This document shows positions 1 through 32,220 of a stretch of 32,220 bases of DNA, piece by piece. The first letter of the stretch is position 1. Each line of letters starts with the position of its first letter. The notes under the pieces are model-generated. The model worked only from the letters and a program-made list of their open reading frames with translations. It did not search any database and was not told the origin of the DNA. Source of the DNA: an uncultured Porphyromonadaceae bacterium (lineage in GTDB: Bacteria > Bacteroidota > Bacteroidia > Bacteroidales > Muribaculaceae); the NCBI GenBank assembly GCA_947174915.1, contig CAMWKV010000007.1:1-32220 (forward strand). The letters are read 5' to 3'. Made by a program: the position numbers and the translations under genes.

Positions 1-650
1 GCAACATGGGTCTCCAGGCACGCCTCATGTCGCAGGCCATGCGCAAGCTCACCGGCACTATCTCGCGCACCAACACTACTGCCATCTTCATCAACCAGCT
101 ACGCGAGAAGATAGGTCAGATGTTCGGCCCCACCGAGACTACTACCGGTGGTAACGCTCTCAAATTCTACGCCTCCGTGCGTATCGACATCCGCTCGCGT
201 ACCACCATCAAGGACGGCGATAATGTCCTCGGCCGTCACACTGCCGTGAAAGTGGTGAAGAACAAGGTTGCGCCTCCCTTCAAGCGCGCCGAATTCGACA
301 TCATGTTCGGCGAAGGCATCTCCCGCTCGAGCGAGCTCATCGACCTCGGCGTCGAACTGGACATCATCACCAAGAGCGGCTCGTGGTTCAGCTACAACGG
401 CTCTAAGCTCGCCCAGGGACGCGAGGCTGCCAAGCGTATGCTTGAGGACAACCCCGAACTGGCGGCAGAAATCGAAGCACGCATCACCGAAGCCCTCGCC
501 GTGAGCGACCCCTTCACCAAGGGAACCGACAAAAAAGCTGCTAAGGCCGCCGACAAGGACGATGACGCCGATGCCGACAATGATGCCGACGCTCTGACGG
601 ACGACCTGGACGATCTGCCCGACGAATTCTCCATCGAAGAGGACCTCTAA
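1..650 (+). CDS. recA: RecA recombinase, C-terminal part (5' end outside window)
   Basis: RecA binds single-stranded DNA as an ATP-dependent filament, drives homologous strand exchange and stimulates LexA-type self-cleavage. The window enters the gene in mid-frame: the ATG at base 6 is the internal Met of the conserved [15 protein letters not shown] stretch, not a start. Visible RecA signatures are [10 protein letters not shown], the [19 protein letters not shown]-binding loop 2 region, [13 protein letters not shown], and [15 protein letters not shown]. The C-terminal tail is strongly acidic (many Asp, ending EEDL), as in other RecA proteins, where the tail tempers DNA binding. About 214 residues are visible, roughly the last 60% of the protein. 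The next gene on this strand starts 211 bases downstream, after a palindromic repeat. Confidence 0.97.
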
Positions 651-693
651 AGCAGTCTCCGGATTCGGTTCCGGCATCAAAATGGCTTCTCTG

Positions 694-774
694 ACGTAGG
701 GTAGCTCCACGGAGCGACCGCCGACCCACCAATGCGCAGCCCGGAAGCGGTCGCTCCATGGAGCGACCCTACGT
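694..774. repeat. Palindromic intergenic repeat (REP-like pair)
   Basis: Two 28-base arms (694-721 and 747-774) are inverted copies matching at 26 of 28 positions, separated by 25 bases. The right arm contains the perfect 20-base palindrome GGTCGCTCCATGGAGCGACC; the left arm is a near-perfect version of it. Each arm can therefore fold alone or with the other, as in paired REP/REPIN elements. It has no poly-T tail, so it is not a standard terminator. Function is unknown. Confidence 0.75.
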
Positions 775-861
775 GTATGACGGCTCACCTCTTACTTCCG
801 TACTTACTAAAGTGAGAGGAGCCATATTGACAGTGCGTCACCATTATAAAACGAACTCACC

Positions 862-3264
862 ATGAAAAAGAAAAACTATACCCCCGACGTATGCCCCGAG
901 GGCATGTCCATCGCCGATTGGCAGATCAATCTCCGCCGGCAAGCCGCCGAGAAGGGGCAGTTCATCATCCATGAACTGCCGGACCGCAACGTGCCGGGAG
1001 CCTTCGCCGTGGTGAGTCCGAAGACGCAGAGCAAATACCGCGTACTATATCACGGCGCAGGCAACCAGTGGAACTCCTGCGACTGTATGGACTTCCGCAC
1101 CAACGGTCTGGGCACATGCAAGCACCTCGAGGCCGTAGAACAGTGGCTCACCCGCCGCGGCCGGAAAGCCGACGCGCGCCTGCCGCGCAACAGTGGCATC
1201 GACGTACTCTATTCGCCCGACGGCCGCAAGATTCGCCTGCGCACAGGCTCCGGCTCGCCCGAAGAGCTGTCGCTGGCCGCCATGCGTTACTTCGACGACG
1301 CCGGCATCGCCAACGAGGGCATAGTGGCCGACATCCCCACTTTCATCGACCACGCCAAGCGTCTCGAACCGCGCTTCCACTGCACCGCCGACGCCCTCAA
1401 CCTCATCCTCGAGGAGCGCGACCGTCGCCGCCGTCACGAGCTCGCCGCGGCCATCGACGAGGAGGAAATTGCCGGCATCCTCTCAGCACGCCTTCTACCC
1501 TATCAGTGCTACGGCGTACGCTTTGCCTTCCGCGCCGGACGGTCACTCATAGCCGACCAGATGGGCCTCGGCAAGACCATCGAGGCACTCGCCACAGCAC
1601 AGCTATTTAAGAAATACAGCATGGTGGCATCGGTGGTGGTGGTGTGTCCGTCGTCGCTCAAATATCAGTGGAAGAAGGAGATAGAACGCTTCACCGGCGA
1701 GAGCGTAGTGGTGATAGAAGGCGTACACACCCGTCGCCGACAGATGTACGACCTCCCCGCCATGTACAAGATAGTGTCGTACCACACTCTGGCCAACGAC
1801 ATGAAAGCCATAGGCTCGCTCCATACCGACCTCCTCATCATGGACGAGGTGCAGCGCCTCAAGAACTGGAACACGCAGATAGCGCGCGCCGCCAGACGCA
1901 TAGAGAGCGAGTACGCAGTCATACTGTCCGGCACACCGCTCGAGAACCGTATCGAGGAACTGTACTCCGTCATGCAGTTCGTCGACCAGTACGCCCTCGG
2001 GCCTTATCACGACTTCATGCAGCGTAGCATCATCAAGTCCGACACTGGCAAGGTGACCGGCTACCGCGACCTACACACCGTGTCGGAGAGGCTGAGCGAC
2101 TGCATGATACGTCGCACCAAGAGCCAGGTGGCGCTGCAGCTACCCGAGCGGCGCGACAAGGTACTCTTCGTCACCATGACTGCCGAGCAGCAGGCCATCC
2201 ACAACGATGCCCAGAGCACCGTGGCACAGCTCGCCAATAAATGGCAACGGCAGAGATTCCTGTCCGAGAAGGACCGCAAGCGACTCCTCCTGTCACTCGG
2301 ACAGATGCGCATGGTATGCGACAGCACATATATCCTTGACCAGCACACACGCTTCGGCTCAAAGCTCTCCGAGGTGATGGAAATCATCGACAACGCCCGC
2401 GCAGAGAACGAGAAAGTAGTGGTATTCAGTCAGTGGGAACGCATGACACGCCTCGTTGCTGAAGAGCTCGAGCGCCTCGGCATCGGCTACGAATACCTCC
2501 ACGGCGGCATACCATCCCATCGCCGTGGCACCATGACGGAGCGCTTCTCCTCCGACCCGGCCTGCACGGTGTTCCTCAGCACTGACGCCGGCAGCACGGG
2601 CCTCAACCTCCAGGCAGCATCCACCATCGTCAACATCGACCTACCATGGAATCCTGCCGTACTCGAGCAGCGCATAGCACGCATACACCGCATAGGGCAG
2701 CGCCACAACATCCAGGTAATCAACCTTGTGGCTGCCGACACCATAGAGGAGCGTATGCTCACCACTCTCGACTTCAAGCGCAATCTTTTCGAAGGCATCT
2801 TCGATGGAGGCGATGACAGCATCACCCTCGACGACAACCGCCTGACACGTCTCGCTGCTGCTGTAGCCACCCTCTTTGACGACGAGACGGACGAGACGAC
2901 CGAAGCTGCACCCGCCGCAGATACTGCCTCCGAAGCCGAGGCCTCATCCGAAGCGGAAGCCTCAGCCGACGCAGAGGACACCTCCGTCTCTGAGGCCGCA
3001 GATAAAAACATCGAAGAAGAAGGCAAGCACCGAAGCTCGCCGGCACAAGACCCTGAAAGTCAAGCCAATCCCGCGGTCATCCTCGGCACAGCACTCTCGG
3101 CACTCGGACGAACATTAGCCAGCGAAGAAAGCCGCAAAGCCCTCGTCGACAGCATAGTGACCACCGACAGCGAAGGCCACACCGAGCTCCGCATACCCAT
3201 CGATAACAAGGAAACCGTAGCCACCCTCCTCACCGCCATCTCCCGCCTCTTCACCTCAAAATAA
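862..3264 (+). CDS. SWIM zinc-finger SNF2-family helicase/ATPase
   Basis: An 800-residue SWI2/SNF2 ATPase, expected to translocate on double-stranded DNA and remodel protein-DNA complexes; its bacterial substrate is not known. A SWIM zinc finger lies near residues 73-88 (CDC then CKH, the CxC...CxH pattern). The two RecA-like lobes follow: Walker A MGLGKT (about 234), DEVQ box (about 327), SGTPLENR motif III (about 356), then the C-lobe motifs TDAGSTGLNLQ (about 574) and RIARIHRIGQ (about 604). Residues about 670-740 are an Ala/Glu/Ser-rich acidic linker, followed by a short conserved-looking tail. It starts at ATG 862. Converges with trmD (41-base gap) without an obvious strong terminator between them. 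Confidence in the family is high; the biological role is not established. Confidence 0.93.
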   Translation: MKKKNYTPDVCPEGMSIADWQINLRRQAAEKGQFIIHELPDRNVPGAFAVVSPKTQSKYRVLYHGAGNQWNSCDCMDFRTNGLGTCKHLEAVEQWLTRRGRKADARLPRNSGIDVLYSPDGRKIRLRTGSGSPEELSLAAMRYFDDAGIANEGIVADIPTFIDHAKRLEPRFHCTADALNLILEERDRRRRHELAAAIDEEEIAGILSARLLPYQCYGVRFAFRAGRSLIADQMGLGKTIEALATAQLFKKYSMVASVVVVCPSSLKYQWKKEIERFTGESVVVIEGVHTRRRQMYDLPAMYKIVSYHTLANDMKAIGSLHTDLLIMDEVQRLKNWNTQIARAARRIESEYAVILSGTPLENRIEELYSVMQFVDQYALGPYHDFMQRSIIKSDTGKVTGYRDLHTVSERLSDCMIRRTKSQVALQLPERRDKVLFVTMTAEQQAIHNDAQSTVAQLANKWQRQRFLSEKDRKRLLLSLGQMRMVCDSTYILDQHTRFGSKLSEVMEIIDNARAENEKVVVFSQWERMTRLVAEELERLGIGYEYLHGGIPSHRRGTMTERFSSDPACTVFLSTDAGSTGLNLQAASTIVNIDLPWNPAVLEQRIARIHRIGQRHNIQVINLVAADTIEERMLTTLDFKRNLFEGIFDGGDDSITLDDNRLTRLAAAVATLFDDETDETTEAAPAADTASEAEASSEAEASADAEDTSVSEAADKNIEEEGKHRSSPAQDPESQANPAVILGTALSALGRTLASEESRKALVDSIVTTDSEGHTELRIPIDNKETVATLLTAISRLFTSK

Positions 3265-3305
3265 AAAGCGCCCCGCAGGGTGACTGCAAGGTATCAGTAA
3301 GTCTG

Positions 3306-3983
3306 TCAATCCTCCAGCAGGTCAGGACGGAGGCGTCGCGTGCGCTCCATAGCCTGCTCGTGACGCCACTCATCTATCTTCGCCTGATGGCCTGAAAGCA
3401 GAATCTGAGGCACCTCCCAGCCATTGTACACCGCCGGACGAGTGTAAATAGGCGGCTCCAGCAGATTGTCCTGGAACGAATCCGTCAGCGCGCTCTGCTC
3501 ATCACCGATAGCTCCCGGGATAAGACGTACGATAGCATCCGTGATGATAGCCGCCGGCAACTCGCCACCGGTCAGCACATAGTCGCCGATAGAAATCTCC
3601 TTAGTGATAAGGTGCTCGCGGATACGGTAGTCGATACCCTTGTAGTGACCGCAGAGAATGATGATATTGTCAAGCAGCGACATAGAATTCGCCATACGCT
3701 GATTGAACACCTCACCGTCCGGCGCGGTGAAAATCACCTCATCATAGTGACGCTCCGCCTTGAGAGCACTGATACATCTATCGACAGGCTCCACCTGAAT
3801 CACCATACCCGCATCACCACCGAAAGGATAGTCATCCACCTTGCGGTAGCGGTTCGTGGTATAGTCGCGGAGATTGTGCACCTTGATAGTGCAAAGCCCC
3901 TTATCCTGAGCACGTTTGAGGATAGAACAGTTCAGGGGTGATTCCAGCATTTCGGGAAGGACAGTGATGATATCGATACGCAT
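3306..3983 (-). CDS. trmD: tRNA (guanine-37-N1)-methyltransferase TrmD
   Basis: TrmD transfers a methyl group from S-adenosylmethionine to N1 of G37, next to the anticodon of tRNAs reading CNN and some other codons, which prevents +1 frameshifting. The 225-residue length fits the family. Seen motifs are [20 protein letters not shown] and the trefoil-knot loop [15 protein letters not shown], which binds the cofactor; [16 protein letters not shown] near the C-terminus is also typical. It lies downstream of the rloB-like gene on the same strand, but the 58-base gap contains its own promoter, so it need not depend on the defence genes. It is usually a single-copy essential-type gene. Confidence 0.97.
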
Positions 3984-3999
3984 GACAAATATTTTCCTG

Positions 4000-4031
4000 C
4001 AAAATTACAGAAACTCCCCCTCACTTCCAAA
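4000..4031 (-). promoter_or_regulatory. Promoter of trmD
   Basis: Read on the minus strand, TTTG, 20 bases, then TAATTTTG match the Bacteroidetes -33/-7 consensus (TTTG...TAnnTTTG). It lies 17 bases upstream of the trmD ATG and downstream of the rloB-like stop codon. Confidence 0.75.
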
Positions 4032-4041
4032 TCCCCCGCTA

Positions 4042-4734
4042 CTAAGGCATCTTATTCTTTAGTTTGTCCAGTTCCTTTTTGCAGAACGATAAAATCACCT
4101 TACCCAAGAGAAATTTTTCAGTAGAGTACAAGCTCGGTTTACCGGCCATATCCCGTTGAAAATTAAGCTCAGAGTTTGTGATTGCATTTTCGAGTAACAC
4201 AGGATGCAACTGGAAGTTAAAACCACCGGTTATTTTAGCATCCACAAATTGTTTGAAGGTCACATACTGTTCCACATCCTCTGCTTTAATTGAGTCATAG
4301 AGATGATAATAGAGCCATAATTCAAAACACGGATTACACTGAGCTACACACCATGCCGAATATGGCTTGACTTCATCGTATTCATCTGATATTGAATTAT
4401 TTTTACGGCTACAATACTCTCTGAGAACATCTATCTTACCGTGTTCCTCCCATTGGTCGGTATCTATAGCGAACCATATCTGATCCTGTTGCATATAGTC
4501 AATGATATATCGACAGGAATCACTGAAGAATATACGTTCGGCCAACTCAAGTAATTTAACGGGATCGGTATGCCCGTCTTCCGATGGCACTGCTATTATC
4601 TCAAGATTCGAGGACAGACCCTCAAAGAACTTATAATAATCCGGCTCAGTACCATTGCCCTCGCATATGACGTAAATCTTGTTGGCATTCTTGGAGGGAG
4701 CCAGTTTATGATAATCTTTTCTTCGAGCTATCAT
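4042..4734 (-). CDS. RloB-like (AbiLii-type) TOPRIM nuclease-like protein
   Basis: A 230-residue protein of the RloB type (RloB Pfam family), which pairs with an ABC/SMC-like ATPase in restriction-linked and abortive-infection loci (rloAB, AbiL). Signatures seen are VICEGNGTEPDYY near residue 22 (the glutamate of a TOPRIM-like fold), FAIDTDQWE near 90 (the DxD pair) and QCNPCFELWLYYHL near 132, the family hallmark. It starts one base after the ATPase stop codon (TGA-T-ATG), so the two are almost certainly translationally coupled. In known systems the partner ATPase is thought to sense phage and the TOPRIM part to cut nucleic acid; for this pair that is inference. All key motifs look intact. 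Confidence 0.88.
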   Translation of the reverse strand: MIARRKDYHKLAPSKNANKIYVICEGNGTEPDYYKFFEGLSSNLEIIAVPSEDGHTDPVKLLELAERIFFSDSCRYIIDYMQQDQIWFAIDTDQWEEHGKIDVLREYCSRKNNSISDEYDEVKPYSAWCVAQCNPCFELWLYYHLYDSIKAEDVEQYVTFKQFVDAKITGGFNFQLHPVLLENAITNSELNFQRDMAGKPSLYSTEKFLLGKVILSFCKKELDKLKNKMP

Positions 4735-4735
4735 A

Positions 4736-6061
4736 TCACCAGTTCAAGTCTGAAAGATTCGACAAAAATGGAATAGCGCCGTAACGGCCATGGAGATAGC
4801 CATTCTCTATATTTGCCGTCTTGTGGACATTATAGTCACTCAGTGGATAGAGTTGAGTAGCCTGTTCCACATCCTTTTGAGCGAACCATATCTCGTCCGG
4901 ACGAAATATTGACTGATCAAGTAGACAGCTCTCGTGAGTTGTAAAGATAATCTGCCCCTTGGCAGAAGTATTTTCCGAAATCCTGCTCATGATAGTCTTT
5001 ATCATAATAGGATGAATGCTGCGCTCTATCTCGTCGACGATAAAAATCCTGCTCTCTTTCAATATCCAGTAAAGTAAGGGAAGATACTCGATGAGCCGAC
5101 GCGTACCATCTGATTCATCCATCACCTGCATCTCTATATCTTTACCATCACGGGTGCGATGGACGGTAACTATCGACTTCAGAAATATAGTGTCATTCTC
5201 ACAGACTATATTAGAAAGATAGCTATACATGTTCTTCTGGAACATTACAGGTTCGCCGGGATTTTCTCTGGCAGCTTCGATGGCACGTGACAAGCCGGGG
5301 TCGCCCTTGGCATCTTCAATGTCCACCACTTCTTTTTTTACATCAAGGCGATAGATACCGGTCTGAAATTTCGGGAATACAGAATTGATATAGTCTTTGA
5401 ATTCAGCATCCGAGTCCATATAGTGCGAGATATACCCCATCTTCATATCAGGAAGCACCACCTGAAGATCTATCAGCCAACGGTAAGCCTCCGCTATCGG
5501 CGGGAACTCCTGAGGATAATACTTGCCGAAAAAAGCCAGCAAGAGCATATCGGGCCGCACAATACGCGTCAATACATCGGAGAACGTTTTATTATCCTCC
5601 TCTGAAATCTCGGACGGGGAGAGGGATATTTCGTTGCCTTTGCGCACAAAGAGTGGGATATCGTCCTTCTTCTCACATAGATAGAGTTCTTCCTGCTCAA
5701 TCTGCGTGCGAGTAAATACGATATGATAGTAATATATCGATTCGTTGACGAAGAACTCTATCGCCAACTCCGACGGCTTCATTCTGCTCTCGGCATCAAA
5801 CTTGAAAAACAAATCATCTGCGAAATAAACATCACCCAATTTTTCTTCAAGCATCATCTGCTTTAACAGATATATACAGCGGAGGAGATTACTTTTTCCC
5901 GCACCGTTGGCACCATATACGGCACTCATTCGCAAGGCCGTCACATGACCGCATTTTACCTTATGCCAGTCATGACTATGACTCTTACTGGAGGGAAAGG
6001 TGTTGAACTCTACAGCATCCTTGAACGATAGAATATTTTCAGCGGCAAATCGTAATAGCAT
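4736..6061 (-). CDS. RloA-like (AbiLi-type) AAA_15/21 ATPase
   Basis: A 441-residue ABC/SMC-like ATPase, partner of the RloB-like protein encoded one base downstream. Walker A is YGANGAGKSNLL (residues 49-60), a signature-like segment SDGTRRLIEYLPLLYW precedes Walker B IFIVDEIERSIHP (about 340), and a switch histidine follows in FTTHESCLLD (about 375). The N-terminal LRFAAENILSFKDA is typical of the OLD/AAA_15 group. The long insert between Walker A and the signature probably forms the coiled-coil or dimer domain. A strong promoter lies directly upstream, divergent from the XRE-CoiA operon. Role in phage defence is inferred from the pairing with RloB. The family members AriA (PARIS) and OLD ATPases are related alternatives, but the RloB partner argues for AbiL/RloAB. 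Confidence 0.87.
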   Translation of the reverse strand: MLLRFAAENILSFKDAVEFNTFPSSKSHSHDWHKVKCGHVTALRMSAVYGANGAGKSNLLRCIYLLKQMMLEEKLGDVYFADDLFFKFDAESRMKPSELAIEFFVNESIYYYHIVFTRTQIEQEELYLCEKKDDIPLFVRKGNEISLSPSEISEEDNKTFSDVLTRIVRPDMLLLAFFGKYYPQEFPPIAEAYRWLIDLQVVLPDMKMGYISHYMDSDAEFKDYINSVFPKFQTGIYRLDVKKEVVDIEDAKGDPGLSRAIEAARENPGEPVMFQKNMYSYLSNIVCENDTIFLKSIVTVHRTRDGKDIEMQVMDESDGTRRLIEYLPLLYWILKESRIFIVDEIERSIHPIMIKTIMSRISENTSAKGQIIFTTHESCLLDQSIFRPDEIWFAQKDVEQATQLYPLSDYNVHKTANIENGYLHGRYGAIPFLSNLSDLNW

Positions 6062-6088
6062 AAATCATATTCCGTTTAAACTTCACCG

Positions 6089-6120
6089 CAAAGATAATCA
6101 TTAATCCCATATAAGCAAAA
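6089..6120 (-). promoter_or_regulatory. Promoter of the rloA-rloB-like operon
   Basis: On the minus strand, TTTTG, 19 bases, then TATCTTTG match the Bacteroidetes -33/-7 consensus. The -7 box lies 27 bases upstream of the ATPase ATG. Confidence 0.75.
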
Positions 6121-6214
6121 TTAAATTCAATTACTCAAAAGAATCCGTTAATTTTTAACGCAACAAACCTAATATCTCTCCTATATCAGATTATTGTACA
6201 CACGATATAAATAG

Positions 6215-6269
6215 ATTTATATATAAATTTATAATTGTTATATTTGCCAATTACAATATTTATATATAA
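6215..6269. promoter_or_regulatory. Candidate operator pair in the divergent defence promoter region
   Basis: A perfect 14-base palindrome ATTTATATATAAAT (6215-6228) recurs as ATTTATATATAA (6258-6269), 43 bases further on, close to four helical turns. The second copy overlaps the -7 box of the XRE gene. This fits an autoregulatory site for the XRE protein, but the sequence is very AT-rich, so chance is possible. Confidence 0.4.
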
Positions 6270-6274
6270 CTTTG
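6243..6274 (+). promoter_or_regulatory. Promoter of the XRE-CoiA-like operon
   Basis: TTTG (6243), 20 bases, then TAACTTTG (6267-6274) match the Bacteroidetes consensus exactly. The ATG follows 43 bases downstream. Confidence 0.75.
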
Positions 6275-6317
6275 CAGCAAAATAAAAATATCAACGTTCC
6301 GGTCACCGTAGAACAAC

Positions 6318-6806
6318 ATGAATTTCATGAAAAAAATAACTTTGCAGCCCACACCTAATTCCAAAGCTACTATTTTGAGCAACAAAGTAGTAGAAGTAAC
6401 GGCGCCCGATGGCGAAGTATTCCAAGTGCTATGCCAAGCAGGACAATATATCAGCGAAGCAACGCGCGACCACGAGTTATTCTTGATCGAGAGTATCTTT
6501 GACAATTGTTTTTCAGACGACAAAGAGCAGATGCTCAATAACATATGGAAAAATGCAATGTCAAACGAACTCTCCTTCATCGGAATAAGTCCCGGAGACA
6601 GGCAATGTGAACGAAGCCGTATCGGTGCCCGCATCAAACAGATACGAACAGAGCGAGGAATCGAAGCTCGCGACCTTGCCACTCTCGTGGGTATTGACCC
6701 CGCCAACTTAAGCCGAATAGAAAATGGGAAATACTCCGTCGGAATAGACATCCTGTCTAAGATTGCAGCCTCATTAGGTAAGAAAATTGACTTAATAGAT
6801 ATCTGA
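6318..6806 (+). CDS. XRE-family regulator with C-terminal helix-turn-helix
   Basis: A 162-residue protein. Residues about 100-160 form a classic XRE helix-turn-helix: IGARIKQIRTERGIEARDL, then VGIDPANLSRIENGKYSVGI, then ILSKIAASLGKKIDLI. The N-terminal 90 residues are not recognised; an antitoxin or sensor role is possible. An in-frame ATG three codons later (6327) is an alternative start. The stop is separated from the next ATG by one base (TGA-A-ATG), so it forms an operon with the CoiA-like gene and probably represses it. It faces the RloA/RloB-like pair across a 256-base AT-rich region with candidate operators. Motif recognition is firm; target and signal are unknown. Confidence 0.85.
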   Translation: MNFMKKITLQPTPNSKATILSNKVVEVTAPDGEVFQVLCQAGQYISEATRDHELFLIESIFDNCFSDDKEQMLNNIWKNAMSNELSFIGISPGDRQCERSRIGARIKQIRTERGIEARDLATLVGIDPANLSRIENGKYSVGIDILSKIAASLGKKIDLIDI

Positions 6807-6807
6807 A

Positions 6808-7902
6808 ATGACTAACCATTTACATGCCCTCAATCGGGATAATCACCTCATACACATAAACGACGCCCAAAAAGGAAAGGAACACAGCTATACTTGTCCC
6901 GCCTGTGGGGCACCTATGATACCTAAACAAGGTAAAAAACAAGCTTGGCACTTCGCACATAAAGCCGACAAGGAAAATTGCTGTGCCGAGACATATCTCT
7001 ACAAAGTAGCAAAGCTCCGCATTAAGCAGTGCTTTGAAGAATCCTCGTCCTTTATCATCAAACCCGCTCAACGAGTAATTTGTAATGTAGAAGACTGCCC
7101 TGTAGGCCGATTAAAGCCTTGTGAATGGGAAAAGGAAGGTTCTCCTATTAACTTGAAAGAGAACTATGATACATGCGTCATTGATGCAATGTCAGACAAA
7201 TTTCATGCAGATTTATTGATTGTGTCTAAATCAAATGAAAACATTCCTCCGATACTAATTAATATCTCAGTCTCCACTACATATTGTGAACCTTGTGCAG
7301 TAACAGACTATAAGAAAATAAATCTACATATCAGTAGTGAGGAAGATTTATTGGAAATAGTAGGCAAAGCGACCATAAGCGAAACTATCAAAGAACCTGA
7401 GCAAAGGAATCCCTACGACAACGATAATGAGGAATATGAAGAATCTGAGCTTGATGAAGATATATCAATCCCCACTATCTTCTATAACTTCGATGATACT
7501 CCAGTATTTGAAAGACCAGACGAAAAACATCAGGCATATAAACATAGTTGGTGGATTAAACCTAACTATGGGTATCAATCTGATGAACCATCTGTTTTTT
7601 ATGGGTCAGGACGGTGTTTATCCTCTAATATTTCAAGCATCGAAAACTCAGTATTCTGCATACAGGCAAGATATAAAATTAATCGTGATTTTGCATTTAA
7701 GATATTAGCTCAAATCAATATCGGAATTAGATACTGCCCTATGTGTGAATTCTATGAATGGAATCGCTGTACAGAAAACCCTCCTTGTCCTACATACGCA
7801 GACAAATATGAAGCACAAAAGTGTAAGTTTTTCAAACAAAAGATTGATAAAACAGAAGAAATCCCCGAATATAAGGTGTATATAAATGGAAAGCCGCGCT
7901 AA
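6808..7902 (+). CDS. CoiA-like zinc-ribbon / nuclease-like protein
   Basis: A 364-residue protein whose start resembles competence protein CoiA: a zinc-ribbon-like YTCPACGAPMIPK (residues about 29-41) followed by WHFAHKADKENC, and then ESYLYKVAK-like helices (ETYLYKVAKLRIKQ). CoiA-like proteins carry a PD-(D/E)xK-type nuclease domain. Here the segment FHADLLIV ... ILINISVS is in the expected place, but the usual acidic residue appears as Asn (INI for IEI), so activity is doubtful. The C-terminus has a cysteine cluster (CPMCEFYEWNRC ... PPC ... KC) that looks metal-binding. Base composition is clearly more AT-rich than the core neighbours. The last codon overlaps the stop of the opposite-strand gene by four bases. 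The role in this accessory block is unknown; defence or nucleic-acid processing is inference. Confidence 0.7.
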   Translation: MTNHLHALNRDNHLIHINDAQKGKEHSYTCPACGAPMIPKQGKKQAWHFAHKADKENCCAETYLYKVAKLRIKQCFEESSSFIIKPAQRVICNVEDCPVGRLKPCEWEKEGSPINLKENYDTCVIDAMSDKFHADLLIVSKSNENIPPILINISVSTTYCEPCAVTDYKKINLHISSEEDLLEIVGKATISETIKEPEQRNPYDNDNEEYEESELDEDISIPTIFYNFDDTPVFERPDEKHQAYKHSWWIKPNYGYQSDEPSVFYGSGRCLSSNISSIENSVFCIQARYKINRDFAFKILAQINIGIRYCPMCEFYEWNRCTENPPCPTYADKYEAQKCKFFKQKIDKTEEIPEYKVYINGKPR

Positions 7903-8498
7903 AACTCTATGCCAAGGCGGAGGGCGGGCATTACGTCGTAGCCGGTATAGTGGCCGCCGGTGGGTCGGCTCCACATGCCTTCTTCTTCGTTCCAGCCACT
8001 GATATATTCATCATGGCGGACACCGCGCATGTTCACTCCCAGTGCCAGATTGATGGCCACGCGGCTGCCCCAGCTGAATCTGTAGCCCAATGTGAGGGCA
8101 CCGGAGAATGATCCATGCTCGAGCAGATTACAGCCCATGCGAAGATCGGCAAACGGAGTGAAGCGCCCGAAGCGAAGGTCTGTGCGGATATCGGCAAAGA
8201 GCGGCAGGTATTTCAATGTCGCATCGCTGGTATAATAATCCTGGTCATTGAGCATCCACACGAAACTCATGCCGCCGCCAACGAACAGATGAGGATTGAA
8301 CTGATAGCCATGCACTGTGCCGAAACCGAGCCAGAAATCCGAGTCACCGCCTTCGCCGGCAAGAAAACCGAGATTGGGAAATAAGAAACACTCCGCATCC
8401 ACAAAGCCGCGATATCCCTTCTGAGGGTCACGCCCGCGTGCATCCGCGCCCCCGGCACAAAGGATAAAAAGAATGATGGCTATTATAATTTTCCGCAT
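7899..8498 (-). CDS. Small outer-membrane beta-barrel protein, exported
   Basis: A 199-residue protein with a clear signal peptide (MRKIIIAIILFILCAGGADA, cleavage likely after ADA). The mature part has alternating hydrophobic/aromatic strands, many Gly, and repeated barrel-like segments (FVGGGMSFVW, FTPFADLRMGCN, SGALTLGYRFSW), and ends in LRLGIEF with a C-terminal Phe, the usual outer-membrane barrel ending. Length suggests an eight-stranded barrel. No specific family is recognised. A TATATTTG -7 box is present upstream (8552-8559), divergent from dnaX. Its stop overlaps that of the CoiA-like gene by four bases, marking the edge of the accessory block. Confidence 0.75.
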   Translation of the reverse strand: MRKIIIAIILFILCAGGADARGRDPQKGYRGFVDAECFLFPNLGFLAGEGGDSDFWLGFGTVHGYQFNPHLFVGGGMSFVWMLNDQDYYTSDATLKYLPLFADIRTDLRFGRFTPFADLRMGCNLLEHGSFSGALTLGYRFSWGSRVAINLALGVNMRGVRHDEYISGWNEEEGMWSRPTGGHYTGYDVMPALRLGIEF

Positions 8499-8551
8499 AT
8501 CGTCTTAACTGAATTTTCCGATTATTCATAAGTGAATACAGAACTTCTCGG

Positions 8552-8559
8552 CAAATATA
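8552..8559 (-). promoter_or_regulatory. -7 box upstream of the beta-barrel gene
   Basis: TATATTTG on the minus strand matches TAnnTTTG. No convincing -33 TTG is found at the right spacing, so the call is tentative. Confidence 0.4.
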
Positions 8560-8632
8560 CACAAATTTTTGGTAATGATTAGGTGCCTCGATTTTATTTG
8601 CCGGGGCGTAGGGGAGTTTGGCGGATTATTGT

Positions 8633-8640
8633 TATCTTTG
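8633..8640 (+). promoter_or_regulatory. -7 box immediately upstream of dnaX
   Basis: TATCTTTG is an exact TAnnTTTG match ending only seven bases before the dnaX ATG at 8648. Transcription from it would start at or within a few bases of the start codon. No -33 TTG sits at the standard spacing. Confidence 0.55.
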
Positions 8641-8647
8641 CGGCAAT

Positions 8648-10522
8648 ATGGAGCAATATATAGTATCGGCACGTAAATATCGCCCTGCTACCTTCGACAG
8701 TGTGGTGGGGCAGCAGGCGCTCACGAGCACTCTTAAAAACGCTATCACCACCGGTCGTCTGGCTCACGCCTATCTCTTCTGCGGCACCCGTGGTGTGGGC
8801 AAGACTTCATGCGCGCGTATCTTCGCCAAGACCATCAACTGTACCAACCGCACCGCCGCCGGCGAGGCGTGCAATGAATGCGACTCTTGCCGCATGTTCA
8901 ACGAGGGTCGCTCGATGAACATCGTCGAGCTCGATGCGGCCTCGAACAATGGCGTCGAGCCCATGCGAGAACTCGTCGACCAGGTGATGACGCCGCCGGC
9001 AATCGGACGCTACCGTGTGTTCATCATCGATGAGGTGCACATGCTTTCTACCGCTGCATTCAATGCTTTCCTCAAGACACTCGAGGAGCCGCCGTCCTAT
9101 GTCGTCTTCATCCTCGCCACGACGGAGAAGCACAAGATTATTCCTACTATCCTCTCCCGCTGTCAGATATACGACTTCAACCGTATCTCTGTACCTGACA
9201 TCGTGGGGCAACTGCAGCGCGTAGCTGCCGACCAGGGTATCACCGCCGAACCGGAAGCCCTCAACGTCATCGCCACAAAGGCCGACGGCGGTATGCGCGA
9301 CGCTCTCAGTATCTTCGACCAGATAGCAGCCTCCGGCGGTGGAAACATCACTTACGCCGACACTATAGCGAATCTCAACGTCCTCGACGAATCGTACTTC
9401 AACCGTCTCCTCGATGCCTTCGTGGCACAGAACGTTGCCGACGCCCTCCTCATCTACCGCGACATACGCATGAAGGGCTTCGACTCGCAGCAGTTCATCG
9501 GCGGACTGGCAGGATATCTCCGCGACCTCTCCGTGGCTCAGTCGCCGGCCACTCTCAGCCTCATCGAAGGCACCGACGACATGCGCGCACGATTGGCCGA
9601 ACGCGCCTCCAAGCTCCATCCCACTTTCCTCTACCGTGCCATGGACCTCTGCAACGAGGCCGACTTCAATTTCCGCCTGGCCGGCAACAAGCAGTTCCTC
9701 GTAGAGCTCACCCTCATCAAACTGTGCCAGCTCCTCAGTCCGGGTGCCACCGATGCCTCCGGCGCCAAGAGCAGTATGCAGAGCATGGCCGGCACACCCC
9801 GCGCCACAGTAACATCAGCTCCAGCATCAACTCCCGCATCAACTCCCGCATCGACATCAGCAACTCCTGCAACAACCGCACCTCAGGCAGCACGTCCTGC
9901 CACCCCGGCCTATACAGCTCCCGCCGCCACGACTGCCGCGCCTCAACAGTCGGCACCTCAGTATGCAGCACCTCAACAAGCTACACACGCACCTGCCTCC
10001 ACCGCTACGAGGCCGGCTGCTCCTGCTGCGGGAACGCCCTCCGGCATGTCGCTCGGAGCCATGAAAGAACGGCTACGAAGCACCGCCGCCCAGGCCGGTC
10101 GACCCGGCACAACAGCCTCGGCACAACCTCAATCCGCACCGGAAGCACCTGCCGAAAAGCGTACCAACCCTTTCACTGACGCCGACCTGGAACGGGCCTG
10201 GGCCGGCGTAGCAGACATTGTGAGCGGTCAGCAAGGCCTCGCCTCAACGCTCAGCATCGTCAAGCCCGTAGTAGATGGCAACAAGGTCATCCTCCACTTC
10301 CCCGGCAAGGTCATCCTCGACATGACACAGCCATTCCTGCCGGCGATACAGCGGCACATGGCCGATGTCCTCTCCAACGATGTCTTCGAACTCGTATGCG
10401 ACGACGACATGAGCCAGTTGCCGCCCGAACTGTGGCCCGACGAAAAACTCTACAACGAAATGCTCAACGAGCATCCCGCACTCCGCGAATTCATAGCAGA
10501 GTTCGGCATGCGCCGCATATAA
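8648..10522 (+). CDS. dnaX: DNA polymerase III subunit gamma/tau
   Basis: DnaX is the clamp-loader ATPase that links the polymerase core and helicase in the replisome. The ORF track begins at 8618, but the conserved family start is MEQYIVSARKYRPATFDSVVGQ, encoded from ATG 8648 (624 residues). Seen motifs are Walker A GTRGVGKTSCARIF (about 44), a four-cysteine zinc module (CTNRTAAGEACNECDSC), Walker B IIDEVHML, ATTEKHKI, and the LSRCQIYDF SRC motif. Residues about 380-510 are a low-complexity Ala/Thr/Pro/Ser/Gln linker with short repeats, followed by a small C-terminal domain. The length suggests the tau-type product. It lies upstream of proB with a 44-base gap that holds only a small hairpin. 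The promoter -7 box is almost on the start codon. Confidence 0.95.
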   Translation: MEQYIVSARKYRPATFDSVVGQQALTSTLKNAITTGRLAHAYLFCGTRGVGKTSCARIFAKTINCTNRTAAGEACNECDSCRMFNEGRSMNIVELDAASNNGVEPMRELVDQVMTPPAIGRYRVFIIDEVHMLSTAAFNAFLKTLEEPPSYVVFILATTEKHKIIPTILSRCQIYDFNRISVPDIVGQLQRVAADQGITAEPEALNVIATKADGGMRDALSIFDQIAASGGGNITYADTIANLNVLDESYFNRLLDAFVAQNVADALLIYRDIRMKGFDSQQFIGGLAGYLRDLSVAQSPATLSLIEGTDDMRARLAERASKLHPTFLYRAMDLCNEADFNFRLAGNKQFLVELTLIKLCQLLSPGATDASGAKSSMQSMAGTPRATVTSAPASTPASTPASTSATPATTAPQAARPATPAYTAPAATTAAPQQSAPQYAAPQQATHAPASTATRPAAPAAGTPSGMSLGAMKERLRSTAAQAGRPGTTASAQPQSAPEAPAEKRTNPFTDADLERAWAGVADIVSGQQGLASTLSIVKPVVDGNKVILHFPGKVILDMTQPFLPAIQRHMADVLSNDVFELVCDDDMSQLPPELWPDEKLYNEMLNEHPALREFIAEFGMRRI

Positions 10523-10526
10523 TATA

Positions 10527-10542
10527 CCGCCTCTGCAGGCGG
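10527..10542. other. Small hairpin between dnaX and proB
   Basis: CCGCCT, a four-base loop, then AGGCGG make a perfect six-base-pair stem just after the dnaX stop. No T-run follows on either strand, so it is not an obvious terminator; it may be an RNA-processing or stability element. Confidence 0.35.
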
Positions 10543-10566
10543 TCAGCCATCACCCATACCGTCACT

Positions 10567-11634
10567 ATGTTAATAGTCATCAAGATAGGCAGCAACGTCC
10601 TCACCCGCGCCGACGGCACCCTCGACATCACACGCCTTAGTTCGATAGTGGACCAGACAGCCGCCCTGCGCCGCCTCGGACACAAGGTGGTGCTCGTCAG
10701 CTCAGGCGCCGTGGCATCCGGTCGCGGCGAACTGCGCGACATGGGTCTCACGCACCTTGACTCCGTATCCTCCCGCCAGCTCTTCAGCGCCGTAGGACAG
10801 GCCAAACTCATCAACCACTACTACGACTTCTTCCGCGAGCATGGCCTCCACTGCGGCCAGGTGCTCGCCACCAAGGAGAACCTCGGGCGCCGCGGACACT
10901 ACCTCAACCAGCGTCACTGCATAGAGACCATGCTCGCCCACGGGGTAGTACCCATTGTCAACGAGAACGACACCGTGAGCGTCACCGAGCTCATGTTCAC
11001 CGACAACGACGAACTCGCCGGTCTCATCGCCACGATGGTCAACGCCGACCGACTCTTCATCCTCAGCAATATCGATGGTCTCTACACCGGCGACCCCTCC
11101 GACAGTACCTCACAGCTCATACAGCGTGTACGCCCCGGCGATGACATATCCGACTTCATAGCCGGCACCCACTCCAGCCACGGCCGCGGCGGTATGCAGT
11201 CCAAGAGCAGGATAGCCAGGCGCGTAGCCGCCGAAGGCATAGAGGTACGCATCGCCAACGGCACACGTCCCGGTATCATCGAAGCCCTCGCCACCGACAG
11301 CGACGTACCCTGCACCATCTTCGAAGCCTCCGCACGCACCGTCGAAGGCATCAAGAAATGGATAGCTCACAGCGACGCCTTCGCCACAGGAGCCGTCCGC
11401 GTCGATGCCGGCGCCGCCGAAGCCCTCGCAGCAGGAGCAAGTCTCCTACCAGTAGGAGTCACCGAGATAGTGGAAGACTTCGACGCCGACGACATCATCA
11501 TAATATCCGACGCCTACGGCACCACCATAGGCTGGGGACGCGCCGAGTACGACAGCACCACCGCCCGAGGCTACCTATCCGCCTCAGGATGCCCCGTCCT
11601 CGTACACGCCGATTACCTGTTCATCGACAGATAA
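10567..11634 (+). CDS. proB: Glutamate 5-kinase
   Basis: ProB phosphorylates L-glutamate to gamma-glutamyl phosphate, the first step of proline synthesis. The start MLIVIKIGSNVLT at ATG 10567 is the family start; the longer ORF-track version (from 10396) overlaps dnaX and is unlikely. The amino-acid kinase domain shows VVLVSSGAVASGRGEL, VPIVNENDTVSVTEL, FTDNDELAGLIATMV, LFILSNIDGLYTGDP and RGGMQSKSRIARRV. Residues from about 265 to 355 (VRVDAGAAEALAAGASLL ... ISDAYGTTIGWGRAEY) form a C-terminal PUA domain, so the protein is full length (355 residues). The proA partner is not adjacent; it lies about 18.5 kb away, beyond the origin region. Likely cotranscribed with dnaX upstream and the SDR gene downstream (50-base gap). 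Confidence 0.95.
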   Translation: MLIVIKIGSNVLTRADGTLDITRLSSIVDQTAALRRLGHKVVLVSSGAVASGRGELRDMGLTHLDSVSSRQLFSAVGQAKLINHYYDFFREHGLHCGQVLATKENLGRRGHYLNQRHCIETMLAHGVVPIVNENDTVSVTELMFTDNDELAGLIATMVNADRLFILSNIDGLYTGDPSDSTSQLIQRVRPGDDISDFIAGTHSSHGRGGMQSKSRIARRVAAEGIEVRIANGTRPGIIEALATDSDVPCTIFEASARTVEGIKKWIAHSDAFATGAVRVDAGAAEALAAGASLLPVGVTEIVEDFDADDIIIISDAYGTTIGWGRAEYDSTTARGYLSASGCPVLVHADYLFIDR

Positions 11635-11684
11635 ACAGCCTCTCCGTCCGCACCCTTAATAGACTGTATATCAGCGCACAAATC

Positions 11685-12458
11685 ATGAACACTCCCAAGC
11701 ACCAACATATCCTCATCACCGGCGCCGCCACAGGCATAGGCGCCGCTGCCGCGCGCCGCTTCGTCGACGAAGGCTGGTACGTCACCATGGTAGACATCAA
11801 CGACACCGTCGGCGCCGCTCTCGCCGCCGAACTCGGCCCGCGTGCCCACTACGTCCACGGCGACGTATGCAGCGCCGCCGACATGGAGAGCGCCGTTGCC
11901 GCCGCCGAGGCTCAGCACGGGCCCCTCACCAGCGTCTTCGCCAACGCCGGCATACACCGCCACAACACCCTCCTCGACATCAGCGAGGAAGAGTTCGACC
12001 GTATCGTCCGCACCAACATCTACGGCACCTTTCATACCCTCCGCGCAGCCGTACCCGCCATCATAGCCTCCGGCGGAGGCACCGTAGTAATCACCGCCTC
12101 CGACCAGTCCACCGTCGGCAAGCACCGCAGCTTCGCCTACGGCCTCACCAAAGGCGCTCTCGGACAGATGACCAAGAGCCTCTCCCTCGACCTCCTGCCG
12201 CAAGGTGTCCGCGTCAACGCCATCTGCCCCGGCACCATACGTACACCCATGGTCGACGCCATCTTCGAGCGCATCGCAGCCAACGGCGATGCCACCGTGG
12301 ACGAACTATGGAAGAGCGAAGCCGCCGAGTACGCCTGCGGACGCGTAGGAGAGCCTGCAGAAGTGGCAGCTCTGGTATATTTCCTCGCATCGGATGCCTC
12401 ATCCTTCTGCTCCGGTGGCCTCTACCTTATCGACGGCGGTCTGTCGGCAGGCAAGTGA
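11685..12458 (+). CDS. SDR-family NAD(P)-dependent oxidoreductase
   Basis: A 257-residue classical short-chain dehydrogenase/reductase. The nucleotide-binding motif TGAATGIG lies near residue 13, followed by VDIND (an Asp after strand 2, which usually favours NAD), the NAG motif in FANAGIH, catalytic Ser in ITASDQS, and YGLTK (YxxxK). The C-terminal IRTPMVDAIF and SGGLYLIDGG are typical of the fabG/3-alpha-HSD group. The start MNTPKHQHILITGA at 11685 was chosen because the longer ORF runs through proB in another frame. Substrate cannot be told from sequence; sugar, sterol or acyl substrates are all possible. It follows proB by 50 bases, probably in the same transcript. Confidence 0.9.
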   Translation: MNTPKHQHILITGAATGIGAAAARRFVDEGWYVTMVDINDTVGAALAAELGPRAHYVHGDVCSAADMESAVAAAEAQHGPLTSVFANAGIHRHNTLLDISEEEFDRIVRTNIYGTFHTLRAAVPAIIASGGGTVVITASDQSTVGKHRSFAYGLTKGALGQMTKSLSLDLLPQGVRVNAICPGTIRTPMVDAIFERIAANGDATVDELWKSEAAEYACGRVGEPAEVAALVYFLASDASSFCSGGLYLIDGGLSAGK

Positions 12459-12567
12459 GAGAGTCAAAGAGCGTAACTACTCAGGTGTCATGTAAAGACG
12501 CGATAGACCACCGAGACCGCCCCTAACTGTGAAATTATCTTAAATTTTGCATTTGACCGCTGAAATA

Positions 12568-12599
12568 TTTGTTCAAGTCTGAAAGAGTTACTAACTTTG
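12568..12599 (+). promoter_or_regulatory. Promoter of the tRNA-Glu - rpsT - tRNA-Glu unit
   Basis: TTTG (12568-12571), 20 bases, then TAACTTTG (12592-12599) match the Bacteroidetes consensus exactly, 19 bases before the first tRNA. Confidence 0.8.
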
Positions 12600-12618
12600 C
12601 ACTCGCTTAACGCCGCAT

Positions 12619-12690
12619 GGCCCATTCGTCTATCGGTTAGGACGCAAGATTTTCATTCTTGAAAGAGCAGTTCGATTCTGCTATGGGCTA
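12619..12690 (+). tRNA. tRNA-Glu (anticodon TTC), copy 1
   Basis: The 72-base sequence folds as a cloverleaf: acceptor GGCCCAT/ATGGGCT (with a G-U pair at the end), anticodon stem CAAGA/TCTTG with loop TTTTCAT (anticodon TTC), and T-arm AGCAG-TTCGATT-CTGCT. CCA is not encoded. It lies 38 bases upstream of rpsT. Confidence 0.95.
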
Positions 12691-12728
12691 CAAATAATAA
12701 AATAGCGAACACAACCGCCTCAAATAAT

Positions 12729-12986
12729 ATGGCAAACCACAAATCATCCATCAAGCGTATCCGCCAGACAGCCAGCCGCCGTCTGCGCAATCGCTATTAC
12801 GCAAAGACCGCCCGCAATGCCGTGCGCAAGCTCCGCGCTCTCACCGACAAAGCAGAAGCCGAAGTTCGTTACCGCGAAGTAGAAGCTATGCTCGACCGTC
12901 TTGCTTCGAAGAACACTATCTCGAAGAACAAGGCCTCCAACCTCAAGAGCAAGCTCGCTAAGCACATCGCCAAGCTGTCAGCTTAA
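12729..12986 (+). CDS. rpsT: 30S ribosomal protein S20
   Basis: An 85-residue, lysine/arginine-rich helical protein that binds 16S rRNA in the small subunit. [14 protein letters not shown] at the start, [17 protein letters not shown] and the C-terminal [14 protein letters not shown] are characteristic of S20. It lies between two identical tRNA-Glu genes, 38 bases after the first and 42 before the second, with no obvious promoter of its own, so all three are probably cut from one transcript. Many bacteria carry rpsT next to a tRNA or mviN; the double flanking here is unusual. Confidence 0.96.
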
Positions 12987-13028
12987 TATCGCGGTCGCAT
13001 ACCTCTTTAGCCTTTAAACAGGCCGCGC

Positions 13029-13100
13029 GGCCCATTCGTCTATCGGTTAGGACGCAAGATTTTCATTCTTGAAAGAGCAGTTCGATTCTGCTATGGGCTA
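13029..13100 (+). tRNA. tRNA-Glu (anticodon TTC), copy 2
   Basis: Identical over all 72 bases to the copy at 12619. The identity runs on for five more bases (CAAAT) downstream. No separate promoter is evident; it probably shares the transcript with copy 1 and rpsT, ending at the terminator just downstream. Confidence 0.95.
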
Positions 13101-13104
13101 CAAA

Positions 13105-13144
13105 TTAACTCCGGTCGCGTAACGGCGGCCGGAGTTAAATTTTT
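13105..13144 (+). terminator. Rho-independent terminator after tRNA-Glu copy 2
   Basis: A perfect ten-base-pair stem (TTAACTCCGG / CCGGAGTTAA) with a 14-base loop is followed by A and five T. It ends eight bases before the ATG of the HAD phosphatase gene. Confidence 0.85.
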
Positions 13145-13151
13145 ATGGCTT

Positions 13152-13769
13152 ATGATAAAAAATCTACTTTTCGATCTGGGTGGCGTAATAATGGACATCG
13201 ACCGTAGCCGATGCGTGGCAGCGTTCGATGCCCTCGGACTTGCCAAGGCCGACGATTACTTCGGCGACTATGCCCAGACCGGAATTTTCATGCAGATAGA
13301 AGATGGTACTATCAACACCGAGGGCTTCCACGCAGCCCTCCGCGAAAAACTGCCCGAAGGCACTACAGACTATCAGATAGACAGCGCCTTCCAGAAATTC
13401 CTCATCGGTATTCCCGCGCACCGTCTCGAAGCTCTCCGCCGACTACGCTGCAAAGGCTTCAATATCTATCTCCTGTCGAACACCAACCCCATCATGTGGA
13501 GGGGCAAGATAGCCTCCGAATTCGGCAAGGAAGGTCTGCGACGCGAGGATTATTTCGACGGCATGGTGACATCCTTCGAAGCCCGCTGTGCCAAGCCCGA
13601 CGAGCGAATATTCCGCTACGCCATCGAATCCCTCGGCATAGCTCCCGAAGAAACACTATTTTTCGACGACTCGCAGGCCAATGTCGACGCTGCCCGAGCT
13701 CTCGGATTTGAGGCTGTCCTCGTACAGCCCGGCACAGAATTCACGGACTATATCCCCGAGCGCCGATGA
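13152..13769 (+). CDS. HAD-family phosphatase (YihX/epoxide-hydrolase-like)
   Basis: A 205-residue HAD-IA hydrolase. Motif I is LLFDLGGVIMD, in which the usual second Asp of DxD appears as Gly, as in the YihX/GGV-type branch. Motif II is LLSNTN, the Lys is in AKPDERIF, and motif III is FFDDSQANVDAA. Members of this branch dephosphorylate small sugar phosphates such as glucose-1-phosphate; the exact substrate here is unknown. The ATG overlaps nothing upstream but sits eight bases after a strong terminator, so a promoter is hard to place. Its stop overlaps the ribF start (ATGA), implying translational coupling with flavin synthesis; FMN-phosphatase activity is a possible but unproven link. Confidence 0.85.
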   Translation: MIKNLLFDLGGVIMDIDRSRCVAAFDALGLAKADDYFGDYAQTGIFMQIEDGTINTEGFHAALREKLPEGTTDYQIDSAFQKFLIGIPAHRLEALRRLRCKGFNIYLLSNTNPIMWRGKIASEFGKEGLRREDYFDGMVTSFEARCAKPDERIFRYAIESLGIAPEETLFFDDSQANVDAARALGFEAVLVQPGTEFTDYIPERR

Positions 13770-14659
13770 GTACAGTAGCGGCTGTAGGCATGTTCGACGG
13801 CGTACACCCCGGACATCAGAAAGTACTGCGCGCCACCGCCGACATTGCCCGTCGCACAGGACGCCGATCACAGGCCTTCACCTTCGCTACACATCCTCTT
13901 GCTATCCTCTCCCCGGAGCGCGCACCGGCAGTGCTCACCGATGTGGGCCGACGAGCCGAACTCATCGCCGCCACGGGGATAGACACCGTCACCGTGCTCG
14001 ACTACAGCGCCGCCGACCTCGCCACCACAGCGCGCGAATTCCTCCTCAATCTCCGAAAGACCTATGACGTCGAAGCCCTCGTGATGGGCTACGACAACAC
14101 CATCGGCTCCGACCGCCTCGCGCCAGACCAGGTACGCAGCCTCGTACCCGAGATAATAAGCAGCCTCGATATCGTCGACGCCGCACACCTCGCCGACGGC
14201 ACCGTACCCAGCAGCAGCGCCATCCGCGCTGCCATAGCAGCCACCGACATGCCGCGTGCGGCAGAGCTCGCCGGCACACCATTCACCATCCGCGGCAACG
14301 TGGCTGAGGGACGGCGTATAGGCCGCACAATAGGTTTTCCCACGGCCAACGTCGTACCCCTCGACAGCAGGCAGCTCCTGCCCCCTGACGGCGTATATGC
14401 CGTCAACGTGACAATGCCCGACGGAACAGTACGCCGCGCTGTAGCAAATATAGGATTCCGTCCCACCCTCGACGACGGTCGCGCGCGCACCCTCGAAGTA
14501 CACATCCCCGGCTTCAGCGGTGACCTGTACGGCAGCCGACTGGACGTAGCCTTCCTCCGCTACCTGCGCCCCGAACGCCGCTTCGCCACCCTCACCGACC
14601 TCGCCGCCCAGCTCCGCCAAGACACTGCCTTAAGCATGAGTGATGAAGGTAGTATATAG
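13766..14659 (+). CDS. ribF: Bifunctional riboflavin kinase / FAD synthetase
   Basis: RibF phosphorylates riboflavin to FMN and then adenylates it to FAD. The N-terminal nucleotidyltransferase half begins VAAVGMFDGVHPGHQ (HxGH-type motif), with MGYDNTIGSDR in the place of the usual GYDxxFG loop, and SSSAIRAAI. The C-terminal kinase half has GNVAEGRRIGRTIGFPTANV, which binds ATP and flavin, then NIGFRPTL and LEVHIPGFSGDLYG with the catalytic Glu. The 297-residue length is normal. It overlaps the HAD phosphatase gene by four bases. Downstream, 30 bases after its stop, begins the direct repeat that marks the edge of the accessory island. Confidence 0.95.
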   Translation: MSTVAAVGMFDGVHPGHQKVLRATADIARRTGRRSQAFTFATHPLAILSPERAPAVLTDVGRRAELIAATGIDTVTVLDYSAADLATTAREFLLNLRKTYDVEALVMGYDNTIGSDRLAPDQVRSLVPEIISSLDIVDAAHLADGTVPSSSAIRAAIAATDMPRAAELAGTPFTIRGNVAEGRRIGRTIGFPTANVVPLDSRQLLPPDGVYAVNVTMPDGTVRRAVANIGFRPTLDDGRARTLEVHIPGFSGDLYGSRLDVAFLRYLRPERRFATLTDLAAQLRQDTALSMSDEGSI

Positions 14660-14688
14660 TGGAGCCGCATTTGTTCTTACTTCCCAAA

Positions 14689-14714
14689 CTTAAAAATTAT
14701 TCGACTTTGGGAAA
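14689..14714 (+). repeat. Left border direct repeat of the accessory island
   Basis: CTTAAAAATTATTCGACTTT... matches the sequence at 22188-22213 at 24 of 26 positions in the same orientation. It lies just after ribF, and flanking TTCCCAAA / TTTGGGAA also lets this copy form a hairpin that could terminate ribF transcription. Confidence 0.6.
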
Positions 14715-14778
14715 AGGTGCAAAGTTGCAAATTATTTCCAAAGTAATTGAAAAATCAGTCTAAAAACATCTAAATCAA

Positions 14779-14919
14779 TTACTTTTGCTCTGGATTGAAT
14801 ATCTCCGCTGCCACGAAATCCACTGTGTGTATTTCATATGGCAGACTACACATCAACTGCAATAAGCCGATGCAGTGCATATCAATGAAGATATTTGTAT
14901 CGTTTACGATTATCTTCAT
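14779..14919 (-). pseudogene. Truncated PIN-domain toxin gene (46 codons)
   Basis: Not in the ORF track. It starts three bases after the XRE-ImmA stop. It encodes MKIIVNDTNIFIDM at the N-terminus, the first strand and first catalytic Asp region of a PIN-domain ribonuclease, followed by LPYEIHTVDFVAAEIF, and then stops after NPEQK. Full PIN toxins are about 130-160 residues. Downstream sequence in all frames I read does not restore the domain. PIN proteins often follow XRE-ImmA genes in such positions. The first Asp is kept, but the other catalytic acidic residues would be missing, so the toxin should be inactive. Confidence 0.7.
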
Positions 14920-14922
14920 TGG

Positions 14923-15981
14923 TTAGACAAGTTGCAGCTGGGCCTTTACGTTATCGACAGAGGTATTCAGCAGGGCCGCCGCTTTTGAGAAAGAGATTAT
15001 CTCATCGGCAAGCGCACGATACACCATTCTTACGAATCGCCCTGAGGTCTCGGGAATCGCAAGCGAACGCTCTACCAACGAATTGAACTCAGGGAAAATC
15101 TTCTTCTTTTTAAGGTAGCCCTCATATCGCCGTCCGGTAATGACTCCGTTATGTGCCAATGATTCCATTATAGAATCGATGGAAATACCGTACTGCTTTT
15201 GAATATCGGTCAGTTCAGCCAATGATATATCATGTCTGCTTTTTCCGAGCCTTGATTTCAGAACCCCGGAAGGCAGAAGAATCTCTCTGGCGAAAGTGTT
15301 ACAGGCATCTTCCATGACTTTATTTGAAACATCTTCGCCAAACTTCATCAGCAGATGACCGAACTCGTGAAGAAGGGTGAAGCGCTTCCTCTCGGAAGTC
15401 AGATTGCAATTTATGACAATCAAAGGGATATTGTCATTCGCATATCCGCTTAATCCCTCGAATGATTCAGATTCGGACACCTCGATAATCTTAATGCCAT
15501 TGTCCTCCAAGACCTCGATAACATTGGAGATACCATTGACACCTAAGCCGAGTTTTTGCCTGACTGAATTGGCTAAAGCTATCACGTCACCACCATTGGA
15601 AATCTGTTTGTGCTGAAGACTAAAAGAAGACGCAACACCGGAGAGTTGTTCAACTTCCAGATAGCGTTCAAGTTCCTCGCGCACTTTCTCCTTGACTGCA
15701 AGCGCATCCTTTTCTGAGAATCTGCTCTTTTTGCGGAACATCACCTTGTCAACTTCCACAGTAAAAGGACGGAAGAAATAATCAGGTTTTACGCCGAGAA
15801 CCATGCCGAGAGAAATCAACATCCGGCTATCAGGCATTGACTGACCTTTTTCATATTTGTTGATAGCCTGACGTGACACACTGGGCTGAACCGACTGGCC
15901 CAGCTCTTCCATGCTTATTCCTTTAATCAGTCTCGCTTGATTGAGCCTGCGACCGAATATATTTGAAGTGTCCTTACTCAT
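14923..15981 (-). CDS. XRE regulator fused to ImmA/IrrE metallopeptidase
   Basis: A 352-residue two-domain protein. Residues about 8-70 are an XRE helix-turn-helix (RRLNQARLIKGISMEELGQ ... VSRQAINKYEKGQSMPDS). The C-terminal half is an ImmA/IrrE-type peptidase: IVINCNLTSERKRFTLLHEFGHLL with the zinc motif HEFGH at about 204-208, and EDACNTFAREILLP, which supplies the third zinc ligand. Such proteins work as antitoxin-like or phage-element repressors that can be switched by proteolysis. It is followed, three bases later, by a truncated PIN toxin gene, so the antitoxin may have outlived its toxin. An inverted repeat brackets its promoter, suggesting autoregulation. It lies inside the island but outside the inner inverted-repeat segment. 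Confidence 0.9.
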   Translation of the reverse strand: MSKDTSNIFGRRLNQARLIKGISMEELGQSVQPSVSRQAINKYEKGQSMPDSRMLISLGMVLGVKPDYFFRPFTVEVDKVMFRKKSRFSEKDALAVKEKVREELERYLEVEQLSGVASSFSLQHKQISNGGDVIALANSVRQKLGLGVNGISNVIEVLEDNGIKIIEVSESESFEGLSGYANDNIPLIVINCNLTSERKRFTLLHEFGHLLMKFGEDVSNKVMEDACNTFAREILLPSGVLKSRLGKSRHDISLAELTDIQKQYGISIDSIMESLAHNGVITGRRYEGYLKKKKIFPEFNSLVERSLAIPETSGRFVRMVYRALADEIISFSKAAALLNTSVDNVKAQLQLV

Positions 15982-15994
15982 ACTGACTTGTTTT

Positions 15995-16032
15995 GGTTGA
16001 CAAAGTTACCAAATATTTCTCACATGTCAACC
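15995..16032. promoter_or_regulatory. Promoter and candidate operator of the XRE-ImmA gene
   Basis: On the minus strand, TTG, 19 bases, then TAACTTTG (16001-16008) match the Bacteroidetes consensus. An eight-base perfect inverted repeat, GGTTGACA (15995-16002) and TGTCAACC (16025-16032), brackets it and covers both the -33 box and the start region. Centres are 30 bases apart, which fits a dimeric XRE repressor. Confidence 0.6.
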
Positions 16033-16047
16033 ATTTTCAAGTCGAAA

Positions 16048-16086
16048 AAGCGCGTCTATATACTTTCTTGCACCAACGGTTCTGTA
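16048..16086. repeat. Left inverted repeat of the inner 6.1-kb segment
   Basis: These 39 bases are the reverse complement of 22152-22190 at 36 of 39 positions. The repeat contains the last codons (EPLVQESI), the stop codon, and about nine following bases of the 50-residue family gene. Beyond it, TTTCGACTT resembles the sequence outside the right copy with a small deletion. Confidence 0.8.
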
Positions 16087-16208
16087 CCATTCTTGGTTTG
16101 CTCAGGCGCACCACTTTCTTCGGTTGGATCAAGGGATGCCTTAATTTGCATTTCTAACTTATGCTCTAAGGAATTTGCTTCGAGGGATTCTTGGAGTGTC
16201 TTAAACAT
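16056..16208 (-). CDS. 50-residue protein of an unrecognised VQESI-ending family, copy A
   Basis: The ORF track gives 74 residues from 16280, but the second in-frame Met (16208) gives a 50-residue protein that aligns without gaps over its full length with the protein at 20068-20220 (32 of 50 identical). Shared blocks are TLQE, ANSLEHK, IKA and the C-terminal VQESI. The centre is acidic, Pro/Glu/Thr-rich and variable; the rest should be helical. There is no signal peptide or membrane segment. Two independent copies with unequal bases but kept frame argue for real genes. Function is unknown. The 3' end lies within the left inverted repeat. Confidence 0.7.
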   Translation of the reverse strand: MFKTLQESLEANSLEHKLEMQIKASLDPTEESGAPEQTKNGTEPLVQESI

Positions 16209-16285
16209 ATTGTTTGAGCTTTTAGATTTGTAAATGTATTGATTAAGTAGCGGTATAATTTTATCGTAATCCAAAATCAATTCAT

Positions 16286-16510
16286 ATGTACAAACAAATT
16301 GAAACTACACCCGAAATTACGTTACCCAACGGTGCTCACAGTAAACCAGTCGCAACATTAGCAGTTGAGTATGGCGGTATATGTCAAATTGTCAGGGATG
16401 ACCATTGCTATACTATTAAGTTGAAAAATAATAATGGGCAGTATGATGATACCACCCATATTTTTCCAGAAGCATTTGAAGTTCTTAAGACTTTGCCAAA
16501 CCCGCGTTAG
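16286..16510 (+). CDS. Hypothetical 74-residue protein
   Basis: Not recognised. A 74-residue reading frame starting MYKQIETTPEITLPNG, with two beta-rich stretches (VATLAVEYGGICQIV, HCYTIKLKN) and a C-terminal helix (PEAFEVLKTL), so it looks like a small folded alpha/beta protein. It has no cysteine motif or membrane segment. It is divergent from the VQESI copy A gene and converges with the GIY-YIG gene; the last bases of the two stop codons overlap by four. A weak TAATTTTA -7-like box lies upstream. It could be an antitoxin or inhibitor of the neighbouring nuclease, but that is only a guess from position. Confidence 0.5.
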   Translation: MYKQIETTPEITLPNGAHSKPVATLAVEYGGICQIVRDDHCYTIKLKNNNGQYDDTTHIFPEAFEVLKTLPNPR

Positions 16511-16869
16511 CAGTTGTGTTGAGTATTACAGGTGAAATCGTTACCTTCCAAAATATCAGCTTCAATATTTTCACGTTCGGCATTACTAACCCCCATTACG
16601 CAAAAGCAATTGGCATTATGCACATTAATATCGTTCTCATGGTCGTGGTCATAAAAACGACGATTTAAATGCTCAGTTTCGCCACAGTAAATCAAAGTGT
16701 GTGAAAATGACCCATTTTGTTGTTTATATCTTCTGGTAAAAATATAAACAGCACTTACATCGTTAAACACACCCTTGACGTCTTCAAAACAGTCAATGGA
16801 GTACATATTGAACTTGTACTCACGACCGCTCTTCCCTTTAATTGTAAAATGGTTGTCTAATTTTTTCAT
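16507..16869 (-). CDS. Single-domain GIY-YIG-like nuclease
   Basis: A 120-residue protein with the layout of a GIY-YIG domain: AVYIFTRR (residues 40-47, VYI in the GIY place), LIYCGETEHLNRRF (59-72, YCG in the YIG place and Arg 70), ENIEADIL (metal-binding Glu about 103) and a late Asn in FTCNTQ (about 115). This set covers the usual catalytic residues. About 33 residues precede the domain. Free-standing GIY-YIG proteins are often mobile-element or defence nucleases; here it has no DNA-binding partner domain. It overlaps the stop of a convergent 74-residue gene. A bidirectional terminator 38 bases upstream separates it from the five-gene operon. Confidence 0.65.
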   Translation of the reverse strand: MKKLDNHFTIKGKSGREYKFNMYSIDCFEDVKGVFNDVSAVYIFTRRYKQQNGSFSHTLIYCGETEHLNRRFYDHDHENDINVHNANCFCVMGVSNAERENIEADILEGNDFTCNTQHNC

Positions 16870-16907
16870 ATTTTTTTTGATTTAAATGTTATATTATCTA
16901 CCAAGCA

Positions 16908-16939
16908 AAAAGCGTGCCAGAGAGATCCAGCACGCTTTT
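16908..16939 (-). terminator. Terminator of the five-gene operon
   Basis: AAAAGCGTGC and GCACGCTTTT form a ten-base-pair stem with a 12-base loop. On the minus strand it ends in a T-run (GCTTTTTG). The symmetry would let it work in both directions. Confidence 0.8.
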
Positions 16940-16975
16940 GTCGTCTTTATACTATTGTTAGAACTCTTCAATCTG

Positions 16976-17137
16976 TCATTTCTTTTTGCCAAACATAGCA
17001 CCGAGAACCATTCTGCCCACCTTTCGTTCCAAACCTTGTTTGGTCGTGGGGATGCCAGTCTTTCTGGCTATTTTCTGCTTGGCTGCGGTAATGCCGGCTG
17101 CTCTTTTGAGTGAAAAACTAAGTCCGGGGATTTTCAT
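16976..17137 (-). CDS. Hypothetical 53-residue basic protein
   Basis: Too short for the ORF track. It reads MKIPGLSFSLKRAAGITAAK, continues through RKTGIPTTKQGLERKVG and ends in FGKKK. It is strongly basic (about a quarter Lys/Arg) and amphipathic, so it could bind nucleic acid or membranes. Its ATG overlaps the stop of the 39-residue membrane peptide gene (ATGA). I have an impression of similar short proteins in other Bacteroidales, but no function is known to me. A terminator follows 36 bases downstream, making it the last gene of the operon. Confidence 0.6.
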   Translation of the reverse strand: MKIPGLSFSLKRAAGITAAKQKIARKTGIPTTKQGLERKVGRMVLGAMFGKKK

Positions 17138-17253
17138 ATGTTTCCGATTAGTTTGTTAAGCCCATAGAACATGAGGAACACAAGTCCCCAAAACAACATC
17201 TTGAAGAAGTTGCGCCACATGTAAAGCAAAATTAGCAGAAGATACTTCCACAT
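17134..17253 (-). CDS. 39-residue membrane peptide
   Basis: Too short for the ORF track. It reads MWKYLLLILLYMW, then RNFFKMLFWGLVFLMFYGLNK. It is almost wholly hydrophobic with a central RNFFK, so one long or two short membrane segments are likely. It starts seven bases after the stop of the 291-residue gene, and its own stop overlaps the next ATG by four bases. The tight packing on both sides is the main evidence that it is translated. Such peptides can act as toxins or membrane effectors, but that is only inference here. Confidence 0.55.
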   Translation of the reverse strand: MWKYLLLILLYMWRNFFKMLFWGLVFLMFYGLNKLIGNI

Positions 17254-17260
17254 TATTTCA

Positions 17261-18136
17261 TTAGAGCCCCTTGGCTTTGAATGACTTAACCATCTTCTTG
17301 ATTAAGTTGTCTATTTCGTTGGCGATACCGCCCATGAAAGCGGCTCGGGCAGTGGGATTTTTAAGTTTGCCAAATCCCTCCGATGTCATTGTTTTGAAGT
17401 TGAGTTCGTTGCGAGGTGAGGCAGTGGCACACGCAGCCCATGCGGAATGGTCAACGTCAACATCTATTAACGGGTCAACGCCGGTTAAAGCTGCGACTAA
17501 TGCAGGACCGGTTGCGACCTCTCCTTTGTAGCGCACTCCAAAGAAATATCTCTCTTTCATGATGATAGAGAATGTCACAGCCTTGTTTTTACGGTCTTTT
17601 GTTTTATAGATGTCAAAAGTAACACCGTAGCGTTTGTAACGGGGATTTTTGACGTAGTCTGCCACATCGGCTGTGAAGTCTTTCTTCTCGATGTCGTACC
17701 CTTTGGCGATGAGTTGGTCTTGCAACGCGTTCCAGAAGTAGAGCTGCAACTGCTCGTCGCTCATATTGTCGGTTTCCACCGCCTCACGCCCAGCGGCGGC
17801 AATCGTCATGTTGCCTGGCATCAACTTTGTGTTATCAGAGTTAGCCACTTTTACTGTGATGCCAAAGATGTCCTTCATCTTTGCTTCAAAGTTGCCGACC
17901 TGCAGGTTTCCCTTGCAGGTAAGTTCGCCTCCCTTTACATTCTCACCGCTACGGATGGATGCGAGGGTGGCATTTTCGGGTGCGAACTTCGCGCCTTTGT
18001 ACACGCGCAGGGTCGCTCCGAATGCGTCCTTGAATTGTTTTCTCAGACTGCTGACCGTCATACGGCCATTGATGTTGAATTCTGCCATAGTAAAATTGTC
18101 TTTTATGGAGTTGATAAGATTGTTTAGTACACCCAT
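17261..18136 (-). CDS. Uncharacterised protein with two N-terminal internal repeats
   Basis: A 291-residue protein (or 275 if it starts at the internal MAEFNINGRMTV, base 18088). Residues about 19-65 (INGRMTVSSLRKQFKDAFG, TLRVYKG, ATLASIR) and about 75-115 (CKGNLQVGNFEAKMKDIFG, VKVANSD, MTIAAAG) are two copies of one unit: G-x-hydrophobic-V, a helix ending FG, then a strand and an Asn/Thr-rich turn. The C-terminal half (YFWNALQDQLIAKGYD ... RYFFGVRYKGEV) is separate and unrecognised. No signal peptide or membrane helix. I believe similar proteins occur in other Bacteroidales, but I know of no function. It is the third gene of a tightly packed operon with a nuclease-like protein. Confidence 0.75.
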   Translation of the reverse strand: MGVLNNLINSIKDNFTMAEFNINGRMTVSSLRKQFKDAFGATLRVYKGAKFAPENATLASIRSGENVKGGELTCKGNLQVGNFEAKMKDIFGITVKVANSDNTKLMPGNMTIAAAGREAVETDNMSDEQLQLYFWNALQDQLIAKGYDIEKKDFTADVADYVKNPRYKRYGVTFDIYKTKDRKNKAVTFSIIMKERYFFGVRYKGEVATGPALVAALTGVDPLIDVDVDHSAWAACATASPRNELNFKTMTSEGFGKLKNPTARAAFMGGIANEIDNLIKKMVKSFKAKGL

Positions 18137-18157
18137 AATTTTCTATGTTTTCGTGGT

Positions 18158-18400
18158 TTATTTTATTCTTTTCAAAGATGCTTTCGCGTTCTCAATATCC
18201 CGCTTGAGACTTTCTATTCTCCTATCATGAGCAGCTGCCCTGTCTATCTTTGATTTACGATAGCTGGCTTTGCCTGATGGAGTGGAAGTTTTCTTTATTA
18301 AGTTCGCATAATAGGCATTATCTTTCTTCTTGGCTTCCCGTTCTTTGGCGATAGAAGCTCTAAGGTCGATAATGCGTTTTTTATAATATTCTTTGCTCAT
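18158..18400 (-). CDS. Small lysine-rich coiled-coil protein
   Basis: An 80-residue, highly charged protein (MSKEYYKKRIIDLRASIAKE ... ESLKRDIENAKASLKRIK) with heptad-like hydrophobic spacing at both ends and a Ser/Lys-rich middle, so it probably forms a helical hairpin or coiled coil. Function is not recognised. Its ATG overlaps the stop of the upstream nuclease-like gene (ATGA), and the 291-residue gene begins 21 bases after its stop, which supports cotranscription. A nuclease-binding or scaffold role is possible but unproven. Confidence 0.65.
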   Translation of the reverse strand: MSKEYYKKRIIDLRASIAKEREAKKKDNAYYANLIKKTSTPSGKASYRKSKIDRAAAHDRRIESLKRDIENAKASLKRIK

Positions 18401-19269
18401 TGTTCGGTATCAAGTTTATATGTGTCCGAGATACGTTCCCAAACACACATGTTTTCTTTGATTGATTTTTCTTTGTTCAGCCGGAACACGCCGACAAAGC
18501 GGTAGGTATTCATACCAAGCCAATCGGCATATTTCAAGAAGGTTATTCGCTTAACACCTTTGTCAATATGCGACATCATGTGTCCGCGACGCTCCGACTC
18601 CTCCTTTGGATATTCAGTAATTGTCAGTTTGTCGTCAGATAACTTATTGTACCATTTAGAGTGATTTTCGTTAGGCCACCAAACGAGGTCTTTATTTTCC
18701 TTATTTGGTACCCAGACTGCCGATACTCTCAAAAATCCTTTATGCTTTGGTTTTGTGCCAAATATAGCAGCTATATCATCTATGGTATTGAGCGAAACAT
18801 TATCATCTACGCTTATTACACCTCTTTGTCGCACTTCTTCGGGAGTGTCAGTGCCTTTCCATGGAATAAGAGGTTTTTCGTTTATCTTCTTTCTTATGAA
18901 ATCGATAACCTTATCTGTACGCTGATTAAGTTCATCAAGAGAGCAAGCGACAGCGTTGCCGTTTACTACATTGTAGCAATCAATAACCTTGACATCTGCA
19001 TATTGCGATATTTCAGTATTGCGGATTCTGTCGGCTTCTTGATTTTTGTAGTGGGCAGGCTCGTTTATTTCAACAACGAGATTAATTTGAGGAAGATATA
19101 AATCTGCAAGAGCATACTTTCCCTCTTTTCTCACAACATACTGCTGGAAAATGAAATGGATGTCTGTGTTATCAAGGGCATTCCAAATGCGGTGTATTAC
19201 ATAGCTTTCCAATCTCTTGTGGGAGATTTTGGTTAGCATTCGGGTAATGTAATCTAATTTGTAGTCCAT
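18397..19269 (-). CDS. DUF559/PD-(D/E)xK-like nuclease protein
   Basis: A 290-residue protein from MDYKLDYITRM (ATG 19269); the ORF track begins 15 codons earlier at 19314. Residues 50-90 read ALADLYLPQINLVVEINEPAHY, then a run with D, R and N, a pattern like DUF559/Vsr-type PD-(D/E)xK nucleases: Asp 56, Glu 67 and a nearby His, with Asn where Lys is usual. Glu 21 in an N-terminal helix also fits. The C-terminal half (about 180-290) ends in TYRFVGVFRLNKEKS ... VWERISDTYKL, resembling the C-terminal segment of some restriction enzymes; it may recognise DNA. It is the first gene of a five-gene operon in the island. A defence nuclease is the leading idea, not demonstrated. Confidence 0.65.
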   Translation of the reverse strand: MDYKLDYITRMLTKISHKRLESYVIHRIWNALDNTDIHFIFQQYVVRKEGKYALADLYLPQINLVVEINEPAHYKNQEADRIRNTEISQYADVKVIDCYNVVNGNAVACSLDELNQRTDKVIDFIRKKINEKPLIPWKGTDTPEEVRQRGVISVDDNVSLNTIDDIAAIFGTKPKHKGFLRVSAVWVPNKENKDLVWWPNENHSKWYNKLSDDKLTITEYPKEESERRGHMMSHIDKGVKRITFLKYADWLGMNTYRFVGVFRLNKEKSIKENMCVWERISDTYKLDTEQ

Positions 19270-19314
19270 ATCTCGTTGGTTTGTATCTATACACGAAAAA
19301 AGAGCGACAGCCAA

Positions 19315-19710
19315 AACTTTCTCCTATTTGGTTAATTAGGCTCTGGAATGCCTTGACGCTCAAATAAGTAAAAAGCAGTCTGCGCCCTTGTCGGGTACAA
19401 ACCAACATTTCGACTTATTATTTGTGGGCGTCAATGTAAATTTTCCAGATTTAATTAACCCAAATAACTTGTCTAAAAAGTCATGTTTGAAATATGTCTT
19501 GCTTTAGTCTTTCTGTTTCTTGCTTCGGCGGATTTTTAGTTTTACCATCCGCAAATTAAGCAAAAATTTCTGACATACACAAATCCATATCGCAGAACTG
19601 CCTAAAAATTTGGTGGTTGTCTCATCATAAAAATACCCACCCGTATTGTTCCGAGTGGGTATTTGGCATTATACTTATCAAATTATGTTTTGTTGCAAAC
19701 CAAAGATATT
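19315..19710. other. Gene-poor stretch upstream of the five-gene operon
   Basis: About 400 bases with no convincing gene. It holds a GCGGAT/ATCCGC inverted repeat near 19530-19555 without a T-run, and the hairpin listed at 19631-19664. The operon promoter should be here, but I cannot place a clear TAnnTTTG box. ORF-track entries here (19172-19408, 19617-19808) have no protein-like features. Confidence 0.5.
19631..19664 (-). terminator. Hairpin terminator after the transposase remnant
   Basis: AAATACCCAC and GTGGGTATTT form a ten-base-pair stem with a 14-base loop; on the minus strand it is followed by T-rich sequence (TATTTTTATG). It lies about 50 bases downstream of the remnant's stop codon. 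Confidence 0.7.
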
Positions 19711-20061
19711 TTAACATTTACCTCCTACATAAGTTTCGTCTACTTGCGTATCATTATCAAATTCTGCGTCATCATCACGTAGATTTTCGCGAATACGACC
19801 GAGCATAAACCATGCAGTCTTTTGGGTAACATTTATGTCGCGGGCAAGTTGAGCCGAACTTATACCTTTCTGGTGGGATATAAAGAGGTATATAGCATAG
19901 AACCACTTTTTGAGCGGAATGGAGTCATTTACTTTGTTCTTAAATTTTATTACAGAGTAATTGTACCGTCCAAACACGCGTTTGTTAAATTTTGAGGAAA
20001 GAAAATTATGCTTCGATGAAATTTTTCTTTCTTTTCTTTGGAATAAATATATTAACCCCAA
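19711..20061 (-). pseudogene. IS1595-family transposase remnant
   Basis: The frame contains IPLKKWFYAIYLFI, SSAQLARDINVTQKTAWFML and QVDETYVGG, the helix-turn-helix and first catalytic Asp region of IS1595/ISXO2-type DDE transposases. The N-terminal zinc ribbon is unrecognisable, and the frame stops two residues after VDETYVGG, so the remaining catalytic residues are missing. Full transposases are about 300 residues. The first 40 residues of the ORF may not be original coding sequence. It is inactive and points to past transposition in the island. Confidence 0.8.
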
Positions 20062-20067
20062 AAAAAG

Positions 20068-20220
20068 ATGATGCAGACACTACAAGAAGCACTATACGCA
20101 AACTCCTTAGAACACAAGTCAGAAATGCCGATTAAGGCTGCTTTGGAACCGGAAGAAGAGGAGGAAAAACAAGCGCAAACCGAGAATGATACAGAATTAT
20201 ATGTGCAAGAGAGTATTTAG
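20068..20220 (+). CDS. 50-residue protein of the VQESI-ending family, copy B
   Basis: Not in the ORF track. It reads MMQTLQEALYANSLEHKSEM, a Glu-rich middle, and ends YVQESI. It matches copy A (16056-16208) at 32 of 50 positions without a gap and has the same length. Conserved ends with a variable acidic centre are visible. It starts six bases beyond the start of the divergent transposase remnant and stops 114 bases before the 191-residue gene. No function is known; conservation of length and termini is the support for translation. Confidence 0.65.
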   Translation: MMQTLQEALYANSLEHKSEMPIKAALEPEEEEEKQAQTENDTELYVQESI

Positions 20221-20222
20221 GC

Positions 20223-20288
20223 ATTACAAACAATGTAATAACAAAATATTTTTGTACCTTTGTGCGTTATTAGTCACAGATTTTGTGA
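20223..20288 (+). promoter_or_regulatory. Promoter region of the soluble/membrane gene pair with two palindromes
   Basis: TACCTTTG (20255-20262) is a good -7 box; no TTG is present at the -33 position. It is flanked by ATTACA/TGTAAT (20223-20239) and TCACA/TGTGA (20274-20288), possible regulator sites or small hairpins. Confidence 0.4.
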
Positions 20289-20334
20289 TAAACTTGACAA
20301 CCCATTATGTTACAAATGAGGCCATAGATACAGC

Positions 20335-20910
20335 ATGAATACTGAATTTAATAATTACTACACAAGTCTTGCCGAGGCTTTCGCTAGCGGAGAATTGTTC
20401 TTTACCCGTAACACCGACTGTCTCCACAATGCAGCCATTATGAAGCTGATGTTGGAGAAGGGAACTCGCATATCAATGTACTGTGGCTCAATGTCGATAT
20501 TCAAAAATAAATTTTATTCGAATATACTTGATGACAACGGTAAGCCGGATATAGATATAAAGCGACAGGTATGTGAAGCCTTCGTTGACTTTATAAATCG
20601 TCCCGGTACTCATATTGACATAATATTAGAGAAGGAACCGAATAATCTAATCGATGATCTCATCTTTGATGTGTCATATCTTAATAATGACTCTGTCAAT
20701 ATATTCCAAATCCCTAATATCATCAGAGAAAAATCTAATTTAAATCATTTCTCATTCATTGATAATTCTGAGATTACACGTTTGGAAACCGATCCAGTAC
20801 AGCATACTGCTCTATGTAAGATAGGTTTGTCTGACAAAATTAACTCTCCCGTAGAGTCTTTTAATACACTTCTTGAAGCCTCAAGCCGTGTTAACATTGC
20901 AAACTGCTAA
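20335..20910 (+). CDS. Unrecognised 191-residue soluble protein paired with a membrane protein
   Basis: Starts at ATG 20335 (MNTEFNNYYTSLAEAF). The most conserved-looking segment is LHNAAIMKLMLEKG ... ISMYCGSMSIFKNKFY, then a second alpha/beta stretch (THIDIILEKEP). It has no membrane segment or signal peptide and looks like a compact alpha/beta domain. I do not recognise the family. Its end overlaps the membrane protein frame by up to 38 bases, depending on the start used there, so the two are translationally coupled. It is AT-rich and lies at the right end of the inner segment. Soluble-sensor plus membrane-effector pairs are common in defence, but that is inference. Confidence 0.65.
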   Translation: MNTEFNNYYTSLAEAFASGELFFTRNTDCLHNAAIMKLMLEKGTRISMYCGSMSIFKNKFYSNILDDNGKPDIDIKRQVCEAFVDFINRPGTHIDIILEKEPNNLIDDLIFDVSYLNNDSVNIFQIPNIIREKSNLNHFSFIDNSEITRLETDPVQHTALCKIGLSDKINSPVESFNTLLEASSRVNIANC

Positions 20911-22078
20911 TAACGGATTTCTCAGTGAAGATACTTTTTTGGGGGTTATACTAACTCTCAATGTCCTTTGTATGTTCTTCAGTAAGCAGAACAATTTTAT
21001 TTTTGGCTTGCTTTCGGAGTTATGGCAACAACTCAAAGTTTCAATAAAAAGTTTACAAAAGTCCATTACAGAAGATGCTGATCGTTATAAAACCGATGAA
21101 CGCCTAAAAGCTTTACATGATATAACCGAGGGAAGTGTCTCATGTCAAGATGACACTATTACCCAACTTGCACTTCAAATACAGTATACTTTTGAAAATA
21201 CCATTCAGCAATTAAAGACCGATTTAACGCCATGCCTTTTGAGAATGGATCGTATAGAGAACTCTAACGAACAAATCCGTGCCCCGTTTTTTACCTTATT
21301 GTTTGGTCTTGCAATCTTTTCCATCAATATGATTTGTAAATGGTGTTCTAATGAGAATATAGAGTTAGTATTACCATCAGTGTGGATTTTTACACTTTTA
21401 TCTATTATATATTGGAGTTCCATTTGGATTGCATTCTGTTTTAGAAGCATGAAAGAACAGAGAGAGGAGAAAACTAAAAGACCCAGCAGTTTTTGGTCAA
21501 AAATTGACGAAAGGTGTAATTGGCTGTTGGGTAGTACAATTAAAATCATTTTATGTGGTGGAGTTGCACTCATAATCCTGCGAGCAAGTAATAATTATAT
21601 AGTAAATATTCCTGTATTGTGGCAGTTTACATTAGTAGTATGCGTATTACTGCTATCTATTTGTATAATTGGTATTTGTCGTTTGATTTGGTGTAGTGTA
21701 AAAGGGAAATATTCGCCTATGCACGTTTTGGGTCATATTGCAGCATTCATCGTTTATTCTACAATATTAGGATTTATATACAATGATTGTGGCTACAATG
21801 CATGTGATATTTTATTTTTCAATTATAATGCACTGAATGGTTGCGTAATATTTTTTGCTCTTGTTAACAGTATAATTTTCCCATTTATTCTGCCACATTT
21901 TAAATACCGCAAGCCATATAATGAAACGATGTCGGAATTGCGTAATAACAGAGAGAAGCTGAATAATGCTATAAATTTGTTTAACGATGATTTCAATATG
22001 TGGTCGCGAAGGAAAGTTATTAGTGACCTAGAAAAAGAAAAGGCCCAAAAGCAGAAAGAAAAGGCTTCAAAAGATTAG
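20873..22078 (+). CDS. Multi-pass membrane protein with C-terminal coiled coil
   Basis: Up to 401 residues; the ORF-track start is a TTG inside the previous gene, so the true start is uncertain. Hydrophobic segments lie at about 22-38 (FLGVILTLNVLCMFF), 142-160, 167-190 (IFTLLSIIYWSSIWIAF), 222-240, 248-270 (FTLVVCVLLLSICIIGI), 284-303 and 322-342, giving about seven passes. Residues 50-130 form a long charged helical region, and the tail (residues 350-401, KVISDLEKEKAQKQKEKA) is a charged coiled coil. No transporter or enzyme motif is recognised. It forms a pair with the soluble 191-residue protein. The right inverted repeat begins 74 bases after its stop. Confidence 0.7.
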   Translation: MKPQAVLTLQTANNGFLSEDTFLGVILTLNVLCMFFSKQNNFIFGLLSELWQQLKVSIKSLQKSITEDADRYKTDERLKALHDITEGSVSCQDDTITQLALQIQYTFENTIQQLKTDLTPCLLRMDRIENSNEQIRAPFFTLLFGLAIFSINMICKWCSNENIELVLPSVWIFTLLSIIYWSSIWIAFCFRSMKEQREEKTKRPSSFWSKIDERCNWLLGSTIKIILCGGVALIILRASNNYIVNIPVLWQFTLVVCVLLLSICIIGICRLIWCSVKGKYSPMHVLGHIAAFIVYSTILGFIYNDCGYNACDILFFNYNALNGCVIFFALVNSIIFPFILPHFKYRKPYNETMSELRNNREKLNNAINLFNDDFNMWSRRKVISDLEKEKAQKQKEKASKD

Positions 22079-22151
22079 ATATTCTAATTATTGATGTTAT
22101 TCTTGCCCAAATTATGGCGATATTCATTTGTTAATGTTAAACTATACATTA

Positions 22152-22190
22152 TATAGAACCTTTGGTACAAGAAAGTATATAGACGCGCTT
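22152..22190. repeat. Right inverted repeat of the inner segment with a VQESI gene remnant (copy C)
   Basis: It matches the reverse complement of 16048-16086 at 36 of 39 positions. On the plus strand it encodes EPLVQESI and a TAG stop, the 3' end of a third family member whose upstream part is gone (an in-frame stop lies a few codons before). The repeats therefore point outward with the gene 3' ends at the segment edges. Confidence 0.8.
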
Positions 22191-22213
22191 AAAAATTTTT
22201 CGGCTTTGGGAAA
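22188..22213 (+). repeat. Right border direct repeat of the accessory island
   Basis: CTTAAAAATTTTTCGGCTTT..., matching 14689-14714 at 24 of 26 positions in direct orientation. It lies 19 bases before the stop of the first core gene on the right side and overlaps the inverted repeat by three bases. Confidence 0.6.
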
Positions 22214-22231
22214 CCTTCCTTTCATCTGCTA

Positions 22232-22699
22232 TCAGCGGAGGGTATAGAGTGTATCGAGGCCGATGGTGATATCGTAGGGGGTAGCCTGCTGTGCTCGGGT
22301 CGGCACGGTGCTGTTGCGGTAGTAGAACGATTGCTGCTCATCCCACGACTTGTACGATACCTGACGTGTCTCTCCTGCCGGAATCTCTACCGGCACGCGC
22401 ACCTGTCGGCTATGCAGCAGACGTCCCTGCGTGTCCTTATACTTCACCGTAAACACCATAATCTCAACAGGTTGCTTGCCATTATTGGTGGCAAAGAAAG
22501 TCTCGCGGCGCGAACGCAGCGGCTTGTCATATCCGTTGATATCCACCAGGTGCATATCCGGCGACACGATAGTGTCGAACACTACTACAGCGGGTGCAGC
22601 GGCAGGCTCGGCAGCAGCTTTAAGACGCTTGCGGGTGGTATTCTGCGCTACGGCCATTACGGCGATAGTCAGCAATATGACTGTGACGATTTTTTTCAT
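22232..22699 (-). CDS. Exported hypothetical protein (155 residues)
   Basis: A signal peptide is clear (MKKIVTVILLTIAVMAVAQ, cleavage near AVAQ). The mature protein begins with an Ala/Pro-rich stretch, then strands such as HLVDINGYDKPLRSRRETFF and QPVEIMVFTVKYKD, resembling a small immunoglobulin-like or periplasmic beta domain. No family is recognised. It is the last gene of the run DUF3078 protein - 169-residue protein - this gene (36-base gap). Probably periplasmic or surface-linked. The accessory island begins right after its stop. Confidence 0.7.
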   Translation of the reverse strand: MKKIVTVILLTIAVMAVAQNTTRKRLKAAAEPAAAPAVVVFDTIVSPDMHLVDINGYDKPLRSRRETFFATNNGKQPVEIMVFTVKYKDTQGRLLHSRQVRVPVEIPAGETRQVSYKSWDEQQSFYYRNSTVPTRAQQATPYDITIGLDTLYTLR

Positions 22700-22735
22700 G
22701 GCGATAAGTGCTTGGCAAAAGGTACTGAGAATTAG

Positions 22736-23245
22736 TTATAATTGTACGGGGGAGGGCAGTACAGGCATTTTCGCAGCCCCGTCGAGCCCGGTCGGACGAC
22801 TGTCGCGGCGTTCATATCCGGGGCGGAAAAGATAGGGTAGCATACGCACCAGGTCCACCGTCCACCCCTGGCGATAGCGGTCGAAGGACATTGACCGATA
22901 GTCCGGCGAGAAAGTAATGGCGTAGGTAGTCATACGATGCCTTGTGCGGCCTGTGCGCATATCGGTGAGCAGGAGTGCATCGGCCTTATGACGGTCCGCT
23001 CCCAGACGTAGCGTTCCTATCACAGTACCGGGTGCCATATCAGCCGCTGCTACATCCACGGCAATCACTTCGAAACAGCCGTAGTGACCCGGTGTGGCCG
23101 CTATGCGGAGCACCGTGCCGCCGGGCATCTGCCAGAGCCCCTCGGGACCAGGAGAGGCAATACTGTCAATATCAATGCGCAGCGGCGCCGATGTGGCCGT
23201 AAATACTGCCATCACCGCCGCCGCTATGAATAATGCAAGCCTCAC
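22736..23245 (-). CDS. Exported hypothetical protein (169 residues)
   Basis: MRLALFIAAAVMAVFTATSA is a signal peptide, with cleavage likely after TSA. The mature part has beta-strand-like segments (EGLWQMPGGTVLRIAAT, GTVIGTLRLGADRHKADALLL), with a dominant W/G pattern, and a C-terminal Arg/Pro-rich tail. I do not recognise a family. Its ATG overlaps the stop of the DUF3078-type barrel gene (ATGA on the minus strand), so the two are coupled and may act together at the cell envelope. Confidence 0.7.
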   Translation of the reverse strand: MRLALFIAAAVMAVFTATSAPLRIDIDSIASPGPEGLWQMPGGTVLRIAATPGHYGCFEVIAVDVAAADMAPGTVIGTLRLGADRHKADALLLTDMRTGRTRHRMTTYAITFSPDYRSMSFDRYRQGWTVDLVRMLPYLFRPGYERRDSRPTGLDGAAKMPVLPSPVQL

Positions 23246-24603
23246 AGAGTGCTGAATTTATAAGCGAAGCCGATGGAGAGTATCTCCTTGACCTGCAACT
23301 TCTTCCACGAAGGATCATCACATGCCGGAGTAGCGCTGTCGTAGCGCAGATGGGCATAGATCTGTGTGGTGAGGAAGCGGTTGATTTCGAATTGAAGAGT
23401 GTTCTCCCAGTCCACCTGAGCACTGTCATAGTCCGTGAACATGAACATGTGCGATGTGAAGCCGATATTGTGACAAATCTTCCAGAAGAACTTAAGGTCG
23501 GCGCTCGAACCGAACTTGCTCTTGGTATGTCGACCGGCCTCTATATTATAGAGAGTCGCATCGATAGCATCGTTGATACAAGTCTTCAGGTTGTACGACA
23601 GAGGCGACATGGAAGCGTCGAAGGTAACAGTCTTTTTGGCGTTGGCATAGTTGTAAGTCATACCGATACCGAGGTTCAACTCACCGGGTGAGAGGAAGGC
23701 CGAGCGCATATCGTGCGAATTGGAGTTGTACGAATTGAGCAACTGAGTCTTGAACTGACCCGTGAACGAGTAGTACCATCTGCGGGCAGCCTTGACACCA
23801 AAGGTAGTGTTGACCTGGAACACATCATCCGAGATATTGTATGCATGGATACTGTCGTCCGGAGCGTTGTTGAGGCCGAGCTTGTACTGAGCCGTTGTCT
23901 CGAAGAGCAGATTCGGATGATACTCCGTATTGAGCTTCACGTTGTAGAGGATATTCGCCAGCATGTTGAGGTTGTTGTTGCCGCCCTGATACCAGTTGGG
24001 CGACACATAGGCCTGCGAGAACTGGAGCGAGGCCGTGAAGGTACGCAACCAATGACGCTTCTTGACGGGCGCCACATCAATCTTAGCCGGGCCGTCGGCA
24101 GCCGTCGGCAGCTCGGTGAAGGATATCGTATGCTTGGCAGGGTCCACCTGAGCATAGTAGCGCTTGGGAGCCTCCGGCAGCAGATTCACATTGTAGGGGA
24201 CGCGCTCGGGATAGTTCGTATAGAGATACTTCTGCATCTCCTTCTCGCGGCGACTCAGGGCATTTTCACTCTCTATCCATTCCATACCCTCCACGCCGGA
24301 GAAATCGGGAGTGAAAGGGTTGTATTCATCCGTGAACTCATAGCCGGTGAATACGGACGGCATGAAGAATACCGGTGGCAGGGCACGCCCTGAGGTAAGC
24401 AGCTCGTAGCCATTCATATCTACGGTGTCGAGGTAGGCGTTGAGCTCCTCTACGCTGCGCGTGGCAGGGACTGTATCGCTGTCTGCCGCAGCATATTGGA
24501 CTTTGGCGGGGAAGTCGTACACCGGTCGTAGCGCCGGAGAAGCAAAGACGGACGAGATGCTGAACAGACTGAGGCAGGCAATAAGGGTGCGGAGGGTGTT
24601 CAT
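23242..24603 (-). CDS. DUF3078-like outer-membrane beta-barrel protein
   Basis: 453 residues from MNTLRTLIACLSLFSISSVFA (ATG 24603), a good signal peptide; the ORF-track start 34 codons earlier precedes it and is rejected. The C-terminal 280 residues read as a beta barrel with paired strands: FSQAYVSPNWYQGGNNNLNML, typical of DUF3078, then NPNLLFETTAQYKLGLNN-like segments and a final LSIGFAYKFSTL. The N-terminal 140 residues are a periplasmic or linker region. The substrate is not known. Cotranscribed with menG upstream (34-base gap) and coupled to the 169-residue gene downstream. Confidence 0.85.
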   Translation of the reverse strand: MNTLRTLIACLSLFSISSVFASPALRPVYDFPAKVQYAAADSDTVPATRSVEELNAYLDTVDMNGYELLTSGRALPPVFFMPSVFTGYEFTDEYNPFTPDFSGVEGMEWIESENALSRREKEMQKYLYTNYPERVPYNVNLLPEAPKRYYAQVDPAKHTISFTELPTAADGPAKIDVAPVKKRHWLRTFTASLQFSQAYVSPNWYQGGNNNLNMLANILYNVKLNTEYHPNLLFETTAQYKLGLNNAPDDSIHAYNISDDVFQVNTTFGVKAARRWYYSFTGQFKTQLLNSYNSNSHDMRSAFLSPGELNLGIGMTYNYANAKKTVTFDASMSPLSYNLKTCINDAIDATLYNIEAGRHTKSKFGSSADLKFFWKICHNIGFTSHMFMFTDYDSAQVDWENTLQFEINRFLTTQIYAHLRYDSATPACDDPSWKKLQVKEILSIGFAYKFSTL

Positions 24604-24637
24604 GTGATGATAGTTATGCTGAGGATTGAGTGAGGAA

Positions 24638-25381
24638 TTATTGTGATGGTTTGCGGGCGGTGTAGAGGATACATGCACCCGGCACGAGTGACCGGTAGCG
24701 GGCATCGACGAATCCGGCCTCCTCCATCAGTCTGCACATATCGGCGCGCTGCGGCGCAGCCTTGATGCTATCCAGGAGGTAGGTATAGGCCTTCCTGTCG
24801 CCGGCTACCAAGCGTCCGGCAATGGGTATGAGTGTGCGAGTATACAAGGCGTAGAACGGGCGCAGTAGCGCCGAGGCGGGCACAGACAGCTCGAGTACGG
24901 CCACCATACCGCCGGGGCGTAGCAGGCGGTACATCTCGCTATAGCCGGCACCGATGTCGGCGAAGTTGCGCACGCCGTAGGCCACCGTCAGGGCATCGCA
25001 GCAGGCATCGGGCAGGGCGGTAGCCGTACAGTCGGCGGCGGCGAAGTCCACGCGCTTGCCTTGCGGCACTGCGGCAGCCTTGCGACGCGCCTCAGCGAGC
25101 ATACCCTCGCTGATGTCGAGGCCTGTGATGTGCGCCGACGGTATGGCGCGTGCCAGGGCCAGCGCAACATCCCCCGTACCTGTGGCCATATCCACGATAT
25201 CGGCAGGAGCGGCACCAGCCACAGCATTCACGAGGGCGTGGAGCCACAGACGGTCCAGCCCGAAGGTCATGGCGCGGTTCATGAGGTCGTAGGCCGGCGC
25301 TATGCCGTCGAACATATCCTCCACCTGCGCCTTCTTCGAACGCTCGTCCTCGTAGGGATTTATCTGTTCTACCTTATTCAT
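24638..25381 (-). CDS. menG: Demethylmenaquinone methyltransferase (MenG/UbiE)
   Basis: Converts demethylmenaquinone to menaquinone with S-adenosylmethionine, the last step of respiratory quinone synthesis. The start MNKVEQINPYEDERSKKAQV (25381) is used; the ORF track adds six codons. Motifs are MFDGIAPAYDLMNRAMTFG, the SAM-binding DMATGTGDVAL, LDISEGML, DALTVAYGVRNFAD and EMYRLLRPGGMVAVLE. The 247-residue length is normal. It follows purC by 21 bases, in the conserved Bacteroidales order phoH-purC-menG. In many relatives the next gene is aroE; here it is a DUF3078-type barrel gene. Confidence 0.94.
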   Translation of the reverse strand: MNKVEQINPYEDERSKKAQVEDMFDGIAPAYDLMNRAMTFGLDRLWLHALVNAVAGAAPADIVDMATGTGDVALALARAIPSAHITGLDISEGMLAEARRKAAAVPQGKRVDFAAADCTATALPDACCDALTVAYGVRNFADIGAGYSEMYRLLRPGGMVAVLELSVPASALLRPFYALYTRTLIPIAGRLVAGDRKAYTYLLDSIKAAPQRADMCRLMEEAGFVDARYRSLVPGACILYTARKPSQ

Positions 25382-25402
25382 TTCTACGCCCTTGAGCACG
25401 TA

Positions 25403-26353
25403 TTATTCGTGTACGGTGGCGAGGAAGTCGAGCACACCAGTCTCTATGCGCTTCTCAGCGGCGGCATCGTCGCTGGCGGGCACGAACTTAAGACCGGTCA
25501 CATGCTCGTAGAGCTCAATATAACGCTCGGAGATAGAGCGGCATACCTCCTCGGTCATCTCGGGTACCTTCTCGCCGGGACGCCCCATGAAACCGTTCTC
25601 CATGAGCCACTGGCGCACGAATTCCTTGGAGAGCTGACGCTGAGGCTTGCCAGCGGCGAAGAGCTCGGCATAACTGTCGGCGTAGAAGTAGCGGCTGCTG
25701 TCGGGGGTATGGATTTCGTCGATAAGAATCACCTTGCCGTCGTGCTTGCCGAATTCGTACTTGGTGTCGACGAGTATGAGACCCTTCTCGGCAGCCATCT
25801 TGGTGCCTATCTCGAAGAGGCGGCGGGTGTAAGCCTCCATCTGAGCATATTCCTCGGCGGTGGCAAGACCCTGAGCGATGATATCGGCGGGAGCAATATT
25901 CATGTCGTGACCCTCATCGGCCTTGGTGGTGGGAGTGATGATGGGTTCGGAGAGCTTCTCGTTCTCATGCAGACCTTCGGGGAGAGTCACGCCGCAGATG
26001 GTACGGTTGCCGGCGGCATAATCGCGCCAGGCACTACCTGCGAGGTAGCCGCGGATGATCATCTCCACACGGAATCCCTCGGCACGAACGCCGGCGGTGA
26101 CCATGGGGTCGACCTCGGCAAGTTTCCAGTTCGGTATCTCGGCAGCGGTGGCATCAAGGAAGTAGTTGGCAATCTGGTTGAGAACCTGACCCTTGTAGGG
26201 GATACCCTTGGGGAGCACAACGTCGAAGGCCGATATACGGTCCGTTGCAATCATCACCAGAAGATCGTCGCCGATAGAATATACGTCGCGAACCTTACCG
26301 TGGTAAACACCTGTCTGTGCGGGGAAGTGGAAGTCTGTGTATGTGAGTGACAT
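25403..26353 (-). CDS. purC: Phosphoribosylaminoimidazole-succinocarboxamide synthase
   Basis: PurC joins aspartate to CAIR with ATP to make SAICAR in purine synthesis. Seen motifs are [49 protein letters not shown] and [14 protein letters not shown]. The 316-residue length matches the longer Bacteroidetes/eukaryote-like PurC type. It starts at [15 protein letters not shown]. It lies between phoH (84-base gap) and menG (21-base gap) on one strand. Confidence 0.97.
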
Positions 26354-26437
26354 AGCTGAATTATGTTTTGTGTTGTCTTTTGTTGTTCTTTTGGAGGCAA
26401 CTCTTCCGTGACGGAGGCTGCTATGATAGATAAGAGC

Positions 26438-27448
26438 TCAGTCGTCGGATGAATTTTCTTCGTTGGACTCCTCGCGGGCAACTTCCTTGCCGGCCTTTGC
26501 GAGAGCCTTCATCTCGGCATCATGACGCTCGTAGGCCTCCACAATACGCTGCACCAGGCTGTGACGCACGATGTCTTTCTTAGCGAATTCCACCTGGCCC
26601 ACCCCCGGCACATCGCGCAGAATCTTGAGAGCCTGTATCAGGCCCGACTGCGAACGGCTCGGAAGGTCTATCTGTGTCACGTCACCCGTCACCACCATCT
26701 TGGCATTCATACCCAGACGGGTGAGGAACATCTTGATCTGCTGTACGGTAGTATTCTGCGCTTCGTCGAGGACAATGACAGCATCGTTGAGTGTGCGACC
26801 ACGCATGAAGGCAAGTGGCGCTATCTGTATCACCTTCGTCTCCATATATTCGCGGAGCTTGATCTGCGGTATCATATCCTCCAGCGCATCGTAGAGTGGC
26901 TGCAGATACGGGTCAATTTTGTCCTTCATGTCGCCGGGGAGGAAACCGAGTTTCTCACCCGCTTCCACGGCCGGACGGCTCAGAATGATCTTGCGCACTT
27001 CGCGGTTCTTGAGCGCACGCACGGCAAGAGCTATGGCAATATACGTCTTGCCCGTACCGGCGGGACCCATGGCGAAAGTGAGATCATTCTTCTCGAAACT
27101 CTCCACAAGATCCTGCTGACGGGGATTGCGGGCACTGATAGGCTTGCCGTTGATACCGTAGATGATGACACCGTCGCGGCGCAACTCCTTGGGAGCCTCA
27201 CCCTTGATAGTGTCGATGATAACCTCTTCGGTAAGGGTATTGTAGTGCTCGGCGTATGAGCAGAGCTCCTTCATTTTTTTCTCGAAGTCGGCAGTCTCAT
27301 TCTCCTCGCCGACCACACGAATCACCGACCCTCGAGCCGAGATACGCAGCTTCGGGTAGAGATTTTTGATAAGTTGCATGTGGGCGTTATTGACGCCGTA
27401 GAAGCACTGAGGGTCGACTGAATCGATTATTACTATTCGTTCTATCAT
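26438..27448 (-). CDS. PhoH-like ATPase
   Basis: A 336-residue PhoH-family P-loop protein starting MIERIVIIDSVDPQ (27448); the ORF-track extension by ten codons runs through a hairpin and is rejected. The N-terminal domain is KH-like (about 1-90). Walker A is FAMGPAGTGKTYIA (about 128), followed by SRPAVEAGEKLGFLPGD, Walker B VIVLDEAQNTT, and VTGDVTQIDLP. The family is linked to RNA metabolism and often accompanies ybeY; no ybeY is in view. The acidic C-terminus (EESNEENSSDD) is short. The 5' untranslated region carries a stable hairpin followed by a T-rich run. Confidence 0.93.
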   Translation of the reverse strand: MIERIVIIDSVDPQCFYGVNNAHMQLIKNLYPKLRISARGSVIRVVGEENETADFEKKMKELCSYAEHYNTLTEEVIIDTIKGEAPKELRRDGVIIYGINGKPISARNPRQQDLVESFEKNDLTFAMGPAGTGKTYIAIALAVRALKNREVRKIILSRPAVEAGEKLGFLPGDMKDKIDPYLQPLYDALEDMIPQIKLREYMETKVIQIAPLAFMRGRTLNDAVIVLDEAQNTTVQQIKMFLTRLGMNAKMVVTGDVTQIDLPSRSQSGLIQALKILRDVPGVGQVEFAKKDIVRHSLVQRIVEAYERHDAEMKALAKAGKEVAREESNEENSSDD

Positions 27449-27458
27449 ATAAAAAGAA

Positions 27459-27497
27459 TCGCAACGGGTGCTATACACCCTTGCGACTGCAAATTTA
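27459..27497 (-). promoter_or_regulatory. phoH -7 box and 5' UTR hairpin
   Basis: TAAATTTG (27490-27497, minus strand) is a -7 box. Directly downstream, TCGCAA-GGGTG / CACCC-G-TTGCGA forms an 11-base-pair stem with one bulge (27459-27486), then ATTCTTTTT leads into the ATG. Transcription should begin at about the base of the hairpin. It may act as an attenuator or as a 5' RNA stabiliser. Confidence 0.55.
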
Positions 27498-27609
27498 CGA
27501 TAAAATCACGAATAAACCACCACCCCACCACGACATAATCACTCCGGACTCCCAATAAAACTTTACCCCTATTGATTCTAATGTCTGAAGGGCTCTTTCT
27601 TTTGCCGGG

Positions 27610-27903
27610 TCAGAGTATTGTGATGGCATCGCGTGTGATTTGTTTGAGGAAAGGTGGTGAGAGATGGGCGTGACGTCGCACCAGATCTACAGAAGTATGG
27701 AGCAGTTGTTCGAGAAAATCTTTCAGTGCCGACATCAAAAAAATCTTCGGTGGCATATCCACCAAGATATCAACATCACTGTCAGTGCGATAGTCTCCGC
27801 GAGCCATTGAGCCGAAAATACACAGACCGGTGACTCCGAATTCAGATTGAATTCGAGGCATATTCTCATTCAGCAGCCTTATACATTCGTGCGGTGTACA
27901 CAT
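27610..27903 (-). CDS. MntA-like minimal nucleotidyltransferase, orphan
   Basis: A 97-residue member of the minimal nucleotidyltransferase (MNT) group. Residues 29-49 read IFGSMARGDYRTDSDVDILVD, the GSxARGxxxxxSDxDLxV motif with both metal-binding Asp residues. In MntA-HepT systems this protein adenylylates and inactivates the HepT toxin, but no HepT frame is visible on either side, so it is an orphan, or acts on something else. It has its own promoter, and an inverted repeat overlaps it. Confidence 0.85.
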   Translation of the reverse strand: MCTPHECIRLLNENMPRIQSEFGVTGLCIFGSMARGDYRTDSDVDILVDMPPKIFLMSALKDFLEQLLHTSVDLVRRHAHLSPPFLKQITRDAITIL

Positions 27904-27941
27904 AGTCTGATTTCTCTGAGCTGATTTTTTACTCTCTCCCG

Positions 27942-27987
27942 CAAAGGTAATGTTTTTTTAACAATAGAACAATTATTCATTACCTTT
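27942..27987. promoter_or_regulatory. Promoter and inverted repeat upstream of the MNT gene
   Basis: Minus strand: TTG, 20 bases, TACCTTTG (27942-27949). The perfect ten-base inverted repeat AAAGGTAATG (27943-27952) / CATTACCTTT (27978-27987) includes the -7 box. It could be an operator, though the second arm also resembles an outward -7 box. Confidence 0.6.
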
Positions 27988-28060
27988 CGGATATAAAGTA
28001 TCTGAGCATTTCAAATAAGTTGACCGAAACGGTGGGCGAGCGCGAATTTCAGGCCCGGAA

Positions 28061-28123
28061 CTTGCCGATATCGGCAAGTTTTGACTATATTTGCATCATA
28101 TTTAATACAAATTCTTGCCGATA
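28061..28123 (+). promoter_or_regulatory. Fic gene promoter with palindromic operator
   Basis: CTTGCCGATATCGGCAAG (28061-28078) is a perfect 18-base palindrome that contains the -33 TTG (28062-28064), 21 bases before the -7 box TATATTTG (28086-28093). A second half-site, CTTGCCGATA (28114-28123), ends one base before the ATG. The layout fits repression by a DNA-binding protein. Confidence 0.75.
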
Positions 28124-28124
28124 G

Positions 28125-29015
28125 ATGGAATATATCTCAGTAAAAGAATGGGCAGCGAGCCATGGAGTATCTGAACGTACGGCTCGTAACTACTGTGCTC
28201 AAGGTAAAATCGACGGCGCACGCTTAATAGGAAAGACATGGAATATCCCCGTCGACGCTGCCTTACCTCAGCGCAGGAAAAAGAGTAATATATCTCCATT
28301 ACTGGCAACCTTGAAGGAGCAAAAGGCAGCCCGAATCAAAGGTAATATTTACCATCGTGTACAGATAGACCTTACATATAATTCAAATCACATAGAGGGT
28401 AGCCGACTCACCCATGATCAGACTCGTTTTATTTTTGAGACAAATACTATCGGTTCTCCCGACGGTCCTGTAAATGTTGATGACATCATCGAAACGACTA
28501 ATCATTTCCGAGTCATAGATTATATAATAGATACAGCCGAGGAGCCTCTTACGGAAGCATATATAAAGTATCTTCACTTTCTTCTGAAGTCCGGCACTTC
28601 TGATGAACGCAAAGATTGGTTCAAGGTTGGAGACTACAAAATGCTACCCAATGAGGTGGGAGGTATGGATACAGTAGCACCTGAGAATGTAGGAAAGGAG
28701 ATTCGAAAATTACTGAAGGAGTACAACGCCCGCAAGTATCCAACATTTGAGGATATACTTGACTTCCATCAACGGTTTGAAGCTATCCATCCATTTCAGG
28801 ACGGTAATGGGCGTGTAGGACGGTTGATAATGTTCCGCGAATGTCTAAGGCTCGGATATGTACCTTTTATCATCACTGATAGCTTGAAGATGTTCTACTA
28901 TACCGGGCTACGCAATTGGCCCGATATCAAAGGTTATCTGATGGACACCTGCCTGTCGGCACAGGACAGTTTTAAACTACTCTTAGACAAATTCCGAATC
29001 AAATATAAGGACTAA
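28125..29015 (+). CDS. Fic-family AMP-transferase with N-terminal HTH
   Basis: A 296-residue Fic protein. Fic enzymes usually transfer AMP from ATP to a hydroxyl of a target protein. The catalytic motif HPFQDGNGRVGR (about 222-233) is complete. The auto-inhibitory motif SNHIEG (about 87-92) fits (S/T)xxxE(G/N) and lies N-terminal to it, as in class II Fic proteins, whose Glu blocks ATP binding. Residues 1-45 (ISVKEWAASHGVSERTARNY, GKIDGARLIGKTWNIP) are an excisionase/MerR-like helix-turn-helix. The palindrome covering its promoter suggests that the protein represses its own gene. The target is unknown. It lies immediately upstream of the oriC region. Confidence 0.9.
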   Translation: MEYISVKEWAASHGVSERTARNYCAQGKIDGARLIGKTWNIPVDAALPQRRKKSNISPLLATLKEQKAARIKGNIYHRVQIDLTYNSNHIEGSRLTHDQTRFIFETNTIGSPDGPVNVDDIIETTNHFRVIDYIIDTAEEPLTEAYIKYLHFLLKSGTSDERKDWFKVGDYKMLPNEVGGMDTVAPENVGKEIRKLLKEYNARKYPTFEDILDFHQRFEAIHPFQDGNGRVGRLIMFRECLRLGYVPFIITDSLKMFYYTGLRNWPDIKGYLMDTCLSAQDSFKLLLDKFRIKYKD

Positions 29016-29036
29016 GGGCATGCCCCTTCTCCGTAC

Positions 29037-29178
29037 TTCTCTGCGGTGGGAGGCCTTTCTTCTGTTACCACAGTTTGCAGCGGCGGGGGCACTCCTCGCC
29101 TTTTTTCTATCACCACACTCTGCGGCCGGGGGACTTTATTATTTTATGATTACTTTTCAGTCGCGGCGGGGGCCCCGG
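29037..29178 (+). repeat. Degenerate ~40-base tandem repeats with a G-rich core
   Basis: Four cores similar to GCGGCGGGGG begin at about 29043, 29080, 29122 and 29163, spaced 37-42 bases apart. Between them are T/C-rich, ACCACA-containing segments. The short ORFs predicted here show no protein features. Confidence 0.5.
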
Positions 29179-29467
29179 CTTTTTCTTTTCGGGATTTGCT
29201 TTTTCACTTTTCGACAATTATCAACAGCTCTTTTTTATTATTTCGTTTTTAGTTTAAAAAAATCATTTTTTCAATGAAATCTCATCAAGAATAATAAAGG
29301 CTGTTGAAACCTTCGATAAGTTTAGAGGCTAATATTTGCTTTTTGTACTTATTGATTATCCGACGAGGGTTACTTACAACTTATCTACAGTTATCAACAG
29401 TCTGTGTGTTGAAATTAATAAATTGTTTTATAGACGATTAGACGATATTCAATGGCCGTTGAGATAT

Positions 29468-29495
29468 AGTTATCAACAGTATGTAGATAAGTGTT
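29468..29495 (+). repeat. 28-base oriC direct repeat, copy 1 (paired DnaA boxes)
   Basis: A DnaA box TTATCAACA, three bases, and an inverted box TGTAGATAA within a 28-base unit repeated exactly at 29999-30026. Confidence 0.85.
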
Positions 29496-29742
29496 GATGT
29501 TGATATTTTGATAAGTGAAAAATGGTAGAAAAACGTTCATAACCGTCCTTTTTCCTGTTGAAAAGGCCATGATAAGTAGTGAGAAAAAAGTGCCGTAAAA
29601 ATTTGGAAATCGCCGACCATTAGTGGCTTATAACATTTAGGGTCTCAATCCAAATAAAGTTGTTGGTAACTTATCATCGCTTATCAACAGACTTATCAAC
29701 AGACATTGTCAACAAGTATGGAGCGACTGCTTCCGGGAGATG

Positions 29743-29857
29743 TTCTCTGCGTGTCTCTGCTCCTCTGCTGGCCTCTGCGTGAGACAAATTTTTCGGGCGT
29801 CATTCGGGAGCGCTACATGGAATTGGCTCACGCAGAGGAGCAGAGACATGCGGAGAA
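29743..29857. repeat. Long inverted repeat inside the origin region
   Basis: Arms 29743-29768 and 29832-29857 match in inverted orientation at 24 of 26 positions. A 12-base inner pair (29772-29783, 29827-29838) offers an alternative fold. It interrupts two DnaA-box clusters and resembles a mobile palindromic repeat unit, not a gene; the ORF at 29706-29984 runs through it. Confidence 0.65.
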
Positions 29858-29998
29858 TTATGAAACAGTATCGTGGCCGGAGGAAGCTCTTGACGGGTAT
29901 CGGGCTACGGTGTTATCTACAGCTTTATCTACAAGTTATCAACAATACCTTCCGATAATAAATAGCTATTATTCAAACGAATAATAAAATACAAGTGA

Positions 29999-30026
29999 AG
30001 TTATCAACAGTATGTAGATAAGTGTT
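29999..30026 (+). repeat. 28-base oriC direct repeat, copy 2 (paired DnaA boxes)
   Basis: Exact copy of 29468-29495, at the right edge of the origin. Confidence 0.85.
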
Positions 30027-30143
30027 TGTCGACAAGTGTTGACAGTTGTAGACAGTAGATGTAGGAGGCTAATGTGACAAAATTGATCCATGGAGTAAAA
30101 GATATTTAACGCGCTTGAAATGGATAGTTTAATGATTATTCAT

Positions 30144-30151
30144 TATTTTTG
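30144..30151 (+). promoter_or_regulatory. -7 box upstream of proA
   Basis: TATTTTTG matches TAnnTTTG, 19 bases before the proA ATG. A TTG at 30115 is 26 bases away, longer than usual. Confidence 0.5.
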
Positions 30152-30170
30152 CGTGCTAATAATAAATCTT

Positions 30171-31400
30171 ATGGATTTTTCCACATCCCGCCGGGCAGCG
30201 AGCGCCCTGGCTACATATAAGAAAGAAGATATCGACAGACTGTTGATAACTCTTGCGGATGCTATCGAATCGCGCCGCGCCGCTATCCTCGCCGCCAATG
30301 CAGAGGACTGCGCCGCTATGCGCAGCGATGACAGTCGCTACGACCGTCTGCTCCTCACCCCCGAAAGAATATCCGACATCGCCGACGGTATCCGCACCGT
30401 AGCCGCTCTGCCGTCGCCCCTCGACATAATCCTCGACAGTTCCACCCGTCCCAACGGCATGACGATACGTCGGGTCACCGTACCCTTCGGCGTGATAGGC
30501 GTCATCTTCGAAGCACGTCCCAATGTGGTGTTCGACGTCTTCGCCCTCACCTTCAAGGCCGGTAGCGCCTGTGTGCTCAAGGCCGGCCACGAAGCTGCCG
30601 CTACAGCAGCAGCCGAGGTAGCTGTTATTCGCGAAGTACTCCGTGACGCCGGTCTGCCGGCCGACTGTGTCGTCCTCCTCCCCGACGGCCACGAAACCGC
30701 CGACGAGATGATGCACGCCCGCGGTGACATAGACCTCCTGATACCGCGTGGCAGCCGACGACTCATCGACTACGTACGCGAACATGCCACAGTACCCGTC
30801 ATAGAGACCGGCGCCGGTGTGTGCCACACTTACTTCCACGCCTCCGGCGACATCGCCACCGGCCGCGACGTCATCTTCAACGCCAAAACGCGCCGCGTGG
30901 GTGTATGCAATGCCATGGACTGTCTGCTCATAGACCGCTCCCGGCTAACTGAGCTGCCCGCTATCTGCTACCGGCTCGCCGACCGTCACGTCGAACTCTA
31001 TGCCGACGAAGCCGCGTATGATGCCCTCGACGGTGCCTACCCCTACCTCCGACATGCTACCGAGGCAGATAATGGCCGCGAATGGCTCGACTACAAGATG
31101 ACCGTCATCACAGTCGATGATATTGATGCCGCCATAGCCTACATCGACCGTTACGGTTCGCGCCACAGCGAGTGTATCATCGCCGAGACAGCCGATGCCG
31201 TGGAGCGTTTCATGCGTCTGGTGGATGCCGCCTGCGTATACGCCAATGTCAGCACCGCCTTCACCGACGGCGGACAGTTCGGCTTCGGCGCCGAGATAGG
31301 CATATCCACACAGAAACTACACGCCCGAGGCCCCATGGCTCTCCGCGAATTATGTACATATAAGTACCTCATCAGCGGCGCAGGACAGACGCGCCCCTGA
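30171..31400 (+). CDS. proA: Gamma-glutamyl phosphate reductase
   Basis: ProA reduces gamma-glutamyl phosphate to glutamate-5-semialdehyde with NADPH, the second step of proline synthesis. The start MDFSTSRRAASALATYKK (30171) is used; the ORF track begins 17 codons earlier, before the -7 box. Motifs are VPFGVIGVIFEARPNVVFDV, CVLKAGHEA, LLIPRGSRRLIDYV, ETGAGVCHTY and RVGVCNAMDCLLI with the catalytic Cys (about 244), then HARGPMALRELCTYKY. The 409-residue length is normal. Its kinase partner proB is about 18.5 kb upstream. The endonuclease I gene follows after 35 bases. Confidence 0.95.
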   Translation: MDFSTSRRAASALATYKKEDIDRLLITLADAIESRRAAILAANAEDCAAMRSDDSRYDRLLLTPERISDIADGIRTVAALPSPLDIILDSSTRPNGMTIRRVTVPFGVIGVIFEARPNVVFDVFALTFKAGSACVLKAGHEAAATAAAEVAVIREVLRDAGLPADCVVLLPDGHETADEMMHARGDIDLLIPRGSRRLIDYVREHATVPVIETGAGVCHTYFHASGDIATGRDVIFNAKTRRVGVCNAMDCLLIDRSRLTELPAICYRLADRHVELYADEAAYDALDGAYPYLRHATEADNGREWLDYKMTVITVDDIDAAIAYIDRYGSRHSECIIAETADAVERFMRLVDAACVYANVSTAFTDGGQFGFGAEIGISTQKLHARGPMALRELCTYKYLISGAGQTRP

Positions 31401-31435
31401 CTACCATCGAACACACCAAACACAGCATATTTGCC

Positions 31436-32220
31436 ATGAAATTTCTACGCGCTTTAGCTCTCAGTGCCTTATCGGCCGCTTTCGGTGCCATCGCAGCACC
31501 TCCGGCCAACTATTACACCAAGGCAGAGAACAAAAATCAGCGTTCTCTCCTGGAAGCGCTGAGCTCAATCATCTCCAATCATACCACACTATCGTACAAC
31601 TCCCTCAACGACTACTATCCCAAGACGGATGCCTATCCCGACGGTACCCTCTGGGATATATATTCGACCAAGCACTGGAAGCCTTCCGAAAAGTGCGGCA
31701 ACTACAAGAACGTGGGCGACTGTTACAACAAGGAACACTCGTTCCCCAAGAGTTGGTTCGACGGCAGCTCACCCATGTACTCGGACATCATGCACCTCTA
31801 TCCCACCGACGGCAAGGTCAACGGCCAGCGCTCGAACTATCCCTTCGGTGAATGTGCCGGTGGCACCAACCTCGGTTCGAACGGCAGTGTACGCGCCCTC
31901 GGACGTCTCGGTACGAGCACTTTCAGCGGTTACTCAGGCAAGGTATTCGAGCCTGACGACGAGTACAAAGGTGACCTCGCACGTACCTACTTCTACATGG
32001 CCGCATGCTACTATTCCCGCACGGCGTCGTGGCATAGCGATATGCTCGCCGGCAACAACTTCCCCCTCTTCAAACCCTGGGCCATCACCCTCCTTCTCAA
32101 ATGGCACCGCCAGGACCCTGTGAGCGCGCGCGAGACCACCCGCAACGAAGAAATCTACAAGGTACAGAAGAACCGCAATCCCTTCATCGACCATCCCGAA
32201 CTGGCCGAATACATCTGGGG
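31436..32220 (+). CDS. Secreted endonuclease I family nuclease (3' end outside window)
   Basis: About 261 residues are visible. A signal peptide, MKFLRALALSALSAAFGAIAA, precedes an Endonuclease_1-type domain: NKEHSFPKSWFDG, with the catalytic His region, then DIMHLYPTDGKVNGQRSNYPFGE, both hallmarks. LLKWHRQDPVSARETTRNEEIYKVQKNRNPFIDHP is the conserved family end region. Such enzymes are exported non-specific DNases/RNases, possibly for nutrient scavenging. The frame is open to the last base, so extra C-terminal domains (often present in Bacteroidetes) may follow. The ORF track lists only a shadow frame (31629-32123) here. Confidence 0.9.
   Translation, partial: MKFLRALALSALSAAFGAIAAPPANYYTKAENKNQRSLLEALSSIISNHTTLSYNSLNDYYPKTDAYPDGTLWDIYSTKHWKPSEKCGNYKNVGDCYNKEHSFPKSWFDGSSPMYSDIMHLYPTDGKVNGQRSNYPFGECAGGTNLGSNGSVRALGRLGTSTFSGYSGKVFEPDDEYKGDLARTYFYMAACYYSRTASWHSDMLAGNNFPLFKPWAITLLLKWHRQDPVSARETTRNEEIYKVQKNRNPFIDHPELAEYIW

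What the first reader, a model, noticed from the sequence alone, without database searches (positions are those of the whole stretch)
4042..7902. Divergent defence-type cluster: RloA/RloB-like pair facing XRE-CoiA
An ATPase-TOPRIM pair of AbiL/RloAB type and an XRE-CoiA-like operon share one 256-base AT-rich regulatory region. The XRE protein could control both sides. The CoiA-like association with RloAB is not one I know.
Basis: partly seen in the sequence, partly recalled or inferred. Interest (0 to 1): 0.65.

Follow-up and report, generated by a model that had tools for sequence, protein, structure and literature searches.

The report
Repressor with swappable nucleases, beside RloAB
Two unrelated two-gene defence-type modules sit back to back here: an AbiL/RloAB pair, and a copy of a Bacteroidota cassette, not found described, in which one conserved repressor with its own operator and usually a conserved RNA leader precedes any of several exchangeable DNA-cutting enzymes.

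Summary
The four genes exist as described, but they are two independent pairs and not one system. RloAB (AbiL type) and XRE-CoiA each recur without the other: among 347 family genomes, 13 carry close RloB and about 26 carry full-length XRE; only the window genome carries both. One distant AbiL pair lies near an XRE-HNH pair elsewhere (G165). Each half of the 256-bp spacer has its own promoter and conserved elements. The XRE operator (6233-6252) is absent from 26 of 27 RloB loci (one weak hit). XRE control of RloAB is therefore not supported.

The stronger finding is the right half. In 80 Bacteroidota-wide loci, the same XRE usually stands directly in front of either a CoiA-type or an I-HmuI-like HNH nuclease, rarely others, with at least 9-10 supported partner changes. 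An operator precedes 74 of 75 and a covarying hairpin leader 65 of 75. Neighbours include type I R-M, GmrSD, OLD/UvrD, Cas12a and AbiL genes. I read it as a C-protein-like controller of exchangeable restriction-type nucleases (inferred, untested). The window copy looks decayed or repurposed: its leader is gone, and its CoiA alone of 36 lost Glu152, His157, Lys163 and Glu172.

The parts
4042..4734 (-). RloB/AbiLii-like TOPRIM protein (230 aa), E25-G26 and D91-x-D93 conserved
   Evidence: Pfam RloB 1.8e-18, PADLOC AbiLii 7e-17; invariant E25, G26, D91, D93 in 7 relatives
4736..6061 (-). RloA/AbiLi-like AAA ATPase (441 aa); Walker A GANGAGKS, Walker B-like FIVDEIE
   Evidence: PADLOC AbiLi 4e-75, AAA_21 1e-31; motifs read from the sequence
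6082..6096 (-). RloA -7 element and start of leader (TATCTTTGCGGTGAA), Bacteroidota-type promoter
   Evidence: same or near-same motif upstream of RloA in nearly all of 13 other RloA loci
6145..6161 (-). palindrome GCGTTAAAAATTAACGG upstream of RloA promoter, RloAB's own element
   Evidence: same element (exact to half-conserved) at about -90 to -100 in most RloA upstream regions
6233..6252 (+). predicted XRE operator AATTGTTATATTTGCCAATT; its TTTG overlaps the -33 box
   Evidence: exact match in window, 0.12 expected with 3 mismatches allowed; operator in 74 of 75 full-length XRE upstream regions, 0.5% in shuffles
6265..6274 (+). XRE -7 element TATAACTTTG
   Evidence: consensus TAnnTTTG at the usual distance from the operator in aligned loci
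6275..6317 (+). 5' leader of XRE mRNA; the family's conserved hairpin leader is absent here
   Evidence: no R1 model match in this interval, with filters off, nor in the genome
6318..6806 (+). XRE controller: ~95-aa N-terminal domain plus C-terminal Cro/C1-type HTH (residues 106-159)
   Evidence: HTH_3 1.3e-12; AlphaFold pLDDT 87, HTH resembles C.BclI, C.AhdI, HipB
6808..7902 (+). CoiA-type protein: zinc-ribbon CoiA_N plus predicted PD-(D/E)XK-like core; D135 kept, E152N, H157T, K163C, E172N, H65Y changed
   Evidence: CoiA_N 1e-10; residue tally over 36 family members

Best explanation
The locus is two independent defence-type cassettes placed back to back between trmD and dnaX. The left one is an AbiL/RloAB-type ATPase-TOPRIM pair under its own promoter. 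The right one is a member of a Bacteroidota-wide cassette in which an XRE controller is followed by one exchangeable nuclease. Proposed mechanism of the cassette: the XRE dimer binds the AATTG-N10-CAATT-type operator over the -33 box and represses its own operon, holding the nuclease at a low, safe level; the structured 5' leader, where present, tunes translation or stability of the same mRNA; the nuclease, which can be CoiA-type, I-HmuI-like HNH, or rarer types, cuts foreign DNA without a cognate methylase, as a solitary or type IV-like restriction enzyme does. Because the controller acts on its own promoter, unrelated nucleases can replace each other behind it. SHOWN by comparison: operon order, operator, leader, partner exchange, defence genes in several neighbourhoods. 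INFERRED: repression, nuclease activity, antiphage role. In the window the leader and the nuclease core residues are lost, so this copy is probably an inactive or repurposed member.
For: Independence: only the window genome has both close RloB and the XRE. XRE plus nuclease: 36 CoiA-type, 34 HNH and 4 CoiN partners among 86 non-redundant loci, gaps usually -14 to +26 bp. Partner exchange: CoiA label needs 16 changes and HNH 19; starred branches force at least 9 and 10. A remnant resembling the HNH partner of G328 lies between XRE and CoiA in G286. Operator in 74/75 upstream regions against 7/1500 shuffles. Leader in 65/75, stem covaries (15 double-changed cells, shuffled mean 5.5, 0/500). In genome-wide scans nearly all strong R1 hits lie directly before this XRE; one lies before an R-M operon (PF00145 methylase, Vsr, small HTH). 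Fold: HTH nearest ClgR, C.BclI, C.AhdI, HipB. Neighbours: HsdM/HsdS plus OLD/UvrD, GmrSD, Cas12a, Vsr, 5mC methylase, AbiL. A CoiA-domain protein is an antiphage system in E. coli (PMC9519451).
Against: No experiment; repression and DNA cutting are inferred. The CoiA model gave no confident PDB match (best E 0.19; weak hits to PD-(D/E)XK proteins such as SfsA and Cas4). The XRE model also aligns over its full length with the HicB antitoxin at low TM-score (0.37), which would suit a toxin-antitoxin reading. Some loci have no nuclease directly behind XRE (6 of 86). Ten of 75 lack the leader. Defence enrichment was counted by families matched, not as a formal test.
Confidence: 0.58

Rival explanations
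1. Type II toxin-antitoxin: the XRE is an antitoxin whose N-terminal domain binds and neutralises the downstream nuclease and whose HTH autoregulates.
For: Two-gene, often overlapping operon with XRE first; autoregulatory-type operator; full-length structural alignment with HicB antitoxins.
Against: The same XRE pairs with unrelated nucleases (CoiA-type, HNH_3, HNH_2) with many exchanges, which direct binding would make hard unless hyperpromiscuous; XRE also occurs upstream of a type I R-M operon or without a nuclease.
Confidence: 0.22
2. Selfish homing cassette: the nuclease spreads its own operon into DNA lacking it, and XRE limits damage.
For: The HNH partner matches the homing endonuclease I-HmuI (1u3e, 3e-8); cassettes occur on a plasmid, on viral contigs and near integrase- or relaxase-like genes.
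Against: Insertion neighbourhoods look different from locus to locus, and CoiA-type partners are not homing enzymes; defence genes recur nearby.
Confidence: 0.1
3. One reading: RloAB and XRE-CoiA form one four-gene system with XRE controlling both sides.
For: Back-to-back orientation and shared spacer; a distant AbiL pair near XRE-HNH in G165.
Against: Each pair recurs alone; separate conserved promoter elements; XRE operator absent at 26 of 27 RloB loci, one weak hit.
Confidence: 0.04
4. About the window copy only: its CoiA is a functional pseudoenzyme (DNA-binding or dominant-negative) rather than a decaying gene.
For: Full 364-aa frame without stops, zinc ribbon and other cysteines kept, operator and XRE intact; changes are substitutions, the aligned length is unchanged.
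Against: Leader lost too; no homologue with the same changes was found in 36 members; recent decay also leaves open frames.
Confidence: 0.35

Closest known systems
AbiL (AbiLi/AbiLii) of Lactococcus and RloA/RloB; PARIS AriAB
   Same: Two-gene ABC-type ATPase plus TOPRIM protein with conserved TOPRIM acidic residues and Walker motifs
   Different: Bacteroidota version with its own conserved promoter and palindrome; antiphage activity untested; AbiLii profile match is partial
C proteins (controllers) of type II restriction-modification systems, e.g. C.BclI, C.AhdI, C.Esp1396I
   Same: XRE HTH gene first in the operon, palindromic operator(s) over its own promoter, endonuclease directly downstream; HTH fold among the nearest to C.BclI and C.AhdI
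   Different: Extra ~95-aa N-terminal domain, no methyltransferase partner as a rule, interchangeable unrelated nucleases, structured mRNA leader
HicAB / HipBA / HigBA toxin-antitoxin systems
   Same: XRE-type HTH regulator in a two-gene operon with an effector; weak full-length HicB-like alignment
   Different: Partner is a 270-400 aa DNase-like protein, exchanged often; direct neutralisation not shown
CoiA-domain antiphage protein from the E. coli pangenome screen (Vassallo et al. 2022, PMC9519451)
   Same: A CoiA domain used in phage defence
   Different: No XRE-operator-leader cassette is described in the passages read; sequence relationship to it not tested

Membership tests
AbiL / RloAB (left pair) | Adjacent ATPase (AbiLi) and TOPRIM (AbiLii/RloB) genes matching the family profiles | tested here: met
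   PADLOC AbiLi 4e-75 and AbiLii 7e-17, Pfam RloB above its cut-off
AbiL / RloAB (left pair) | Conserved TOPRIM Glu and DxD | tested here: met
   E25, D91 and D93 invariant in 7 relatives
AbiL / RloAB (left pair) | Abortive infection activity | not testable with these tools
   needs phage assay
CoiA family (6808-7902) | CoiA_N zinc-ribbon domain above Pfam cut-off | tested here: met
   PF25164 41.4 bits, cut-off 26.3
CoiA family (6808-7902), active nuclease | Core residues D135, E152, H157, K163 conserved in this subfamily | tested here: not met
   only D135 kept; E152N, H157T, K163C, unique among 36
R-M controller (C protein) | XRE HTH upstream of an endonuclease gene with an operator over its own promoter | tested here: met
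   (operator by sequence only)
R-M controller (C protein) | Cognate DNA methyltransferase in the system | tested here: not met
   no methyltransferase among the four window genes and none as the usual partner; exceptions L292 (HsdM) and, for the leader alone, L305
R-M controller (C protein) | Binding to operator and activation/repression | not testable with these tools
   needs EMSA or reporter
Type II toxin-antitoxin | Direct neutralisation of a toxic partner by the XRE protein | not testable with these tools
   weak HicB-like fold match only

The most novel reading that the evidence does not exclude
A Bacteroidota-wide regulatory platform (operator, structured RNA leader, two-domain XRE) that serves as a plug-in socket for unrelated nucleases, with frequent partner replacement and occasional use in front of complete restriction-modification operons. 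The leader RNA or the XRE N-terminal domain would be a sensor that releases the nuclease upon invasion.
Probability: 0.35. Interest if true: 0.8.

Novelty: new variant of a known kind. Interest (0 to 1): 0.6.

Why it matters
It corrects a plausible but wrong four-gene system, and in its place points to a widespread cassette, present in named strains such as Phocaeicola vulgatus ATCC 8482 and Segatella baroniae B14, whose parts can be tested directly. Nucleases kept without a dedicated methylase pose an old question of how the host survives them; a common operator plus RNA leader in front of exchangeable nucleases makes that testable. An Rfam gathering-threshold search of six of the loci did not match the leader.

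Tried and rejected
Four-gene unit: rejected. A DNA alignment of leaders with one mistyped row (A3) was discarded and rebuilt from locus references as A4. Rfam gathering search of six loci found only tRNAs. Fold search for CoiA gave no confident match. A viral-contig scan with the CoiA alignment could not be run, and the RloB scan there found none. A leader pattern in viral contigs found nothing. Paper searches found no description of an XRE-CoiA or XRE-HNH cassette in Bacteroidota; subscription papers are not held. Compensating frameshifts as the cause of the CoiA changes: unlikely, the aligned segment has the same length as in the nearest relatives. Leader as a general Bacteroidota element: not supported, 2 hits in 327 phylum genomes at E <= 0.01, one directly before this XRE, though that scan used strict filters and so has low sensitivity.
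Full report
CHECK OF THE OBSERVATION. The four ORFs are real and intact. 4042-4734(-) is RloB/AbiLii-like and 4736-6061(-) AbiLi-like; 6318-6806(+) is an XRE protein with an unassigned N-terminal domain and 6808-7902(+) carries a CoiA_N zinc ribbon. The 256-bp gap is 74.2% AT against 50.2% for the window, and both pairs are AT-richer than the flanking trmD and dnaX genes, consistent with acquisition. In two same-genus genomes, G001 and G017, trmD and dnaX are separated by two or three other small genes, so this is a variable site.

ARE THE HALVES ONE SYSTEM? No. Among 118 relatives, RloAB occurs in G006, G053, G060 and G095 without the XRE, and XRE-CoiA occurs in G010, G046 and G069 without RloAB. 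In 347 family genomes, 13 carry close RloB and about 26 carry full-length XRE; only the window genome has both. The one partial exception is G165, where a distant AbiLi/AbiLii pair (PADLOC 7e-57 and 4e-11) follows an XRE-HNH pair by about 0.6 kb (same locus as L226).

TWO SEPARATE CONTROL REGIONS. RloA relatives share TATCTTTGC(C/G)GTGAA at about -32 to -35 and, at about -90 to -100, a CCGTTAAAATTTAACGG-type palindrome, although neither is exact in every relative. In the window these lie at 6082-6096 and 6145-6161. The XRE operator lies at 6233-6252 and its -7 box at 6265-6274. Of 27 RloB loci, 26 had no XRE-operator match with up to 3 mismatches; the distant RloB locus L179 had one weak match. 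Control of RloAB by XRE is therefore not supported.

THE XRE-NUCLEASE CASSETTE. A scan of the genome collection (84,980 species) with the XRE alignment returned 80 loci, nearly all Bacteroidota, including Phocaeicola vulgatus ATCC 8482, Segatella baroniae, Robiginitalea, Flavobacterium caeni, Chryseobacterium and one Balneolaceae (the best 80 of 198 are kept). Together with the family set, 86 non-redundant XREs give 36 CoiA-type, 34 HNH, 4 CoiN (a second CoiA-nuclease-like protein, by resemblance only), 2 'P232', 1 HNH2-like, 1 secreted-protein gene, 2 other and 6 without a partner. The HNH partner matches Pfam HNH_3 and the solved homing endonuclease I-HmuI, and its HNH residues are invariant or nearly so in 34 sequences. 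A Chryseobacterium plasmid and two viral contigs also carry XRE-HNH.

PARTNER EXCHANGE. On a maximum-likelihood XRE tree of 84 rows the CoiA label needs 16 changes and the HNH label 19; starred branches alone force at least 9 and 10. The bootstrap had not fully settled. In G286 a 52-aa open frame resembling the start of the 289-aa partner in G328 lies between XRE and CoiA, which looks like the remnant of a replaced partner.

OPERATOR AND LEADER. Of 75 full-length upstream regions, 74 carry the operator with at most 3 mismatches, against 7 of 1500 mononucleotide shuffles; 12 of 79 regions examined had two sites. Between promoter and start codon, 65 of 75 carry a conserved leader (AAAGTGGCGGCAACACTTTAAATACGGCA and related forms). 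On alignment A4 its stem shows 15 cells changed on both sides, against 5.5 shuffled (0 of 500), and loses pairing when slid. A loop-to-tail G-C pair changes to A-T in 5 of 40 class-1 leaders, with 5 others not forming a Watson-Crick pair, a hint of a tertiary pair only. Model R1 in 118 genomes gave its strong hits directly before this XRE (G046, G052, G010, G069, G058, and weakly G068), at a contig end in G009, and in G075 before an operon with a small HTH protein, Vsr and a 5mC methylase. One of two phylum-wide hits again lies directly before an XRE, followed by an HNH_2 nuclease. The window lacks the leader.

NEIGHBOURHOODS. Near the cassette lie HsdM/HsdS followed by OLD-like and UvrD genes (L292), GmrSD (L235, L257, L286), Cas12a (L287), Vsr or 5mC methylase (L257, L279), and the AbiL pair (L226). 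Nearest-neighbour proteins matched 148 PADLOC families in 134 proteins, versus 24 in 97 trmD-neighbourhood proteins. This is suggestive only: families are redundant and the control is rich in housekeeping genes.

THE WINDOW COPY. Aligning 36 CoiA-type partners, position 152 is Glu in 35, 157 His in 35, 163 Lys in 35, 172 Glu in 35 and 65 His in 35; the window protein is the single exception at each, while D135 and the zinc-ribbon residues C30, C33, H48, H51 and C58 are kept. The predicted strand-helix order fits a PD-(D/E)XK-like core with D135 and position 152 on separate strands, but fold searches were inconclusive. I infer that the window nuclease is inactive or repurposed.

MECHANISM AND LEVEL OF SUPPORT. 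By analogy with C proteins (HTH among the nearest to C.BclI and C.AhdI) I propose autorepression through the operator, leader-mediated tuning, and solitary restriction-type nuclease action. A toxin-antitoxin reading remains possible, because the XRE model also aligns weakly with HicB over its length. The frequent use of unrelated nucleases behind one XRE favours control at the promoter over direct neutralisation.

VERDICT. Observation confirmed; interpretation partly supported. The left half is a new member of a known kind; the right half belongs to a cassette that I could not find described, best rated a new variant of a known kind.

Noticed in passing
L150:1340-1498 (G286 C28): A short frame resembling the start of the HNH partner of G328 lies between XRE and CoiA, apparently a fossil of a replaced partner.
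   Followed up: partly
L305 (G075 C13), leader near 1501-1552 on the minus strand: The XRE-type leader precedes an operon with a ~130-aa protein, a small HTH protein, Vsr and a 5mC methyltransferase, without this XRE's operator.
   Followed up: partly
L287:7990-12323: An XRE-HNH cassette is followed by a Cas12a gene and a Cas4-like gene (the latter by eye only) in a Paludibacteraceae bacterium.
   Followed up: partly
L058:7257-7700, L061:8418-8906, L222, L238, L246, L249, L258, L273, L278: A small, apparently secreted protein (about 130-160 aa, '...LDTQTGRIEQVQW...') recurs next to XRE-nuclease loci.
   Followed up: no
window 6072-6080 and 6145-6161: RloA's leader holds a half-site related to the upstream palindrome, suggesting a separate unknown regulator of RloAB.
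   Followed up: partly
window 12619-12691 and 13029-13101: Two tRNA-Glu(TTC) genes in tandem.
   Followed up: no

What the first reader, a model, noticed from the sequence alone, without database searches (positions are those of the whole stretch)
16048..22190. 6.1-kb inner segment bracketed by 39-bp inverted repeats built from a gene 3' end
Arms 16048-16086 and 22152-22190 match at 36 of 39 positions in inverted orientation. Each contains the end of the same 50-residue gene family plus its stop codon. They could be transposon-like ends or sites for inversion of the segment.
Basis: seen in the sequence. Interest (0 to 1): 0.8.

Follow-up and report, generated by a model that had tools for sequence, protein, structure and literature searches.

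The report
Transposon ends around a restriction-nuclease cargo
The two matching inverted repeats are the ends of a worn-out jumping gene (IS1595 type) that carries a nuclease likely to protect against viruses with modified DNA, and the nuclease gene is preceded by an undescribed structured RNA switch-like leader that occurs widely in gut Bacteroidales.

Summary
In detail: arms 16048-16086 and 22152-22190 match at 36/39 positions. They are terminal inverted repeats (TIRs, about 45-50 bp, outermost CGCGTCTATATAC) of an IS1595-family transposon with passenger genes. The same TIR was found in 10 of 397 same-family genomes. In 7 of these it forms an inverted pair 2.3-6.4 kb apart; relaxed scanning pairs an eighth, and one more has its two ends on separate contigs. 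Five relatives have exact 8-bp target duplications. Relatives encode an intact 331-aa DDE_Tnp_IS1595 transposase. The window keeps only residues 77-151, the only remnant in its genome, so this copy is non-autonomous. It lacks a clear target duplication. The backbone is a PvuRts1I-like modification-dependent nuclease with 80-aa and 291-aa genes; cargo next to the TIRs varies. Inversion is unsupported: no recombinase and no inverted relative.
Unexpectedly, the nuclease leader (19296-19474, minus) is a structured RNA absent from Rfam 15, with strong covariation. It occurs in 52/324 Bacteroidales genomes, with a same-strand gene downstream in 47/48 cases. A terminator competing with its P3 stem suggests transcription attenuation; the signal is unknown.

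The parts
16051..16099 (-). Left TIR of the element (outermost base 16051). The strand given is that of the ORF that ends in it.
   Evidence: 36/39 match to the right arm; the same core recurs at element ends in other genomes
16059..16208 (-). 50-codon small ORF ('...TEPLVQESI*'), last codons and stop inside the left TIR
   Evidence: relatives in G023 and L031/L032, there at the other end of the element
16286..16510 (+). 74-aa passenger ORF, no family
   Evidence: not shared with the other elements
16507..16869 (-). 120-aa GIY-YIG-like passenger ORF (weak, below Pfam cut-off)
   Evidence: PF01541, E 7e-4; unique to this element
16903..16950 (.). Terminator-like segment ending the backbone operon, conserved even where the operon genes differ (L055, L057)
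16976..17137 (-). 53-aa backbone ORF
   Evidence: DNA conserved in relatives
17261..18136 (-). 291-aa backbone protein; C-terminal part matches the PADLOC candidate PDC-S26
   Evidence: E 3e-13; cluster of 7 across elements
18158..18400 (-). 80-aa backbone ORF
   Evidence: cluster of 7 across elements
18397..19269 (-). PvuRts1I-like modification-dependent nuclease (N-terminal nuclease domain + SRA), about 290 aa starting at ATG 19269
   Evidence: Pfam PF21598 E 2e-31 and PF18491 E 2e-35; PADLOC mREase_II E 1e-77; start at 19269
19324..19474 (-). Structured RNA leader, 3' domain: P1 19459-19452/19338-19331, P1b 19449-19443/19348-19342, P2 19434-19428/19359-19353, P2b 19419-19413/19369-19363, P3 19402-19393/19387-19378
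19296..19310 (-). Terminator 3' strand CTGTCGCTC plus T6, complementary to the P3 3' strand
19475..19620 (-). 5' part of the conserved leader (about 78-93% identical in related transposons)
19705..19929 (-). Transposase remnant (residues 77-151 of 331); zinc ribbon and most of the DDE domain deleted
20068..20220 (+). Second 50-codon small ORF, divergent from the transposase; its 3' end (20175-20223) is a degenerate relic of a TIR
20335..20910 (+). 191-aa passenger ORF, no family
20873..22078 (+). 401-aa passenger ORF, hydrophobic stretches, no family above cut-off
22139..22187 (+). Right TIR of the element (outermost base 22187)

Best explanation
The segment 16051-22187 is a decayed, non-autonomous copy of an IS1595-family transposon with passenger genes. 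The 39-bp arms are part of its ~45-50 bp TIRs. When intact, a Zn-ribbon/DDE transposase of this family would bind and cut the TIRs and join the element to A/T-rich DNA, duplicating 8 bp (the duplications are seen in relatives; the reaction is inferred). The constant backbone is a PvuRts1I-like modification-dependent nuclease operon; variable genes are added between the backbone and the TIRs. The 50-aa ORF is a gene whose last codons lie inside a TIR. The nuclease is preceded by a structured RNA whose P3 stem competes with an intrinsic terminator, so the nuclease is probably controlled by transcription attenuation. The RNA structure (by covariation) and the complementarity are shown; regulation and the signal are inferred.
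For: TIR pattern: 10 of 397 family genomes hit, 18 matches, none for the reversed control pattern; seven genomes hold inverted pairs 2.3-6.4 kb apart, and the relaxed scan pairs an eighth, G318. Exact 8-bp duplications at L035 AATTAAAG, L057 TCCTTATA, L060 TAAATGAA, L061 TAATTTGA, and TTCACAAA on the two contigs of L063/L064. Intact 331-aa transposases with DDE_Tnp_IS1595 (E 1e-35) and Zn_ribbon_IS1595 (E 2e-13) in L032 and L035. Shared nuclease, 80-aa and 291-aa genes with variable end cargo. IS1595 hallmarks from papers: usually 8-bp duplications and a zinc finger domain (PMC8101967); A/T-rich 8-bp repeats (PMC12561309). RNA: A3 covariation 43 double-changed cells against 4-14 in slid controls; A4 518 against 70-98; terminator complementarity 0/2000 permutations; same-strand gene in 47/48.
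Against: No matching 8-bp duplication at the window's own ends (CGAAAAAG / CTTAAAAA), nor at L055, L056, L058 or L062. The transposase here is a fragment, and no intact copy is held in the genome. No empty site could be read: ribF and the 155-aa gene are not neighbours in relatives, which are too diverged. A 26-bp direct repeat (14689-14714 / 22188-22213) takes in the neighbouring HTH-peptidase gene and is not explained by a simple insertion. Alignment A4 was fitted to the RNA model, so its counts lean towards the structure.
Confidence: 0.9

Rival explanations
1. The arms are recombination sites and the segment between them inverts to switch gene expression.
For: Long inverted arms flank genes; invertible DNA is common in Bacteroidales (general knowledge).
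Against: No tyrosine or serine recombinase among the ORFs examined in or next to the segment. The arms recur as ends of differently located elements with 8-bp target duplications, which inversion sites do not make.
Confidence: 0.03
2. A refinement of the best explanation: the segment is a composite of two or more nested copies. The left TIR with its small ORF is the right end of another copy in reverse, and the relic TIR at 20175-20223 is an older right end, so cargo was captured by using outer TIRs.
For: In L055, L056 and L058 the small ORF sits at the end of the element beyond the nuclease leader; here an intact copy sits at the other end. 20175-20223 matches the L055 TIR end at 82%. The window has no clean duplication.
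Against: No intermediate form was found; other routes (deletion, homologous recombination between copies) give the same picture.
Confidence: 0.5
3. The arms are merely the conserved 3' ends of a gene family that happen to lie in inverted orientation.
For: The left arm is the end of an intact ORF and both arms share coding capacity.
Against: The TIR occurs without the ORF at most element ends, and the duplications abut the CGCG end of the TIR, not the stop codon.
Confidence: 0.02
4. The conserved leader before the nuclease is not a regulatory RNA but a coding N-terminal extension or a DNA hairpin used in recombination.
For: An open frame runs through it into the nuclease in L057 and L060. A long stem can also form in single-stranded DNA.
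Against: Indels that are not multiples of three and helix-wise compensatory changes. 47/48 copies precede a same-strand gene. A U-run with a matched terminator strand is expected of RNA. Many pairs are G-U.
Confidence: 0.1

Closest known systems
IS1595 insertion-sequence family with passenger genes (Siguier et al. 2009, known here through papers that cite it)
   Same: DDE_Tnp_IS1595 and Zn_ribbon_IS1595 domains, TIRs, 8-bp A/T-rich target duplications, passenger genes
   Different: Long (~45-50 bp) TIRs with their own sequence, a conserved restriction operon as backbone, cargo at both ends, and an ORF that ends in the TIR
PvuRts1I family of modification-dependent restriction endonucleases
   Same: PvuRts1I-like N-terminal nuclease domain plus SRA domain
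   Different: Carried on a transposon with 80-aa and 291-aa partner genes; substrate untested
Transcription attenuators and riboswitches with a terminator expression platform
   Same: Conserved 5' structured RNA and a terminator that competes with one of its stems, upstream of the gene
   Different: Not in Rfam 15; found before unrelated genes (nucleases, dynamin GTPases, BspA-type LRR proteins); no ligand or trans factor known
DUF805 RNA (RF03081)
   Same: A cis-regulatory RNA family of Rfam, found by gathering score next to one member of the new family (L147)
   Different: Separate stretch in L147 (1695-1760, RNA model match 1501-1633); the new family itself matches no Rfam model

Membership tests
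IS1595 family | Transposase with DDE_Tnp_IS1595 domain and (most groups) an N-terminal zinc ribbon | tested here: inconclusive
   Met in relatives with the same TIRs (L032, L035); in the window only residues 77-151 remain
IS1595 family | Terminal inverted repeats | tested here: met
   16051-16099 / 22139-22187
IS1595 family | 8-bp target duplication | tested here: not met
   Not met in the window copy; met exactly in 5 relatives with the same ends. The window copy is therefore filed as a decayed derivative, not as an intact member
IS1595 family | TIRs recognised by the transposase | not testable with these tools
   Needs a binding or transposition assay
Invertible DNA segment | Site-specific recombinase nearby | tested here: not met
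   None among the segment's ORFs or the adjacent HTH-peptidase gene
Invertible DNA segment | Both orientations seen | not testable with these tools
   No reads are held; related loci have different flanks
PvuRts1I-like nucleases | PvuRts1I-like N-terminal domain plus SRA domain | tested here: met
   PF21598 E 2e-31, PF18491 E 2e-35
PvuRts1I-like nucleases | Cleavage of hydroxymethylated or glucosylated cytosine DNA | not testable with these tools
   Needs biochemistry
Transcription attenuator / riboswitch | Covarying conserved structure | tested here: met
Transcription attenuator / riboswitch | Mutually exclusive terminator | tested here: met
   By sequence complementarity only, 0/2000 permutations; not shown in vivo
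Transcription attenuator / riboswitch | Responds to a ligand or trans factor | not testable with these tools
   No data

The most novel reading that the evidence does not exclude
The leader is a new, widespread Bacteroidales attenuator or riboswitch class that senses a stress or infection signal and is re-used to switch on unrelated accessory and defence genes, including genes carried by transposons.
Probability: 0.4. Interest if true: 0.85.

Novelty: new variant of a known kind. Interest (0 to 1): 0.62.

Why it matters
It suggests how a modification-dependent restriction nuclease moves between gut Bacteroidales chromosomes; no phage, plasmid or viral-contig record searched here carries the element. 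It also uncovers a structured RNA family, missing from Rfam 15, in front of defence-type and surface-protein genes in many Bacteroidales families. If the attenuation model holds, it gives a directly testable answer to how such genes are kept silent until needed.

Tried and rejected
Empty-site reconstruction: ribF and the 155-aa gene are not adjacent in relatives, which are mostly 30-60% identical in these proteins. Phage, plasmid and viral-contig searches for the small ORF, the TIR or the leader found nothing. Rfam search of the segment gave only one sub-threshold match elsewhere. The first RNAalifold consensus gave little covariation because MAFFT misaligned the variable helices; single-sequence folds and a trimmed alignment resolved this. 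A loop-loop pseudoknot reading of the leader was considered and dropped: the nested P1-P3 stem is the minimum-energy fold of all 13 sequences and covaries. My ad hoc cross-pairing test of P2 was uninformative because the strands are low in complexity. An integron attC reading was dropped: conserved blocks sit mid-stem and no integrase is present.

Full report
Observation. In simple base shuffles of the window, nine of ten gave no inverted 16-mer match and one gave 4 hits, against 24 in the real sequence; this counts every inverted match of the window, not only these arms. The left arm is the end of an intact 50-codon ORF; the right arm has the same coding capacity but no gene.

What the arms are. 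A protein search with the 50-aa ORF found few relatives: one in 60 related genomes and five loci in the genome collection, all Bacteroidales or 'Bacteroides sp.' metagenome-assembled genomes. In L031, L032 and L035 the arm occurs twice, in inverted orientation, 2.5-5.2 kb apart, between unrelated host genes. A pattern search for GTACANGAAAGTATATAGACGCG in 397 genomes of the family gave 18 matches in 10 genomes and none for the reversed control; in an order-wide sample only the window's genome and one other matched. After fetching these loci, five elements showed exact 8-bp target duplications: AATTAAAG, TCCTTATA, TAAATGAA, TAATTTGA and TTCACAAA (the last with its ends on two contigs). Eight bases agreeing by chance has a probability near 1 in 65,000 per element, somewhat more in A/T-rich DNA.

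The transposase. L032 and L035 encode intact 331-aa proteins with DDE_Tnp_IS1595 (E 1e-35) and the IS1595 zinc ribbon (E 2e-13). Published features of the IS1595 family are the DDE_Tnp_IS1595 domain, a zinc finger domain in most groups, usually 8-bp duplications (PMC8101967) and A/T-rich duplications in one member (PMC12561309). That IS1595 members may carry passenger genes is from Siguier et al. 2009, which I know from memory and through citing papers; I did not read it. In the window only residues 77-151 of the transposase remain, with a clean deletion of the first part and loss of the rest; the genome holds no other copy. The window element is thus non-autonomous.

Anatomy. Across elements the order is: left TIR, optional cargo, 53-aa ORF, 291-aa protein, 80-aa protein, PvuRts1I-like nuclease, conserved leader, transposase, then on the other strand the small ORF or a cargo gene sharing its first 27 codons (L033, L035), then the right TIR. 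In L055 and L057 the nuclease is a different version followed by a 62-aa gene, yet the leader and the terminal hairpin of the operon are conserved. L035 carries the transposase but no nuclease. Cargo next to the TIRs is different in nearly every element. The window has cargo on both sides: a 74-aa ORF and a GIY-YIG-like ORF on the left, 191-aa and 401-aa ORFs on the right.

The small ORF. Its final codons are TIR sequence. It is intact at the left TIR here and at the opposite end in L056 and L058 (in L055 with an altered N-terminus). The second window copy (20068-20220) ends in a degenerate TIR-like stretch (20175-20223), which looks like a former right end now buried by new cargo. Capture of cargo by use of an outer TIR is my inference. 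The elements with this small ORF at one end lack matching duplications, which would fit rearranged or composite copies.

The unexplained direct repeat. 14689-14714 and 22188-22213 are 92% identical. The first lies in the ribF terminator; the second begins at the base after the right TIR. Between them lie the HTH/ImmA-IrrE-type protein (14923-15981; PADLOC RmrA-like, E 5e-39) and the whole element. I could not decide whether this marks an earlier insertion of that gene or a rearrangement, since no empty site could be read.

The leader RNA. The minus strand of 19270-19660 folds far better than shuffles (z = -5.6) and is conserved in all ten related loci where it could be read. A DNA search found it in 36 of 397 family genomes, many without the transposon ends and some before other genes: operons with uracil-glycosylase-like, PD-(D/E)XK and WYL proteins. 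Thirteen sequences fold separately into the same nested stem P1-P1b-P2-P2b-P3. On alignment A3, 43 cells show changes on both sides against 4-14 when partners are slid. Model R1 found it in 52 of 324 genomes sampled from the order but in only 6 of 297 in a phylum-wide sample, one of them the window's own genome. On 50 members, 48 of 53 pairs carry compensatory changes, 518 cells against 70-98 slid (this alignment is fitted to the model). Rfam 15 does not contain it. The model's E-values are rough and the large-sample filters lose weak matches, so the counts are approximate.

How the leader may work. In 47 of 48 members the next gene is on the same strand, mostly 50-150 nt downstream. In most members the 3' strand of P3 is complementary to the segment just before a U-run: mean duplex energy -14.9 kcal/mol against -9.8 for mismatched partners and -7.3 for shuffled ones, 0 of 2000 permutations. 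In five members the automatic choice of U-run or strand failed. In the window these are 19387-19378, 19310-19302 and T6 at 19301-19296, about 26 nt before the nuclease start codon. This is the layout of a transcription attenuator: the long stem holds P3 and allows read-through; when it does not form, the terminator does. Direction of control and signal are unknown.

Verdict. The inverted repeats are ordinary in kind (transposon ends) but bound a new variant: an IS1595-type carrier of a modification-dependent nuclease. The RNA leader inside is the more surprising part.

Noticed in passing
14689-14714 and 22188-22213: 26-bp direct repeat (92%) of the ribF terminator region flanks the HTH-peptidase gene plus the whole transposon.
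   Followed up: partly
14923-15981: HTH plus ImmA/IrrE-type peptidase protein, PADLOC RmrA-like (E 5e-39), directly beside the element.
   Followed up: partly
12619-12691 and 13029-13101: Two tRNA-Glu(ttc) genes about 98% identical over 84 bp, 410 nt apart.
   Followed up: no
29205-30254: Cluster of repeats like TTATCAACAG/TTATCTACAG, resembling DnaA boxes; a possible replication origin region.
   Followed up: no
L033 1461-1931, L035 9995-10471, L060 3334-3885: Unrelated cargo proteins share the first ~27 residues (TLQEALEANSLEHKLEMQIKASL); an N-terminal module joined to different C-termini.
   Followed up: partly
L147 1695-1760 and 2659-2727: DUF805 RNA (RF03081) between the new leader RNA and its gene, and again before the next gene.
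   Followed up: no
L153 1260-1395 and 2385-2520: Two near-identical copies of the new leader RNA 1.1 kb apart, each before a gene; L143 has two unlike copies in tandem before a dynamin-like GTPase.
   Followed up: no
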